The position numbers and the translations under genes were made by a program. Below are positions 1-59,625 of a DNA stretch of 59,625 bases, piece by piece. Origin of the DNA: Gracilinema caldarium (GTDB lineage: Bacteria; Spirochaetota; Spirochaetia; Treponematales; Breznakiellaceae); contig NZ_JAJUHW010000015.1 in the NCBI RefSeq assembly GCF_029265695.1, positions 1 through 59,625 on the forward strand, read 5' to 3'. Position 1 is the first letter of the stretch. Each line of letters begins with the position of its first letter. The notes under the pieces are model-generated. The model was not told where the DNA came from. It saw only the letters and a program-made list of their open reading frames with translations, and did not search any database.

Positions 1-1841
1 TTGAGCCGTTTTACAAAATCCGCCGGGTCTTGGAGCTTAATTCCTTCCACAATTAAGGCTTGGTCAAGGAGTACCGTTGCCACATCGGCAATGCGATCCT
101 CATCGTTTATGTCTTTAAGACCAGTGACTATGGGATGGTTGCCGTTCACCTCCAAAATGGGCTTTACTTCTGGTAATTCGGTCTGGCCCATAGCGCGGAG
201 CATCTGGGCAAACTGGATAGACGGGTCGTTTTCGTCCGCCACGATACAGGAAGGGGAATCCTGGAGCCTGCGGGAAAGCTTCACGTTCTTGACCCGGTCT
301 CCTAAGGCTTTCTTTATTTTTTCGATAACCGGCTGAAGGTCCTTTTCAGCATCCTTGTCTTTTTGTTCCCCCAGCTCTTCGTCCGCGCCGGCGCGGTTTA
401 CCGCCTTAAGCTCATAGTCCTTGTACTTAAAGAGGGACGGAATGACAATGTCATCAATTTCATCATCCATGACAAGCACTTCGATACCTTTAGCCCGGTA
501 CGCTTCAAGGAGGGGGGATGCTTTCAGGGTCTTCTCGTCGCCACCAGTTATATAATAAATAGCCTTCTGGTCGCTTTTCATGCGGGACACATAGTCAGCA
601 AAGCTGGTCCAGCCTTCCACGGCGGTGCTTTTAAAACGCACCAGGTCTTGCAGGGCTTCCCGGTTGGCAAAATCCTGGTAAAGCCCTTCTTTGAGGGGCC
701 GGTTGAATTGGGAAATAAAGGTTTCCCATTTTTCCTTGTTATTGTCTGCAATGGCCTTGAATTCGGCGAGCAGTTTCTTTACCGATGTGTTGCGGATATT
801 CTGAAGAATCCGGTTCTGCTGCAGGATTTCCCGGCTCACATTTAAGGGTAAATCTTCAGAATCGATCACACCCCGGACAAAGCGAAGGTAGGTGGGCATG
901 AGCTCCTTGTCATCATCGGTAATGAAAACCCGTTTTACATAGAGTTTTACACCCGGCTTGTAATCCGCATTGTACAGGTCAAAGGGAGCCTTCTTCGGAA
1001 TATAAAAGAGGGTAACATATTCCAGGGTCCCTTCCGCTTTGGTATGGACATAAAAGAGGGGATCCTCCGTGTCATGGGCAATCTGTTTGTAGAATTCGTT
1101 ATAGTCTTCTTCTTTTAATTCTGTTTTCGGCTGTCTCCAGATAGCCGTACCGGCATTGATTCTATCGGTTTTGGTCTTGCTTCCCTTTTCCTTTCCCTTG
1201 TCATCGTATTCCTTTTCTTCGTAAGTAAGGTAAATGGGGAATGCCACATGGTTGGAGTACCGTTTAATAATGTCTTCGATAGTCCAGCGGTTGGCAAATT
1301 CAAGCCCCTCTTCATTGAGATGCAGGATTACGGTGGTACCGTGACTGTCCCACTGGGCAGTCTCGATGGTATAGCTCTCTTTACCATCACTGGTCCATTT
1401 CCATGCTGCTTCCTCTGCGGCTTTGCGGGTAATAACTTCTATCTTTTCAGCCACCATAAAGGCTGAATAAAAACCAACGCCGAACTGCCCAATAAGGTTA
1501 GAATCTTTCTTTGCATCGGCGGACAACTTTTCCAGGAATGCCCTGGTTCCTGAGCGGGCTATGGTTCCCAAGGAAGTGATAAGGTCTTCCTCGTTCATGC
1601 CAATACCTGTATCGGAAATGGTGAGAGTTTTTGCGTCCCGGTTAAATGAAATATCGATACGGGGATCGAACACTATTGATTTATAGGCATCATCGGCTAC
1701 GGTCAGGTATTTGAGCTTGTCCAGAGCGTCGGAAGCGTTGGAAACCAATTCCCGCAGGAATATTTCTCGGTTTGAATAGAGAGAATGAATAATGAGGTGT
1801 AGTAGTTGGCTTACCTCGGTCTGAAACTGATGCTGTGCCAT
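1..1841 (-). CDS. htpG: Molecular chaperone HtpG (Hsp90), C-terminus cut by window edge
   Basis: ATP-dependent cytosolic chaperone of the Hsp90 family. About 613 codons are visible, read from the ATG at 1839-1841. A good Shine-Dalgarno (AAGGAG) lies just upstream. The start reads MAQHQFQTEVSQLLHLIIHS, followed by the family's N-terminal ATPase signature (NREIFLRELVSNASDALDKL). Other nucleotide-pocket motifs follow in order: a DTGIGM segment, then IGQFGVGFYSAFMVA. The middle domain carries NVSREILQQNRIL and related Hsp90 blocks. Only the last part of the C-terminal dimerisation domain lies outside the window. No internal stop was seen. I found no CIRCE operator in the 228 bp between it and the divergent alpha-galactosidase, so the heat-shock control is not evident. 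Identification is secure by direct reading of the translation. Confidence 0.96.
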   Translation of the reverse strand, partial: MAQHQFQTEVSQLLHLIIHSLYSNREIFLRELVSNASDALDKLKYLTVADDAYKSIVFDPRIDISFNRDAKTLTISDTGIGMNEEDLITSLGTIARSGTRAFLEKLSADAKKDSNLIGQFGVGFYSAFMVAEKIEVITRKAAEEAAWKWTSDGKESYTIETAQWDSHGTTVILHLNEEGLEFANRWTIEDIIKRYSNHVAFPIYLTYEEKEYDDKGKEKGSKTKTDRINAGTAIWRQPKTELKEEDYNEFYKQIAHDTEDPLFYVHTKAEGTLEYVTLFYIPKKAPFDLYNADYKPGVKLYVKRVFITDDDKELMPTYLRFVRGVIDSEDLPLNVSREILQQNRILQNIRNTSVKKLLAEFKAIADNNKEKWETFISQFNRPLKEGLYQDFANREALQDLVRFKSTAVEGWTSFADYVSRMKSDQKAIYYITGGDEKTLKASPLLEAYRAKGIEVLVMDDEIDDIVIPSLFKYKDYELKAVNRAGADEELGEQKDKDAEKDLQPVIEKIKKALGDRVKNVKLSRRLQDSPSCIVADENDPSIQFAQMLRAMGQTELPEVKPILEVNGNHPIVTGLKDINDEDRIADVATVLLDQALIVEGIKLQDPADFVKRL

Positions 1842-2069
1842 GAGCAGAGACTCCTTGTCTGTGTTGATTAATCGTTGCATGAATATTTATATGCGGATAG
1901 AGACCGCAGTTATTTTTAAAATACTCACGAGAGCCCAATAACGGCAAGCGGAAAACGCAGGTTCCTGCGCAATGTCTTTGTTATGCTTTGCATCCCTGAT
2001 GCGCGGTATTTCTGTACCTTGTTTTGGTTTGTATGAAACGATAGGCTGATCCAGAGAAGGATTTTTATT

Positions 2070-4334
2070 ATGGCAATACTTTGGCACCCGGAAGAAAAGG
2101 AATTTCACCTTCGTAATGATTATCTAAGTTATATTATAACCCTGCTCCCCGACGGCAGCCCCGCTTTGGCCTACATCGGCCGCCCCCTTTCGCCGGATGG
2201 CCGCTATGGCCGCCTCATTCGTTTTGAAGACCGGGCCCTTTCTACCCATCAGCCGGGTCTCCCCCCATCCTTTTGCCTTGAATATGTACCCCGGGAGTAT
2301 CCCACCTACGGCCGCGGGGATTTTCGATTCCCCGCACTGGAATTTGTTTGCGAAAACGGAATGCCCCTTGTGGTCGACCTGCAGTACCGGTCGCACCGGA
2401 TTTACAGCGGGAAGCCTCACCTGGATGAACTCCCGGCAACCTACTGCGAATCGGATGCAGAAGCGGAGAGCCTGACCCTTGTTCTGGAAGATAGAGCGCA
2501 TCAAATAGAAGTGCATTTGCATTATACCCTTTTTGCAAACCATCCCATTGTGGCTCGGCGGGTCAGTATACATAACAGCGGCAGCAAGCCCATCTATCTT
2601 AAACGGGCCCTCTCCGCAGTGCTGGACCTTGATTCTGCTGATTGGGAAATGCTGCATTTCGCGGGAGCCTGGGGCCGGGAACGGCACCTGGTCCGCAGGC
2701 CCTTAGTGCCGGGCTTCCAGAGTATTGGCAGCAGCCGGGGTTCTTCCAGCGCCCAGCATAATCCGTCAGCCATTTTTGCAAGGCCGAACACGAGCGAAAC
2801 CTCTGGAGAGGCTATCGGAGCTCTTCTTGTTTATTCTGGCAATTTCAGCATTGATGCGGAGGTTGGTTCCCACGGGACAACCCGCCTTGGTATTGGCATC
2901 AATCCCTTTGGGTTTTCATGGAAATTAAAGAGCACTGAAACGTTTGAAACCCCGGAAGCCCTCTTTGTGTATACCGCCCAGGGCTTCGGCGAGATGACAC
3001 ATCATATACACCGCCTTTTAAACCGCCGTCTTATCCGGGGCCAGTGGCAAAAACGGGAACGGCCCATCCTCATCAACAATTGGGAAGCTACCTATTTTCA
3101 ATTTGATGAATATAAGCTCCTTTCCATCGCCCGTTCGGCCAAGGATTTGGGGGCTGAGCTCTTTGTGCTGGATGACGGCTGGTTCGGCCGCCGTAAGGAT
3201 GATACGAGCTCCCTTGGTGACTGGAAGGTAAACCGGGAAAAACTGCCAGGAGGACTTGAAAGCCTAGCCCGGAAGATTACGGACCTGGGGCTATCCTTTG
3301 GACTTTGGATAGAACCAGAAATGGTAAGCCCCGATAGCGACCTTTACCGGCAGCATCCTGATTGGGCCATCGGCTCTCCCTTTGAAAAAAGAACCCTGGG
3401 CCGGAACCAGTTGGTTTTAGACATGAGCCGCAGTGAGGTGGTGGATTACCTCTTTGATACGATAAGCGGCATACTTTCTTCGGCGCCGATTTCATATATA
3501 AAGTGGGACATGAACCGGCACATCACCGAGCCGGTTTCCGCCGGCCTTCCCCCGGACGAGCAGGGCGAATTTTTCCATCGCTATATACTGGGTGTGTACC
3601 GCCTGTACCGGCGTCTTACCCAAGTCTTTCCTCATGTCCTATTCGAGTCCTGCTCTGCCGGCGGAAACCGCTTTGATGCGGGTATGCTCGCCTTTGCGCC
3701 CCAAGCCTGGACAAGCGATGACAGCGATGCGATTGAGCGGCTTAAAATCCAGTGGGGAACAAGCTTTTTTTATCCCCCCAGTGCCATGGGTGCCCATGTT
3801 TCTGCGGTACCCAACCACCAGGTTGGTAGGATAACACCCCTTTGGACTCGGGCCTTTGTCGCATTTTTTGGAGCCTTTGGGTACGAATTGGACCCGGAAA
3901 AACTTACGGAAGCGGAAAAGGCGGAAGTACGGGAACAGATAGCTTTTTACAAACAATGGAGAATCCTCTTTCAGTTTGGCGATTTTTACCGCCTCGAAGG
4001 GGGTCGGTCTGGGGACGGGAGCGGAAATTTTGTAGCCTGGATGTCCGTATCAGAGGACCGACGGCGGGCCGCAGTGCTGGTAGTCCAGGTTCTCGCTCAG
4101 CCAAATCCTGGTTTCAGCCATTTGCTACTGCGGGGCCTCGATCCATCATTGAATTACCAGATCCGGGTGCGGCCCGCCGTAGCGGTAAAAAACGAAGCAT
4201 CTCTTCGCTATAACGAGGGCTTGCGTCGCGGAGACGAACTAGAGTATGTGGGGCTTCTCCTTGGAGGCGACGGCTGGAACGGGGGTTCCCGGGGAGATTT
4301 CGCCTCCTGGCTTTTCACCCTGGAGGCTCATTAG
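2070..4334 (+). CDS. GH36 alpha-galactosidase
   Basis: Hydrolyses terminal alpha-1,6-galactosides (melibiose, raffinose, galacto-oligosaccharides). The 754 residues match the usual length of bacterial family GH36 tetramer-forming enzymes. The N-terminal beta-supersandwich is followed by the TIM barrel, with LFVLDDGWFGRRKDD and LWIEPEMVSPDSDLY. The nucleophile is Asp480 in YIKWDMNR. The general acid/base is the first Asp of the DDSD motif, Asp550 in WTSDDSDAIERLKIQWG. ESCSAGGNRFD, also conserved, lies between them. No signal peptide is present, so the enzyme is cytoplasmic and acts on imported sugars. The ATG at 2070 has AGAAGG upstream. It stands alone, divergent from htpG and convergent with the DUF2202 gene; no transporter for alpha-galactosides is adjacent. 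Confidence 0.95.
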   Translation: MAILWHPEEKEFHLRNDYLSYIITLLPDGSPALAYIGRPLSPDGRYGRLIRFEDRALSTHQPGLPPSFCLEYVPREYPTYGRGDFRFPALEFVCENGMPLVVDLQYRSHRIYSGKPHLDELPATYCESDAEAESLTLVLEDRAHQIEVHLHYTLFANHPIVARRVSIHNSGSKPIYLKRALSAVLDLDSADWEMLHFAGAWGRERHLVRRPLVPGFQSIGSSRGSSSAQHNPSAIFARPNTSETSGEAIGALLVYSGNFSIDAEVGSHGTTRLGIGINPFGFSWKLKSTETFETPEALFVYTAQGFGEMTHHIHRLLNRRLIRGQWQKRERPILINNWEATYFQFDEYKLLSIARSAKDLGAELFVLDDGWFGRRKDDTSSLGDWKVNREKLPGGLESLARKITDLGLSFGLWIEPEMVSPDSDLYRQHPDWAIGSPFEKRTLGRNQLVLDMSRSEVVDYLFDTISGILSSAPISYIKWDMNRHITEPVSAGLPPDEQGEFFHRYILGVYRLYRRLTQVFPHVLFESCSAGGNRFDAGMLAFAPQAWTSDDSDAIERLKIQWGTSFFYPPSAMGAHVSAVPNHQVGRITPLWTRAFVAFFGAFGYELDPEKLTEAEKAEVREQIAFYKQWRILFQFGDFYRLEGGRSGDGSGNFVAWMSVSEDRRRAAVLVVQVLAQPNPGFSHLLLRGLDPSLNYQIRVRPAVAVKNEASLRYNEGLRRGDELEYVGLLLGGDGWNGGSRGDFASWLFTLEAH

Positions 4335-4353
4335 GCGGGATAGCCGTTATTAC

Positions 4354-4384
4354 CGCAGCTGCCCCCTGCTGGGGGCTAGCTGCG
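4354..4384. terminator. Hairpin between convergent genes
   Basis: An inverted repeat sits between the stops of the alpha-galactosidase and the DUF2202 gene. The outer arms are CGCAGCT/AGCTGCG and the inner arms GCCCCC/GGGGGC around a TGCT loop, with one bulged base. It is GC-rich and very stable, but no T-run follows on either strand. It may act as a bidirectional transcript-end or RNA-protecting structure; a canonical intrinsic terminator is not demonstrated. Confidence 0.45.
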
Positions 4385-4401
4385 TATGTTCGCGAAAAGG
4401 C

Positions 4402-4926
4402 TCATCTACCGAGCTGGTTTTTGAATGCCCGCAGGTGGTTTTCTGAGGCATTGCGCAGATTGGTAAAGAGGGTTTTCAGGTCCGCATATTTTGAATCCTG
4501 AATGACAGGCTGGGCGAGGAAACGGTCATACATGTCAATGTTGTCAATTTCTGCTTGTACCCCCGCTTCGTAGGCTTCGGTAACTGTTTTAGGCACAACG
4601 ATAAATGATGCGGACTCATCTTTCGGGATCGCAATCTTATAGGTTTTGAAAGCCTGTTCAAGCCAGCTGATATGTGTTTTTTCCGCTTCCATAATATTAG
4701 AGAAGGGTCGGATGGTACCGAATTTGGCCATAATGGCTACATATTCCCCCCTGGCCAAATACTCGTCCTGGATAGCATAGGTGAGCATATCCTGGATGGT
4801 AAGGTCCGTGTCTGCCTTAGCAGCCCCGTTTCCGTATAAAACTGCTGTTCCGGTAGTTGACGCAAACGCAAGATTCCCTAGCATTGCAAGTACAAAAAGC
4901 ATAGTCCAATGTAATATCTTCTTCAT
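4402..4926 (-). CDS. Secreted DUF2202 (ferritin-like) protein
   Basis: A 174-residue protein with an N-terminal signal peptide (MKKILHWTMLFVLAMLGNLAFAS), so it is periplasmic or exported. The mature part matches the DUF2202 family, a four-helix ferritin-like fold. Two helix pairs carry the Glu...ExxH pattern expected of a di-iron site: the first runs from DEYLARGEYVAIM to MEAEKTHISWLEQAF, the second from VQAEIDNIDMYDRFL to NASENHLRAFKNQL. Function in the family is not established; metal handling or oxidative stress is a reasonable guess from the fold only. The start has a good Shine-Dalgarno (AAAGGAG) 8 bp upstream, and a palindrome lies just before it (4941-4957). Single-gene transcript, divergent from the permease operon. 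Confidence 0.85.
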   Translation of the reverse strand: MKKILHWTMLFVLAMLGNLAFASTTGTAVLYGNGAAKADTDLTIQDMLTYAIQDEYLARGEYVAIMAKFGTIRPFSNIMEAEKTHISWLEQAFKTYKIAIPKDESASFIVVPKTVTEAYEAGVQAEIDNIDMYDRFLAQPVIQDSKYADLKTLFTNLRNASENHLRAFKNQLGR

Positions 4927-4940
4927 TCTAAACTCCTTTC

Positions 4941-4957
4941 ATACATGTAGTATGTAT
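4941..4957. promoter_or_regulatory. Palindrome upstream of DUF2202 gene
   Basis: Perfect inverted repeat ATACAT-GTAGT-ATGTAT, 15 bp before the start of the DUF2202 gene; a third ATACAT begins at 4961. Size and position fit an operator of a small dimeric repressor. The regulator is unknown. Confidence 0.35.
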
Positions 4958-5130
4958 TGAATACATAGCAATTAGTATGCCAAGAGATAAACATAGTGTA
5001 TGAATATTTTAAATCTTAACTTTATAAGGAGATACCTATTTGCTTTTAATAGAATAAAGCTATTACTTTTATAAGCAATTGTGTAAATTGAGGAATAATT
5101 TTCTCAAAGAGGGGAAAAAATGGTAAATAG

Positions 5131-5157
5131 TATAATTTGATGTTCATAAAATGAACA
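5131..5157 (+). promoter_or_regulatory. Candidate -10 box and operator of the permease operon
   Basis: A perfect TATAAT (5131-5136) is followed after 4 bp by the perfect inverted repeat TGTTCAT-AAA-ATGAACA (5141-5157). The palindrome would cover the transcription start. No convincing -35 box lies 16-18 bp upstream. This fits an operator for a TetR- or LexA-like dimer, but the regulator is not in the window. Confidence 0.4.
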
Positions 5158-5241
5158 AATAAAATGAGTAGAAGCAATTAACTATTCAATTATAACTATT
5201 ATTGATTGTCAAACTATCCAATTTAATTTACAATATGTCCA

Positions 5242-6534
5242 ATGTATCCCTTTTTTGCATATCGTAACCTGACACGCAGAAGTAGAAGGTATATTTTTAT
5301 TTTCTCTGCCATGGCTTTGTCCTTTGCGGTTATTACCATAATTACCGGAATTTCTAACGGTGCTATGGTTGCCCTTCAGGATAAGGCTGCTCGTTATTTT
5401 GCAGGCCATATCAGCATTACCGGTTTTCTTCCGGGGCAGATACAAAGTATAAACAATACTGATGAGCTATTAACAAGACTTACAGAAAGTTCTTTACCTC
5501 TTAGAACAATCTCACCGCGTACTATTTACTATCGTGGAGATGCCCAGTTGTTTTTTGAAGGCGAACGGGTAATTCAGCGCAGGCTCATAGGCATTGATGT
5601 GGATAAAGAGCAAGCCGAATTCGCAACAATGGACATATCTTCAGGTTCATTAGCTTCTCTAAACAATCCTGAAAGCCCCGGTATTGCTATCAGCCAATCG
5701 GCAGCAAAAATATTACGCTGCAAAGTCGGCGATATGATAACCTTGTATCTTTCGACCTATGATGGGCAGCCAAACTCTATAAATCTCGTGGTCCATGCAA
5801 TTTTTAATGAAACAAGTCTGTTCGGGTTTGTGGCTTACATGGATAGGCACATATTAAATATTCTAATAAAAAAGGAATCTGATTTTAGTACTGATATTGC
5901 CCTGTATGTTCATAATGGGATTAATCTCAACAAACTGGTGAATCGATTGCATTCCTATTTAACGAATTTAAATTACAAAACAGTTCTCTTTTCTAGCCGA
6001 GAAGAACGGGATGCAAAACTTTCTTCTGTGGTAAAAAAAGACCCAGTATTCGTAATACTAGCCCAAAATGCCCAACTTGCACAAATACGACAATTTATTA
6101 CTGCTTTTTTAGGAATAACCTATTTTATATTGGTAATATTTTTGCTGATTACTATGACTGGTGTTATCAATACATATCGGGTCCTGATACATGAACGAAA
6201 AAAAGAAATAGGTGTTTTACGGGCTCTTGGAATGCAAAAATCCGGTGTTGTCTCTCTCTTTTTGATGGAAAGCGTTGAACTTTCTTTTTTTGCATCCCTT
6301 GTAGGTTTTGTCATTGGTTCTGCAGTACTGTTTGTTGTTTCCTTTTTTAATCTTTCTTTCATACCAGGGTCTGGATTAGTGCTTGAACAGGGGCATCTCC
6401 GTATTAGTTTCTCTGTCTCGCTGATGTTGTTAAATATGTTCCTATTAATCTGTGCCACTATGCTTGCGGTATTACGTCCGGCATTACATGCCAGCCATGT
6501 TTCTCCAGTATTAGCTATGCGGGGTGGTGCATGA
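5242..6534 (+). CDS. FtsX/LolE-type ABC transporter permease (first of pair)
   Basis: 430-residue inner-membrane permease of the MacB/LolCE (FtsX-domain) class. One transmembrane helix follows the N-terminal MYPFFAYRNLTRRSRR, a typical positively charged start. A periplasmic domain of roughly 240 residues comes next, then three helices near the C-terminus (around FITAFLGITYFILVIFLLI, the ESVELSFFASLVGFVIGSAVLF segment, and SLMLLNMFLLICATMLAVL). The coupling motif EIGVLRALGMQ, conserved in this class, is intact. Proteins of this type move lipoproteins or lipids out of the inner membrane, powered by a separate ATPase. It overlaps the next gene by 4 bp (ATGA). No ATPase gene lies in the operon. 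Start chosen on N-terminal family similarity; no Shine-Dalgarno is visible. Confidence 0.88.
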   Translation: MYPFFAYRNLTRRSRRYIFIFSAMALSFAVITIITGISNGAMVALQDKAARYFAGHISITGFLPGQIQSINNTDELLTRLTESSLPLRTISPRTIYYRGDAQLFFEGERVIQRRLIGIDVDKEQAEFATMDISSGSLASLNNPESPGIAISQSAAKILRCKVGDMITLYLSTYDGQPNSINLVVHAIFNETSLFGFVAYMDRHILNILIKKESDFSTDIALYVHNGINLNKLVNRLHSYLTNLNYKTVLFSSREERDAKLSSVVKKDPVFVILAQNAQLAQIRQFITAFLGITYFILVIFLLITMTGVINTYRVLIHERKKEIGVLRALGMQKSGVVSLFLMESVELSFFASLVGFVIGSAVLFVVSFFNLSFIPGSGLVLEQGHLRISFSVSLMLLNMFLLICATMLAVLRPALHASHVSPVLAMRGGA

Positions 6535-8009
6535 TGATTGTGTTTTGTTTAGCATACCGCAACTTATGGCGTCATCCTAGGCGTACGTATTTTATTGCAG
6601 CCATGATTGTTTTAGGGTCCATGTTGCTGAGTATAGCTTCTTCGGTTCTTGAAGAGGCATCGAAAGGGATGGAAGTATCTCTTGTGGGGAGTCTCACGGG
6701 ACATTTAGCCTTAGGAGCTCTGACAGAAGAATCATATGGGCTGTTTGGAAGTGAAGTACCAATTGTAGGTGACTATGAAACTATTCCTCCCATAGAGGGT
6801 GGAAAAGAAATCTTCCCCTTATTACAAAGAATACCAGGGATATCATCATATACCAGTATTGTCTCGAGTTTCGCAAATATATCTATTGGCAAATTTTCGC
6901 AAAAATCAGTAGTTTTTGGTATTGATGCTGCGTCATATTTTTCTGTAATGAAGGACATCGAAATCTTGTGGGGAAGCCCAGAAGAGCTGAATCATGGTGG
7001 CGCCTTTCTAAATGAAGTATGGGTAAAGAAAGCAGAGTCATATCTTAAACGGCCTCTTAAGTCTGGGGAAAAAATTGTTGCTGCGGTAGCATCCCATGGA
7101 TCTTTTCGATTACGGACATTTCATGTAGCTGGTATATATCGCTACAAAGCACCTTCTGAAATTTTAGATAGAGTTTTGCTCGCAGATCCCATGCTGGTGC
7201 GTAGTCTGGTAAATTATACTTTGGGAAATAAAATTGGGAATCAAAAAAATGAATTATCAAACAACATCGAGCATAATTCGGAATTAAATTCGATTGATGA
7301 TATTTTTAACAGTGCACAGGATATCGTGAATGATGGAAATACTGAAATTACATTACAGTCAGTAGAAGCTGACTTGCAGGATACAAGCCAGAGAGATGAG
7401 CGCGTTGCTGCCGATTCTGCTGCTTGGAGTTTTATTCTGATACGAAAAAATGATGCTATTTCCGTCGGAACTGTTAAGTCCGAACTTTCAAAACGTTTAG
7501 AAAAAAATGGTATAGATGTGAGGATTTTAGATTGGTATACAGCGGCTGGTTCAAACGCCATGATGCTGTTTACACTTAAATCGGCTCTGAATATAGGTGT
7601 CCTTTTCCTTATTTCCGGAGCTCTAATGATTCTTATTAATTCACTTGTTATATCAGTACTCGAAAGAACCGGTGAAATTGGTACGCTTCGGGCCCTGGGA
7701 GCACATAAAGTATTTATTATACGGATGGTGTTAGTAGAAATTTGCATATTAACAATGGGAGCTGCAATTATTGGATTGTTGCTTTCTGTTTTTGTGATGA
7801 TCGGGATATCTCATGCGGGAATTAGAATTAGTAATCCACTTCTCATTGGGCTTTTTGGTGGATCATCTTTGAAGCCGCACCTTTCAATCATGTTTATTGT
7901 TGCCTTTCTTATAGGTACCATTATCACATCGCTTTTATCGAGTATTTATCCGATACGGCTTGCTTTGCAGATTAGCCCTCGAGAAGCTATTGCGCAAGGA
8001 GAAACCTAA
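6531..8009 (+). CDS. FtsX/LolE-type ABC transporter permease (second of pair)
   Basis: 492-residue partner of the preceding permease, same architecture: N-terminal helix after CLAYRNLWRHPRRTYF, a large periplasmic domain, then three C-terminal helices. The coupling motif GEIGTLRALGAHKVF is conserved. The periplasmic domain contains an Asn/Glu/Ser-rich loop around residues 240-270. That loop includes IDDIFNSAQDIVND, closely resembling a segment near the N-terminus of the outer-membrane protein two genes downstream. Translation is coupled to the first permease through an ATGA overlap. Likely forms a heterodimeric LolCE-like export complex; the cargo is unknown. Confidence 0.88.
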   Translation: MMIVFCLAYRNLWRHPRRTYFIAAMIVLGSMLLSIASSVLEEASKGMEVSLVGSLTGHLALGALTEESYGLFGSEVPIVGDYETIPPIEGGKEIFPLLQRIPGISSYTSIVSSFANISIGKFSQKSVVFGIDAASYFSVMKDIEILWGSPEELNHGGAFLNEVWVKKAESYLKRPLKSGEKIVAAVASHGSFRLRTFHVAGIYRYKAPSEILDRVLLADPMLVRSLVNYTLGNKIGNQKNELSNNIEHNSELNSIDDIFNSAQDIVNDGNTEITLQSVEADLQDTSQRDERVAADSAAWSFILIRKNDAISVGTVKSELSKRLEKNGIDVRILDWYTAAGSNAMMLFTLKSALNIGVLFLISGALMILINSLVISVLERTGEIGTLRALGAHKVFIIRMVLVEICILTMGAAIIGLLLSVFVMIGISHAGIRISNPLLIGLFGGSSLKPHLSIMFIVAFLIGTIITSLLSSIYPIRLALQISPREAIAQGET

Positions 8010-8063
8010 ACCTCATTTTCAGGTTTGCTAGAATTTGTCTTTTTAAGAGGATAGAGTTGTAGT

Positions 8064-8852
8064 ATGAAAAGATTAATTTGGTTATTGATGTTCACCATGA
8101 CTACCTTTGGTTTAGTATTTTCTCAAAGTGTAACAGCGTTTGATGTTAAAAAATACCAGAGTTTGCTCGCGACGGTAGATCGGGAACTCTCTGTATTGGA
8201 TACTGATTTTTCTGCCGAATATGTAATTCAGAAACGGGACCCTGGCGGAGCTGTCTCCAGTACGAGAGCGACAATATTCCGAAGGGATGCAAAAAATCAG
8301 TTTCTGGTACTTATTCTCGAACCTACTATCGATAAGGGTAAAGGGTATTTAAAATTAGGAGATAATCTGTGGTTGTATGATCCAGTAGGCAAAACGTTTA
8401 CCTTTACCAACGCTCGTGACCGGTTTCAAAATTCAAGCTTTAAGAATTCGGACTTTGAACCGTCTCACTTGTCAAGGGATTATAAGCCCCTATCCGCAGA
8501 ACGGACTAAACTTGGTTCCTATGATTGTACTCTATTGGAACTTGAAGCTGTTTCTCGTGATGCTGCGTATCCTAAAATGAAAATTTGGATCTCCAGTGAT
8601 AATCTTGTTCGTAAAAGGGAAGAGTATAGTCTCTCCGGATCTATTTTGCGGACTGTTGCGATACCTTCATATCAGAAAGTTGAAAAGAAATGGTTGCCTG
8701 CTAGTATGATTATTATTGATCATTTACAATTTAAATCTATTAATGGAAAAGTTGAATATGAAAGAACTACGGTTACGGTTTCTAAACCGTCATTAAAATC
8801 GTTACCAGATACGGTCTATACAAAGGATTATCTTGAAAGGGTTGCCCGATGA
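8064..8852 (+). CDS. Outer-membrane lipoprotein-sorting (LolA-like) protein
   Basis: 262-residue periplasmic protein with an N-terminal signal sequence (MKRLIWLLMFTMTTFGLVFS) and no lipobox cysteine. The mature region has the LolA/LolB-like half-barrel sequence pattern of the COG2834-type family. It includes KGYLKLGDNLWLYDPVGKTF, then FKNSDF, a cluster ending RDYKPLS, and later a KMKIWISSDNLVRKREEYS strand. Such proteins bind lipid moieties in a hydrophobic cavity. Placement directly after two LolCE-type permeases suggests it accepts their substrate in the periplasm. It overlaps the next gene by 4 bp. I recall a comparable permease/LolA-like cluster in Treponema pallidum (around TP0786-TP0789), but cannot verify this here. 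Confidence 0.85.
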   Translation: MKRLIWLLMFTMTTFGLVFSQSVTAFDVKKYQSLLATVDRELSVLDTDFSAEYVIQKRDPGGAVSSTRATIFRRDAKNQFLVLILEPTIDKGKGYLKLGDNLWLYDPVGKTFTFTNARDRFQNSSFKNSDFEPSHLSRDYKPLSAERTKLGSYDCTLLELEAVSRDAAYPKMKIWISSDNLVRKREEYSLSGSILRTVAIPSYQKVEKKWLPASMIIIDHLQFKSINGKVEYERTTVTVSKPSLKSLPDTVYTKDYLERVAR

Positions 8853-10054
8853 AAAAAGCTCTCATATTGATAATTACATTCCTATGGTCACTGTTTTTCA
8901 GTGTGCTTTTTGCCCAGGATTTGCCGTCAGAACCTAGTGCGAATTCAAGTCAGATTGATGAACTATTTTCAGATACGCAGGATATTATTAATTCTGATGA
9001 ATCTTCTGTAACATCTATTGATCACACTACCGTATTTACTGAAAAACCGAAACTACAATTTTCTGGGTCTATTTCTGCCACTGTAGGTGTATCCATTGGT
9101 TATACCCAATGGCCTGATCCTAACAATCTTTTAGCATATTATGATGGGGCTGCTGGTGGAACTGCTACGACAACGTTAGTTATGCAAGCCCAACCGTCAT
9201 CAATTCTTGCAGTGTATGGAAATGTCGCTAGCTCGGTAGATACGAGTGAAACACTCTCTTGGTCACAATTTACCATTGGTTCTCTTTATTTTGATTATTA
9301 TGGAATTTCCAATGTATCTATTAGGGCGGGACAGTTTAGCACAACCTGGGGGCATGGTAGGATTTTCTCGCTCAGTAATCTTATGTCCAGTAGCGGAGAT
9401 GATCTCACGCTCCGTGTGAGCTTCCCGTTAGTTTTCCAGGGACTATCTATGTTTGTGCTTGCTCATAAAAAATATTTTAGTAGCTCTACAGATATACCTG
9501 CTGTCTCTGAATATGCTTATGCAGCCAATTTAGATCATGTGATAGGTCCAGTGAGAATTACTGAAGGCTTTCGGTATCAGAAACAGGAAGGTTTCCGTAA
9601 TATCTTGTCAGTACAGGGAACTCTTCTGGGGATAGATATATTTAGCGACATTCTATTATCATTTAACGAAAATGATTTTAAAAATCCTATAAAAACATGG
9701 GGTTATGTAGGAGGGGCATTTAAAGAATTTTCGCAAACGAGGTTGTATGGCGAGTACCAATATACAAGCGAAACGGTCGGAGGTATGGATCATACAATAG
9801 CTTTGGTTTTCTTACAGCGAAAACTATTTGGTCAAACCCTTGATGCGGGGTTTAAATGGGAGCATACGTTTTTTGATCATTCCGGCCAATTTGTTCCTGG
9901 ACTTACCTGGGCTTGTCTTCCAAACGGTACGCTACAATTTGCTTTTCCTATAACTTATGGACCTGATGGAGCACGGTATGTTACCAATAATGAGGACCCA
10001 AGCAAACGACGAATCATGCTTGCTGTTCTACTAAAAATAGAGGGTTCATTTTAA
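8849..10054 (+). CDS. Predicted outer-membrane beta-barrel protein
   Basis: 401 residues with a signal peptide (MKKALILIITFLWSLFFSVLFA), then a short acidic linker and alternating hydrophobic/polar strands to the end. The final residue is Phe (LLKIEGSF), as in many outer-membrane barrels. Strands with Tyr/Trp/Gly ends recur, such as VGVSIGYTQWPDP, TRLYGEYQYTSET and AGFKWEHTFF. No enzyme motif was recognised. The linker at residues 36-49 (IDELFSDTQDIINS) echoes a loop in the second permease of the same operon. Position as last member of the coupled permease/LolA-like set suggests it is the outer-membrane end or a client of that pathway. Specific function unknown. Confidence 0.75.
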   Translation: MKKALILIITFLWSLFFSVLFAQDLPSEPSANSSQIDELFSDTQDIINSDESSVTSIDHTTVFTEKPKLQFSGSISATVGVSIGYTQWPDPNNLLAYYDGAAGGTATTTLVMQAQPSSILAVYGNVASSVDTSETLSWSQFTIGSLYFDYYGISNVSIRAGQFSTTWGHGRIFSLSNLMSSSGDDLTLRVSFPLVFQGLSMFVLAHKKYFSSSTDIPAVSEYAYAANLDHVIGPVRITEGFRYQKQEGFRNILSVQGTLLGIDIFSDILLSFNENDFKNPIKTWGYVGGAFKEFSQTRLYGEYQYTSETVGGMDHTIALVFLQRKLFGQTLDAGFKWEHTFFDHSGQFVPGLTWACLPNGTLQFAFPITYGPDGARYVTNNEDPSKRRIMLAVLLKIEGSF

Positions 10055-10076
10055 GGCATTAGTAAGGAGAAAAGGT

Positions 10077-10976
10077 ATGTCACAGATTGAACAAAACGAA
10101 GATGAGATTTCTTTAATCGATTTATTGGTGGTGCTATTAAAGCATTGGAAGATGATTATTTTGATACCATTTGTGATATTTGTTAGTTGTACAATTTACC
10201 TCATTTCAAAACAATTTTTAAAAGAAGAAAAATTTATATATGAGACTTCGTTAAGCTTTTCAGTAAACCCAATTATCAAAGAGTTTACTAATTCTATTAA
10301 TTTCGAGGAACAGATAGTAGGATTGTATTTAAAAGATATAAACTTAATTTATGAACAAATACAAAAAAGTGGTATAAATATGGTCAACGGTGAAATTATA
10401 CCTTCAAACCAAAATGATGCTATGTTTTTAATAAAAAAAACATTTATTGAAGGTGTGTCTTCTTCAAATGTTTTATATAAGAACACGGAAAAACCATTTG
10501 TAGTCACCCTAAAGGACAATATTATTTCTATTGCAATTCGATTAAATAATCAAGAAACCAGTGAACGCTTTTTAAAATCACTTGTTTTAGTGATTAACGA
10601 TAAATTATATAAATTAGTTGTTCCAATTGCTTTAAATATAACAAAAAATTATGAAAAGTATTTTGCAGATGGTATGAAAAATCCTACTCCAGTTTTACAA
10701 AACATTCTTACCACACAATATCCAAGCTATACTTATGCAACTGCTTTTTTAGATAAAAAGCTAGATGTATTATTACTAAATAGTATTATTTCGGTAGAAA
10801 TATCCCATAAAAATCCTGGTAATATACTCATCCTAACTGTTTCTTTTTTTGCTTCCCTCTTCTTTGCTATATTCCTTGCTTTTGTACTTGAGGCAATAGA
10901 AAATGTAAAAAATGACCCTGAGGCTATGACGAAAATACACAATGCGCTTCAGGGGAGAAAGCAAAAACAAGATTAA
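10077..10976 (+). CDS. Wzz-like chain-length determinant protein
   Basis: 299 residues with the Wzz topology. There is a short cytoplasmic start ending SLIDLLVVLLKHWKMI, a first helix (IILIPFVIFVSCTIYLIS), a long extracytoplasmic helical domain, and a second helix near the C-terminus (LILTVSFFASLFFAIFLAFV) followed by a charged tail. Wzz proteins set polysaccharide chain length during O-antigen or capsule assembly. No tyrosine kinase domain is fused and no glycosyltransferase lies nearby. It follows the outer-membrane protein by 22 bp with a good Shine-Dalgarno (AAGGAG), so it is probably in the same operon. Base composition is far more AT-rich than the neighbouring genes, which suggests separate origin. 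Confidence 0.8.
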   Translation: MSQIEQNEDEISLIDLLVVLLKHWKMIILIPFVIFVSCTIYLISKQFLKEEKFIYETSLSFSVNPIIKEFTNSINFEEQIVGLYLKDINLIYEQIQKSGINMVNGEIIPSNQNDAMFLIKKTFIEGVSSSNVLYKNTEKPFVVTLKDNIISIAIRLNNQETSERFLKSLVLVINDKLYKLVVPIALNITKNYEKYFADGMKNPTPVLQNILTTQYPSYTYATAFLDKKLDVLLLNSIISVEISHKNPGNILILTVSFFASLFFAIFLAFVLEAIENVKNDPEAMTKIHNALQGRKQKQD

Positions 10977-11001
10977 TTGGCTAAGTGTAATAGTAGACAG
11001 A

Positions 11002-11030
11002 CTCATGAATCTGTAGATAAGGTTCATGAG
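11002..11030. promoter_or_regulatory. Inverted repeat before the ferric-reductase-like gene
   Basis: Perfect 8-bp arms CTCATGAA and TTCATGAG separated by 13 bp. No T-run follows, so a terminator is not clear. It lies 29 bp before the ATG chosen for the next gene, and could be an operator or leader hairpin. Confidence 0.35.
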
Positions 11031-11058
11031 CTTGTCGGAAAACCCTAGGGGTATTTTA

Positions 11059-11688
11059 ATGATGCAACCATTTTTTTTGTTTTGGTATATACTCTGGCCA
11101 TTAATCCCGCTGCTCTTTTATTTGCAGTCCCTAGAATCAGAACTAAATCAGTACACCCTTTCTGTTGTTTTAGGGCTCTATAGTTTTATCTGGCTTTGTA
11201 ATCAGTTTATTCTTGCTGCAAGACCGAAGCTCCTGGTTCGTATTTTCGGGACTAAAGTGCTTACAGTGCTTCATTCCGTGATGCCCCTTGTTATTATCAT
11301 CCTTACAGCCCTGCATAGGATGCTCAAAATCTCCTATGGTTTCAGTCCCGATACTGTGCAGGCCCGACTTGGAGCCTTCGCCTGGTGGCTTTATGCCCTT
11401 GTTATTATATTTACTTTGTTTCTCATGGCGAATACCATATTGATGAAAGTATCTCCCTTTAAACGTTTTAAAGACTTTGTGTATGCCAAAACGGGTCTTA
11501 CCTACAAAAGGGCCCGGCTTTTTCACAATATTACGCTGATCGGAGCCTTCGCCCTGTTTGCACATATATCCCTTGCATCTTCATCCCAGTTTTCACATAA
11601 CCCCTGGGGTACGGGATTTCTTATTCTTTGGATGCTTTTTTCTCTTGTCTTGTATGTGCGGTATCGTCTGCGGGGCCGGAAATCTTAA
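11059..11688 (+). CDS. Ferric-reductase-like haem membrane protein
   Basis: About 209 residues with six predicted helices and no soluble domain. Two His pairs match the bis-haem pattern of the ferric reductase transmembrane domain family. One is HSVMPLVIIILTALH (13 residues between the His); the other is HNITLIGAFALFAH (12 between). It would pass electrons across the membrane through two b haems. The FAD/NAD(P)H-binding C-terminal half of eukaryotic and many bacterial relatives is absent, so a partner must supply electrons. I chose the ATG at 11059 because AGGGG lies 6-9 bp upstream; an in-frame ATG at 11026 lies within the preceding inverted repeat. It precedes a MarR-controlled exporter but has a separate transcript start by position. 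Confidence 0.8.
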   Translation: MMQPFFLFWYILWPLIPLLFYLQSLESELNQYTLSVVLGLYSFIWLCNQFILAARPKLLVRIFGTKVLTVLHSVMPLVIIILTALHRMLKISYGFSPDTVQARLGAFAWWLYALVIIFTLFLMANTILMKVSPFKRFKDFVYAKTGLTYKRARLFHNITLIGAFALFAHISLASSSQFSHNPWGTGFLILWMLFSLVLYVRYRLRGRKS

Positions 11689-11727
11689 TTTTGTTTGTTC
11701 CTATACATCCTGACACCAAAGAAAACT

Positions 11728-11782
11728 AAGGTACCTTGACATAATTGTAAGGCACCTTTATATTACATCCATAAGGTACCTT
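11728..11782 (+). promoter_or_regulatory. Sigma70 promoter with three MarR-type operator palindromes
   Basis: A near-consensus promoter TTGACA (11736-11741), 17-bp spacer, TATATT (11759-11764) is covered by three copies of a 10-bp palindrome. AAGGTACCTT is at 11728-11737 and again at 11773-11782. AAGGCACCTT, one mismatch, is at 11749-11758 inside the spacer. The first overlaps the -35 box and the last sits just downstream of the expected start site. This is a strong picture of autorepression by the MarR gene that follows. Confidence 0.8.
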
Positions 11783-11805
11783 CGTTTTGTTATTTAGAGG
11801 TTTTT

Positions 11806-12372
11806 ATGGATTCTCAAATTCTATTGGAGCAGCTGTACAAACTGGAATGGCTGCTGCGCCGTTACTATTTTTATAGTCTGCGCCAGAATGGTCCCATGGC
11901 TACTCCGCACCGTGGCCAGGGCCGAATCTTAGCGCTGCTTAAGATTAAACCCGAAATCAGTCAGAAAGAACTTTCCACTATTCTGGATATTAGAGCACAG
12001 TCTCTAGGGGAACTCCTTGTGAAATTGGAAAAAGCGGGTTACATCACTCGAAAACAAAGCGAGGAAGACCGCCGAGTAATGGAAATAAAACTCACCGAAG
12101 CGGGACGTAGGGCTGCGGAATCAGCCGTCGATGATAACGAAGGCGAAGAGTTGTTCGGTTGCCTAAACGAGAAGGAGCAGGAAATCTTAAGTAAGTATAT
12201 TGGCCGACTCATCGAACATCTGGAAAAAATTTTGTCCCAGGAGTCTGCGGGCAAGGACTACTGCAGAAGGGCTGGGGTGATTCACCGGGGTTTTGATCTC
12301 CGGGACTTCGAAGCCAGCATGAAGCGGGGCCTTTTTGGCCGGGGCAGTCCTAAGGATTTTCCGGAAGATTAA
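11806..12372 (+). CDS. MarR-family transcriptional regulator
   Basis: 188-residue winged-helix regulator. The recognition region reads QGRILALLKIKPEISQKELS, then TILDIRAQSLGELLVKLEKAG, and the wing contains YITRKQSEEDRRVMEIKLTE. These are standard MarR/SlyA features. A longer than usual C-terminal extension (about 40 residues) contains a Cys and many charged residues. Its promoter holds three operator-like palindromes, and it is followed 46 bp later by the ABC exporter start, so it most likely represses itself and the exporter and is relieved by an exporter substrate. Shine-Dalgarno AGAGG precedes the ATG. Confidence 0.9.
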   Translation: MDSQILLEQLYKLEWLLRRYYFYSLRQNGPMATPHRGQGRILALLKIKPEISQKELSTILDIRAQSLGELLVKLEKAGYITRKQSEEDRRVMEIKLTEAGRRAAESAVDDNEGEELFGCLNEKEQEILSKYIGRLIEHLEKILSQESAGKDYCRRAGVIHRGFDLRDFEASMKRGLFGRGSPKDFPED

Positions 12373-12418
12373 TCATATGCGCGGGGCTTAAGCTCATTCA
12401 CAAGGAGACGAATACAAT

Positions 12419-12472
12419 ATGATGAAATTGATAAAATATTTAAAACCCTATGGGGCTTCTGTGTTCCCCTAG
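12419..12472 (+). other. Frameshifted N-terminus of the first exporter gene
   Basis: ATG at 12419 (and 12422), with AAGGAG about 11 bp upstream, opens a frame reading MMKLIKYLKPYGASVFP and then a TAG at 12470-12472. This is the expected N-terminus of the exporter. The rest of the protein continues in the -1 frame from codon 12469 (L, V, V, L, L, F). One extra C in the CCCC run at 12466-12469 would join them into a single frame. So either a base was lost in a C tract (mutation or assembly error), or ribosomes slip -1 on CCCC before the stop. Confidence 0.8.
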
Positions 12473-14649
12473 TGGTGCTTCTTTTTATACAGGCCAATTT
12501 TGACCTCGCTTTGCCGGATTATATGTCCCGGATAGTTAATTATGGCATCCAGCAGGGCGGCATAGACAGCCCTGTCCCGAAGGTCTTGAGTGGAGAAAGC
12601 TTTCGTCTCATAGAAAGCCTCTTGGAAACTGAGGATGCAGCCCTGGTAATTCGGCTTTACAGCCCTGTGGCTGCTGGATTGGTCACCACGGTGCCTATGA
12701 AGAAAACCGTACCAGCTGCCCCGGCAGCCCCAGCGGCGGAAGTCTTGCCGCTGTCGGATCAGCCAGTCTCGCAGTTGCCGACTCAGGAAGAGCCGGTTTC
12801 AGAGAAGCCAAAGCTATTAGCTCCACTATACCAGCTGGGTCCAGTCTCGAAGGCTGAACATGCGGCTCTGGAGCGGGCCATGGCCCGGAGTCTCGCCATG
12901 ATAGCAATGTTCAGGCAGTCGGGCCTGGCAGTAGAGCAGGGGCAGCAGCAATTTACCCAAGCCTTGGATGCCATGGGAGCTAAGGCCCAGGCTCAGATGG
13001 CCATAGCCTGGCTGCATAAAGAATATGAGAGCATCGGCGTAGATGTGGAAAAGCTCCAAATGTCTTACATTGTCCACGACGGCCTTATCATGATTTTAAT
13101 GACTCTGGGTTCCATGGCCAGCGTTATCCTGGTGGGTCTCCTGGCCGCGAGAACCGCTGCGGGGGCAGCAAAAACGCTCAGGCACGATGTGTTCAGCAAG
13201 GTTATTAATTTTACCAACTTAGAATTCGATACCTTTTCCACCGCTTCCCTTATCACGAGGACTACCAATGACATTAGCCAAATGCAGATGGTAACCTTTA
13301 TGTCCCTCAGGATGCTCCTTTTCGCCCCCATTATGGCCGGCGGCGGCGTCATCCGAGCCTTGGGAAAGGCCCCCTCTATGGCATGGATTATTGCCCTGGC
13401 TGTGCTGGTTCTCATCGGGGTGATTAGCCTCGTGTTTTCCATCGCCCTGCCTCGGTTCCAGCTCATGCAAAAATTGGTGGATCGGCTTAACCTGGTGGCC
13501 CGGGAGAACCTGAGCGGCCTTATGGTCGTCCGGGCTTTTAACCGCCAACAGTTTGAAGAACAGCGCTTTGATAAGGCAAACCGGGATCTCACCGAGGTGA
13601 GCCTTTTTGTAAACCGGGTCATGGTCATCATGATGCCCTTCATGATGATACTGATGAACCTCCTCAGCATCGGCATTATCTGGGTTGGTGCCCACCGGGT
13701 AGCCCAGGCATCCATGCAGGTCGGGGATATGATGGCCTTTATGCAGTATGCCATGCAGATTGTCATGTCATTTATGATGCTTTCCATGATGTTCATCATG
13801 CTCCCCCGGGCAGCCATCTCTGCAAAACGTATTTCTGAGGTCCTAGACACTCAGGAATCTATTAAGGATCCGGAAAACCCTGAGCCCTATAGGCCAGCTT
13901 CGGAAATACGGGGTAGCATCGAATTCCGGGATGTTTGTTTCCGCTATCCCAAGGCCGATACGGATGTGCTCTGTCATATTTCGTTTACCGCCCCGGCGGG
14001 CAAAACAACGGGTATCATCGGCCCCACGGGCTCCGGCAAAAGTACCCTCATCAATCTGATTCCCCGTTTTTATGATGTCAGTTCCGGTTCCATATTGATA
14101 GACGGCATCGACATACGGCGCCTGAGCCAGAAGGAACTGCGGAGCCTTGTGGGTTATGTACCCCAGCGGAGCCTTCTTTTTTCCAGCACGGTGGAAGAAA
14201 ATCTCCGCTTTGCCGATGAGGACGCCCCGCCTGAGCGCCTGTGGGAAGCCCTCCGGGTAGCCCAGGCAGACTTTGTGCTGGAGAACCCGGAAGGCCTTTC
14301 TCTTTCGGTTTCCCAGGGCGGAACAAACTTTTCAGGGGGGCAAAAACAACGTCTTGCCATTGCCCGCGCCCTAGTAAAGGACTGTCCCATCTATCTCTTT
14401 GATGAGAGTTTTTCGGCCCTGGACTTTAGAACCGATGCGAAACTCCGCCGAGCCCTGGAAGAGCGGACTTGTGCCAGCACCCGTATCATTGTGGCTCAGA
14501 GGGTAGCCACTATTATGCATGCGGACCAGATTATTGTACTGGACGAAGGCCGGATTGTAGGCCAGGGGACCCACCGGGAACTGCTTGAAACCTGCGAAGC
14601 CTACCGGGAAATTGTGGAATCCCAGTTCAAAGGAGAAAAAACAGCATGA
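12472..14649 (+). CDS. ABC-type multidrug exporter, first subunit (5' frameshift)
   Basis: Half-transporter: six-helix exporter domain fused to an ATPase. 725 codons are open from a GTG at 12472; the true N-terminus lies in another frame just upstream. A long extracytoplasmic loop follows helix 1, rich in Ala and Pro (around residues 75-130). Helix regions, a coupling segment (EFDTFSTASLITRTTNDISQ) and the ATPase follow. Walker A is GPTGSGKST, the signature FSGGQKQRLAIARAL, Walker B IYLFDESFSALD. The switch position has Gln instead of His (VAQRVATI), common in one half of heterodimeric exporters. Its stop overlaps the next gene's ATG. Likely exports a toxic compound sensed by the upstream MarR protein. 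Confidence 0.88.
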   Translation: MVLLFIQANFDLALPDYMSRIVNYGIQQGGIDSPVPKVLSGESFRLIESLLETEDAALVIRLYSPVAAGLVTTVPMKKTVPAAPAAPAAEVLPLSDQPVSQLPTQEEPVSEKPKLLAPLYQLGPVSKAEHAALERAMARSLAMIAMFRQSGLAVEQGQQQFTQALDAMGAKAQAQMAIAWLHKEYESIGVDVEKLQMSYIVHDGLIMILMTLGSMASVILVGLLAARTAAGAAKTLRHDVFSKVINFTNLEFDTFSTASLITRTTNDISQMQMVTFMSLRMLLFAPIMAGGGVIRALGKAPSMAWIIALAVLVLIGVISLVFSIALPRFQLMQKLVDRLNLVARENLSGLMVVRAFNRQQFEEQRFDKANRDLTEVSLFVNRVMVIMMPFMMILMNLLSIGIIWVGAHRVAQASMQVGDMMAFMQYAMQIVMSFMMLSMMFIMLPRAAISAKRISEVLDTQESIKDPENPEPYRPASEIRGSIEFRDVCFRYPKADTDVLCHISFTAPAGKTTGIIGPTGSGKSTLINLIPRFYDVSSGSILIDGIDIRRLSQKELRSLVGYVPQRSLLFSSTVEENLRFADEDAPPERLWEALRVAQADFVLENPEGLSLSVSQGGTNFSGGQKQRLAIARALVKDCPIYLFDESFSALDFRTDAKLRRALEERTCASTRIIVAQRVATIMHADQIIVLDEGRIVGQGTHRELLETCEAYREIVESQFKGEKTA

Positions 14650-16517
14650 GCGACCAGAATATAAACCGGCCAAAAACGATGCGTCCTGGAGCCATGATGG
14701 GCCGGGGAGGCGGCCCCATGGCCATGATGAAGGGTGAAAAGGCGAAAAATTTTAAGGGTACCATGAAAAGGCTTATGCGTTCCCTGGCTCCCTACAAGCT
14801 AAGCATCGGTATCGTCTTTCTCTTTGCGATAGCCTCAACAGTATTCAGCATCATTGGGCCCAAGGTGATGGGAGAAGCAACCACGGTTCTCTTAGATGGG
14901 GTTCTCGCAAGCTTCCGCGGAACTGGCCGCATCGATTTTAGCCGTATCGCTGCAATCCTTAGAATGGTGCTTGGTCTCTATGTGTTTGCTTCCCTCTGTT
15001 CCTTTGTTATGGGCTGGATCATGGCCCGCGTTGCCACCGACCTCACGTACCGGTTCCGTTCCCAAATCCAGGCAAAGATTAACCGAATTCCTTTCCGCTA
15101 CTTCGATAGTACGACCCATGGGGAGACCCTGTCCCGGATTACCAACGATGTGGATACTATCAACCAAACCTTGAACCAGAGTCTTACCCAGATAATCACT
15201 TCCGCAGTAACCGTGGCGGGAGTCCTGGCAATGATGATTTCCATAGACTGGCGCATGACCCTGGTGGCCCTTCTCATGATTCCCCTGTCTTTCGGCATCA
15301 TCGGCCTTATTATCGGGAAAAGCCAGGGGTATTATAAGACGCAGCAAAAATACCTGGGGCATATTAACGGTCTTGTGGAAGAGATGTACGGCGGTCACCT
15401 CGTCATGAAGGCCTTTAGCCGGGAAGCGAAAACCCTGGAAACCTTCGATAAGACCAACGAGACCCTCTATGATTCGGCCTGGAAAAGCCAGTTCCTTACG
15501 GGGGTCATGATGCCCCTTATGAACTTTGTGGGTAATATCGGCTATGTGGGCGTGGCAGTTCTGGGTGGCTACCTGGCGATACAAAAAGCCATTAGTGTCG
15601 GGGACATACAGGCCTTTATCCAGTATGTGCGGAACTTTACCCAGCCGATTCAACAGATTGCCAATATCAGCAACGTTCTCCAACAGACCGCCGCGGCGGC
15701 CGAACGGGTCTATGAGTTCCTGGATGAAACCGAAGAAAGCCCCGAACCGGCAGCTCCTGCAGAACTTACCCATATCCAGGGTCAGGTAGAATTCAGGAAC
15801 ATCCGTTTTGGATATGACAAATCAAAACCTGTCATCAAAAATTTCTCTGCCCGGGCTGAACCGGGGCAAAAAATCGCCATCGTCGGCCCCACCGGTGCGG
15901 GAAAAACGACTTTGGTTAAATTGCTTATGCGGTTTTATGATGTTGATGAGGGTTCGATCCTGCTGGATGGCCACGATATCCGGTCCTTCCGGCGCGAGGA
16001 CCTGCGGAAAAACTTTGGAATGGTACTGCAGGATACCTGGCTGTATAACGATACCATAAAGGAAAATATCCGTTACGGACGCCTGGATGCCGCCGACGAG
16101 GAAGTCATCGCAGCGGCGAAAGCTGCCTATGTGGATCACTTTGTTCACACCCTTCCTGAGGGCTATAACATGGTTCTGAACGAGGAGACAAGTAATATTT
16201 CCCTGGGACAGAAACAGCTCCTTACTATAGCCCGGGCGATTCTGGCGGATCCACCCATTATGATTCTGGACGAAGCCACGAGTTCTGTAGATACCCGGAC
16301 TGAAGTTCTTATCCAAAAAGCCATGGATCGGCTCATGCACAACAGAACAAGCTTTGTCATCGCCCACAGGCTTTCGACTATTCAGAACGCGGACCTTATT
16401 TTGGTGCTCCGGGACGGAGACATTGTGGAACAAGGTACCCATAGGGAACTGCTTGACCGGAATGGTTTTTATACGGAACTTTACAACAGCCAGTTCGATG
16501 TTCCCGCCGTCGTGTAA
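14646..16517 (+). CDS. ABC-type multidrug exporter, second subunit
   Basis: 623-residue half-transporter, partner of the preceding gene, with which it overlaps by 4 bp (ATGA). A Met/Gly-rich N-terminal leader of about 35 residues precedes the six-helix domain. The ATPase has Walker A GPTGAGKTT, a variant signature ISLGQKQLLTIARAIL, Walker B IMILDEATSSVD and a normal switch His in IAHRLSTIQ. Together with the Gln switch in the first subunit, this gives one canonical and one altered ATP site, as in heterodimeric type IV exporters such as the LmrCD/TM287-288 class. The family assignment follows from the motifs; the substrate is unknown. Confidence 0.93.
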   Translation: MSDQNINRPKTMRPGAMMGRGGGPMAMMKGEKAKNFKGTMKRLMRSLAPYKLSIGIVFLFAIASTVFSIIGPKVMGEATTVLLDGVLASFRGTGRIDFSRIAAILRMVLGLYVFASLCSFVMGWIMARVATDLTYRFRSQIQAKINRIPFRYFDSTTHGETLSRITNDVDTINQTLNQSLTQIITSAVTVAGVLAMMISIDWRMTLVALLMIPLSFGIIGLIIGKSQGYYKTQQKYLGHINGLVEEMYGGHLVMKAFSREAKTLETFDKTNETLYDSAWKSQFLTGVMMPLMNFVGNIGYVGVAVLGGYLAIQKAISVGDIQAFIQYVRNFTQPIQQIANISNVLQQTAAAAERVYEFLDETEESPEPAAPAELTHIQGQVEFRNIRFGYDKSKPVIKNFSARAEPGQKIAIVGPTGAGKTTLVKLLMRFYDVDEGSILLDGHDIRSFRREDLRKNFGMVLQDTWLYNDTIKENIRYGRLDAADEEVIAAAKAAYVDHFVHTLPEGYNMVLNEETSNISLGQKQLLTIARAILADPPIMILDEATSSVDTRTEVLIQKAMDRLMHNRTSFVIAHRLSTIQNADLILVLRDGDIVEQGTHRELLDRNGFYTELYNSQFDVPAVV

Positions 16518-16565
16518 AACAAGATCAGTTGTATGCCCGGCGGTTCGCCAATGAGGGATAAATGA

Positions 16566-17534
16566 ATGCTTAAGATCCGAGTGCTGATAGACAACGACCT
16601 GCCGCCGGCTTCTGCTTTAGAGGATGGGATTCCACAGAGCCTCGCTGCGGAACACGGTCTTGCCTTTTGGATTGAAAAGGACGGCAGGGCAATCATTTTT
16701 GATACAGGCAAAAGCGGCGCCTTTACAGAAAATGCAAAGAAGTTGAATTTGGACTTGGCTGCCGCAGAAGCGGTGATTATTAGCCACGGACATTATGACC
16801 ATGGTGGAGGCCTTCGTGCTCTGGCGGAGGAGTCTGGCTACCGGGGTCCCCTCTGGACGGGCAAGGGCTTTTTTGACCCCAAATGGTCCGACGACAGCCA
16901 AAAAAGTCAGGTCCGCGCTGCAGTTACCCACTCCGAAGTTTCCAATTCCGCAATCTCCCACTCCGGAATCACCCAGCCAGCTGCATTCCAAAATAATACA
17001 GGTGCCCAGCTTCGCTATCTTGGTCTTGATGTAGACCCCTCATTTCTTGAAAGCCGGGGGATTTCTGTGCGGGAACTCGAGATTTCTGCAAGCGGCACCA
17101 AGGCCGAAATCTTACCGGGGGTATTTATTATTGGGGGCTTTCCCCGAACACACAGGGAAGAAACAATCGCGTCCCGTTTTGTGGTAGATCGGAGCGGCAT
17201 AGAAGCTGATGACTTTTCCGATGAAGTCGCCCTCGTGATCGATATGCCTCAGGGCCTTGTTTTCCTTGCAGGCTGCGCTCATCCGGGGCTCATGAACATG
17301 CTCGACATGGTTCGATCTGGCTTCGGCAAAAGGTTGTATGCTGTATTTGGCGGCTCCCACCTTGTGGAAGCCGATGAGGACCGTATCAACACAACCGGCG
17401 ACTACCTTGCTTCGAGCGGAATTAGTCTCATCGCCCTGGGCCATTGTACCGGCCCGGCAGCGATGGAAAAGCTTTCCCAGAAGCTTCAGGGTCTAAGTCC
17501 CCTTTATACCGGAGCGGTCTATACTCTGGGCTGA
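16566..17534 (+). CDS. Metallo-beta-lactamase-fold hydrolase
   Basis: 322 residues, cytoplasmic. The zinc-binding signature is ISHGHYDHGGGLRAL (about residues 74-88), and later metal-ligand blocks read LAGCAHPGLMNML and FGGSHLVEADEDR, ending with IALGHCTGPAAM. This arrangement matches the COG1237 group, often labelled dihydropterin/RFA-P synthase-like, for which the real bacterial reaction is mostly unknown. An insertion with three 15-bp tandem repeats lies after the first metal motif. It follows the ABC exporter by 48 bp with its own GAGGGA ribosome site, and could share the exporter transcript. Confidence 0.85.
   Translation: MLKIRVLIDNDLPPASALEDGIPQSLAAEHGLAFWIEKDGRAIIFDTGKSGAFTENAKKLNLDLAAAEAVIISHGHYDHGGGLRALAEESGYRGPLWTGKGFFDPKWSDDSQKSQVRAAVTHSEVSNSAISHSGITQPAAFQNNTGAQLRYLGLDVDPSFLESRGISVRELEISASGTKAEILPGVFIIGGFPRTHREETIASRFVVDRSGIEADDFSDEVALVIDMPQGLVFLAGCAHPGLMNMLDMVRSGFGKRLYAVFGGSHLVEADEDRINTTGDYLASSGISLIALGHCTGPAAMEKLSQKLQGLSPLYTGAVYTLG
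16929..16973 (+). repeat. Three 15-bp tandem repeats inside the hydrolase gene
   Basis: Consecutive units at 16929-16943, 16944-16958 and 16959-16973 share the core nnTTCCGnAATCTCC-like pattern with a few differences. They encode HSEVS, NSAIS and HSGIT, a Ser-rich loop not expected in the family core. Confidence 0.6.
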
Positions 17535-17549
17535 TATTTTTGTTCTCCG

Positions 17550-18158
<609 letters not shown>

Positions 18159-18179
18159 GTTCAGTACCTCCTGTCTATA

Positions 18180-18218
18180 TATTACAAAAATAGTAATAAT
18201 AAGGCAAATTTGTATAAT
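18180..18218. promoter_or_regulatory. Divergent promoter region with palindrome
   Basis: Between sodA and the divergent hydrolase there is an inverted repeat TATTAC-N7-GTAATA (18180-18198) and a TATAAT on the plus strand (18213-18218). The palindrome is about 22 bp from the sodA start and could be a redox-responsive operator. No clear -35 box was found for the plus-strand promoter. Confidence 0.35.
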
Positions 18219-18239
18219 TTTCTTATAACCAGAGACAGG

Positions 18240-19028
18240 ATGGGTAGTATATTGTTAAGTATGAATACGAGTAGTTTTCAAAGGTTTCTTGGTGTTTTCA
18301 GGAACCTGCAAGCCACGGTTTTTGCCGTAGCAGCAACTATGGGAGCAGCAGCAATGGAGGGTTCCGGAAATTTTGTGTCGGATCACTTTTCAACTTCCGC
18401 TGGGAAGCTTGAAATAGTGTTTATTGGTCATTCCACGCTAGCCATGCAGGTTGGCAGCCTGAAAATCCATATCGATCCGCAAAGCCGGTATACCGATTAT
18501 AGTCGATGGGAAAAGGCTGATCTCATCCTCATAACCCACGAACACGCGGACCATCTGGACCTTAAGGCTATTAGCAGCCTCTCGGGGCCCCAAACCCGTA
18601 TCATAACAAGCAAGGCGGTGCGGGATAAGATCGGAATGGGGGAAGTGCTTGAACATGGCAAAAGCCTCGCCCAGGGGCCACTGTCCGTCACTGCCTTTCC
18701 GGCCTATAACATAACGAACGGCCGGGAAATGTACCATCCTAAATCTCGGTTAGATAACGGGTATATACTTGCCCTCGGCGGCCTTCGGGTCTATGTGGCC
18801 GGTGATACGGAGAATATCCCTGAAATGGCAAGCCTTGACTCCATCGATGTGGCCTTCCTTCCCATGAATCAGCCTTTTACCATGACGGTCCCGCAGGTTG
18901 CAGAGGCAGTGAGGGCTTTTAAACCTAAAATCGTCTATCCCTATCATTATTCTTCAACAGATCCGCGGGAACTGGTGCGGCTCCTTGAAAAAGACACTTA
19001 TACCGAAGTGCGGATACGGAAAATGTAA
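18240..19028 (+). CDS. UlaG-like metal-dependent hydrolase (MBL fold)
   Basis: Metallo-beta-lactamase-fold protein of the L-ascorbate-6-phosphate lactonase/UPF0173 group. The first strand motif is [20 protein letters not shown], the metal site [14 protein letters not shown], and later [17 protein letters not shown] and the C-terminal YPYHYSSTD. Those are the expected ligand blocks. The exact substrate is not predictable. An N-terminal extension of about 45 residues precedes the fold and has an Ala-rich hydrophobic part that could be a signal peptide. The frame is open from a TTG at 18210; I prefer the ATG at 18240 because a TATAAT overlaps the earlier part; ATG 18261 is also possible. Confidence 0.82.
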
Positions 19029-19062
19029 AGGTTGATGCGCTTCCGTAGGGTCCCCTCGGCCC

Positions 19063-19878
19063 TTACCAGGTTCCGCGGGTCATACCGCCGTCTATGGTCA
19101 CAAGCTGCCCTGTCATATATGAAGCTGCGGGCGAAATAAGAAAACAGGCAGTGCGGCCAAACTCTTCGGTAGTGCCGTAGCGGCCCAGGGGAATGGCCGC
19201 CTCTGCTTTGCGCCGGGCTTCTTCGGGCGAACAATGCATCCGTTCTGCCGCGGCTGCATCGATCCGTTCAACTCTGCCGGTAGCAAAACGACCCGGCGCA
19301 AGGCAATTTATTCTGATACCCCTGGGGGCCAGTTCCCGGGATAGGGTCTTGGCCATGGCGACAGTGGCAGACCGCAGGGCATTGGAAAGAATGAGGCCCT
19401 CAATGGGTTCGGTCACCGAGGTAGAAGAGACGATCAGCACGGCCCCTCCGCGGACTGCAAGCCCTGGCAGGCAGGCGCGGACCAGGCGGACCGCCGACAG
19501 GAGGAGCAGTTCAAAGGCTCCCTGCCAAGCTTGGTCATCAAAATCGGCAAAAAGTCCTGGGGGCGGTCCGCCTGAGTTTACCACCAGGGCGTCTATGGCC
19601 TCACCGTAGCGGGACCGGGCTTCTGCAACCCAGGCTGCAATAGAGTCGGCCCTGGTAACATCCAGCGGATATCCATCAACCTGAACCTCTCTGTTCTGCT
19701 TCTGCTCGCTGCTCTGGTTATTTCGCAGTCGAGACAGGGCTTCTGTCACCTTGTTTGCGTCCCGGCTTCCGATCCACACGCGGGATCTTTCCTGCAAAGC
19801 CGCTTGAGCGGTGGCAAAGCCCAGGCCTTCGCTCGAGGCCGCTACCAATACTGTTTTTCCGTGTAATTCCAGATTCAT
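19063..19878 (-). CDS. SDR-family oxidoreductase with atypical active site
   Basis: 271 residues, Rossmann-fold NAD(P)-dependent dehydrogenase/reductase. The cofactor motif is VLVAASSEGLGFATAQAAL, and VVNSGGPPPGLFADFD stands for the usual NNAG region. The C-terminus (ASYMTGQLVTIDGGMTRGTW) is typical. The catalytic Ser region (IVSSTSVTEPIEGLI) is present, but the Tyr-x3-Lys pair of classical SDRs reads LSNALRSATVAMAKTLSRE, with Ser/Asn and Arg at the expected places. This substitution occurs in a known SDR subgroup often labelled 3-oxoacyl-ACP reductase-like, so the label should not be taken as proof of that activity. Convergent with the UlaG-like gene. Confidence 0.85.
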   Translation of the reverse strand: MNLELHGKTVLVAASSEGLGFATAQAALQERSRVWIGSRDANKVTEALSRLRNNQSSEQKQNREVQVDGYPLDVTRADSIAAWVAEARSRYGEAIDALVVNSGGPPPGLFADFDDQAWQGAFELLLLSAVRLVRACLPGLAVRGGAVLIVSSTSVTEPIEGLILSNALRSATVAMAKTLSRELAPRGIRINCLAPGRFATGRVERIDAAAAERMHCSPEEARRKAEAAIPLGRYGTTEEFGRTACFLISPAASYMTGQLVTIDGGMTRGTW

Positions 19879-19940
19879 ACAGAAAAGTATAGAATATACG
19901 GATAACTAAAACAAATTGTTCGCTCCTTGATGCTATTTCA

Positions 19941-19975
19941 TAACCGTTATAGGATAGATGTAACGAAATCGGTTA
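19941..19975 (+). promoter_or_regulatory. Nested dyad upstream of the sensor kinase
   Basis: Outer arms TAACCG (19941-19946) and CGGTTA (19970-19975), inner arms CGTTA (19945-19949) and TAACG (19961-19965). It lies 18 bp before the kinase start and could be an operator or a leader hairpin. No promoter boxes were assigned. Confidence 0.35.
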
Positions 19976-19993
19976 AGGTAGGCCTCAAGAGCT

Positions 19994-22249
19994 ATGCATA
20001 AAAAAACAATTGGTTTTCTCGCTGCCCGGCTGGATGATCCCTATCAGCATTCGGTATGGAGCGGGGCTGTGGAGGAAGCGGAAAAGCTCGGCATATCATT
20101 AATCTTTTTTGGAGGCCAGCGCCTTGGCAGCCCTGTCGGTTACGAGGCTTTGGACAACATCGCCTTTAACCTTGCAGGAAGAAGCCGGCTTTCAGCCCTA
20201 GTGGTAATGACCAATGTCATCGGCACGTATTTAACCCAGGATGACCTGTTTTCCTTTATAAAAAGCCTTAAAAAGGTTCCCCTTGTATCGGTTGGGGTCG
20301 CTATACCGGGTGTTCCCAGTGTCTGCATCGATAATGCCGGTGGTATGGTTGCCATGGCTGATCACCTGGTCAATGTCCACCGCCGCAGGAGATTTTTATT
20401 CCTCGCAGGCCCGGTGAATCATAATGAATCTATTGCGCGAGAACGGGAATTTTCTGGCCGTATTAAGGCTCTGTTAGGAGAAGAGGCTGAACTGCATATA
20501 GAATACTGCAATTTTCAGGAGAGCGAAGCCTGGGATACTACGGCCCGTTTGTTTGCTCAAGGGCTTCCGTATGACGCCATCGTAGCGGCAAACGATTCAA
20601 TGGCTATGGGTGCCTTAAGAGCCTTGGCTGAGCTGGGGGTGCGGGTCCCTGAGGATGTTTCTGTTACCGGTTTTGACGATACGGAGGATAGCCGCTTTAG
20701 TATTCCGCCCCTGACCACAATTCGTCAGGGTACCTATGAGTTAGGGCGGCAAGCCATTAGGTCCTTAGCCATCAATCTTGGCCTTTTGCCAAAGGGGCAG
20801 TTGGTTGCCAGTACGGCTCAGGTATCCTTTATTGTCCGTGAATCCTGCGGATGTTCCTCCATGCAAGGCGAAGATCTGGTAGATTTCCATGAGACTGGAT
20901 CTGAGGAACAGGATAAAAAAAGCGGAACCAAGACCCTGGCACAGCTGGCTCAGGAAGTAAATGGGGCCCTTATGAAGGGCAGAAATCCCGCTACTATCCA
21001 ATTTCGTTATATAGATTCGCCTTATAAGGAAAAAGCACAAGTTATTATAGCAGAAGGAATAGCCCGATACCAGGCTTCGTTGCGCCGCTCGGTTGAACGG
21101 CGGGCTGCGGTGCTGCGGGAAATTGAGGCGTCCCTGGTCGCGTCCTTTGCTTTAACTGATATTCTGTCGGCAGTTGCACGGGGCACACGGACCCTGGGAA
21201 TATCAGCCTGTTATCTTGCCCTGTTTGAATCCAAGGGGCTGACCCCGGAGTGGGCCCGGCTTTTGCTTGCTTCTGAGGGTACGAAGACACGGATTCTCGC
21301 CCCCTATGGGGTGCGCTTCCGTACTGTTGAACTACTGCCCGGGGGCCTCCCGGAACAGTGGAAGTCCTATGTGGTAGAACCCCTCCGTTTCGGTGAGGAA
21401 CGGCTCGGATATTTAGTTTGTACCGCAGACAGCGAAGACCGGCAGGTTTTCGAGGCCCTCCGCGATCAGGTTTCCGGTGCGATAAAGGGAGCCCTGTTGA
21501 TGAGCGCTGAACGGGATCGGGAGCTTTATCTTGAGCATCAGGTACGGCTTAGGACCTTGGAACTTTCGACCGCCAATGAACAACTGCGGGAGGAAATTGA
21601 GCGGCGCCGTGCTTTGGAACGGGAATTGCTCGATATTTCCAACGATATTATGGCAAGTATTGGCCGTGATATACATGACGATCTGTGCCAAAATATCGCT
21701 GGGATCGGCCTCATGGCAGCCATTCTGGAAGGAAGCCTCCGCCGGCTGGACGGACCGGGTGCAGAGGCGGCGGCCAAGTCTGCGGCTGCTATCGCCTCGG
21801 CGGCAAGCAGGACCGCATCTCAAGCTAAAGGTATTGCCCGGGGCCTGTATCCTGCAGAACTGGAAGCAAAAGGCCTGGTTGCAGCAGTGGGTGAGCTGGT
21901 CCGGGCTGCACAGGAGCGGAGTAGCAGTACTATCACCCTTGAAGTTGATCCCGGATTTAGGGTAAAAAACTCAGAAAAGGCCCTGCAGTTGTATCGGATA
22001 GTTCAGGAAGCCTTAAACAATGCGGTTGCCCATGCGAAGGCATCTCTCATTCAGGTTTCGTTGCGGATTGATCGGGAAGCAGTAGAGGTTTCGGTAACCG
22101 ATAATGGAGTCGGTTTTAATCCCCTGCTGGTTCAGGCTAATGGTCTTGGTTTGCGGATCCTCAAATATCGATCCAGTGTTATTGGGGGAGAGCTTAAAAT
22201 AAGCTCCCAGGAGCCGGGCTGCTGTATATCCTGCCGGGTAGCGAGGTAA
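19994..22249 (+). CDS. Cytosolic sensor histidine kinase with LacI-type sugar-binding domain
   Basis: 751 residues with no signal peptide or membrane helix. Residues 1-300 are a LacI/periplasmic-binding-protein-like sensor lacking the DNA-binding head. Diagnostic parts include KKTIGFLAARLDDPYQHSVW, then IVAANDSMAMGALRALAELG, VPEDVSVTGFDDTEDSRF and PPLTTIRQGTYELGRQAI. A middle domain resembling GAF/PAS follows (about residues 370-505), then a coiled coil. The kinase is of the NarL-partner type (HisKA_3): phospho-accepting His561 in DIHDDLCQN, N-box YRIVQEALNNAVAHAK, then VTDNGVGFNP and NGLGLRIL. The response regulator begins 5 bp downstream. Likely binds an intracellular sugar and controls the neighbouring xylosidase and transporter genes. 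Confidence 0.92.
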   Translation: MHKKTIGFLAARLDDPYQHSVWSGAVEEAEKLGISLIFFGGQRLGSPVGYEALDNIAFNLAGRSRLSALVVMTNVIGTYLTQDDLFSFIKSLKKVPLVSVGVAIPGVPSVCIDNAGGMVAMADHLVNVHRRRRFLFLAGPVNHNESIAREREFSGRIKALLGEEAELHIEYCNFQESEAWDTTARLFAQGLPYDAIVAANDSMAMGALRALAELGVRVPEDVSVTGFDDTEDSRFSIPPLTTIRQGTYELGRQAIRSLAINLGLLPKGQLVASTAQVSFIVRESCGCSSMQGEDLVDFHETGSEEQDKKSGTKTLAQLAQEVNGALMKGRNPATIQFRYIDSPYKEKAQVIIAEGIARYQASLRRSVERRAAVLREIEASLVASFALTDILSAVARGTRTLGISACYLALFESKGLTPEWARLLLASEGTKTRILAPYGVRFRTVELLPGGLPEQWKSYVVEPLRFGEERLGYLVCTADSEDRQVFEALRDQVSGAIKGALLMSAERDRELYLEHQVRLRTLELSTANEQLREEIERRRALERELLDISNDIMASIGRDIHDDLCQNIAGIGLMAAILEGSLRRLDGPGAEAAAKSAAAIASAASRTASQAKGIARGLYPAELEAKGLVAAVGELVRAAQERSSSTITLEVDPGFRVKNSEKALQLYRIVQEALNNAVAHAKASLIQVSLRIDREAVEVSVTDNGVGFNPLLVQANGLGLRILKYRSSVIGGELKISSQEPGCCISCRVAR

Positions 22250-22254
22250 AATCT

Positions 22255-22908
22255 ATGTCCCTACGAAAGTCCTTTGTTGTCATCGATGATCATCCCCTCT
22301 ACCGGCACGGTGTGGTTGATCTTATTGTACAGGAATTGCATCTTGAACCGGTTGGAGAGGCGGGTTCAATTCCTGAGGCAATGGAACTCCTAAAAAAAAC
22401 AAATCCAAATCTTGCAATTGTGGATATTTCACTCCAGGAAAAAAATGGTCTTGAGTTGGTTAAGACAATACGGAGTGAATACCCTTCGGTCGCGGTCCTT
22501 GTGGTGAGCATGCATGAAGAAAACCTTTACGGTGAACGGGCAATTTCTGCCGGAGCCTCAGGTTATGTGATGAAACACGAAGAACCCTCGGTGCTTCTTA
22601 ATGCGGTCCGCACCGTTCTGGAAGGCAAGGTTGCGGTCAGCGATAATCTTCGCGAACGGATGCTTTCTGGTATTGTTGGCGGTAAACATTCAGGAGATCC
22701 TATCAAACGATTATCCGACCGGGAATTAGAAGTTTTTCGTTTTATAGGGCGGGGCTTTGGAGCCGCTGAAATAGCGGAATTGATGAATTTGTCGGTTAAA
22801 ACAGTCAATGCATACCGGGACCATATAAAAGAAAAACTTAATATTGCAACCGCAGCCGATTTGCGCCGTTACGCGGTTGAATGGATTGCGGATCAGGAAA
22901 AAGCATAG
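22255..22908 (+). CDS. NarL/LuxR-type response regulator
   Basis: 217 residues. The receiver domain has the acidic pair in VVIDDHPLYRHG, phospho-acceptor Asp57 in LAIVDISLQEKNGLEL, and the later VSMHEE and YVMKHEEP motifs. The C-terminal helix-turn-helix reads LSDRELEVFRFIGRGFGAAE, then LMNLSVKTVNAYRDHIKEKL, typical of LuxR/NarL proteins. It is the cognate partner of the adjacent kinase by position (5-bp gap) and by kinase class. Its likely targets are the GH52 gene 70 bp downstream and the sugar ABC operon, though no consensus site could be derived. Confidence 0.94.
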   Translation: MSLRKSFVVIDDHPLYRHGVVDLIVQELHLEPVGEAGSIPEAMELLKKTNPNLAIVDISLQEKNGLELVKTIRSEYPSVAVLVVSMHEENLYGERAISAGASGYVMKHEEPSVLLNAVRTVLEGKVAVSDNLRERMLSGIVGGKHSGDPIKRLSDRELEVFRFIGRGFGAAEIAELMNLSVKTVNAYRDHIKEKLNIATAADLRRYAVEWIADQEKA

Positions 22909-22990
22909 GTCAAACTACCGATAGCCAAATCAGCCTCATTTCCGATAGTAATCAATAATCTTAAAGCGTATTCTGCTGTTGGAGGATAAA

Positions 22991-25057
22991 ATGGGTCTTC
23001 GTGTTTCGGAAATTGATTACTATTCGTTGCATGGTATTTGGGGTGCTTATGCGTCATTGGTTTTAGGAAGGATTGGAAAAGGCGCTGGTGTTGTAGTCGG
23101 AAATGTACAGCCCCCATCACGGAGCCTTTTTATCGGGTATCAGCTTGGGAACGAAAGTCCCCGTCTTTTTCCCTTTTGTCCCGATACCAGGGTTGGTCTG
23201 GATGCGACGGCGTATATCGATCCCGATGCCCCGGCAAAACCGGTACTGGCCCCTCCTGCATATTCTTATTTTCAGAGCCAGGAAATTGAACGTTACATAT
23301 CTTTAAGCGGAGAGGAATGGAAAGCAGGTCTGGTTTCATTCAAAGTCCATTCATTTTTCGGAAAAGTTCCCGATCCGGCTTTGTCCGATCCAAATGTACT
23401 GAGGTCTCATATTCGGCCTGCTATTTATGTAAGCCTTACCTTTGACAATACAGCTCATTCAGAGCCCCTTACGGGAATCTTTGGCATGCAGGGAGTCAGG
23501 AGACCCCTCTCTGATAGTACCAACGGAACCATGCTGGGCTTTGCCCATGGCACCGAATGGGGCTTTGCGGTCTTCCCCGAAGAAACTATCGATGAGGTAA
23601 TGGACTGGCGCGTAGTCGACGCGGTTTTTAACGGGAACCGGCCTCTCCGTCGGCTTGCATCAGAAGGAGCCCTGCGCTTCAAAGTTCCAGGGGGCGAAAA
23701 AAAGGTTTATCACATTGCCCTCGGTGTGTATCGAGATGGGGTGATCACCTCAGGCCTTCGTACTCAGAGTTATTATACGAGTCTCTTCCATGATCTGGAG
23801 GAGGTGCTGGAATGTGCATTGCGGGATACTTCCAGAATGATGCAGAAGTCCGCACAGCTAGATACAAGTCTTGAACAGAAAAAACTGTCTGATGACCGCA
23901 AGTTTTTATTATTCCATGGAATCCATAGTTATTGCGCTAATACGGAACTCCTCATTTCAGAAAAGGGCGATCCAGTCTTTGTGGTTAACGAAGGGGAGTA
24001 TCAAATGATGAATACCCTGGATCTAACCGTAGACCAGGCATTTTTTGAATTGGAGTATACCCCGTGGACCGTTAAAAATGAGTTGGATTTCTTTGCAGTA
24101 CGGTCCTCTTACACCGATGCCTACGGACTGGCCTTTTCTCATGATCAGGGTGTGGCCGACTGTTTTACACCCCCTGGTATGTCTACCTACGAACTGCCGC
24201 GGCTATCCGAATGCTTTAGTTATATGAGTTTTGAGGAAACCCTCAACTGGGTTTTAACAGCCTCACTGTATGTGAGCCGAACAAAGGATATCCAGTGGTT
24301 TACCGATAATGTGCAATATCTAGAAGCCTGCCTTGCTTCTATGAGGGCACGGGACGCCAATCAGGATGGTATTATGGATATAGATTCGGACCGCTGTGCA
24401 GGCGGCGCTGAAATTACCACCTATGATTCCCTCGATGTCAGCCTGGGGCAGGCTCGGAATAATTTGTATCTCGGCGTTAAAACCTGGGCTGCCTATGTTT
24501 GTTTGGCCTCCCTTTTTGAACACTATGCACCTCAATATGTATCGCATATACAGGAAGCCCGCGAATCCGCACAAAGGGCGGCGAATTCTATCCAGGCCCG
24601 GATGTTAGACGAGGGATATATTCCTGCGGTCTTTGAATCAAATAATCGTTCAAAGATCATTCCTGCGGTTGAAGGTCTCGCTTATCCCTATGCCTGCGCT
24701 TGGCCCCAGCTTGTGGCTGAGAATGGCCCCTATGGCTCTTTTATTAAAACACTAAAAAAACATCTTGATACGGTACTTGCGCCGGGAGCCTGTCTTGATG
24801 CAGTGTCCGGAGGATGGAAGCTGTCTTCAACCAGCTACAATACATGGCTTTCAAAGATATTCCTCAATCAATTCGTAGCAGAAAACATACTAGGCTTTAC
24901 AGACGAACGGGTCTATCGTGATGGAATACATGCACACTGGCTCCGATCGGGGAGCGCTCAATGGGCTGCTACCGATCAGGTGCATTCATCGGATGGACAT
25001 GATATGGGCTCTCGTCTGTATCCGCGGCTGGTAACCGCTATTTTATGGACTTTATAA
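22991..25057 (+). CDS. GH52 beta-xylosidase
   Basis: About 688 residues, cytoplasmic, no signal peptide. The sequence resembles Geobacillus-type family GH52 beta-xylosidases over its length. Landmark segments are VVNEGEYQMMNTLDLTVDQA, which carries the expected catalytic Glu, and EITTYDSLDVSLGQARNNLY, which carries the expected catalytic Asp. Further matches are YELPRLSECFSYMSFEETLN, IPAVEGLAYPY and GGWKLSSTSYNTWLSKI. It removes xylose from short xylo-oligosaccharides after import. The ATG at 22991 follows GGAGG by 5 bp; a TTG at 22979 overlaps that site and is rejected. The gene lies between the two-component system and the ABC transporter, which fits induction by imported xylo-oligosaccharides. 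Confidence 0.93.
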   Translation: MGLRVSEIDYYSLHGIWGAYASLVLGRIGKGAGVVVGNVQPPSRSLFIGYQLGNESPRLFPFCPDTRVGLDATAYIDPDAPAKPVLAPPAYSYFQSQEIERYISLSGEEWKAGLVSFKVHSFFGKVPDPALSDPNVLRSHIRPAIYVSLTFDNTAHSEPLTGIFGMQGVRRPLSDSTNGTMLGFAHGTEWGFAVFPEETIDEVMDWRVVDAVFNGNRPLRRLASEGALRFKVPGGEKKVYHIALGVYRDGVITSGLRTQSYYTSLFHDLEEVLECALRDTSRMMQKSAQLDTSLEQKKLSDDRKFLLFHGIHSYCANTELLISEKGDPVFVVNEGEYQMMNTLDLTVDQAFFELEYTPWTVKNELDFFAVRSSYTDAYGLAFSHDQGVADCFTPPGMSTYELPRLSECFSYMSFEETLNWVLTASLYVSRTKDIQWFTDNVQYLEACLASMRARDANQDGIMDIDSDRCAGGAEITTYDSLDVSLGQARNNLYLGVKTWAAYVCLASLFEHYAPQYVSHIQEARESAQRAANSIQARMLDEGYIPAVFESNNRSKIIPAVEGLAYPYACAWPQLVAENGPYGSFIKTLKKHLDTVLAPGACLDAVSGGWKLSSTSYNTWLSKIFLNQFVAENILGFTDERVYRDGIHAHWLRSGSAQWAATDQVHSSDGHDMGSRLYPRLVTAILWTL

Positions 25058-25062
25058 GGAAA

Positions 25063-25096
25063 TTGGCACAAGGACTTTCTATAGGTAAAATGTCCT
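25063..25096 (+). promoter_or_regulatory. Promoter with dyad before the sugar ABC operon
   Basis: TTGGCA (25063-25068), 17-bp spacer, TAAAAT (25086-25091). An inverted repeat AGGAC (25071-25075) and GTCCT (25092-25096), 16 bp apart, brackets the spacer and -10 box. This could be the site of the neighbouring response regulator or of a repressor. The leader to the ATG at 25180 is about 80 bp. Confidence 0.5.
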
Positions 25097-25179
25097 AGGT
25101 AAAAAATCGGCATTAGCCCTATGCCCTTAAAGTGGAAAGGGGTTCATCATGGAAGCCATCCAAATTATAGGAGGGCACG

Positions 25180-26499
25180 ATGATGAAAAAGATGTTCATG
25201 TCCGGGTTGCTGCTGGTATCCATGCTGGCAGCGACAAGCATGCTGTTCGCCTCAGGGCAGCAGGCCCAATCAGGGCAGGCTGGTGGGGATAAGCAGGTAA
25301 AAATTACCTGGTGGGCTTTGTCCGGCGGAGGCGGGGCAGATGATCCCCGGGAAAATATCCGTAAACAAATAATAGCTGATTTTGAAAAAGCAAATCCCAA
25401 TGTAAAAATTGACCTAGTCATGCTCGAAAACGAAGCCTTTAAACAAAAGGTCCAAGTAGCTGTGCAGGCTGGGACTCCTCCAGACCTCTTCCATTCATGG
25501 GGAGGCGGGGTCATGGTTGAATATGCCAAGGCTGGCGCGCTCAAGGATATTACCAGTTTCGTACAGTCCGAATTGACCTCCTCTATCGGTAAGGGCGCCT
25601 TGGAAGTCTATAGTTACGATGGCAAATTTTACGGCGCACCCTACGACATGGGTGCTGTAGGATTGTGGTACAACAAAGATGCTCTTGCCAAAGCTGGTGT
25701 TTCTGTTCCAAAAACCTGGGATGAGCTTTTGGCTGCTGTTCCCAAACTCAAAGCTGCAGGCTATGTACCGATATCCCTCGGCGCTGGTGACCGCTGGCCC
25801 GCCCATTTCTGGTGGGTTTACCTGGCCATGAGACTTGGCGGTAAGGAAGCTTTTGATAAGGCTTACAGCGGAAAGGGTTCATTTAAGGATGCTCCCTTTG
25901 TAAAGGCTGGGGAATTGCTCTTGCAGCTCAAGAACCTGGAACCCTTCCAGACCGGCTATCTTGGAGCAACCTATGATAACCAGGCTGCGGTCATGGGTAA
26001 CGGCCAGGCTGCTATGGAACTTATGGGACAGTGGGCCCAGGATGTTCAGGTTGCAAACTCCGCCAATGGAAAGGGTCTTGGAGACGCCCTCGCATGGGCT
26101 CCCTTCCCGGCAGTAGCAGGCGGTCAGGGTAAACTCACGGATGCCATGGGCGGCGGCGGCGGCTATGTGGTCGGTAAAAATGCCCCCAAAGAAACCCTTG
26201 ATTTCCTCAAGTTTTTCCTGCAGCGCCAATACAACGAAGCTCTGGTAAAAATTGAAGGCACCATTCCTGTTGTAAAGGGTGCAGAAGTTGCGCTCAAGGA
26301 ACGGCCCAATCATATGGCTATCGCCCAGGCTGTCGCAAATGCCGGCTATTATCAGCTGTACTATGATCAGTATCTGCCTCCCGCAGTCGGCGAAGCGGTA
26401 AAGGATGCGGTTGTCGGCCTCCTGGCTGGCAAGCTGAATCCTGCCCAGTGTGCAGCGGCAATCGATGATGCATGGCAGAAGGAACGGACAAAAAAATAA
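25180..26499 (+). CDS. Sugar ABC transporter substrate-binding protein
   Basis: 439-residue extracytoplasmic binding protein of the MalE/UgpB-like family (family 1). The signal peptide ends TSMLFASGQQ, without a lipobox Cys; a Gly/Gln-rich linker follows. The mature protein starts KITWWALSGGGG and has EQ-like blocks such as KANPNVKIDLVMLENEAFKQ, then GTPPDLFHSWGGG, YDMGAVGLWYNKDALAKAG, and NGQAAMELMGQWAQD. Shine-Dalgarno AGGAGGG is close to the ATG. The gene is followed by two CUT1 permeases; a dedicated ATPase is not in the operon, so a shared MsmK-type ATPase elsewhere is likely. Context suggests xylo-oligosaccharides as substrate. Confidence 0.92.
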   Translation: MMKKMFMSGLLLVSMLAATSMLFASGQQAQSGQAGGDKQVKITWWALSGGGGADDPRENIRKQIIADFEKANPNVKIDLVMLENEAFKQKVQVAVQAGTPPDLFHSWGGGVMVEYAKAGALKDITSFVQSELTSSIGKGALEVYSYDGKFYGAPYDMGAVGLWYNKDALAKAGVSVPKTWDELLAAVPKLKAAGYVPISLGAGDRWPAHFWWVYLAMRLGGKEAFDKAYSGKGSFKDAPFVKAGELLLQLKNLEPFQTGYLGATYDNQAAVMGNGQAAMELMGQWAQDVQVANSANGKGLGDALAWAPFPAVAGGQGKLTDAMGGGGGYVVGKNAPKETLDFLKFFLQRQYNEALVKIEGTIPVVKGAEVALKERPNHMAIAQAVANAGYYQLYYDQYLPPAVGEAVKDAVVGLLAGKLNPAQCAAAIDDAWQKERTKK

Positions 26500-26540
26500 C
26501 ATGCTTGCCCTGTGGGCTATAGCCTTGTAAGTACGATTGT

Positions 26541-26569
26541 AAGCTGGCCGGGTATCGCCTGGCCAGCTT
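26541..26569 (+). terminator. Intercistronic hairpin after the binding-protein gene
   Basis: Nine-base-pair perfect arms AAGCTGGCC and GGCCAGCTT around an 11-nt loop, located between the binding protein and the first permease. No long T-run follows. Such hairpins commonly act as partial terminators or 3' stabilisers so that the binding protein is made in excess of the permeases. Confidence 0.6.
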
Positions 26570-26591
26570 GCTTAATAATGGATGTGAAGGG

Positions 26592-27479
26592 ATGAAACGA
26601 ACTGGTATCAACGCAATTGTATTGATAGCGCCTGCTTTCTTATTGTTTTCATTGTTTGTAGTTTTACCCGTATTACAGGCTGCGTATTATTCTTTGTTTG
26701 AATGGAACGGAATCGGGCCGCTGCGGGTTTTCCGCGGAATTGGAAATTTTATCCAAATATTCCAGCATCAAATTTTTCATACCGCATTGGCGAATAATAT
26801 TAAAATTGTTATCGCATCTCTGTTGCTTCAATTACCGCTTGCTTTCATTATCGCCCTTCTTATAGGAAGAAAACGCTTTAAGGGTGAGATGTTTTTCAGG
26901 GGTGTATTTTTCTTTCCCTATATTATAGCTGAAATTGTAGTCGGTATTATCTGGCGATTTATCTATTATCCTGAATTTGGCATACCCACACTGGTCCTTC
27001 AGCTCTTGACTGGACAAAAACAACAGATTGGCCTCTTGGGAGATCCTGCGGTTGCTTTTTATGCAGTGCTCGTTGTCATTCTATGGAAATATCTAGGATT
27101 TCATTTAATTTTGTTTATTGCGGGTTTGCAGAGTGTACCCGCTGAACTGGAAGATGCGGCTGTCGTTGATGGTGCCAATACGTTTCAGACTATATGGCAT
27201 ATCATCATTCCCAGTATGAAAGGTACCTTTATCATTTCTATTTTCCAATCAGTTATCGGCTCCTTTAATGTATTCGATGTGGTCTGGGCTATGGGGCAGG
27301 GTGGGCCGGTAAACTCTACCGAGACCATTGTAACCTATCTCTATAATTTTGGATTCAGACGTTTTAACTTTGGTTATGGAAGCGCTGTGGCTGTGATTCT
27401 GTTCTTTATATGTCTGATCTTTAATGTGTTTTACCAGCGTTATGTCGTAGGAGAAGAAAAAAATGGTGCCAGGAAATAA
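26592..27479 (+). CDS. Sugar ABC transporter permease (MalF type)
   Basis: About 295 residues with six helices. The start MKRTGINAIVLIAPAFLLFS and the cytoplasmic coupling loop (ELEDAAVVDGANTFQTIWHI, then IPSMKGT) are typical of CUT1 first permeases. It pairs with the next gene to form the channel. The ATG at 26592 directly follows GAAGGG, so the ribosome site is unusually close; the upstream TTG at 26568 lies within the intercistronic hairpin and is less likely. The 3' end overlaps the next gene by 17 bp. Confidence 0.92.
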   Translation: MKRTGINAIVLIAPAFLLFSLFVVLPVLQAAYYSLFEWNGIGPLRVFRGIGNFIQIFQHQIFHTALANNIKIVIASLLLQLPLAFIIALLIGRKRFKGEMFFRGVFFFPYIIAEIVVGIIWRFIYYPEFGIPTLVLQLLTGQKQQIGLLGDPAVAFYAVLVVILWKYLGFHLILFIAGLQSVPAELEDAAVVDGANTFQTIWHIIIPSMKGTFIISIFQSVIGSFNVFDVVWAMGQGGPVNSTETIVTYLYNFGFRRFNFGYGSAVAVILFFICLIFNVFYQRYVVGEEKNGARK

Positions 27480-28326
27480 AAACGCCTCATTATATGCTTT
27501 TAATGCACGGCTTTTAGCATATCTGAGAATCCTGTTGATATTGGTATTGTCGGCAGTTGCCCTCTTTCCAATATATGCGGTCCTTGTAAACAGCTTTAAG
27601 AATAATGGTGAAATATTTGCAAGCCCCTTTACGCTGCCATCTGTTTTTACTGCCTCAGCCTATGTTGGAATTTTAACAAAAAACGCAGATTTTTGGATCT
27701 TTCTCACCAATTCCTGTCTGGTTGCCTTGGGAACTATAAGCCTTAATCTTCTGGTTTCATTTATGGCGGCCCTCGCCTTATCACGGCTCCATTTCAGGGG
27801 AAGAACTGTGTTTTATAACTATTTTATCATGGGTATGCTCTTCCCCATCACGGTCGCCATTTTGCCCCTTTATCTCCAATTGCGGGCTTTGAACCTTATC
27901 GGTTCATTAAATGGGGTTGTTCTTTCACAAGTCGCTTTTTCAATTCCGATGAGTGTATTTATCCTCACCAATTTTTTCAAAGAAGTACCGCAGGAATTGC
28001 AGGAAGCTACCCAGGTTGATGGAGGAGGAATTTGGACCTTCGGTTTTCGGGTTTTGCTCCCCATTTCCGGCCCGGTTGTGTCCACGGTAACTATTCTCAC
28101 CTTTATTCAGAGCTGGAATCAGTTTCTGCTACCCCTATTGGTTCTGGATAACCGGAAAACCTTTACCATACCGCTGGGGGTAATGCAGTACCAGGGACAG
28201 TTTACTTCGGGCTGGAATTTCATCATGGCCTTTATTACGATTTCCATGATTCCGATGGTTCTGTTTTATCTGTTCCTTCAGAAGTACATAGTTTCAGGAC
28301 TCACTGCGGGCGCAATAAAGGGCTAG
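27463..28326 (+). CDS. Sugar ABC transporter permease (MalG type)
   Basis: 287 residues, six helices, second CUT1 permease. N-terminal helix LLILVLSAVALFPIYAVLVN and the EAA-type loop ELQEATQVDGGGIWTFGFRV with IPISG-like continuation (LPISGPVVSTV) are clear. The C-terminal FLFLQKYIVSGLTAGAIKG is a family hallmark. GGAGAAG provides the ribosome site within the end of the previous gene. No ATPase gene follows; the next gene is a TRAP binding protein with a separate promoter. Confidence 0.93.
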   Translation: MVPGNKNASLYAFNARLLAYLRILLILVLSAVALFPIYAVLVNSFKNNGEIFASPFTLPSVFTASAYVGILTKNADFWIFLTNSCLVALGTISLNLLVSFMAALALSRLHFRGRTVFYNYFIMGMLFPITVAILPLYLQLRALNLIGSLNGVVLSQVAFSIPMSVFILTNFFKEVPQELQEATQVDGGGIWTFGFRVLLPISGPVVSTVTILTFIQSWNQFLLPLLVLDNRKTFTIPLGVMQYQGQFTSGWNFIMAFITISMIPMVLFYLFLQKYIVSGLTAGAIKG

Positions 28327-28371
28327 GTATAAAAATGAGTAAAATGGGCCTCCCAATCTTAAAAAATACAG

Positions 28372-28400
28372 TTGCACTGTAGCCTATGAGCCTATACAAT
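28372..28400 (+). promoter_or_regulatory. Promoter of the TAXI-TRAP operon
   Basis: TTGCAC (28372-28377), 17-bp spacer, TACAAT (28395-28400), close to the sigma70 consensus. The start codon is 28 bp further, after GAGGGAGG. This separates the TRAP genes from the sugar ABC transcript. Confidence 0.6.
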
Positions 28401-28428
28401 TGGAATATCTGTTAAGAGGGAGGACTAC

Positions 28429-29370
28429 ATGAAACGTGTGATTCATTTTGTATTTGCCGGTCTTGTTCTGCTCAGCGGAGTTGCTTTTGCTCAGCAGAAA
28501 TTCATTGCGATTGGAACGGGAGGAGCCGCAGGAACCTATTACCCCTTAGGCGGAGCCATGGCAGAAATATGGAATAGCTCCATTAAAGGGATGAATGCCA
28601 CTGCCCAGACTACCGGTGCCTCGGTTGCAAACATCAATCTGCTTCGGGAAAACAAAGTTGATATTATCTTTGTGCAGAACGATGTCGCTTTTTACGCTTT
28701 AAACGGAACAGAGCTGCTCAAGGATAAGGCTTTTAAGGAACTGCGTGGTATGGCCTGTCTCTACGATGAAACTGTGCAGCTTGTCGCTCTCTCTGATTCG
28801 GGCATTAAAACCGTAGCAGACCTTAAAGGTAAGCGGGTTTCTGTTGGCGCTGCCGGTTCCGGCGTAGAAGCCAACGCTCGGCAAATACTGGAAGCCGCAG
28901 GCCTAACCTATAACGATATCAAGGTCCAGTATCTCTCTTTTGCCGAATCAGCCAGCAACCTCAAGGACGGCAATATTGATGCAGCCTTTACCACCGCTGG
29001 TTACCCCACTGCGGCTATACAGGATCTCGGCGCTTCCCGTAAGATTACCATTGTTCCGGTGGACGGAGCTGTAGCCGATAAGCTTCTGAAGCAATGGCCA
29101 TTTTACAGTGTAACGGTTATCCCCGCAAACACCTACCAGGGCGTGAGTGCTGATGTTAAAACCGTTTCTGTAAAATCCATGCTGGCGGTGAGTTCCAAGC
29201 TGCCCGCCGATACGGTATATGAACTCCTTAAGTCCTTGTACGCAAACCAGGCTAAACTGGTTGCGGCTCATAAGCAGGGCGCTAACATTAAGATTGAAAC
29301 CGCAAAGGTTGGTATGTCGATTCCGCTCCATGTGGGGGCTGAAAAATTCTTTGCAGAAGTAAAGCGCTAA
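28429..29370 (+). CDS. TAXI-family TRAP transporter solute-binding protein
   Basis: 313 residues with a signal peptide (MKRVIHFVFAGLVLLSGVAFA). The start of the mature protein, IAIGTGGAAGTYYPLGGAMA, is the TAXI signature, followed by ATAQTTGASVANINLLRENK, IIFVQNDVAFYALNG, and LKGKRVSVGAAGSGVEANAR. Such proteins bind dicarboxylates, glutamate or similar small anions; the specific ligand is unknown. It is followed by a DUF1850 protein and a fused permease, the usual TAXI-TRAP arrangement. Confidence 0.95.
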   Translation: MKRVIHFVFAGLVLLSGVAFAQQKFIAIGTGGAAGTYYPLGGAMAEIWNSSIKGMNATAQTTGASVANINLLRENKVDIIFVQNDVAFYALNGTELLKDKAFKELRGMACLYDETVQLVALSDSGIKTVADLKGKRVSVGAAGSGVEANARQILEAAGLTYNDIKVQYLSFAESASNLKDGNIDAAFTTAGYPTAAIQDLGASRKITIVPVDGAVADKLLKQWPFYSVTVIPANTYQGVSADVKTVSVKSMLAVSSKLPADTVYELLKSLYANQAKLVAAHKQGANIKIETAKVGMSIPLHVGAEKFFAEVKR

Positions 29371-29433
29371 TACACTAACCTGTTGCATTTTACATGTATG
29401 GTTTTGCCGCCGCATTACTGGCTATACCGGGAA

Positions 29434-29904
29434 ATGCGGCGGTTTGTCATCATTTTTATCCTTTTATTTCCCCTAAGCTCTCTGTTAGCCCAAAATACCA
29501 ATGGAGTCACCGCTCTATGTGTTTCTCAAGCGGGAAAGACTCTTGCTGAATTAATCTTACCCGAGAATGGGGAGTTTATATTAACCTATACCCACTCCAT
29601 TCATAAACGGCCGGTTTATGAATATTACCGAGCCGAATCTGGAATGCTGCATTTATATGAATTACGTTACGACACCACTTCGACAGGAATGCCTTCGGAT
29701 AGTGAAGGGGGCTTTCGTATAGAAAATGGTTTTTTTGTTTTAACCATGAACCGATGGTTTATAATGCTGCCCATTTTTATTTCCCCAATTCCCGGTCATG
29801 GTGTTATAATAAATGAGCGTCTGTATCCCTTTACAACATGGGCTCAGGAGGAGACCGCAATAGAGTTATCATGTAACTCAGTTACTCACAAAGGTTTTCC
29901 ATGA
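29434..29904 (+). CDS. DUF1850 protein of the TRAP operon
   Basis: About 156 residues with a signal peptide (MRRFVIIFILLFPLSSLLAQ). The mature part has the DUF1850 pattern: FILTYTHSIHKRPVYEYYR, then an LRYDTTSTGMPSD segment. DUF1850 genes are typical companions of TAXI-TRAP transporters, but their role is unknown; an accessory or quality role in substrate binding is possible. I prefer the ATG at 29434 because it begins the signal peptide; an in-frame ATG at 29383 would add 17 residues. Spacing to the permease gene is about 100 bp. Confidence 0.75.
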   Translation: MRRFVIIFILLFPLSSLLAQNTNGVTALCVSQAGKTLAELILPENGEFILTYTHSIHKRPVYEYYRAESGMLHLYELRYDTTSTGMPSDSEGGFRIENGFFVLTMNRWFIMLPIFISPIPGHGVIINERLYPFTTWAQEETAIELSCNSVTHKGFP

Positions 29905-30007
29905 GGTTTTCTCAAGTATACGAAAATATACAGAGCCTGTTGATGAAATGTGTTATGTATTGTATCAACCTACAGGTATATATATGGTCTAAAAAGGATG
30001 GATTTGC

Positions 30008-31975
30008 ATGGAACAATCGACAGAATCTTCAACGGACAGCCAGGAAATCTTAAAGAAATTTGACAAAGAAGCGGATTATCGAAGCCTTAAAGGCTTTGGC
30101 GCACGACTTGTTTCCGCCCTCGCTATCACCTTTGCGGTATTTCAGCTGTATACGGCCGTATTTGGTGTTCTGGATGCGATGATTCAGCGGTCCATTCATC
30201 TTTCTTTCGGCCTTTGTCTTATTTTCCTCCTGTATCCTACAAAAAAAAGCTGGAGTAGGGACAAGCTCCATCCGTTTGATGCGTTTCTTGCAGTGTTGGG
30301 CGCCCTGTCCCCGTTGTATATTGTAATATTTTATCAAGAACTGGTTCAAAGGGCGGGCATGTCAACGCCTTTTGATATTGTAGCTGGGATCATAGGTCTG
30401 ATTCTTGTACTAGAAGCGGCTCGCCGCGTAGTAGGTCTTCCCATGGTGGTTATTGCCCTCGTTTTCATAGTCTATGCTCTTGCAGGGCCCTATATACCAG
30501 GCAAGCTAGCCCACCGGGGAGCGGATTTCTCTACCCTTGTAGGACACCTCTTTTTTACCACCGAAGGTATATTTGGTATCCCTATCGGAGTATCTAGTAC
30601 CTTTATCTTTCTTTTTATTCTTTTTGGCGCCTATCTCGAACGGACAGGCCTTGGACAGTTTTTTATAGATTTGGCCAATGCAGTGGCAGGCTGGACCGCC
30701 GGTGGACCAGCAAAGGTAGCTGTATTGTCCAGCGGCCTTATGGGAACCGTATCTGGCTCATCGGTGGCTAATGTGGTTGGAACCGGCAGTTTTACTATTC
30801 CGATGATGAAAAAACTTGGTTATAAGCCTGAATTTGCCGGAGCGGTGGAAGCCACCGCGTCCACCGGCGGTCAGCTCATGCCTCCCATTATGGGTGCCGC
30901 AGCCTTCCTCATGGCGGAATTTACCAGCATACCCTATGCCCGCATTATCGGTGCTGCAGCGATTCCTGCCGTTTTGTATTACCTTGGAGTATGGTCCGGG
31001 GTGCATTTCGAAGCCCGGCGCCTTGGCCTTCGGGGCCTTTCACGGGAAGAACTGCCAAAGTTCAAGACAATTATGCTTGAGCGAGGCCACCTCATGATAC
31101 CGCTCGTGGTAATCGTTTACCTGCTAGTTTCTGGCTACACACCGATGAAGGCAGCCCTCTGGGCAATTATTCTTTCCATAGCCGCGTCCTGGCTCAGAAA
31201 ATCTACCAGAATGGCTCCTATAGAAATTGTACGGGGCTTGGAATCTGGAGCCCGCGCAGCTCTTGGTATTATAGCTGCAACCGCCTGCGCCGGCGTTATT
31301 ATTGGTGTGGTTACGCTCACGGGGCTTGGTCTAAAGCTAGGTTCCCTTTTGGTAAGTCTGGCCCATGGCCAATTGCTTCCCACCCTTTTCTTTACAATGA
31401 TTACCTCGCTTATTTTGGGAATGGGTGTACCCACTACGGCAAATTATGTCATTACCTCCACTATCACCGCTCCGGCTATCGTAATTATTCTTAGTAAGAT
31501 TGCCGGTCTTGATTCTACATTGGCAGCTCCTGCGGCAATCATATTGCCTGCTCATATGTTCGCCTTCTATTTTGGAATTATAGCCGATGTGACGCCTCCA
31601 GTGGCCCTCGCAGCTTTCGCCGGAGCGGGTATTGCGAAAGCGAATCCCTTAAAAACGGGACTTAATGCATCCAAGTTGGCTATTGCAGCTTTCCTTGTGC
31701 CCTACATTTTTGTGCTTAATCCCCAGATACTTCTTTTTAATGTAACAGCCGCTGGGCTTATCTGGATGCTGATCACCAGTATAATCGGTATTGTTGCTCT
31801 TGCTGCAGGGGTTAACGGATTTTTTAAAACCAATATGGCCTGGTATGAACGGATCGCTGCCTCTGCCGGCGGGATTATGCTGGTGTATCCTGGCCTTAGT
31901 ACGGACCTTGTTGGTGCTGCGGTCTTATTGCTCGTATTCTTCTTCCAGGAATACAAGGCTCGGCGGAAAATCTAG
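30008..31975 (+). CDS. TRAP transporter fused permease (DctQM)
   Basis: 655 residues, mostly membrane helices. An N-terminal four-helix DctQ-like part (residues about 25-140) is fused to a DctM-like channel, the form used with TAXI binding proteins. Conserved blocks include SSGLMGTVSGSSVANVVGTG, TASTGGQLMPPIMGAAAFLM, then LILGMGVPTTANYVITST and FYFGIIADVTPPVALAAFAG. Uptake is driven by a sodium or proton gradient. The operon ends here; the next gene is convergent. Confidence 0.94.
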   Translation: MEQSTESSTDSQEILKKFDKEADYRSLKGFGARLVSALAITFAVFQLYTAVFGVLDAMIQRSIHLSFGLCLIFLLYPTKKSWSRDKLHPFDAFLAVLGALSPLYIVIFYQELVQRAGMSTPFDIVAGIIGLILVLEAARRVVGLPMVVIALVFIVYALAGPYIPGKLAHRGADFSTLVGHLFFTTEGIFGIPIGVSSTFIFLFILFGAYLERTGLGQFFIDLANAVAGWTAGGPAKVAVLSSGLMGTVSGSSVANVVGTGSFTIPMMKKLGYKPEFAGAVEATASTGGQLMPPIMGAAAFLMAEFTSIPYARIIGAAAIPAVLYYLGVWSGVHFEARRLGLRGLSREELPKFKTIMLERGHLMIPLVVIVYLLVSGYTPMKAALWAIILSIAASWLRKSTRMAPIEIVRGLESGARAALGIIAATACAGVIIGVVTLTGLGLKLGSLLVSLAHGQLLPTLFFTMITSLILGMGVPTTANYVITSTITAPAIVIILSKIAGLDSTLAAPAAIILPAHMFAFYFGIIADVTPPVALAAFAGAGIAKANPLKTGLNASKLAIAAFLVPYIFVLNPQILLFNVTAAGLIWMLITSIIGIVALAAGVNGFFKTNMAWYERIAASAGGIMLVYPGLSTDLVGAAVLLLVFFFQEYKARRKI

Positions 31976-32045
31976 CAACAGCTTTGTAATTGCGTGCGGT
32001 TGCTTTGCATCCGCTTTTCAAATCATAGATTTCAAGGTAGTTCTT

Positions 32046-32606
32046 TTACAACTTAGATTGTTTTGAAAGGGGCCTTGGTAGGCTTAGTTTGTAACTCAAG
32101 CTGCCATTCGGGCAGCTTGATACACAAACGAGGCAGCGGGAACAGGAAAATGCGTCTCCTGGTCGCTCTAGATTCTTTTTATACAAGCTGAACTTTTTTT
32201 GTTCCAGAACTGGCATATAACAGGATGTATCACATTTTCCGCAGGAAAGGCAGGTGTCCTTATTAAGGTTAATTCTAAAGAGGGAAAACCGATTTAGGGC
32301 TCCTGAAATCCATGCGATGGGACACCCAAGCTTATGGTACTGGTACATTTGAATGAATTTGTTGTTTTCCCCGCCCATGCCCATCATTAATTCCATCATA
32401 AAGCCAATAGGACAGGCCCAGCGGCAGAAGACTTTGCCAAAAAATATACCACTCCCAACCCCTATGCCCAAAATAATCCATAGATTTAAATGAAGCATTG
32501 AAAGTCCTGCATACAAGCCAATTGCAAAAAGAGCTTGTATCCATCGTCGTTTGGATGCAAGCAGACTCACAAGTCTATTTTTCTTTTGTGGTTTTATTGT
32601 CCTCAT
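32046..32606 (-). CDS. NapH-like membrane iron-sulfur protein
   Basis: 186 residues. Two helices at the N-terminal side (WIQALFAIGLYAGLSML and LWIILGIGVGSGIFFG) are followed by the NapH/CcoG-type FCRWACPIGFMMELMM motif. Two ferredoxin motifs come next: CLSCGKCDTSC and CSRCLVCVSSCPNGS. It probably carries electrons between the membrane and a soluble donor or acceptor. No nitrate reductase or cytochrome oxidase gene is nearby, so the partner is unclear. A small ferredoxin gene is divergent from it, only about 100 bp away, and could be the redox partner. Confidence 0.85.
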   Translation of the reverse strand: MRTIKPQKKNRLVSLLASKRRWIQALFAIGLYAGLSMLHLNLWIILGIGVGSGIFFGKVFCRWACPIGFMMELMMGMGGENNKFIQMYQYHKLGCPIAWISGALNRFSLFRINLNKDTCLSCGKCDTSCYMPVLEQKKFSLYKKNLERPGDAFSCSRCLVCVSSCPNGSLSYKLSLPRPLSKQSKL

Positions 32607-32707
32607 ATAAGCTCCTTATATATAGAAAAACATATATTGACAAATATTTATATTTTAATATATATGATGATTATCTATTTTGCAAGCTCGTAGGAGGATT
32701 TAAAACT

Positions 32708-32890
32708 ATGAATGTAAAAGTCGAACCCCATCGCTGTCCGCAAAATCATCCCTGTCCGGTGGTTCGGGTCTGCCCAACCGGAGCGATCCGGCAACGCGGT
32801 TATGCAGCCCCTGAAATAGATAAAGCCAAATGCATCAACTGCGGCCGTTGTATTCGCTATTGCGGGTTCGGTGCAATTCGAAGTGCCTAA
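32708..32890 (+). CDS. Small 4Fe-4S ferredoxin-like protein
   Basis: 60 residues, from ATG 32708 with AGGAGG 11 bp upstream. The N-terminal part has CPQNHPCPVVRVCPTGAI, the C-terminal part CINCGRCIRYCGFGAI. That gives two half-sites resembling a 2[4Fe-4S] ferredoxin with unusual spacing in the first cluster and Gly instead of Pro after the last Cys. It shares the divergent intergenic region with the NapH-like gene. Its 3' end overlaps by 4 bp the convergent 184-codon frame. Confidence 0.82.
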   Translation: MNVKVEPHRCPQNHPCPVVRVCPTGAIRQRGYAAPEIDKAKCINCGRCIRYCGFGAIRSA

Positions 32891-33441
32891 AAGAGCAGGC
32901 TGAGGCTAAAGGCGGCCCAGCCGGAAAGGGCCAGAGTCCCGGCTATGATGACAAGGAGCCGGGACCGGTTACGGGACTGTTCCAGCCTGTTCAGCTCCTG
33001 CTCCGCCGCTTGTTTGTACTCGCTGAAGGATTGTTCCAAGCTCTTCAAGGAGTTTTCCGTTTTCTGCAAGGAGTCCTTCAGCTGTGTCGATTCCTCGAGC
33101 GATATCTGTACATGTTGTCTGAGCTCTATCGAGCTGGTCTGCAATGCTTCCAGTTCTATCCGCAGCATTTCGAGCTCGGTTTTCGATTCGGTAAGCCTGT
33201 TCTCTAATGCAGATGAGTTCTTCCTGGAGTTTTCCAGCTCGTTCCTGAGCATCTCGTTGAGCCTTCCGAGCCGTGTCGAGATCTCGGTAAGCCGCAAGAG
33301 CTCGCTCTCTAAGTTCTTCCCGGTCACTGCTGGTTCTTCGCCAAAAATAAAAGCCCGCGGCCAGAACACCAACCATACAACCGACAATAAAAGCGGCAAC
33401 AACCTGTTTATGAACCTGTAGCATCGTTTTTTTTCCTGCAT
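32887..33441 (-). CDS. Coiled-coil membrane protein (long frame of an overlapping pair)
   Basis: 184 codons. The N-terminal hydrophobic stretch (FINRLLPLLLSVVWLVFWPRA) is followed by about 110 residues of clear heptad coiled coil rich in Glu and Leu (from LESELLRLTEISTRLGRLNE onward). It ends with a transmembrane segment (LLVIIAGTLALSGWAAFSLS). The regular leucine heptads and the GC-rich third positions suggest a real gene. However, no Shine-Dalgarno precedes the ATG at 33441, and a second open frame (32969-33424) covers most of it on the same strand. An A8 run at the start could allow slippage between the frames. No family recognised. Confidence 0.6.
   Translation of the reverse strand: MQEKKRCYRFINRLLPLLLSVVWLVFWPRAFIFGEEPAVTGKNLESELLRLTEISTRLGRLNEMLRNELENSRKNSSALENRLTESKTELEMLRIELEALQTSSIELRQHVQISLEESTQLKDSLQKTENSLKSLEQSFSEYKQAAEQELNRLEQSRNRSRLLVIIAGTLALSGWAAFSLSLLF
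32969..33424 (-). CDS. Second overlapping frame, signal-anchored helical protein
   Basis: 151 codons lying inside the 184-codon frame in another register. It starts at an ATG with AGGA 9 bp upstream, a better ribosome site than the longer frame has. The product would have an N-terminal anchor (VVAAFIVGCMVGVLAAGFYF) and a helical region (around ARKAQRDAQERAGKLQEELI and LLAENGKLLEELGTILQRVQ). Codon use is unlike its neighbours: many CGA and GCT codons, which arise when GAG-CTC heptad codons are read one base off. So it may be a by-product of the other frame, or a true overprinted gene. Confidence 0.4.
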   Translation of the reverse strand: MLQVHKQVVAAFIVGCMVGVLAAGFYFWRRTSSDREELRERALAAYRDLDTARKAQRDAQERAGKLQEELICIREQAYRIENRARNAADRTGSIADQLDRAQTTCTDIARGIDTAEGLLAENGKLLEELGTILQRVQTSGGAGAEQAGTVP

Positions 33442-33576
33442 AGAATTAAGTCAGTGTACACCGGGGATTAAAAAAACGTCAAAGATTTAATAGAAAATTA
33501 GTACTATAGGCAGGAATTTTTTTCTATTTTGCGTTACTATGTATCTATACGGATGTATGGCTGAGGAGGAGTGCCC

Positions 33577-34914
33577 ATGGCTTGGGTTAGTTTTTTTAAA
33601 AAATCAATTTGGTTTTTGCTTGTTACCGGAGTGCTGTTTTCCTGCGCTTCTTTTCAAACAAATATGTTTATACAGAACAATCTAAGCGAGGAAGAAAAGG
33701 CGGAACTTATTTTCCAAAAGGGGCTTACTTTATATAATACCAAACTTATCGAAAAAAATGATTTAAAAGCCATCCCTGAAGTCCGCAGCTATTTTGTTGC
33801 CGCATTACGGGCAAATCCTGACCATTTGCGAGCTCAGGAATATCTTGTAAAAACCGATACATTCAAAACGACGAGACTCGAAACCTATATTGCCCGCGCC
33901 AAGACTCTGAAGGACAAGAAAACAAGGACCGATGCTGAGGATTTTGAACTCGTTATGGCGATAAAACATGCCCAGGAGATCAACAATCTTAACGGAGACG
34001 TGGTTAAGCTTTGGTTAGATACGGGGGATGTGCGAAAGCAGGTGATACAACGCAGGACAAGCCGGCTTGCTGATTTGGATAAATCGATACGAACTATAAA
34101 AAATAAAGCCGAACTGAACAGACAGCTTATACTTGCGGTTAAATTGATGAATGAAATTAAGCAGCTTGATGCCTCAAACAAGGATGCGGCGGCTCTTAAA
34201 AAATCGATAGATGAATATGTAACAACTCTTGTTTTAGCAGATACCAATGATGCGGCAGGAAAACTAAGCCAAAAAAAATACCAGGATGCGGAACTGGCGC
34301 TCATCAATGCAGAAAAAACCTATGGCGCACTGCAGAAGACGCCCTTGCCAGAACTGAGCAAGGTAAAATACCAGCTCTATTTTTCCTGGGCTGAAAGCCT
34401 CTATGCGGAAAAAAAATACCAATCCGCGGAGGCTCGCATAAATGCAGCCCTGCAGGTCGAAAAAACTCCAGAAGCGGCGGAGCTGAAAAATAAAATAGCC
34501 AAGAATACCGGCACCGTAACCGCTCCTACAGCCGCGAAACAAGGTACGGCAAGCAAAACAAAAAACACAGTTCCCCAGCGGGACTATGACGCGGAACTTC
34601 CTGATTTGCTGGTTATCATTGACGGTACCATAGAACGGGGAGACTTGGTTAAAGCCTGGGACTTGGTAAATGCAAACATGGTGCAGCTCAAACTACAAAG
34701 CAACAAAGACAAGCTTGCTTCTCGGAAAAATACTATTATGAGTAAAGTCAAAGATCTCTATGCTGAATCAATTAATGCGTATAATTCAGAAGACTATGAA
34801 ATTGCCCGTGATGGTTTTAGGATAATTGTACGCATTGATCCTGGTTACGAGCAGGCTCAAGCATATTTAGATAGGTCAAATAACAAACTGCGGGCCCTTG
34901 CAGGATCCGATTAG
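33577..34914 (+). CDS. TPR-like lipoprotein
   Basis: About 445 residues. A signal peptide with lipobox (VLFSC) indicates attachment to the membrane by an N-terminal lipid. The rest is helical with tetratricopeptide-like repeats. Clear units are near the start (AELIFQKGLTLYNTKL), around LRAQEYLVKTD, around LYAEKKYQSAEARINAAL, and at the end (LYAESINAYNSEDYEIARDG followed by FRIIVRIDPGYEQAQAYL). The ATG at 33577 has GGAGG 6 bp upstream; the GTG at 33571 overlaps that site. It lies 11 bp before the adenylate cyclase, so the two are probably co-translated and may act together. Confidence 0.85.
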   Translation: MAWVSFFKKSIWFLLVTGVLFSCASFQTNMFIQNNLSEEEKAELIFQKGLTLYNTKLIEKNDLKAIPEVRSYFVAALRANPDHLRAQEYLVKTDTFKTTRLETYIARAKTLKDKKTRTDAEDFELVMAIKHAQEINNLNGDVVKLWLDTGDVRKQVIQRRTSRLADLDKSIRTIKNKAELNRQLILAVKLMNEIKQLDASNKDAAALKKSIDEYVTTLVLADTNDAAGKLSQKKYQDAELALINAEKTYGALQKTPLPELSKVKYQLYFSWAESLYAEKKYQSAEARINAALQVEKTPEAAELKNKIAKNTGTVTAPTAAKQGTASKTKNTVPQRDYDAELPDLLVIIDGTIERGDLVKAWDLVNANMVQLKLQSNKDKLASRKNTIMSKVKDLYAESINAYNSEDYEIARDGFRIIVRIDPGYEQAQAYLDRSNNKLRALAGSD

Positions 34915-34925
34915 GAGTGCCTTTC

Positions 34926-37160
34926 ATGAAAAATTCTCAATACAGTGTTTTTTCACTGCTTGATGCGCTTGGTGCCTTGATATGTATTGCCTGGTTCGTT
35001 TTTCCAGTAGCCGCCGGTCCTGTATCCGACGGAGGCAATCTCAACTTGTATGTACCCTATTCCATGCCGGTACTTTTTTTGCAACAGGAAGGGCTGACGT
35101 TTTTTACCCTAAGCCTCTTTCTAATCTACCTGGTTCCTCTTTTTAGCCTGTTTAGGATTTTAAGCTTTTTTATGCCCTCTCGGTTTGGACGTTTTGCACA
35201 GCCGGAGTACTTTCTCGTAGCGGTCATCCGGTTTCTGATGACGGTTATTATGGTGTTCCCCTGGCTTGTACCCATGCTACGCTATGCCGATTCTGCAGAT
35301 TATTTTAAACATATTCCTCTCGCTCCCTATAATTTTGCAGGTATTTCTGTAGCCGGGAATATTGCTTCCGTTGTGATCCTCCTTAAGCTGCTCAATAAGC
35401 GGGATCAGTTTGTGAGGGAGTATAAGGAATACAAGCGGAGTCTAGAAAAAAATACCTTTTTGGATTTTATTTTTCGTATTCGAACCAAGTTATTTTTCTT
35501 CTTCATCGGTCTTATAACCATTATTATTGGGACCCTCTCTTTGCTGCTCTTGCAAAGTTACAAGAATACGATAATAAAAGCTGTTTCCGATGGTGCACGC
35601 AGCCAGGTTGAACAGGCTTCTTCCATCTATCGTGTAAATCTGGGTGATTCGATCGCCATGTTTGAATATTTGAACCGGCAGCTTGAACTCAATAAAAAAG
35701 CAGAGTTCCCCAATGAATATATATCAATTTATACGGATCTAAAAACAGTTCAGTATATTGCAGAAACAATGGAACTTCGTGCTGCTTTCAGGCTCGAATA
35801 TTCTACCTTATCTCCTAACCAGCAATTCCCGTCCTTGCCAGCCTTGGACGCAAGGGGAGCTTCGGAGTATATCAAGAAATTTCTCCAAACACGAGGAATT
35901 GTGAGCTCCTATGAGCCGGAAACTGACAGCCGTCTGTTTATAGGTCCCATTTTAAAACCAGAAACAGTAAAAATAGGAGAAAACAGGGTAAGACAAGAGC
36001 GCCTTTTAGGCTTTACGATCATGGCTTTCAGAGAATCGGTGATTATGAAGCCCTTCTATAAAACGAGGGTTCTCGTCATCACCTTGACCTTGCTGTTCCT
36101 CTATTTGGCTATTGTGATGGTTTATCTGATTGGCAACTATATTGTAAACCCCCTCTTATTTCTGAGGATGAATGTTCGGAAAATCTCCGATAACCTCCAG
36201 TCTATGATTCGGGGAACCGTGCGGGTATCATCAAACGCCCTTGTCTATTCAGATTATGTTCGCAGCAGGGATGAAATTAAAAGTCTTTCTCATGAAATTG
36301 GTAACATGGTAACGGTACTCAAGGGTGTTATTCCTTACATTTCAGCATCTACCCTTAAGCAGGCTGAGAAGGGGACGGCCAGCAGTACAAACCGGGAGCT
36401 TGCCTTTTTATTTACCGATATTCGGGGTTTCACGAGTCTTTGTGAAGGTCTTGAACCGGATCAGGTTGTTTCGATATTGAATCGTTATTTGGATCTTGAG
36501 ACAGAAATTATTCTGCAAAACGATGGAGATGTAGACAAGTTTGTAGGTGATGAAATGATGGCCTTTTTTGACGGCCCGCACAAGGAATTACATGCTTGTA
36601 AGGCTGCCATGCAAATCCGCCACGCTATGATGCAGGAAAGGGAGCTCCGGGAAAAAGAAGGCAAACAGGTTGTGAGCATCGGAATTGGCATTAATTCGGG
36701 TCCTGTCGTATTTGGTTCCGTTGGAGCCCGGGATCGGATGGATTTCACTTCCATTGGCGATACGGTAAACCTGGCGGCCCGGCTCGAAGGGGCGAATAAA
36801 CAGTACAATTCAAAGTCTATTATTACAGAGGCAGTGTATTTGAAAGTTCAGGATGCATTTATCTGCAGGGAATTAGATTTTATCGCGGTAAAAGGCAAGA
36901 CCGAACCGGTGCGTATTTTTGAAATTTTACAGGAAAAAGACAAGGCTCAAGCTAAATTACTGCAAATTAAAGACCTGTTCGAAAAGGGTCTTGCGGCGTA
37001 CCGCAGGCAAAACTGGAAAACCGCCGCTGCGGCCTTTGCAAAAAATGTAGAGCTCTATAAGGATGGGCCTTCCGAAGTATTTTTGCGGAGGGTTATCTAT
37101 TTTGATAAAAATCCGCCCGGAAAGGACTGGGATGGTGTCTTCCGGGCAACTGAAAAATAA
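34926..37160 (+). CDS. Membrane adenylate cyclase with HAMP and class III catalytic domain
   Basis: About 744 residues. Four or five helices occupy the first 200 residues. An extracytoplasmic sensor region follows (about residues 215-385), then a helix, a HAMP linker (NPLLFLRMNVRKISDNLQSM) and the class III cyclase domain at about 490-690. Metal-binding Asp residues are in LFTDIRGFTSL and DKFVGDEMMAFF. Lys in DVDKFVGDE and Asp in SIGDTVNLAARLEG fit adenylate rather than guanylate specificity. The C-terminus has a TPR-like segment (FEKGLAAYRRQNWKTAAAAF). It makes cAMP in response to an envelope signal and follows the TPR lipoprotein in an apparent operon. ATG 34926 chosen over GTG 34917, which overlaps the AGGAG region. 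Confidence 0.93.
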   Translation: MKNSQYSVFSLLDALGALICIAWFVFPVAAGPVSDGGNLNLYVPYSMPVLFLQQEGLTFFTLSLFLIYLVPLFSLFRILSFFMPSRFGRFAQPEYFLVAVIRFLMTVIMVFPWLVPMLRYADSADYFKHIPLAPYNFAGISVAGNIASVVILLKLLNKRDQFVREYKEYKRSLEKNTFLDFIFRIRTKLFFFFIGLITIIIGTLSLLLLQSYKNTIIKAVSDGARSQVEQASSIYRVNLGDSIAMFEYLNRQLELNKKAEFPNEYISIYTDLKTVQYIAETMELRAAFRLEYSTLSPNQQFPSLPALDARGASEYIKKFLQTRGIVSSYEPETDSRLFIGPILKPETVKIGENRVRQERLLGFTIMAFRESVIMKPFYKTRVLVITLTLLFLYLAIVMVYLIGNYIVNPLLFLRMNVRKISDNLQSMIRGTVRVSSNALVYSDYVRSRDEIKSLSHEIGNMVTVLKGVIPYISASTLKQAEKGTASSTNRELAFLFTDIRGFTSLCEGLEPDQVVSILNRYLDLETEIILQNDGDVDKFVGDEMMAFFDGPHKELHACKAAMQIRHAMMQERELREKEGKQVVSIGIGINSGPVVFGSVGARDRMDFTSIGDTVNLAARLEGANKQYNSKSIITEAVYLKVQDAFICRELDFIAVKGKTEPVRIFEILQEKDKAQAKLLQIKDLFEKGLAAYRRQNWKTAAAAFAKNVELYKDGPSEVFLRRVIYFDKNPPGKDWDGVFRATEK

Positions 37161-37215
37161 TCGATTGAGCGTGGTTGCCCTCGGTTTATTTGAAAGCGCA
37201 TGTAGCCGCTGCGGA

Positions 37216-37653
37216 TTAAGTCTCTCCTGTTAATTTCTCGAGCTGCTCCAATGCTGCACGCCATGAGAGGGCGGCGCATTTTAAGCGGACCGGCAGGCGG
37301 GCGACGCCTTTAAATGCCATGGCGTCTCCCAGCTTGTCCAATTCTGCCACGTCCCGCTCTCCCCGCAGGACAGCGAGAAAAAGATGGACCATTTCTTTTG
37401 CCTCTGCGAGAGTTTTCCCTTCTAACAGTTCCGCGAGAACATCGGCGGAACTCATGGAAATGGAGCAGCCAGAACCGTCAAAGGCAGTCTCGGCAATTTT
37501 CCCGTCCGGACCCAAAGAAATAGAAACGCGGACCTTGTCTCCGCAGGACGGATTCTGCACAAAAGGAATGGAATCGAGGGGCCGCTTGTGCTGGGGATTT
37601 TTATAATGATCTCGAATAATCTCTTCGTAAAGGCTGTCAAAGGTGTCGCTCAT
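37216..37653 (-). CDS. sufU: SufU iron-sulfur scaffold / sulfur-transfer protein
   Basis: 145 residues of the IscU/SufU family. Three conserved Cys are in NPSCGDKV, GSGCSISMSSAD and RLKCAALSW, and the SufU-type insertion before the last Cys is present (EMVHLFLAVLRGERDVAEL region). It receives sulfur from SufS and passes it to the SufBCD machine. It is the last gene of the minus-strand suf operon, 6 bp after sufS. The stop is near that of the convergent cyclase. Confidence 0.94.
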   Translation of the reverse strand: MSDTFDSLYEEIIRDHYKNPQHKRPLDSIPFVQNPSCGDKVRVSISLGPDGKIAETAFDGSGCSISMSSADVLAELLEGKTLAEAKEMVHLFLAVLRGERDVAELDKLGDAMAFKGVARLPVRLKCAALSWRAALEQLEKLTGET

Positions 37654-37659
37654 GGTACT

Positions 37660-38937
37660 TTACAGCTCCTTCCGGGCTTTGTGCAGCATATCGGCAATAT
37701 AATGCACTTCCTCTAGTGTGTTGTATGCGCCAAAGCTAACACGGGCTGATGAAACAACCCCAAGCCGTTGGGCTAAAGGATGGGCACAGTGGTGGCCTGC
37801 CCGTACGGTAATTCCATATCGGTCTAGGTATGCAGCCAGGTCATGGGCATGAACGCCCTCCATGGTAAGGGCCACAATACCTGCCCGCCTGCCTTGAGGG
37901 GCTCCGGGTTGGGACCCTAAAATGCGAATGCCCGGAATGTCCTTTATTTCGTTTATTAATAGCTGGGCCAGCTCTGACTCATAGCGGCCGAGGTCTTCGT
38001 GCCCCAGTCCTTCGAGCCATCGGGCGGCCTCGGCTATACCTACCGCTTGCGCGACGGGCGGTGTTCCTGCTTCGAATTTATAGGGAATTTCGTTGGGTGT
38101 AAAACCTTCGAGCCGCACCTCACTAATCATGTCTCCACCGCCCATAAAGGGGGGAATCATCTCGAGCCATTTCCGTTTACCGTACAGGAGCCCAATACCG
38201 AAGGGCCCGTACATTTTGTGGCCCGAAAAGGCAAGAAAATCTGGATCGAGGCTGCGGACATTAAGCGGTTCCGCCGGTATGGCCTGGGCTGCATCAAGCA
38301 GTACCGGAATGCCCGCTTCATGTGCCAGAGTTATAACAGTCTCCACAGGGTTCCTTGTACCGAGGACGTTAGAAACCATGGTCATGGCGATAAGTCTTGT
38401 CCGTTTACCTATAAGCTGATGTAGTGCTTCTAGGTTAAGGAGCCCCTCATCGGTAATGGGGATAAATTTTAGCTTGATGCCGCGGCGAAGCGCGAGCTGT
38501 TGCCAGGGGACCAGGTTCGCATGGTGTTCCATTTCGGTCAGGATGATTTCGTCCCCAGCCGAGAGGGTTTCTCCAAAGCTGTGGGCAAGCAGGTTTATGG
38601 CCTCGGTGGTTCCCCGGGTAAATACACATTCCTCTGGAGCGGCCCCAATAAAGTGGGCTAGGGTTTTTCGACTTTCTTCGTAGAGACCCGTGGCCGCTTC
38701 GCCTAAATTGTAGATCGCCCGGTGTACGTTTGCGCAGGCTCTCGTATAAAGTCCCTGTTCGGCATCCAGCACAGAGCGGGGCTTCTGGCTTGTGGCTGCG
38801 TTGTCCACATAAACAAGATGTGGGTACTGGTCAAAGAGGGGATATTGTTTCTTTATAAACCGAGCAACGCTGCTATTCTCCTCCACGGAGAAGTCCAACG
38901 AAAAGGTCTTTTGGTTTATATCTGCAAGGGCGTTCAT
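37660..38937 (-). CDS. sufS: Cysteine desulfurase SufS
   Basis: 425 residues, PLP-dependent class V aminotransferase fold. Landmarks are YVDNAATSQKPRSVLDAEQ, EMEHHANLVPWQQLA, and the PLP Lys in FSGHKMYGPFGIG. The catalytic Cys is in RAGHHCAHPLAQ. It converts cysteine to alanine and hands the sulfur to SufU. An N-terminal extension of about 25 residues precedes the family core. It overlaps sufD by 4 bp, showing translational coupling. Confidence 0.95.
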   Translation of the reverse strand: MNALADINQKTFSLDFSVEENSSVARFIKKQYPLFDQYPHLVYVDNAATSQKPRSVLDAEQGLYTRACANVHRAIYNLGEAATGLYEESRKTLAHFIGAAPEECVFTRGTTEAINLLAHSFGETLSAGDEIILTEMEHHANLVPWQQLALRRGIKLKFIPITDEGLLNLEALHQLIGKRTRLIAMTMVSNVLGTRNPVETVITLAHEAGIPVLLDAAQAIPAEPLNVRSLDPDFLAFSGHKMYGPFGIGLLYGKRKWLEMIPPFMGGGDMISEVRLEGFTPNEIPYKFEAGTPPVAQAVGIAEAARWLEGLGHEDLGRYESELAQLLINEIKDIPGIRILGSQPGAPQGRRAGIVALTMEGVHAHDLAAYLDRYGITVRAGHHCAHPLAQRLGVVSSARVSFGAYNTLEEVHYIADMLHKARKEL

Positions 38938-39782
38938 CGAACTGCTCCCTGAACCGTCTTCGTAGTGGCAGCTGTACTTGCTGCATTGTTAGTAAGGAGC
39001 AGGGCCGAAACGGCTTCTTCGGCTTCCTCCGCAAGGCTGGGAGGAAAGCGGTTTAAGATTGATGAAAGGTGCCCCATGACAAGGAGTTCTTTTGCTTCTT
39101 CTGGAGACAGTCCCCGGCTCATGATATAAAAAAGTTCCTCTTCCCGGGGGCCGCCAGTGGTAGAGCCATGGCTGCATGCTACGTCATCGGTTTCTATCTG
39201 AAGCTGGGGGAGACTTTCTGCCCGGCAGCCATCATTTAAAACCATGTTGCGGTTACTGAGGTATGCGTCAGTTCCGGCCGCCCGGTTATCCACATGAATA
39301 AGCCCCTTAAAGACCAGGTGAGAAGAATCTTTCAGGGCCGATTTTAAGGTGGTTCTGCTTTTACTCTGTTTCCCGAAGTGATGGGTTTGCAGCGTATGAA
39401 GTCGGTTTGTGCTGTTTCGGGACCCGTAGGCTCCTGCGTAATCTAGTACCGCTTCTGCCCCTTCTAGCACCGCTTCGGTGTGGTAAGTGCCTTCTCCTTC
39501 ATCCAAAATGAGTTCTGTGAGTTTTAGGCTGCTCTGCTCCTTGAGCAAAATGGAAGTTTGCACCCGGTTCTGTACCGACGCAGGCAGTCCTGAAAGGATA
39601 AAGAGTTCCAAGGAAGATCCCGGCTCAAGAATAATAGAAAGCTGCCGCTCTGCCGGGGCGCTCGGCGACATTTTGTCCCTCTGATCAATCCGCACAATGA
39701 GCTGTCTGGCTTCATTCGCTGGCACGGGAATGCGGAGGGGACCTGTCATTTCATCAATATAAAATAGTATTTGGTCTTTCAT
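38934..39782 (-). CDS. sufD: SufD component of the Fe-S assembly complex
   Basis: 282 residues, SufB/SufD-family beta-helix. Motifs near the C-terminus are [20 protein letters not shown] and [16 protein letters not shown], both typical. It is shorter than E. coli SufD but close to short SufD proteins in other bacteria. It forms the SufBC2D complex with its neighbours. Overlaps sufB and sufS by 4 bp each. Confidence 0.93.
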
Positions 39783-41224
39783 CCTACAGAGCCCTCCATT
39801 TCGAGTTCTATGAGCCGGTTTAGTTCCACGGCGTACTCCATAGGGAGTTCCTTAACCAGGGGATCGATAAAACCGTTCACAATCATGACCGCCGCTTCTT
39901 CTTCGGATAGCCCCCGGCTCATCAGGTAGAAGAGCTGGTCTTCGCTGATTTTGGAAACCTTCGCTTCGTGTTCCATGGCTGCATCTTCGGACCGGATATC
40001 CATGACTGGATAGGTGTTAGATTTGGACTTCTCGTCCAGAATAAGGGCGTCGCATTCGACCTTTGATTTAACGTTATGGAGCCCCGCTTCCATCTTTACC
40101 ATGCCGCGGTAGCTCGCGATTCCTCCGTCTTTAGAAATCGACTTGGAGGTGACGACGCTGGAAGTGTTGGATGCAAAGTGGAAGATTTTTGCCCCCGTAT
40201 CCTGTTCCTGGCCTTTTCCAGCAAAGGCTATTGAGAGCACCTCGCCCCGGGCCCCTTCGCCCATAAGGAATATGGCCGGGTACTTCATGGTTACCTTAGA
40301 GCCGATGTTACCGTCTACCCATTCCATGACGGCCCCTTCGTAGGCAAAGGCTCGTTTGGTGACCAAATTGTACATGTTGCTTGACCAGTTCTGCACTGTA
40401 GAATAGCGGATCCGGGCGTTTTTAAGAGCGATGATTTCGACTACCGCTGAGTGGAGGCTGTCCTTGGAAAAGACCGGTGCGGTGCAGCCTTCGATATAGT
40501 GAACGAAGGCGCCTTCGTCAGCAATGATAAGGGTTCGTTCAAATTGGCCAAAGGCTTGGGAATTTACACGGAAATAGGCCTGGAGGGGAATGTCCACATG
40601 AACTCCCGGCGGGACATAGATAAAAGACCCACCTGACCAGACTGCGCTGTTGAGGGCAGCGAATTTGTTATCGTCCGGGGGCACAATTGTGCCGAAAAAG
40701 CGTTTTACGATTTCGGGGTGTTCTCTGACCGCGGTTTCCACGTCAGAAAAGAGAACTCCCTTCTTTTCCAGGTCCTGCCGTATATTGTGGTATACCATTT
40801 CAGAGTCATACTGGGCACCCACACCGGCGAGAAACTTTCGTTCCGCTTCAGGGACCCCAAGCCGTTCGTAAGTCCGCTTTATTTCTTCCGGCAGTTCTTC
40901 CCAGGAACGGGAAGAACCCTCGGTTGGTTTTGCGTAATAGGTCATGTCATCGAAGCGGAGCTGAGATAGATTGCCACCCCAACTTGGCATGGGGAGCTTT
41001 TGGAATAGCTCGAGTGAACGGAGCCGGAATCGCCGCATCCATTCGGGTTCGTTTTTAGCATCGCTTATGGCAATAACCGTATCCCGGGTGAGTCCCTGGC
41101 CTGTTTTTACAATGGACCTGTCAGGCATGGAGAACCCAAAGCGTTCTTCGTATCCTGATCCGATCCGTTTAAGTTCTTCGTGTATTTCTTGTTCTTTTAC
41201 GAGAATCGCGCTTTCAGCTGGCAT
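39779..41224 (-). CDS. sufB: SufB component of the Fe-S assembly complex
   Basis: 481 residues, the usual SufB length. Landmarks are [60 protein letters not shown], and the C-terminal [20 protein letters not shown]. It is the scaffold on which the cluster is assembled. It overlaps the 3' end of sufC by 11 bp. Confidence 0.96.
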
Positions 41225-41984
41225 AGACCGCCTCCCGTGCCGCGCCGGTTAGGCGTCGGACTCCGTCATAGCCATCTTTTTCCAGGAGTTCCACGAGTTC
41301 AAAACCACCTGATGCGGCGATGCGGCCCCGCTCAAGGATATGGACCGCGTCGGGACGAACCAGGTCTAAGAGCCTGCGGTAATGGGTAATAACAAGGGCA
41401 GAAAAGCCCTGGCCCCGCATCCTGTTTATGCCCGCGGCTACGATTTTAAGGGCATCTACATCGAGTCCCGAATCGGTTTCGTCAAAAATAGCAAACCGAG
41501 GTTTCAGTGTAAGTAGCTGGAGGATTTCCATTCGCTTTTTTTCGCCCCCGGAAAAGCCTTCATTCAGGTAACGGTTTACAAATGAGGGGTCAATCTCCAG
41601 GAATGCAAGATTTTGTTTTAATTCTGCAAGAAAGGCTGAAGCGTTTTTAGGAGGATCTCTACGGAGATCTGCAATCCGTTTTAAGAATTTAGATACCGTT
41701 ACCCCCGGAATTTCTGCCGGGTACTGAAAGGCGAGAAAGAGGCCCCGCCGGGCCCGTTCAGAGACTTCCAGGTCAAGAAGCGATTCACCGTCGAGGAAGA
41801 CGCTTCCGCTGGAAACAGTATAACTGGGATGCCCCATGAGTACATTGGCCAGGGTGCTCTTGCCATGACCGTTGGGGCCCATCAACGCATGAACCTCGCC
41901 ATCCGGCACAGAGAGATTCAAGTCCGACAATATGACCTTGGATTCCAGGCCCGCTGTTAGATGTTCTATCAATAAACCCTTCAT
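41214..41984 (-). CDS. sufC: SufC ATPase
   Basis: About 256 residues, ABC-type ATPase of the SufBCD complex. Walker A is GPNGHGKST, the signature [13 protein letters not shown], Walker [16 protein letters not shown], and the switch His is in VITHYRRLL. The ATG at 41984 has an AGGAGG ribosome site. The frame is open further upstream to 42065, but that would overlap the DUF59 gene and lacks family similarity. Confidence 0.96.
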
Positions 41985-41992
41985 ACTTCCTC

Positions 41993-42307
41993 CTACCAAA
42001 TGGGGTACCCTAAATCCAGCCTGATTTCCTCCGATGCCCGTTCGGCGGTCCAGAAGGGGTCCCACACAATATTCGCCCTAATGGCGTTTAGTCCTGTTTT
42101 TTCGCGCAGGGTTAAAATAATATCCGTCCTGAGCTGTTCGCCGATGGGACAACCCGGGGAGGTGAGGGTAAAATCTACCTCGATCCACTCGCCCTTCTGT
42201 TCTGCTCGGTACACCAGCCCCAGGTCCACAATGTTGTAGCCCAGCTCCGGGTCTTCCACGGCCCGCAGCATGTCCAGGATTTCCTGTTCTGTAAAAGTGG
42301 TTGCCAT
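41993..42307 (-). CDS. DUF59/MIP18-family Fe-S assembly protein (SufT-like)
   Basis: 104 residues. The family core is DPELGYNIVDLGLVYRAEQK and TSPGCPIGEQLRTDI with its conserved Cys. Such proteins help load Fe-S clusters onto targets and often sit in suf operons. First gene of the operon. No Shine-Dalgarno precedes the ATG at 42307, and the predicted promoter leaves only about 4 nt of leader, so it may be translated without one. Confidence 0.9.
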   Translation of the reverse strand: MATTFTEQEILDMLRAVEDPELGYNIVDLGLVYRAEQKGEWIEVDFTLTSPGCPIGEQLRTDIILTLREKTGLNAIRANIVWDPFWTAERASEEIRLDLGYPIW

Positions 42308-42314
42308 ATATACG

Positions 42315-42346
42315 ACTAATTTAGTAATATTTGTATATAAAATCAA
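42315..42346 (-). promoter_or_regulatory. Suf operon promoter with palindrome
   Basis: On the minus strand TTGATT (42346-42341), 17-bp spacer, TAAATT (42323-42318). The palindrome ACTAA-N-TTAGT (42315-42325) covers the -10 box. This placement suggests repression by a dimeric regulator, possibly an Rrf2-type Fe-S sensor, although none is in the window. The promoter match is moderate. Confidence 0.5.
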
Positions 42347-42383
42347 GCCCTTGCAGCAATGGAGAGGGAATCAAGAGGTAATG

Positions 42384-42998
42384 ATGCGTGTTTTGATTGT
42401 GTTAGCCTATCCTAAAAAAGAAGGTTTTAATCGTGCGATTGCCCGAGAGGTTCAGAAGTATTTCCAGAAAGATAGTTCTGTAACTAGCACTTTTGTGGAT
42501 CTCTATGCAGACCGCTTTGATCCGGTATTAAGTGAAGATGAGATCCCGCGGAAATTCAGTTTTGATGAGACTACCCTGCGGTACCAGCAATATATTAAGG
42601 ATGCGGATCGAGTAGTATTTATTCATCCAGACTGGTGGGGCGGCCCGCCGGCGATTCTTAAGGGTTTTCTTGACCGGGTGTTCCGCCCCGGCGTGGCCTA
42701 TGGCTTCCGGGAAGCGGACTTCCGCAATGCCGATACCCCAGGACTTTTTACCGATAAACGCTTTGACGTATTTATTACTACCGATGCGCACAATCCGGAT
42801 GCGGATAATCCAAATCCGCAGTCTGCGAACTCGGTTACCGCTTCCCTTTCCTGGTCTCCTGCCCGTGTTTGGAAAGAACAGGTTCTGGATTTCTGCGGAG
42901 CCCGGGATATTCGCATCCATGTGTTCTGGAACCTCCGGGGCAGCTCCTATGCGGAACGGAAAATGTATCTGGATTCCATTCAGTCCCGCATGGTATAA
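42384..42998 (+). CDS. Flavodoxin-fold NAD(P)H:quinone oxidoreductase
   Basis: 204 residues of the MdaB/KefF/NQO1-like family. The FMN/FAD-binding start is MRVLIVLAYPKKEGFNRAIA, the quinone pocket region VVFIHPDWWGGPPAILKGFL followed by DRVFRPGVAYGF, and FITTDAHN comes later. It reduces quinones by two electrons and protects against redox stress. An Asp/Asn/Pro-rich insertion lies at HNPDADNPNPQSAN. ATG 42384 chosen with AGAGG upstream; ATG 42381 is too close to that site. Divergent from the suf operon. Confidence 0.9.
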   Translation: MRVLIVLAYPKKEGFNRAIAREVQKYFQKDSSVTSTFVDLYADRFDPVLSEDEIPRKFSFDETTLRYQQYIKDADRVVFIHPDWWGGPPAILKGFLDRVFRPGVAYGFREADFRNADTPGLFTDKRFDVFITTDAHNPDADNPNPQSANSVTASLSWSPARVWKEQVLDFCGARDIRIHVFWNLRGSSYAERKMYLDSIQSRMV

Positions 42999-43005
42999 AA
43001 ATGAG

Positions 43006-43854
43006 GTGAATCTCATACTTTTTAGACAGGATGAATTAGATAAGCCAATTCCAAAACGGGATGAACGGGCCATACATCTTGTAAAGGTTCTCCATAAAAC
43101 CATTGGGGATACCTTTGATGCAGGCCTTTTAAACGGGCCCTTAGGCCAGGGCCGCATAACGGCTATTGAGCCTGATGGAGCCCTGCTCGTGGAGCTAGAC
43201 CTTAAAACACCTGCTCCACCGCGGCATCCGATCAGGGTCGCCGTCGGTTTTACCCGGCCAATACAGTTGCGGCGTCTCCTCCGAGACCTTTCGAGCCTGG
43301 GGGTTTCATATATTGACCTCTTAGCGACCGAATTGGGGGAGAAATCTTACCAGGATACGACGCTGCTCACCGATGGCGGCGCGGAACAAGCCCTGATCGA
43401 AGGAGCTATTCAGAGCCGGGATACCACCTTGCCGGTTATACAAACCTATCGGTCCCTTAAGACCTGGCTTGCTGCGCAGCCCTGGGCTGCTGAACAGCCC
43501 TGGCTAGCTGTACAGTCCGGGGGCGCTGAGGTGCCAGCCAACATCACAACGCCGGCTTACTGCGGCCAGCCTTTCAGCACCGTGGGGACAGCCAGCACCG
43601 CGACTATGGTCACGCTGCTTTTGGCGCCCGATAATGTGCGGCCCCAGGGGGCTTTTGCGGAACTGCCCAGCTTTCCCGGTGCTGCAGCGGTGCTTGTCAT
43701 CGGCTCAGAACGGGGCTGGTCTGATGCGGAACGGAACCAACTTGAAAAAGCGGGTTTCTCAAGGCTTTCCATGGGCAGCAGGGCGCTCCGGACTGAAACG
43801 GCATCGGTGGCCGCGGTCATTTTGGCTCTGGAAAAAATCGGCGCCCTCCGGTAG
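43006..43854 (+). CDS. rsmE: 16S rRNA m3U1498 methyltransferase RsmE
   Basis: About 282 residues. The N-terminal domain starts VNLILFRQDEL and includes RAIHLVKVLHKTIGDTFDAG. The SPOUT methyltransferase domain ends with LSMGSRALRTETASVAAV, the RsmE knot motif. The usual IGPEGGFS reads VIGSERGWSD, a notable change in the cofactor loop. A low-complexity insertion with three 18-bp repeats precedes it. GTG 43006 is the best start: it gives the family N-terminus and follows the quinone reductase stop by 7 bp, though the ribosome site is weak. Confidence 0.85.
   Translation: MNLILFRQDELDKPIPKRDERAIHLVKVLHKTIGDTFDAGLLNGPLGQGRITAIEPDGALLVELDLKTPAPPRHPIRVAVGFTRPIQLRRLLRDLSSLGVSYIDLLATELGEKSYQDTTLLTDGGAEQALIEGAIQSRDTTLPVIQTYRSLKTWLAAQPWAAEQPWLAVQSGGAEVPANITTPAYCGQPFSTVGTASTATMVTLLLAPDNVRPQGAFAELPSFPGAAAVLVIGSERGWSDAERNQLEKAGFSRLSMGSRALRTETASVAAVILALEKIGALR
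43468..43521 (+). repeat. Three 18-bp tandem repeats inside rsmE
   Basis: Units at 43468-43485, 43486-43503 and 43504-43521 share the core GCTGnnCAGCCCTGG with decay in the third. They encode LAAQPW, AAEQPW and LAVQSG, an Ala/Gln/Pro/Trp loop inserted between the two enzyme halves. Confidence 0.6.
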
Positions 43855-43867
43855 TATCCTGAGTACC

Positions 43868-44653
43868 ATGAATCAAGACCAGGTCAAACAGCAGCTTTTG
43901 GCGATAGAAGACGCCCCCTTGGATTTTTCCGTCATATTCTCCGGAAAACAAAGCAAAAAGGTAAACGGACTTTATAAACCTGAAAGCCGCGAAATTATTA
44001 TCCACAACCGCAACTTTTCCGATGACAACCTCATGCTCTACACCGCGATCCATGAGTATGCCCACCATTTGCATGCCTGCTCGCGGGGCGGTAAACTCAG
44101 CGCCCGCTCCCACACGGCGGAATTTTGGGCTATTTTGCATGGACTCCTGCAAAAGGCCGAGGCTGCGGGGGTCTATAAAAACGTGTTTGCCAGTTCCCCC
44201 GAACTGGAAGAGCTAACCGAAACTATTCGCAAACAGTTCATTTACCAGAACGGGAACCTCATTAAAGAATTGGGAAAACACCTGCTGCGGGCCCAGCAGC
44301 TCTGTCATGAAATTGGCGGCCGTTTCGAAGACTATGTGGATCGGGTTCTCTGCCTGCCCCGCAATGCTGCCAAGGTGGCTATGAAAATGTATCAATATAA
44401 CCTTAACCCTTCCATTGGGGCAGAAAACATGAAGCTTGTTGCCAGCATCCGCAACGAAGATCAACGGATGGCTGCGGAAAGCGCGCTCTTATCGGGCAAA
44501 AGCCCCGACGAAGTAAAGGTTCAAATTGCACGAAAGCCGGCGCCCCAGGATCCCAAGGAACAGCTGGAAAAGGAAAAAATCCGGCTTGAGCGTACTATCC
44601 AGTCGCTTCAGAAACGGCTGGAAGAGGTCGAGCGTGAACTGGAAACGGTGTAG
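43868..44653 (+). CDS. Putative zinc-peptidase-like protein with C-terminal coiled coil
   Basis: 261 residues. A zincin-like motif HEYAHHLHAC follows a predicted helix (about residue 60), with a possible third ligand in the later SHTAEFWAILH segment. The middle is helical (LLRAQQLCHEIGGRFEDYVD). The C-terminus is a charged coiled coil (KIRLERTIQSLQKRLEEVER). It has no signal peptide. I do not recognise a named family; the metal motif is suggestive of a SprT/ImmA-like fold but proof is lacking. The ATG at 43868 comes 13 bp after rsmE; the ribosome site is weak, so it may be coupled to it. Confidence 0.65.
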   Translation: MNQDQVKQQLLAIEDAPLDFSVIFSGKQSKKVNGLYKPESREIIIHNRNFSDDNLMLYTAIHEYAHHLHACSRGGKLSARSHTAEFWAILHGLLQKAEAAGVYKNVFASSPELEELTETIRKQFIYQNGNLIKELGKHLLRAQQLCHEIGGRFEDYVDRVLCLPRNAAKVAMKMYQYNLNPSIGAENMKLVASIRNEDQRMAAESALLSGKSPDEVKVQIARKPAPQDPKEQLEKEKIRLERTIQSLQKRLEEVERELETV

Positions 44654-44686
44654 TTTCTAGCATTTTTTGTCGATACTAGTAGCACT

Positions 44687-45730
44687 ATGCATAGCTATAT
44701 TCGCTCCCGCTGCGGTCTGCTCTGGCTGACGATTGCGTTATTTTTAGTATTCTGTACTCAAAGTCTTTTCGCCATAGATGGGGCCCTTGTTCCCCCTGCG
44801 GCGGATGTGTCTTTTCCGAGAAAGAGCGAGCCCCCTTTCCCTGCATTGTATTTAACCGAGAGCATTCAAGCCTCGATTGCCAGAGAACAGGCCATGCCCT
44901 ATAGCGTTCCCAGTTACGAAGAGTCAATCCGGCTCCAGCGCAGCGTGACGGATTATCAATCTATACTTCTTAATAATGATATTCTTGCATTCTATGGCAG
45001 TCCTCTTTCCAAACGGATGGGAATATTAGGGGTCTATCCTATTGATGAATTGCATACCCGGCTCATGCAATTGGGCCAAGAGTACGATGCATTGAACGGG
45101 AACAGGGGACTTAAACTTGCATTCTATATAATTTACGGCACTGTTTGGCCTGAAGGAGAAATTGGGATACTCCGAGATTCGGTGCTCAAACAGTATTTGG
45201 ATTATGCATTGCAAAATGATATTCTTGTTTTTTTGGATCACCAGATAGGACGATACGGAGTTGTGGATTCCCTTAAAAAGATTCTTCCCTATTTGCGGTA
45301 TCCAAATGTGCACCTGGCGTTGGACCCGGAATGGCGAACAACCATGCCAATGAAGGAAATCGGATCAGTGAATGCGGACGAAATAAATCAAGCTCAGGAA
45401 GCGATGGAAGCCTATATGATTGCCCATGATATTCCCGGTGAGCGTATGCTGGTTGTGCATCAATTTAATTGGAAAATGATACAAAAACGAGAACAGGTTC
45501 GAACTGATTTTGCACGGGTCAGGCTTATCCATTGCGCTGATGGTTTTGGAGCTCCTGCGGTCAAAAAAGCGTCCTACGATTTCAATGCCCTGGCTAAAAA
45601 TATGCCCGTAAAGGCATTCAAGCTATTTTTCAAGTCAGGTGTGCCCGGGGCAGGGTTCGACGAGCCGCTACTCTCTCCTGCCCAGGTGCTGAATCTGGAC
45701 CCCCGGCCCTATATGATTATGTATCAGTAA
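44687..45730 (+). CDS. Secreted protein of unknown function, TIM-barrel-like
   Basis: 347 residues with a signal peptide (LLWLTIALFLVFCTQSLFA). The mature part alternates helices and strands: ILAFYGSPLSKRMGILGVYP, then GLKLAFYIIYGTVWP, NDILVFLDHQIGRYG, NVHLALDPEWRTT, and RMLVVHQFNWKMI. Conserved-looking acidic and His residues at strand ends resemble a TIM barrel, as in extracytoplasmic hydrolase-like families. No catalytic signature was recognised. It overlaps the convergent transporter gene by 7 bp. Confidence 0.7.
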   Translation: MHSYIRSRCGLLWLTIALFLVFCTQSLFAIDGALVPPAADVSFPRKSEPPFPALYLTESIQASIAREQAMPYSVPSYEESIRLQRSVTDYQSILLNNDILAFYGSPLSKRMGILGVYPIDELHTRLMQLGQEYDALNGNRGLKLAFYIIYGTVWPEGEIGILRDSVLKQYLDYALQNDILVFLDHQIGRYGVVDSLKKILPYLRYPNVHLALDPEWRTTMPMKEIGSVNADEINQAQEAMEAYMIAHDIPGERMLVVHQFNWKMIQKREQVRTDFARVRLIHCADGFGAPAVKKASYDFNALAKNMPVKAFKLFFKSGVPGAGFDEPLLSPAQVLNLDPRPYMIMYQ

Positions 45731-46452
45731 GACAGCTTAAAGGGATTTAAGGACACTTCCACATCATAGGTATCAATGTTCTCTTTCTTTTTAAGCACCG
45801 AGACGATCCAATAGGTCACGGGGGTCATGAGAGCTTCGATACCGCATTTAAATAGGTAATTTGTCAGAACCAGGGTCACAAAGAGTTCCCAGCCGAAGAC
45901 CCCGAACAGGCTTGCAACGATGACAAAGACCGCGGTATCCACCAATTCGCCAACCAGGGTACTGCCAATAGTTCGCATCCAGAGGTGCTTACCCTGCATC
46001 CACACCTTCATGCGGGAAAGGACTGCGGAGTTTGAAAATTCTCCGACCCAGTAACCCGCAAGACTTGCCAGGGCAATACCGCCAGAGCTCATGCCGCCCA
46101 GTATGGCATCGTAGGCCTGAGAGCCTGCATAGCCTTCCCAGGCGGATTCGGCAGGCAGCCGTTTCAGCACAAAGAATACGAAACTTGCTAAAGCCAGCAG
46201 CACAAAGCCAGTCCAGATAACACGGCGTGAAGCGCGAAAGCCATAGACCTCGGTTAAAATATCCCCAAAGATATAGGACAGGGGAAATAACAGGGTACCG
46301 CCGTCAAAGGCCATGGGTACGCCGAATAAGGAGAATCCTAAATCGACAATTTTTGCGCTGGAAGCAATGTTGCTGATAATAAGAACCGCTACGAAAGCGG
46401 CCATGACAAGATCCAAGTACTTGTAGGATGTTTTTTGCGGAGAGCTGTTCAC
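45724..46452 (-). CDS. Queuosine-precursor transporter (YhhQ/COG1738 family)
   Basis: About 242 residues, six helices. Diagnostic blocks are SNIASSAKIVDLGFSLFGVP, DGGTLLFPLSYIFGDILTEV and YGFRASRRVIWTGFVLL. Later ones are WVGEFSNSAVLSRMKVW, RTIGSTLVGELVDTAVFVIV and FKCGIEALMTPVTYW. The family imports preQ0/preQ1 for queuosine synthesis in tRNA. The GTG at 46452 with AAGGAG upstream is chosen; the open frame extends to 46512 but runs into a terminator hairpin. The short leader has a fold that slightly resembles a preQ1 riboswitch. Confidence 0.9.
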   Translation of the reverse strand: MNSSPQKTSYKYLDLVMAAFVAVLIISNIASSAKIVDLGFSLFGVPMAFDGGTLLFPLSYIFGDILTEVYGFRASRRVIWTGFVLLALASFVFFVLKRLPAESAWEGYAGSQAYDAILGGMSSGGIALASLAGYWVGEFSNSAVLSRMKVWMQGKHLWMRTIGSTLVGELVDTAVFVIVASLFGVFGWELFVTLVLTNYLFKCGIEALMTPVTYWIVSVLKKKENIDTYDVEVSLNPFKLSY

Positions 46453-46497
46453 AAAGAACTCCTTGTTTTGGTAAGGCGGGTAGCGGAGGCGACCGCC
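46453..46497 (-). promoter_or_regulatory. Possible preQ1-I-like leader RNA
   Basis: On the minus strand a 5-bp helix GGCGG/CCGCC (46497-46493 with 46479-46475) encloses a 13-nt loop ending GCTAC. An A-rich tail (CCAAAACAAGGAG) containing the Shine-Dalgarno follows. The CTCC of the loop can pair with the GGAG of the ribosome site as a pseudoknot. This partly resembles the preQ1-I architecture, and the gene is a queuosine-precursor transporter. The conserved core is only partly matched, so this is tentative. Confidence 0.25.
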
Positions 46498-46501
46498 GCG
46501 G

Positions 46502-46539
46502 CATAAAAACACCGCACTCCCAGCCGCTGGGAGTGCGGT
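46502..46539 (-). terminator. Intrinsic terminator after glycogen phosphorylase
   Basis: A 13-bp perfect stem (ACCGCACTCCCAG with CTGGGAGTGCGGT) and a 3-nt loop, followed on the minus strand by GTTTTTATG. This is a strong Rho-independent terminator 48 bp after the glgP stop. It implies that the transporter gene downstream needs its own promoter, or readthrough. Confidence 0.85.
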
Positions 46540-46586
46540 AGCTAAACTACCATAGTTTTACGGTGCGGTGCAAGTGCAGAATCAAT

Positions 46587-49124
46587 TCAGGCCCATTTAA
46601 TAAGGCCCGGAATATAGGGATGTACGAGTCCCTCATGTTTAGGCACTATACGGACCGTGTGTCCCTGGCGGCCAGTAGATTCGCAGGTAATTTTAACCTG
46701 GAATTTATAGCAGTCGCCGTCCTGAGCTATGGGTTTCATTTCAGCCTTTTGGGCCTGTTCAATATCTCCATGGTTCGAAATGGATCCATAGTACAGTTCA
46801 ACGCACAGTTCTTCCGGGGCAATATTCCCGAGACGGACACAGGCGTTCACCGTAACCATTTCGCCACGTTGCATTACCGGCCGAGCGTTAGATTCTACTT
46901 TTAGTACCGCGAGACTGTGCCAGTTGCTGCGTAGTTTCTCCAGGTATGCTGCGAGTTCACGGGATTGCTTGTAGTCATCTTTAACGAGGGCTTTGTAATT
47001 TTTAAGTGCTGGGAAATAGTATTGGTTAGAATAATCCATCAACATTCGATGGCAGGACATGGACTGGCCGATTTCTCGCATACAGGTTTTCATCCGGCGA
47101 ATCCATTCCCGGGGCAGACCATCGCGGCCTCTGGTGTAAAAGAGGGGGATGATTTCCCGTTCCAAAAGATCATATAGGGCCTTGCTTTCAATTTCGTCCT
47201 GCAGGTTAGTGTCTTCGTACTGTTCTCCCTGGCCAATTGCCCAGCCCAGTTCAGGTTTGTATGCCTCGTCCCACCAGCCATCCAGAATAGAACAGTTCAG
47301 CACCCCATTCATAGCGGCTTTCATGCCGCTCGTGCCGCTGGCTTCCAGGGGGCGCCGGGGTGTATTAAGCCAAAGATCCGCACCGCTGGTCATATACTTG
47401 GCCATGGTCATGTCGTAGTCTTCCAGAAAGACGATTTTACTAACCACATCGTACTTTTCTGCAAAGTGGATAATTTCCCGGATTAAGTCCTTTCCCGGCA
47501 TATCATGGGGGTGAGCCTTTCCTGCAAATATAAGCTGGATAGGCCGTTCCAAATCCCGCAGGAGCCGCAAGAGCCGCTCCGGATCTCTGAGAAGCAAGTT
47601 AGCCCGTTTGTAGGTTGCAAAACGCCGTGCAAAGGCGATGGTCAGTGTATAGGGCGAAAGGGCGTCTTCCGCTTGTTGTATTCTGCTTTCGGTTGCTCCG
47701 TTCCGCTGCAGTTGACGGCGGATCCTGTCCCGTGCAAATGCGACAAGTCGTTCTCGGCGACGTTCATGAGTCCTCCAGAGTTCTTCGTCTGAGATCCGGT
47801 CCATTCGGTTCCAGATGCTTAAGTCTGTTGGTTCTTCTTCGAAATGGGGACCAAAATATCGGTCGAGGAGTTCTACCATATTGTTGGATACCCAGGTTCG
47901 AGGATGTACCCCATTGGTAACATGACCGATGGGAACTTCTTGAACAGGAAGCCCTGGCCAAATATTTTGCCACATTTCACGGGATACCTTACCATGGAGA
48001 CGGGCGACACCGTTACAATAGGCAGCAAGTTTTAGGGCTAATATGGTCATACAGAAAGGTTCTCGGTCATCTTCGGGATTTTCCCTGCCGAGGGCAAGAA
48101 AATCTTTCCATGCAAGACCAAGTTCCTGGGCCCAAGAACGGAAATATTTTTCCATCAGATCAATTCCAAAACGTTCATTTCCTGCCGGTACCGGAGTGTG
48201 GGTGGTAAATACATTGGTAGGCCACAGGGCTTGTCGGGCTTCTTCGAAAGTCATGCGTTTTTCCTGCATGAGTTCGCGGATCCGTTCGAGTCCTAAAAAC
48301 GCTGAATGGCCCTCGTTCATGTGGGTGACCGCTGGGTTAATTCCCAGTGCTCGCAGTGCACGGATTCCTCCGATACCGAGAACGATTTCCTGTCGGATCC
48401 GGGTTTCCCGATCGCCGCCATACAGGCTTGCTGTGATATCTCTTAAATCGGGACTGTTGTCTTCAATATTTGTATCTAATAGAAAGAGTGAACTGCGGCC
48501 GACTTTAACTTCCCAAATCTGGGCAACTACGATACGGCCGGCGGTTTCTACCGTTATTTTGATAGGTTCTCCCTTTTTATCCAGCTTTCGTTCCACGGGC
48601 ATATTGTACCAATCATTTTCAGGATAGGACTCCTGCTGGTATCCATCGCCGTTTAGGTACTGCTTAAAGTATCCCTGTCGGTACAGAAGCCCCACTCCTA
48701 CCAGTGGGAGCCCCAGGTCCGAAGCTGTCTTCATGTGGTCGCCAGAGAGAATGCCAAGTCCTCCTGAGTAAATAGGTAGGGAAACATCCATACCATATTC
48801 CATGGAGAAATAGGCTATCATGTCCTTCCGGCTACCCTTATACCAGGTATCTCGTTTTTTATAGTGTTGGAACCGGTCGTAGACATCCTTAAGGGCCGCA
48901 AGATAGGAGTCGTCTGCAGCCATTTTTTCGAGTCGTTCCTGGCTGACCATGCCGAGCATACGGGCTGGATTTTGTTGGGATTTTAACCACAGGTCATAAT
49001 CGAGCCTGATGAACAGCATCACCGCATCGAAATTCCAGGATAACCAGAGATTTCGGGCTATTTCCTCAAGCGGCTTCAGAGGAACCGGCAATTTCGGTTT
49101 AACGGTATAGGTAGATATGTTCAT
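46587..49124 (-). CDS. glgP: Alpha-glucan (glycogen) phosphorylase
   Basis: 845 residues, GT35 family, the shorter bacterial/archaeal alpha-glucan phosphorylase type. N-terminal blocks are EIARNLWLSWNFDA and YFSMEYGMDVSLPIYSGGLG, with LGLPLVGVGLLYRQGYFKQY. The PLP-binding Lys is in ASGTSGMKAAMNGVLNCSIL, followed by DGWWDEAY. It releases glucose-1-phosphate from storage glucan. It sits downstream of the sigma/anti-sigma genes by 38 bp; co-transcription is possible. The transcript ends at a strong terminator. Confidence 0.95.
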   Translation of the reverse strand: MNISTYTVKPKLPVPLKPLEEIARNLWLSWNFDAVMLFIRLDYDLWLKSQQNPARMLGMVSQERLEKMAADDSYLAALKDVYDRFQHYKKRDTWYKGSRKDMIAYFSMEYGMDVSLPIYSGGLGILSGDHMKTASDLGLPLVGVGLLYRQGYFKQYLNGDGYQQESYPENDWYNMPVERKLDKKGEPIKITVETAGRIVVAQIWEVKVGRSSLFLLDTNIEDNSPDLRDITASLYGGDRETRIRQEIVLGIGGIRALRALGINPAVTHMNEGHSAFLGLERIRELMQEKRMTFEEARQALWPTNVFTTHTPVPAGNERFGIDLMEKYFRSWAQELGLAWKDFLALGRENPEDDREPFCMTILALKLAAYCNGVARLHGKVSREMWQNIWPGLPVQEVPIGHVTNGVHPRTWVSNNMVELLDRYFGPHFEEEPTDLSIWNRMDRISDEELWRTHERRRERLVAFARDRIRRQLQRNGATESRIQQAEDALSPYTLTIAFARRFATYKRANLLLRDPERLLRLLRDLERPIQLIFAGKAHPHDMPGKDLIREIIHFAEKYDVVSKIVFLEDYDMTMAKYMTSGADLWLNTPRRPLEASGTSGMKAAMNGVLNCSILDGWWDEAYKPELGWAIGQGEQYEDTNLQDEIESKALYDLLEREIIPLFYTRGRDGLPREWIRRMKTCMREIGQSMSCHRMLMDYSNQYYFPALKNYKALVKDDYKQSRELAAYLEKLRSNWHSLAVLKVESNARPVMQRGEMVTVNACVRLGNIAPEELCVELYYGSISNHGDIEQAQKAEMKPIAQDGDCYKFQVKITCESTGRQGHTVRIVPKHEGLVHPYIPGLIKWA

Positions 49125-49162
49125 GCAATAAGCTTAAAATCCGGTGCATGAGATGTCAAATT

Positions 49163-49606
49163 TTATTGCCGCAGGCCGAAATGCTCTGCCAATTCCTCTA
49201 AATGGGATCCGATAAGAAGGGACCCATAGAGGGTTAGAAATATACTGACCGTAATTATCAATACAAAGGGTGATTCGCTTGAAAAGGGAAGGGTGCACAG
49301 GGCAATGAATAGTATAAGGCCGACCACAATCCAGTCACGGAACGAAACAGGGTTCTGTGCTCCCGGATGCTGGAGCGGAGCTTCAAAGGCTATGCGCTGC
49401 ATAATGTTGGAGGCCATAGTTTCAGGAACCTTTGCTTTTGGTTTTTCAGTAGCTAATACTGATAGTGCCTGCCGGAGCCGCTGTGCTTCTTTGCGGCATG
49501 TAGCGCAGGTAATAAGATGTATTGCAAGAATGGGCGCCCGCAATGCCACATTTCCCTTTGCTTCAATAGCCGATACCAGCTTTTTTTGGGCTGCTTCGCA
49601 CTTCAT
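49163..49606 (-). CDS. Anti-sigma factor with zinc-finger (zf-HC2)
   Basis: 147 residues. The N-terminal MKCEAAQKKLVSAIEAKGN and the HLITCATCRKEA motif (His-x3-Cys-x2-Cys) form the zinc-binding anti-sigma domain. A membrane segment follows (WIVVGLILFIALCTLPF) and a second helix near the end. It binds and inactivates the sigma factor encoded just upstream, with which it overlaps by 4 bp. The release signal is unknown. Confidence 0.85.
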   Translation of the reverse strand: MKCEAAQKKLVSAIEAKGNVALRAPILAIHLITCATCRKEAQRLRQALSVLATEKPKAKVPETMASNIMQRIAFEAPLQHPGAQNPVSFRDWIVVGLILFIALCTLPFSSESPFVLIITVSIFLTLYGSLLIGSHLEELAEHFGLRQ

Positions 49607-50184
49607 GGGAGGCCTCCTTCCATCGAATCAGACAGATTATCTTTTAACAACTGTTTTGCCCGGAAAATATGTGATTTTACCGTATTGAGCGGAAAACCGG
49701 TAATGACAGCTATTTCTTCGTAGCTCCGATCGTAAAAGAAATAGAGCTCAAGGCAAATCCTGAACCGTTCTGGCAATTCCTGCATCGCCCTTTTAACCGC
49801 TACTTTGGCTTGTTTACGGAGCAGTTCCTGTTCTACATTATCCGGCGCCGGCGGATCAAAACACCCAGTTTGATCGTCCTCTTCGTTTGCAAGGCTTGCG
49901 AATTCCTGTCTTCGGTTCAGACTGTTAATACCCGTATTATAGGCAATGCGATAGAGCCAGGTTGAGAAACGGGATCGGCCCTGAAAGCCCGAAAGGGCTG
50001 TATAGGCCTTCATAAAAACCTCCTGGGTAAAATCCGCTGCATCGTCGCTGTTTTTAAAAAAACTTATTCCCAAAGAATAAATTTTTTGCTGATGCCGTTC
50101 AATTAAAATGCGGTACAGTTCCCGTTCCCCTGCGACAATATGACTTATCAGCACCTCATCAGAAAATTCATCTCCGGCTCTCAC
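49603..50184 (-). CDS. ECF-type RNA polymerase sigma factor
   Basis: About 193 residues. Region 2 reads DAADFTQEVFMKAYTALSGF and SRFSTWLYRIAYNTGINSLN; region 4 reads LPERFRICLELYFFYDRSYE and ITGFPLNTVKSHIFRAKQLL. The start is GTG 50184, which overlaps the stop of the upstream membrane protein (GTGA). The longer frame to 50292 overlaps that gene and lacks sigma similarity. Together with the anti-sigma gene, it forms a stress-response switch. Confidence 0.92.
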   Translation of the reverse strand: MRAGDEFSDEVLISHIVAGERELYRILIERHQQKIYSLGISFFKNSDDAADFTQEVFMKAYTALSGFQGRSRFSTWLYRIAYNTGINSLNRRQEFASLANEEDDQTGCFDPPAPDNVEQELLRKQAKVAVKRAMQELPERFRICLELYFFYDRSYEEIAVITGFPLNTVKSHIFRAKQLLKDNLSDSMEGGLP

Positions 50185-50522
50185 GGCGCCCCATCGCCGC
50201 GTCGTATGTAATAGAACGCAATCAGACCTATACCAAGCGAAAGCGGGATGAGTCCTCCCAAAAGGCTGTAACTCACGCTTTCGATAACCCAAAACACAAT
50301 ACTGAGGGCGAGCCCGATGCTTACAAGCAGAAGTCCCGTAAGTAAGGAAAAGGAGAGCAGATCAAAGGTTGGTTTCTGGTACTGTCCTAACTGAATAAGC
50401 AGCATTGTTCGCTTGTGATGCCACAAGAGATACAGAAAAGCCACCACACTGCCCATAACGATTCCTACTATCGGAACAATGGCAAGTAAAATGTGTACTG
50501 CATCATTCGGGGTCTGATTCAT
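50181..50522 (-). CDS. Small membrane protein upstream of the sigma factor
   Basis: 113 residues with three to four helices. The N-terminal helix ILLAIVPIVGIVMGSVVAFL leads to a cytoplasmic loop (LWHHKRTMLLIQLGQYQKPT), then a pair of helices and a C-terminal YYIRR tail. The pattern recalls DUF6249-type proteins that accompany sigma/anti-sigma genes. Role unknown. First gene of the sig operon by position; it overlaps the sigma gene by 4 bp. Confidence 0.75.
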   Translation of the reverse strand: MNQTPNDAVHILLAIVPIVGIVMGSVVAFLYLLWHHKRTMLLIQLGQYQKPTFDLLSFSLLTGLLLVSIGLALSIVFWVIESVSYSLLGGLIPLSLGIGLIAFYYIRRGDGAP

Positions 50523-50665
50523 TCTAAAAAAACGCTCCTTGACGGCGACGGTTTACTGTAGCCTGTAATCAATCTGTCCGTCCATATATTTTGACTAGGC
50601 TACCGTAAAATTGTTGCAGTTCTCATGACAAGATAAATGATATTTTTTGTGTTATATTGGGGATT

Positions 50666-51217
50666 ATGAAGAAAAACATATCTATTTTGGTTGTTAGTTT
50701 TACAGCCCTTTGTGTCTTACCTGTTTTTGGCGCCGGTAGAGCTGAGGTAAAGCATGCAAGCACAAGTCCCTGGTCTCAGGAACGGATTATTCCGGTTTAT
50801 GTGCTTACCAAGGATACTAAAAAAAACTTTGTTGAAGAGATGTATGTCCCGCAGGGCATTGCTGCCTATTATCCGAACCAGTTCACTATGAACAGTAAGG
50901 AACGGCGTATCCAGTTCGAAAACCGTTATTCCTACCGCATCCTGGAAAAACATCAAATAAAAGAAGATGTATGGGTCTATAGTATTGAAACCTCTTCTGG
51001 GCTTACATCTCAGGACCGCACTAAAACGTTCACTGTTTACTTTAATCGTACTGCCTTAATTGCAAGTTCGGGTGAAGCGATACAGCCAGCCACGTATGCG
51101 CTGGAACGGGGGGCCCGAATGTCCGGTTTATCGAGCGGTACCGTACGGCTCGAAACCCTCGTATTTAACGAAAAAGACGAGCAGTTCAAGGCCGTAGTAG
51201 CTGTCAGCGCTCGATAG
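50666..51217 (+). CDS. Secreted protein of unknown function
   Basis: 183 residues with a signal peptide (ISILVVSFTALCVLPVFGAG). The rest is mostly beta strands and charged residues: RIIPVYVLTKDTKKNFVEEM, then YRILEKHQIKEDVWVYSIE, KTFTVYFNRTALIASSG, and ETLVFNEKDEQFKAVVAVS. No family recognised. The ATG at 50666 is preceded by GGGG; a TTG at 50657 would be the frame limit. Divergent from the sigma operon, convergent with the FliL-like gene. Confidence 0.7.
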   Translation: MKKNISILVVSFTALCVLPVFGAGRAEVKHASTSPWSQERIIPVYVLTKDTKKNFVEEMYVPQGIAAYYPNQFTMNSKERRIQFENRYSYRILEKHQIKEDVWVYSIETSSGLTSQDRTKTFTVYFNRTALIASSGEAIQPATYALERGARMSGLSSGTVRLETLVFNEKDEQFKAVVAVSAR

Positions 51218-51226
51218 CTTGGCTCA

Positions 51227-51691
51227 TTACTCAAAAATAAGGTAATCGTTAAAAAAGAGTGTTTTTATGCTGCCAAGTCGCAATAATTTATTAAAGCGGT
51301 CGAGCAATGTTTTTTTAATATCATCCTCGCCAAGGTTTTTGAGGGTCTTTAAAGATAAGGATGAAAAATAACTAACCACAGTCTGACGGAGTTGCCCTAT
51401 ATGGGTACTGAGTTCCTCCGTAAAAGCCACATCATTTTTATCATAGGGAAAAACAATACTGACCACTACGGTTGCTGGTTTTGGATCCGCTGTTTGGGTG
51501 CGAATACGTCCCAAACCAGAGAAATAGGCTTCCTGGCCGGTTTCTTTAGAGACCACCTGCTCCTCCATAGAGGCTTGTTTATGAGCCGAGAGCTTTATAA
51601 GCCCGTATAAACTTCCTATTAAGATGATTGCAATAAGCAGAATGAGGGTGATACGCAGTATCTGGTACAGCCTATCGAGTATGGTTCCCAT
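51227..51691 (-). CDS. FliL-like membrane protein (orphan)
   Basis: 154 residues. The N-terminal helix ILRITLILLIAIILIGSLYG is followed by a linker and the FliL-type domain: VVVSIVFPYDKNDVAFTEEL, then LRQTVVSYFSSLSLKTLKNL, and a C-terminal KKTLLDRFNKLLRLGSIKTL with FFNDYLIFE. FliL proteins sit at the flagellar stator. No flagellar gene is nearby, so this is likely a paralogue with a separate role, or a distant stator helper. Spirochaetes have periplasmic flagella, so the family fits the host guess. Confidence 0.8.
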   Translation of the reverse strand: MGTILDRLYQILRITLILLIAIILIGSLYGLIKLSAHKQASMEEQVVSKETGQEAYFSGLGRIRTQTADPKPATVVVSIVFPYDKNDVAFTEELSTHIGQLRQTVVSYFSSLSLKTLKNLGEDDIKKTLLDRFNKLLRLGSIKTLFFNDYLIFE

Positions 51692-51720
51692 ATTTTTATA
51701 CTATACCCGAATAAAGGGGA

Positions 51721-51748
51721 TAGACAACGACCATTTGCAGTTTATACT
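51721..51748 (+). promoter_or_regulatory. Promoter of the glpA-like operon
   Basis: TAGACA (51721-51726), 16-bp spacer, TATACT (51743-51748). The expected transcription start is about 51755, 2 bp before the ATG at 51757, and no Shine-Dalgarno lies upstream. The transcript could be leaderless. Confidence 0.5.
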
Positions 51749-51756
51749 AGATAAAT

Positions 51757-52938
51757 ATGGAATATTTTGATGTGGTTGTCATCGGCGGCGGTGGGACCGG
51801 TGCTGCAACAGCCTATGACCTTGCCCTGCGAGGCTTATCGGTACTGCTTTTTGAACGGGGAGAATTAACATCAGGAACCACGGGCCGGCATCATGGCCAA
51901 CTGCACAGCGGCGCTCGCTATGCGCTGGGGGATCCCCATATTGCCCAGGAATGTATGGCAGAAACCCGCATCCTGCGCCGTATTGCTCCCGATGCTATTG
52001 AGTATAATCAGGGTATTTTCTTAGCCATAGATGATGAAGATGCAGCTCTTACCAACAATTTTATCGCAGCCTGCCGAGAAGCGGATATTCCAGCCACAGA
52101 AATTCCTATTCATCGGGCTCTGGAACTTGAACGGAGAATTAATCCAGCGGCAAAACGGGCTGTCCTGGTTCCCGATGGAACTATCGATGCTTACCGTCTT
52201 GCAATGCGCTTTTTTTCATCCGCGGTGGCTAGGGGTGCGGTCATACGGAATTTTACCGAAGTGATAGACATTGAGCAGTCAGACGGATCCGTTCAGGGCG
52301 TTCGTGTCAGGCAGCTCAGAACCGGTGTTGAACAGCGCTATGCGTGCCGGGCAATTGTCAATGCTGCAGGCCCCTGGGCGGATAAGGTTGCCGCCTTAGC
52401 CCAGCAGGATGTGCCCCTTATCGCCGCCGCAGGTACCATGGTTGCCGTGGAAGGACGGCTCACCAATATGGTAATCTCCCGGCTGCGGCGCCCTGGAGAC
52501 GGTGACATCATTGTTCCCCAGCGGCGGCTTTCTATAATAGGGTCCACCCTGCGGAAGGTGGACAATCCTGATGGCCTACAGCCCGAAGCGGAAGAAATTG
52601 CCTTTTTACTCGCCTGTGCGGATGAGCTTATACCCGATTTTTCTAAACAGCCTTACCGTGCTGCGTGGACCGCGGCCCGGCCCTTAGCAGGAAAACCAGA
52701 AGCTGGTCAAAGCAGTGCAAATGGCCGGGAAATGAGCCGGGATATTTCTGTTATTGACCACGGTAAAACAGGTTCCCTCAAAGGCTTTTTTTCTATCCTG
52801 GGCGGCAAGGCTACGACCCTCCGAATTATGGGTGAGTTAGTTTCCGATCAGGTAGCCCAATATCTCAGCATCGATGAGCCCAGTAGAACTGCCTTATTCG
52901 AATTATATCCCTACGACTACTATTGGAGACTTTCATGA
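51757..52938 (+). CDS. glpA: GlpA-like FAD-dependent glycerol-3-phosphate dehydrogenase
   Basis: 393 residues. The FAD motif is VVVIGGGGTGAATAYDLALR. The next conserved block, ELTSGTTGRHHGQLHSGARY, is the anaerobic GlpA signature, followed by NQGIFLAIDDED, VPDGTIDAYRLAMRF and SILGGKATTLRIMGE. It resembles the first two-thirds of E. coli GlpA but lacks the C-terminal extension. It would oxidise glycerol-3-phosphate to dihydroxyacetone phosphate. No glpB or glpC follows; instead an SdhB-like iron-sulfur protein overlaps by 4 bp. An alternative would be a related 2-hydroxyacid oxidase, but the motifs favour GlpA. Confidence 0.85.
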   Translation: MEYFDVVVIGGGGTGAATAYDLALRGLSVLLFERGELTSGTTGRHHGQLHSGARYALGDPHIAQECMAETRILRRIAPDAIEYNQGIFLAIDDEDAALTNNFIAACREADIPATEIPIHRALELERRINPAAKRAVLVPDGTIDAYRLAMRFFSSAVARGAVIRNFTEVIDIEQSDGSVQGVRVRQLRTGVEQRYACRAIVNAAGPWADKVAALAQQDVPLIAAAGTMVAVEGRLTNMVISRLRRPGDGDIIVPQRRLSIIGSTLRKVDNPDGLQPEAEEIAFLLACADELIPDFSKQPYRAAWTAARPLAGKPEAGQSSANGREMSRDISVIDHGKTGSLKGFFSILGGKATTLRIMGELVSDQVAQYLSIDEPSRTALFELYPYDYYWRLS

Positions 52939-53669
52939 AACAGTCCCTCAGGATTAAACGGGGCAGCGAAACCGATGCCCTGTATTACGTTTATGAAGTA
53001 GATTTACCCGCCGGTTCAACGATTCTTGATGCATTGGAATATATCCGTACCGGTTCTGTTCCTGATCTTATGTACCGCCATTCCTGTCATCATGGCTCCT
53101 GTGGTACCTGTACGGTTCGTATTAACGGCAAAGAATGCCTAGCCTGCCTCACCAAACTCGAAGATTTTGCTGGTACGGTCCCCACTATCGAGCCCCTGGC
53201 AGCCTTTACTGTCGAGAAAGACCTGGTCGTAGATCCGGGCCCCCTTTTTCGGCGACTGCCTAAGGATGCGATAAAACTGAGGGCGAGCGAATGGTCCGGA
53301 GGCTCCATTACCCGCGATCCCATTTCCGATGCAAACCAAGCCAGACCAGGCGGCATTGACCATTTTGTACGATTCGAAGATTGCATCGAATGCGGGGCCT
53401 GTGTCTCTGCATGTCCGGTTACCAGGAAAACATGGACCGATGAATCCATCAATATAAATGCCTTTATGGGACCTGCAGCCCTCGCCGCTATTAATCGGGA
53501 AGCGGAAAACTGTCCAGAAAGAAAAAAAGAAATGCTTACCCTTGCGGGCCAGCCAAATGGGGTTGGGGCTTGTGAAAAGCATTTTGAATGCTCACGGGTG
53601 TGCCCGCGGATGGTATATCCGGGGAAGCATATTGAACAGCTTAGAAAACTAATCTCTTTTGGTGGATGA
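52935..53669 (+). CDS. SdhB/FrdB-like iron-sulfur subunit
   Basis: 244 residues. The N-terminal plant-type ferredoxin domain has CHHGSCGTCTVRINGKECLAC for a [2Fe-2S] cluster. The C-terminal domain has CIECGACVSACP for [4Fe-4S] and CEKHFECSRVCPRMVYPGKH for [3Fe-4S], the complete succinate dehydrogenase iron-sulfur set. No membrane anchor or fumarate reductase flavoprotein lies nearby. The ATGA overlap with the GlpA-like gene shows co-translation, so it most likely carries electrons from that flavoprotein to quinone. The 3' end overlaps the convergent gene by 21 bp. Confidence 0.92.
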   Translation: MKQSLRIKRGSETDALYYVYEVDLPAGSTILDALEYIRTGSVPDLMYRHSCHHGSCGTCTVRINGKECLACLTKLEDFAGTVPTIEPLAAFTVEKDLVVDPGPLFRRLPKDAIKLRASEWSGGSITRDPISDANQARPGGIDHFVRFEDCIECGACVSACPVTRKTWTDESININAFMGPAALAAINREAENCPERKKEMLTLAGQPNGVGACEKHFECSRVCPRMVYPGKHIEQLRKLISFGG

Positions 53670-56321
53670 CAGCACCGAATCTATCAGGTTACGCAGATCG
53701 GGATTGAGATTTTTTGTGTTTTTCCCGGCTTCCTGGTACACGGTTGTTGAGATATATAAAAGTCCGTTATCGTCCTCTATGACCGCTGTTTCATCCAGGT
53801 TGATGAGTTCCTCCACCTCCTGGATCTCTTCTGGCTCTTCTTCGGCTACTTCTTCGAGCGCAGCAGGTTCTGAATCTGCTCCCTGACCAAAAGGCTTATA
53901 CATGATGATTTGTGTAGAGCTGGGGCGTATTGTTTCCAGTTCTGCCTCCTCTGCTTTTTCTGAATCCGTGTCTGCAGGTATTTCTTCAAGTTCCGCTAAA
54001 ACTTCTATGTCGGACATATCCTGTGGGTTTTCTTCGGCCCCTTCTGGAATCGCTGTTAATTCTTCTTGGTCTTGCAGACCAGTTTCTAAACCGGGCTCAC
54101 TATCACGTTTTAGCTGGGAAAGCAGCGTCTCGAAGGGGGACACGATTTCAAAGTTCATTTCGGTGAGGCCTGCTCCCGATGATTCTGCCGTTTCCGGGAA
54201 TGGAGAGAATTCGATCTCCCGAGCAATTTGGTCAATGAGGGCTTCCGTATCCACTGGTTTTGCTTTTGGTGTTTCTTCGTTTTCTGGTGCTTTTTGATCC
54301 GCTTCCTCTAACTCAGCTTCCTCCAATTCTCCCTCTTCGGTAGCTGGCTCTAACTCTTCCAATTCGCTAGTACTCTTTCGGTCAAGAATAGCCAGCACGG
54401 AGGCTTCATCGCTGTCGACCAGTTCCAGCCCGCTGGTTTCTATGATAGTGGGGATATCGTCTTCTCCGAATACAATACGTATATTTGAGTTTCTCTGATA
54501 CTTTTTAATATCTTCTAGCCCCGGGATAATTTCTGCTTCTTCCAATTCGGCCGGCTCTGCTTCGAGTACTTCTTCTGCCTCAGCGACTTCTTCCAAGGCC
54601 TCTACTTCTTCCGCCTCAGGCACTTCTTCCAGAGCTTCTACCTCTTCTGCCGCGGCCACTTCTTCTGCCTCAGCGACTTCTTCCAAGGCCTCTACTTCTT
54701 CCGCCTCAGGCACTTCTTCTGCCTCAGCGACTTCTTCCAAGGCCTCTACTTCTTCCGCCTCGGTGGTCTCTTCCAGAGCTTCTACCTCTTCTAGCTCGCT
54801 GAGCTCCTCCTCTTCAGTTGCCTCTGTCGCTTCGGCTGCGGTGGTTCCCGCGGCTGCCGCGGTTCCCGCGGCTTTAGTAGCAGCTGCCGTTTTTTGAGCC
54901 GCGGCTGTTGCTGCAACGCCTTTGGAAACAGCAGCGCCAGGAGCGCCGGCAGTCCCAGCAGCGCCAGGATCGCCGGCAGCTGCGGCTGTTCTAGCGGCCC
55001 CTGCGGTCCCTGCGGCCCCTGCGGTCCCCGCAGCTGCATTGCCCGCCGGCAGGGCACTCACGGTGGAAAGCACCCGGTTTAACAGTTCCTGGAGTTTGCT
55101 TTCATCAAAGGTCGCGGTAACCTGGCTCGGGACTTTCCCTCCAAGAAGTGCAATGATTTCGTCCCAGGACTTATCGATAAGGTTATCGATATCCTGTTCA
55201 AGTTTTTTCTTAGGTTTCCGGCCAAGCCCCCGTTTTAGTTCCTTTTTAACCGCCTCCCGGCGTTGTTCCATTTCCCGAGCCCAGCGGTTCCAGTCAATAG
55301 CTTCCTTTTTTTCATAGTATTCTTCTAGCAGCGAGATTTGGAGCCGCTTTAACCGTTCTCGCACAACGGTGGTAGTATCCTGTTCCAGGTTAAAGAAGAG
55401 GAAGATGATTAAAAAAGATGTGAGGAAAAAGCTTGCCAGGAGTATGATCTTCATGGCAAAGGGGAATACAAAGAGACGGTCATCTAAAAGCCGCCCCACA
55501 ATGAGGCCCGAATCGGTTCGTACCGACAGGAGGGCAAAGCGGCTGCCGTTGTCGCTTGAAAGGGAAACCGGTCCCAGAATACCCTCTTTCCAGCTCGAAC
55601 CGATGGTGCTGATCAATACGGTTTTTCCGCTCCGGGGCAGATCGGTAACAAAGCCCAGCGGGTCCGCAACGAGGCTGACTTCTTCGCCGATACGGAGCCG
55701 GCCTTCGCGAATCATCCGTTCTGTAACGGACCGGACAGAAAGGCTGTAAACCGCCGTACCCCGATAGACCGAAAAGGAGTCGTAGAAGGGGAAACAAAAA
55801 AGAAGCCGTTCCTGGTTTGCGTCTCCGATAATCCGGGGATTCTCCTTATCAGGTATATTGATGAGATCAAAAGGCGGGTCCTGGGGATTTTCTCCATAGT
55901 TTTTGTAAGCCAAGGACGTAGCATCCTGCCTCAGGATGTCCTCTTTCAGGGTAGAAAAATGAATCCGTTTGCCCCCCGCATCGATAAACCGAATCCATTG
56001 GAGGCCCCCTATGCTTTCAAGCAGCAATCCCGTGGCTTTGCTCCGTTCAAAAATGTCTTCCGCAGATTGATTCGGCAGAAAACTCCGCTGCACCGCCGGT
56101 TCTGTTAAAATTTGAGAAAAACGCCCCTGAACTTCTTTAATATAGGCATCTACAAGGCTTGCATCGGTAGTAATTTCATGCAGAGCCTGCTTAGTAATAG
56201 AAGGATTATAAAAACGCGCCTCTATCAGGTCAAAAAGGCCAGTAAAGGCCAGGACCGAAAAGGCCGCAAAGAGGAGTACAGAAATGAGTAGGCTGACGGA
56301 TACCTTGTGCGAAGCCGTCAT
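53649..56321 (-). CDS. Large membrane sensor-like protein with Ala- and Glu-rich repeats
   Basis: About 890 residues, start ATG 56321 with GGGAG 8 bp upstream. Helix 1 (SLLISVLLFAAFSVLAFTGL) and helix 2 (about residues 288-315) enclose an extracytoplasmic domain of roughly 255 residues, which recalls ligand-binding sensor domains. The cytoplasmic part has a basic helical region (REAVKKELKRGLGRKPKKKL). A low-complexity Ala/Gly/Thr stretch (about 424-495) and a Glu-rich stretch (about 500-600) with EEVEALEEV repeats follow, then more acidic sequence. No kinase or cyclase domain is present. I do not recognise a family; a scaffold or signalling adaptor is possible. The longer frame to 56429 overlaps the hflX region. 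Confidence 0.75.
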   Translation of the reverse strand: MTASHKVSVSLLISVLLFAAFSVLAFTGLFDLIEARFYNPSITKQALHEITTDASLVDAYIKEVQGRFSQILTEPAVQRSFLPNQSAEDIFERSKATGLLLESIGGLQWIRFIDAGGKRIHFSTLKEDILRQDATSLAYKNYGENPQDPPFDLINIPDKENPRIIGDANQERLLFCFPFYDSFSVYRGTAVYSLSVRSVTERMIREGRLRIGEEVSLVADPLGFVTDLPRSGKTVLISTIGSSWKEGILGPVSLSSDNGSRFALLSVRTDSGLIVGRLLDDRLFVFPFAMKIILLASFFLTSFLIIFLFFNLEQDTTTVVRERLKRLQISLLEEYYEKKEAIDWNRWAREMEQRREAVKKELKRGLGRKPKKKLEQDIDNLIDKSWDEIIALLGGKVPSQVTATFDESKLQELLNRVLSTVSALPAGNAAAGTAGAAGTAGAARTAAAAGDPGAAGTAGAPGAAVSKGVAATAAAQKTAAATKAAGTAAAAGTTAAEATEATEEEELSELEEVEALEETTEAEEVEALEEVAEAEEVPEAEEVEALEEVAEAEEVAAAEEVEALEEVPEAEEVEALEEVAEAEEVLEAEPAELEEAEIIPGLEDIKKYQRNSNIRIVFGEDDIPTIIETSGLELVDSDEASVLAILDRKSTSELEELEPATEEGELEEAELEEADQKAPENEETPKAKPVDTEALIDQIAREIEFSPFPETAESSGAGLTEMNFEIVSPFETLLSQLKRDSEPGLETGLQDQEELTAIPEGAEENPQDMSDIEVLAELEEIPADTDSEKAEEAELETIRPSSTQIIMYKPFGQGADSEPAALEEVAEEEPEEIQEVEELINLDETAVIEDDNGLLYISTTVYQEAGKNTKNLNPDLRNLIDSVLSSTKRD
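54571..54761 (-). repeat. Direct repeats encoding EEV-rich segments
   Basis: A 59-bp perfect direct repeat occurs at 54571-54629 and 54661-54719 (90-bp period, 30 residues). A third, shorter copy matches at 54715-54761 (47 bp). The encoded segments are variants of EEVEALEEVAEAEEV. Such in-frame repeats expand or shrink readily. Confidence 0.85.
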
Positions 56322-56409
56322 TATATTTGCTCCCGCATGGTTATACTTTTTGTTTATCGGCGAAACTGTATCATCAATATAGAGATTATTGTGCTCCTGT
56401 GCAATAAAT

Positions 56410-56428
56410 TGGGTCATGCTGTGACCCA
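56410..56428. promoter_or_regulatory. Palindrome between the repeat protein gene and hflX
   Basis: TGGGTCA (56410-56416) and TGACCCA (56422-56428), 5 bp apart, perfect. It lies in the divergent region between the two preferred starts (56321 and 56473) and could be an operator for either gene. Confidence 0.4.
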
Positions 56429-56472
56429 TGCCCTTGACGCTTTCTCACGCACCTGCGCATACTGATTTTCCT

Positions 56473-57756
56473 ATGCAGGAACTTGTAAATGTAGAACCGG
56501 AGCCTCAGCGGGCCTTTTTAATAGGAATTCGGGACGGCTCCATGGATGAAGCGGAAGCCCAGTCTCTGGTGCGAGAATTGGCGGGCCTTGCAGAAACCCT
56601 GGGTGTCCAGATTGTGGACCAAACCACGGTAAAAATTCGCGAAAAGCACCCCAAATATGGCATGGGCCTCGGGAAGGCGGAAGAAATTGCCGAACGAGCC
56701 AAGGAGCTTGAGGTAGACTGCCTTATTTTTGACCAGGATATAAGTCCCTCACAACAGCGAAACTGGGAAGAACTCTCAGGGGTAAGCGCCATAGACCGGC
56801 AGGAACTCATCATCCAAATTTTTGCAAGCCGTGCCCGCACCCGGGAAGCGGAACTGCAGATAGAACTTGCCCAGCTTAAGCATTCATTGCCCCGGCTCAC
56901 CCATAAATACATCGACCTTTCCCGCCAGCGGGGCGGCCGTTACGGCACCAAGGGCGCCGGTGAAACCAAACTGGAACTGGACCGCCGCAGCATCCTGCGC
57001 CGTATTCATCAATTGGAAGAGGAAATAAAAGAGGTCCGCCAGCACCGGAGTACCCAGCGGAAAAAACGGGAAAAAATTCCCATACCGACCTGCGCTCTCG
57101 TGGGTTACACCAATGCGGGAAAATCGTCGCTACTCAATGCCATGACCAACGCGGAAGTGTTCGCGGAGGATAAACTCTTTGCGACTCTGGACCCCACCAC
57201 ACGGCGCTTGGAAATCGGCCGGGGCCAGCCCGTACTGCTAACCGACACGGTGGGCTTTATCAGACGCCTCCCCCACGATCTGGTAGACGCATTCCACGCC
57301 ACCTTGGAAGAAGCCTCCTTGGCCGATATTCTCATCATCGTGCTTGACGCAGCGGATCCTGATGTGGACCGCCACTACGATACGACCCTGGCTGTTTTAA
57401 AGGAGTTAGGCGCAGATGAAACCCCCAAAATCATTGTTCTTAACAAGATTGATAAGGTTTCATCCCCTGAGCGGCTAAAGAATCTTGAAAGGCAGTACAG
57501 CGACAGCGTGAGCATTTCCGCCCTGAACCGGACAGGACTCGACAACTTGGCCCGCCGCATCGACCTCCTCGTTTCAGGCGCCGCTTACCGCTTCCGCTTC
57601 CCCGTAAACCGCCACGACCTGGTCGCCCAGGTTCACCGTTCCGGGACCGTCCTGGCCGAGCACTACGGGGAAGACAGCATCGAAGTAGAGGCCCGACTCG
57701 GGGATCGTATGCTGGGTACCCTCCGAGAATGGCTGGTCGATCCTGCTAATCATTGA
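56473..57756 (+). CDS. hflX: GTPase HflX
   Basis: About 427 residues. The N-terminal HflX domain includes HPKYGMGLGKAEEIAERAKE and DQDISPSQQRNWEELSGVSA, then GAGETKLELDRRSILRRI. The G domain has G1 GYTNAGKSSLL, G3 DTVGFIRRLPHDLVDAFHAT and G4 NKID. HflX splits ribosomes and helps recovery from stress. The frame is open from 56428; I prefer ATG 56473 because the earlier part overlaps a palindrome and lacks similarity. Neither start has a good ribosome site. Its stop overlaps the -35 box of the HigBA promoter. Confidence 0.93.
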   Translation: MQELVNVEPEPQRAFLIGIRDGSMDEAEAQSLVRELAGLAETLGVQIVDQTTVKIREKHPKYGMGLGKAEEIAERAKELEVDCLIFDQDISPSQQRNWEELSGVSAIDRQELIIQIFASRARTREAELQIELAQLKHSLPRLTHKYIDLSRQRGGRYGTKGAGETKLELDRRSILRRIHQLEEEIKEVRQHRSTQRKKREKIPIPTCALVGYTNAGKSSLLNAMTNAEVFAEDKLFATLDPTTRRLEIGRGQPVLLTDTVGFIRRLPHDLVDAFHATLEEASLADILIIVLDAADPDVDRHYDTTLAVLKELGADETPKIIVLNKIDKVSSPERLKNLERQYSDSVSISALNRTGLDNLARRIDLLVSGAAYRFRFPVNRHDLVAQVHRSGTVLAEHYGEDSIEVEARLGDRMLGTLREWLVDPANH

Positions 57757-57782
57757 CAATACTATTGTAAAGTATTAGTATT
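57753..57782 (+). promoter_or_regulatory. HigBA promoter with inverted repeat
   Basis: TTGACA (57753-57758) spans the hflX stop. After 17 bp comes TAGTAT (57776-57781). The inverted repeat AATACTA (57758-57764) and TAGTATT (57776-57782) overlaps both boxes, as expected for a HigA autorepression operator. The toxin ATG is only 9 bp beyond the -10 box. Confidence 0.6.
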
Positions 57783-57789
57783 TGGATGT

Positions 57790-58071
57790 ATGATACAATC
57801 ATGGGCTAACGCAGAAACTGAGGAAATATGGAATGGTTTCTATGTTAGGAGTTTACCGCGGGATATACAAAGGATCGCTAAAAGAAAATTGATCCATATT
57901 CATGCTGCGAAGTTGATAGAAGATTTAAAGATACCTCCAGGAAATAGGTTAGAAAAACTTACTGGAAATAGAAAAGGTTATTGGAGCATTCGGATTAATG
58001 ATCAGTGGAGAATCTGTCTTAAATGGGATAATGGAAATGCATTTAATGTTGAAATTGTTGATTATCATTAA
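57790..58071 (+). CDS. higB: HigB-type toxin (RelE superfamily)
   Basis: 93 residues. The family landmarks are SLPRDIQRIAKRKLIHIHAA, then LKIPPGNRLEKLTGNRKGYW, and SIRINDQWRICLKWDNGNAF with VEIVDYH at the end. Such toxins are ribosome-dependent mRNA interferases. Toxin-first order and the HigA-type antitoxin 12 bp downstream make this a HigBA module. No Shine-Dalgarno precedes the ATG and the predicted leader is about 2 nt. AT-rich compared with hflX, which suggests acquisition by transfer. Confidence 0.92.
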   Translation: MIQSWANAETEEIWNGFYVRSLPRDIQRIAKRKLIHIHAAKLIEDLKIPPGNRLEKLTGNRKGYWSIRINDQWRICLKWDNGNAFNVEIVDYH

Positions 58072-58083
58072 GGAGGCTTAGAT

Positions 58084-58404
58084 ATGGATGACAGAATAGG
58101 TCCAATTCACCCTGGTGAAATACTTAAAGAAGATTTTCTTATACCAATGAATATAAGTGCATATAAATTAGCGAAAGAAACCTTTTTGGATCAGACTCGA
58201 ATCAGTGAAATCATTAGGGGTAAGAGATCTATAACAGTTGACACCGCATTAAGATTTGCAAAATATTTTGGAACAACACCTGAATTTTGGATTAATATTC
58301 AAACACAATATGATATGGAAAATAAAAAAGAAGAATTAGCTTCTGAATTAATAAAAATACACTCAGTTAATCTTGATAATCCTGGACACTTTCAAACAGC
58401 TTAA
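58084..58404 (+). CDS. higA: HigA-type antitoxin (XRE family)
   Basis: 106 residues. The start IGPIHPGEILKEDFLIPMNI is the HigA/VapI signature; the helix-turn-helix reads YKLAKETFLDQTRISEIIRG, followed by TVDTALRFAKYFGTTPEFWI. It neutralises HigB and represses the shared promoter. GGAGG precedes the ATG, unlike the toxin gene, which may help keep antitoxin in excess. AT-rich. Confidence 0.94.
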   Translation: MDDRIGPIHPGEILKEDFLIPMNISAYKLAKETFLDQTRISEIIRGKRSITVDTALRFAKYFGTTPEFWINIQTQYDMENKKEELASELIKIHSVNLDNPGHFQTA

Positions 58405-58463
58405 GTAAAACTGTAAAATCTAAAAATGTTCTGTAATCTATATTGATGAATAGCCGCCAGGTA

Positions 58464-59423
58464 CTAGCGCATTAAAAAACGCGGGTTGACCGTTACGCCG
58501 TTTTTGAATACTGAAAAATGCAGGTGGCTTCCGGTGCTGAGGCCCGTGCTTCCCACGTCGCCGATCCGGTCGCCGGTGTTGACCGCGGCCCCCGCCTTAA
58601 CCCGAATCACATCCAAATGGGCATACAGGGTCTTGTATCCCCCATGATGGACAATAATGATATAGTTCCCCGAATTGGTATCGTACCCTGTATCCACGAC
58701 CCTGCCGTACATGGCCGCCCGTACCGGGGTCCCCTGCGGGGCCGCAATATCAAGCCCTGAATGGAACTGCCGGGCTCCGGTAAAGGGGCTGATCCGGTAG
58801 CCATAACCGGAACTTACATAGCCACGCACCGGCCAGCTAAAGAGGTCTCCGTTAATTTCCTGCACATCAATCTGGTTCATCCGGGCGCCGGGTAAAAAGA
58901 GTTTGGCCCCTGCAAGGATCGTTTCATCGGCAAGATTGTTTACTTGTTTGACTATCTCTGAGTCTACCGAATATTTTTCCGAAATGGCAGTCAGGCTGTC
59001 CCCGAATTTGACCGTATAAAGGATGCCGTCCTGGTTTGGTATTTTGATGTACTGGCCGATCTGGATAAGCCGTGAGTTCTTAATATTGTTAAAGGAAAGG
59101 AGCGTATCCTGGTTGAGCCCAAAACGTTTTGCGATTTCGCCGATTGTATCGCCTTTTTCTACCTTATAGGTCGTATAGAACAACTCCATGGGCCGGGAAA
59201 AATCTGCCGGTTCAGATACCCCGTCCTGGACAAACCGGGCCCTGTCCGGGTTTCGTTCGGCGCTGCCGGTTCCCAGATAATCTGCGCCAGCTTCTTTGAA
59301 CTCTTCGGTGGTTTCTATGACAGTATTCCCTTCTGCAGGATGGGTTAAATGATATACAGGAAGCACAAGACTAGCGACAAAGGCGAGAATCAAAGCGGCG
59401 CTGCCGATACGGGAACTAGACAA
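58464..59423 (-). CDS. LysM-containing M23 peptidase
   Basis: About 319 residues. An N-terminal anchor or signal (AALILAFVASLVLPVYHL) is followed by two LysM domains (YKVEKGDTIGEIAKRFGLNQ and YTVKFGDSLTAISEKYSVDS) and a C-terminal LytM/M23 domain. Metal ligands are in HSGLD and HLHF, with YAHLD between. It cleaves peptidoglycan peptides or acts as an activator of amidases. The start is TTG at 59423, chosen because AGGAG lies 7 bp upstream; the frame opens at another TTG at 59441 that precedes this site. Confidence 0.92.
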   Translation of the reverse strand: MSSSRIGSAALILAFVASLVLPVYHLTHPAEGNTVIETTEEFKEAGADYLGTGSAERNPDRARFVQDGVSEPADFSRPMELFYTTYKVEKGDTIGEIAKRFGLNQDTLLSFNNIKNSRLIQIGQYIKIPNQDGILYTVKFGDSLTAISEKYSVDSEIVKQVNNLADETILAGAKLFLPGARMNQIDVQEINGDLFSWPVRGYVSSGYGYRISPFTGARQFHSGLDIAAPQGTPVRAAMYGRVVDTGYDTNSGNYIIIVHHGGYKTLYAHLDVIRVKAGAAVNTGDRIGDVGSTGLSTGSHLHFSVFKNGVTVNPRFLMR

Positions 59424-59625
59424 AACAAAACTCCTACACAAAGAAGTAAAATAGATATCAGATTATATATCGGCATGGGCAAATAGGCAATAAAGAACAA
59501 AACGTGACAAGCTGAGAACTATTTTAAAAAATTATTATAAGGGTATTTTTAAAATTTCATAAAAATTTTTCTTTACAAAACCGGTAAAGCGGATTTACAA
59601 TATTGCCTAAACCGGTACAGAAAAA
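59424..59625. other. AT-rich intergenic end of window
   Basis: About 200 bp, AT-rich, upstream of the M23 peptidase gene. I see no gene or convincing hairpin. It may hold the promoter of that gene and of a gene beyond the window edge. Confidence 0.5.

Follow-up and report, generated by a model that had tools for sequence, protein, structure and literature searches.

The closest described counterparts of the gene pair presented here are the two-component spanins of phages. In these, embedded o-spanins mostly start at 0.4–0.5 of the i-spanin, the −1 register that we report below is also found in 116 known pairs, and a type I i-spanin is named as no more than a possible topology (Kongari et al. 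2018; PMC6139136). In the literature that we searched we found no account of the means by which phages breach the outer membrane of spirochaetes, and the main text of a 2024 survey of 38 Treponema prophages makes no mention of lysis, holin, endolysin or spanin. Here we describe two long frames, A and B, which overlap on one strand of a 59,625-nucleotide stretch of a Gracilinema caldarium contig (hereinafter the window). We consider it reasonably probable that both frames are real and that the pair belongs, as a chromosomal copy, to a spirochaete family of phage-related, overprinted lysis pairs, which is spanin-like in phages. The family offers a candidate for the phage disruption of the spirochaete outer membrane and also a candidate type I i-spanin.

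Two frames on one strand of the window

The coordinates and lengths given for the two frames in the preliminary description (184 and 151 codons overlapping over 456 bp) proved correct. The features of the locus are as follows:

33441..32887, minus strand: frame A, 184 aa, running from a signal peptide through a long coiled coil to a C-terminal transmembrane (TM) helix
33424..32969, minus strand: frame B, 151 aa and 456 bp with its stop codon, lying completely inside A
33340..33441, minus strand: signal peptide of A, residues 1–34, with probable cleavage between FG and EEP, read from the sequence
32893..32961, minus strand: C-terminal TM helix of A, about residues 161–183, past the stop of B
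33341..33403, minus strand: N-terminal TM helix of B, about residues 8–28, VVAAFIVGCMVGVLAAGFYFW
33434..33437, minus strand: AGGA, a putative ribosome-binding site for B located 9 nt 5′ of its ATG
33427..33434, minus strand: A8 run between the starts of A and B
33453..33482, minus strand: putative sigma-70 promoter TTGACG-18-TACACT, ending about 11 nt before the ATG of A

B is read in the +2 (−1) register relative to A, such that position 1 of its codons is position 3 of A and its wobble position is position 2 of A. The G-EEP at the cleavage site of A is kept in four congeners. The sequence bore out the AGGA 9 bp before the ATG of B and the lack of a Shine-Dalgarno sequence before the start of A in the window. 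The sigma-70-like site is kept in G002 and has a similar form in G003. Because it is a consensus match, with one found as against 0.8 expected by chance in shuffled sequences, we can only infer from it that a transcript would begin a few bases 5′ of the ATG of A, giving A a near-leaderless start. At the other end of the locus, the stop of A and that of a small ferredoxin gene on the plus strand (32708–32890) overlap tail to tail at 32887–32890. An antisense, Ser-rich ORF of 158 aa (32945–33421, plus strand) also runs through the region; similar antisense ORFs occur in several relatives and are probably forced by the coiled-coil codons.

Homologues and dual coding

Searched separately against 59 genomes, the two frames found the same places, namely three congeners, G034 from the same family, and G038 and G041 from the same order. 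Profile searches gave 16 chromosomal loci in the Treponematales that lack lysis neighbors, the window's copy included, and about 18 divergent copies on phage or prophage-like loci. Several of the genomes are metagenome bins, and for the most divergent phage copies homology is suggested by modest profile scores together with the common geometry. The pair recurs in the same register across the Spirochaetia: in all of the first 19 loci B lies in the +2 register, with its stop 70–100 nt before that of A, and the phage pairs found later have the same register. The family format comprises an A protein in which a long coiled coil lies between a signal peptide and a C-terminal TM helix, and a B protein with an N-terminal TM helix or lipobox followed by a coiled coil; the hydrophobic ends of A are present in all homologues, and the N-terminal hydrophobic anchor of B is always present. 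In most loci, the start of B is offset from that of A by +2 (ATGTG/GTGTG), −4 ([AG]TGAATG) or +5, with values of +17 or +11 in the window's genus.

Some candidates were discarded. A match in G049 has three in-frame stops, and most of the extra matches examined from a phylum-wide B profile are ATP synthase b subunits or YtxH-like proteins. An apparent in-frame TAG of B in G041 coincides in position with the stop codon that ends B, and the profile search found none. The INPHARED phages gave no match to A and B of the window or of a Treponema prophage, and scans of viral contigs with B of the window and of the G091 and G248 phages gave none that was confirmed.

Comparisons across these loci strongly support both frames as real, conserved genes under purifying selection, and we regard the dual coding of the window's copy as almost certain. 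The preliminary description had suggested an overprinted gene pair and proposed asking in which frame synonymous changes dominate. Among the congeners, synonymous change in A is lowered within the overlap and released after the stop of B, while change at position 2 of A (the wobble position of B) is raised. Thus, G000 and G001 differ over the 122 overlap codons at 15/23/31 sites of A positions 1/2/3, with 20 of the 90 same-residue codons changed, as compared to 7/1/20 and 16 of 20 in the 27 codons past the stop of B (Fisher 2e-6). Neighboring genes show about 0.22/0.10/0.54 changes per codon position, and 0.44–0.59 of their same-residue codons are changed, from which the 20 of 90 in the overlap departs with P of about 2e-9; outside B, A evolves as an ordinary single gene. 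The contrast between overlap and tail is seen again for G001–G003 (Fisher 4e-4) and G000–G002 (0.01); for G000–G003 it has P 0.25, the tail being too small, and the overlap is still below the neighbors (2e-5).

Evidence from the B frame agrees. The +1 frame of A has 3–13 stops in each of the 19 loci counted, and B is uninterrupted in each of the 34 homologous loci tested, where stops in relatives would have spoken against a pair. Shuffling the synonymous codons of A keeps B open in only 1.6–2.3% of cases for the window sequence and seldom does so in most loci, yet B is open in all of them. In the window, the N-terminal anchor of B is more hydrophobic than A alone would force (P = 0.0025), with 0 of 2000 shuffles both open and as hydrophobic; it exceeds the A-forced value in most loci, three having given no result as the measured stretch fell upstream of the start. 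Finally, in all 45 between-genus comparisons (ten genera, mean z 5.3) the B proteins are more similar to each other than A forces, the real value lying above every one of 400 A-preserving shuffles.

These results bear on two simpler explanations of the locus. That only A is a gene, with the open frame of B forced by the codon bias of its coiled coil, draws on the heptad codons of A (GAG, CTC, CGA and GCT), which push the +2 frame towards Arg, Ala, Glu and Leu with few stops, and on the single-locus probability of an open B, which is not always low (two phage copies give about 0.49). We nevertheless find it very improbable, given the suppression of synonymous change in A up to the stop of B and its release beyond, the raised change at position 2 of A, the openness and the excess similarity of B across loci, the adjoining starts, the retained anchor of B and the lipobox on B in Treponema. 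The earlier suggestion that B arises merely from reading GAG-CTC heptads off register is insufficient in view of the excess similarity of B, and a chance frame for B is rejected on the tests of overlap selection, codon shuffling, B similarity and the B anchor. The A8 run does lie near the starts, as first described, and it is present between them in the window and G002, which might suggest programmed slippage giving one product fused from both frames. This we hold to be more improbable still, since the run is absent from the congeners G001 and G003; moreover, across the family each frame has a start codon to itself, and B closes with a stop of its own.

Phage lysis neighborhoods and chromosomal copies

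Most phage copies come directly after an endolysin gene (M23, M15, CHAP or C39-like), a holin-like gene or both, the holin calls in several loci being made from TM content alone. In L081 of G091, a Mu-like prophage (portal E = 1.5e-60, Phage_Mu_F, terminase E = 4.5e-84), an M23-like protein and a 77-aa TM protein precede the pair, which is followed by a DUF2730-like protein, the small terminase, the terminase and the portal; the order in G619 is similar. L080 of G072, with a tail J protein (E = 8.7e-67), has an M23-like protein, an 86-aa TM protein and then the pair. The endolysin candidates of L080 and L081 show M23-like motifs with no Pfam match, their nearest PDB sequence being a Peptidase M23 (E = 0.028). 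The pair is also borne by viral contigs, namely the IMG/VR contig L125, where it comes after a C39-like peptidase and a 118-aa TM protein, and L205/L206, with a CHAP domain beside it in L206 (9e-11). In the prophages L126 and L127 a TM protein lies directly before the pair and terminases after it. Peptidase_M23 (2e-17) is directly upstream of the pair in G086, and Peptidase_M15_4 (2.4e-6), CHAP (5e-11) and Phage_holin_5_2 (1.5e-8; PHROG holin 1.2e-9) lie beside it in G161, G151 and G608, respectively. Candidate loci in G756, G811 and G816 have no clear phage neighbor within the stretch examined.

The pair thus has endolysins and holins of unrelated kinds for neighbors, which is how a third lysis function behaves. 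The likeness to nested spanins had been proposed "in geometry only"; this was too cautious, as divergent homologues in phage cassettes of endolysin, holin and pair make a functional likeness probable. From this context, a spanin role for the phage copies appears likely. One point against such a reading of the pair is a second N-anchored coiled-coil ORF (DUF2730-like) that follows it in Mu-like prophages (L127 5354–5731, L081 5573–5953, L209 2827–3252) and, in L127, weakly matches the Rz-like spanin family phrog_6197 (E = 2.6e-5).

Copy number varies among genomes. G120 (contigs C224, C11, C99, C204 and C64) and G204 (C47, C28 and C72) each hold several full and partial or decayed copies, one of which has an internal deletion that breaks frame A, and some of which adjoin a gene for a large surface-type protein. 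Single-contig Treponema-type genomes carry two and up to four prophage copies (L191 and L204 of G161; L192/L193 of G151).

The chromosomal copies, whose neighbors were named by reading translations, lie in other settings, amid housekeeping genes that differ from place to place. In the window's genus these are ferredoxin and TPR lipoprotein genes with no lysis cassette, and neither CHAP nor a Hol44 holin was found in four congeners; elsewhere the neighbors vary between rnhB/PUR (G038, G041 and G076), era and lipB-like genes (G189), and an ABC transporter (G326). The window's genome additionally has two Mu-like prophages (L209 3180–3983, contig C74; L210 3038–3805, contig C13), in whose lysis region a C39-like peptidase and a holin-like TM protein are followed by a 111-aa N-anchored ORF and a partner of about 123 aa with a signal peptide and a C-terminal TM helix, the two sharing about 160 nt in the relative register seen for the family. 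The family profiles did not detect these pairs as homologues; they may represent the same pair in an overlapped-class form or have arisen by convergence, and they support the two-topology format while being no proof of it.

Predicted topology, proposed function and known systems

AlphaFold2 models A of the window as helices at residues 3–30 (the signal) and 40–183 (pLDDT 85), and B as a single helix at residues 2–142 with a disordered C-terminal tail (pLDDT 84.5). From the predicted parts, A would be a type I (N-out) protein and B type II or a lipoprotein, with both window proteins predicted to be anchored in the inner membrane. Neither of the two matches the PS51257 lipobox pattern, the near-lipobox IVGC of B included. 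Across the family, PS51257 is matched by B in G086, G161, G151 and L125, and a lipobox is seen by eye in L205/L206; most other B proteins have a plain hydrophobic helix outside the pattern, and A matches it only in G248p and G034. As the lipobox is absent from most A proteins and from most B proteins outside the Treponema prophages, many members, the window's among them, are without the outer-membrane anchor by which spanins are defined. Profile searches of the PDB with the family returned generic coiled coils only, and neither Pfam nor PHROGs has a family for A or B. B weakly matches several Rz-like spanin families of PHROG, which could reflect coiled-coil similarity.

Two further alternatives concern the role and the origin of the pair. 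The prediction that in many members both proteins are anchored in the inner membrane, with no lipobox, would suit some other late phage role, such as an antiholin, superinfection exclusion or lysis timing, rather than disruption of the outer membrane. We deem this unlikely, in that there are always two long, probably periplasmic helices after holin/endolysin, and the lipobox on one partner in the Treponema prophages is exactly what the i-/o-spanin topology requires. As for origin, the chromosomal copies cluster according to the genus and family of their hosts, a pattern consistent with a single capture followed by vertical inheritance and at least one possible exchange with phages. This host-wise grouping, along with the phage copies G072p and L125 that nest within the chromosomal clade of the B tree, could be expected of an ordinary host envelope gene pair captured by phages instead of a phage lysis gene kept by the host. 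We give that converse origin a similarly low probability, for the A tree unites the 16 chromosomal copies in one clade (91/89) with the phage copies outside, and the phage copies show much greater diversity, occur across many families and lie in lysis cassettes with differing endolysins. The window's copy is likely to be related to the phage pairs.

Returning to the lysis-pair reading, dual coding, conservation, register and the lysis-cassette context of the phage relatives are shown by the sequence, whereas a spanin activity, an antiparallel pairing and a host function are what we infer. The phage pairs are probably two-component spanins in which A is a type I i-spanin and the starts lie 2–5 nt apart. 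We posit that one mRNA with nearly coincident starts would yield both proteins, which in phages would act after holin and endolysin: B, a lipoprotein or N-anchored, and A, secreted with a C-terminal inner-membrane anchor, would associate by way of their coiled coils in the periplasm and bring about disruption or fusion of the outer membrane. The helices might pair antiparallel near the membrane, which is possible because the anchor of A is C-terminal and that of B N-terminal. The window's pair would be phage-derived (or phage-exchanged) and fixed on the Treponematales chromosome without lysis neighbors, as an exapted or orphan spanin-like pair. Since an inner-membrane anchor is predicted for each of its proteins, it has probably been exapted to serve the envelope in some way, for instance in tethering across the periplasm, in vesiculation, or in the lysis in trans of a prophage or a gene transfer agent; our best guess for its host role is an exapted envelope tether or fusion factor. 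On the broader proposal, namely a distinct spirochaete-phage spanin class (near end-to-end overprint, coincident starts, type I partner and, on the other partner, an anchor in which lipid and helix are interchangeable), one lineage of which was domesticated as a vertically inherited host envelope pair under dual selection, we are evenly divided.

The family is an extreme case of same-strand overprinting, in that two long membrane proteins have nearly all their coding DNA in common and keep their register across a bacterial class, and gene callers biased against overlap will tend to miss one of both genes. Its chromosomal copies offer a testable case of a phage lysis module retained by hosts.

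Among known systems, the Mu-like prophage lysis region, as seen in G091 and similarly in G619, places the pair between endolysin and holin-like genes on one side and DUF2730-like, small terminase, terminase and portal genes on the other, although the pair itself has no name in Pfam or PHROGs. Like the u-spanin gp11 of T1, A combines an export signal at its N-terminus with a C-terminal TM helix, and in G248p it even has a lipobox; however, gp11 acts alone, whereas A has an overprinted partner and is mostly devoid of a lipobox. A of the window lacks the N-terminal lipobox that accompanies the C-terminal TM domain of a unimolecular spanin. A also departs from type II i-spanins, which have an N-terminal TM domain, through its signal peptide, C-terminal TM helix and predicted type I topology. 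With Rz/Rz1 of lambda and the embedded and overlapped classes, the family has in common two small envelope proteins from overlapping frames on one strand, coiled-coil periplasmic domains, a place after holin and endolysin in phages, and, in the Treponema prophages, one partner that is a predicted lipoprotein. There, B would occupy the o-spanin position and A that of the proposed i-spanin-like partner, an arrangement that fits the possibility raised by Kongari et al. 2018. In contrast to Rz/Rz1, the spirochaete starts lie within 2–5 nt of each other in most loci, each partner is a long helix, A as the inner-membrane partner has a type I topology and is anchored at its C-terminus, many members have no lipobox, and chromosomal orphan copies exist. 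The two genes overlap more fully than those of known spanins, from which they also differ in topology.
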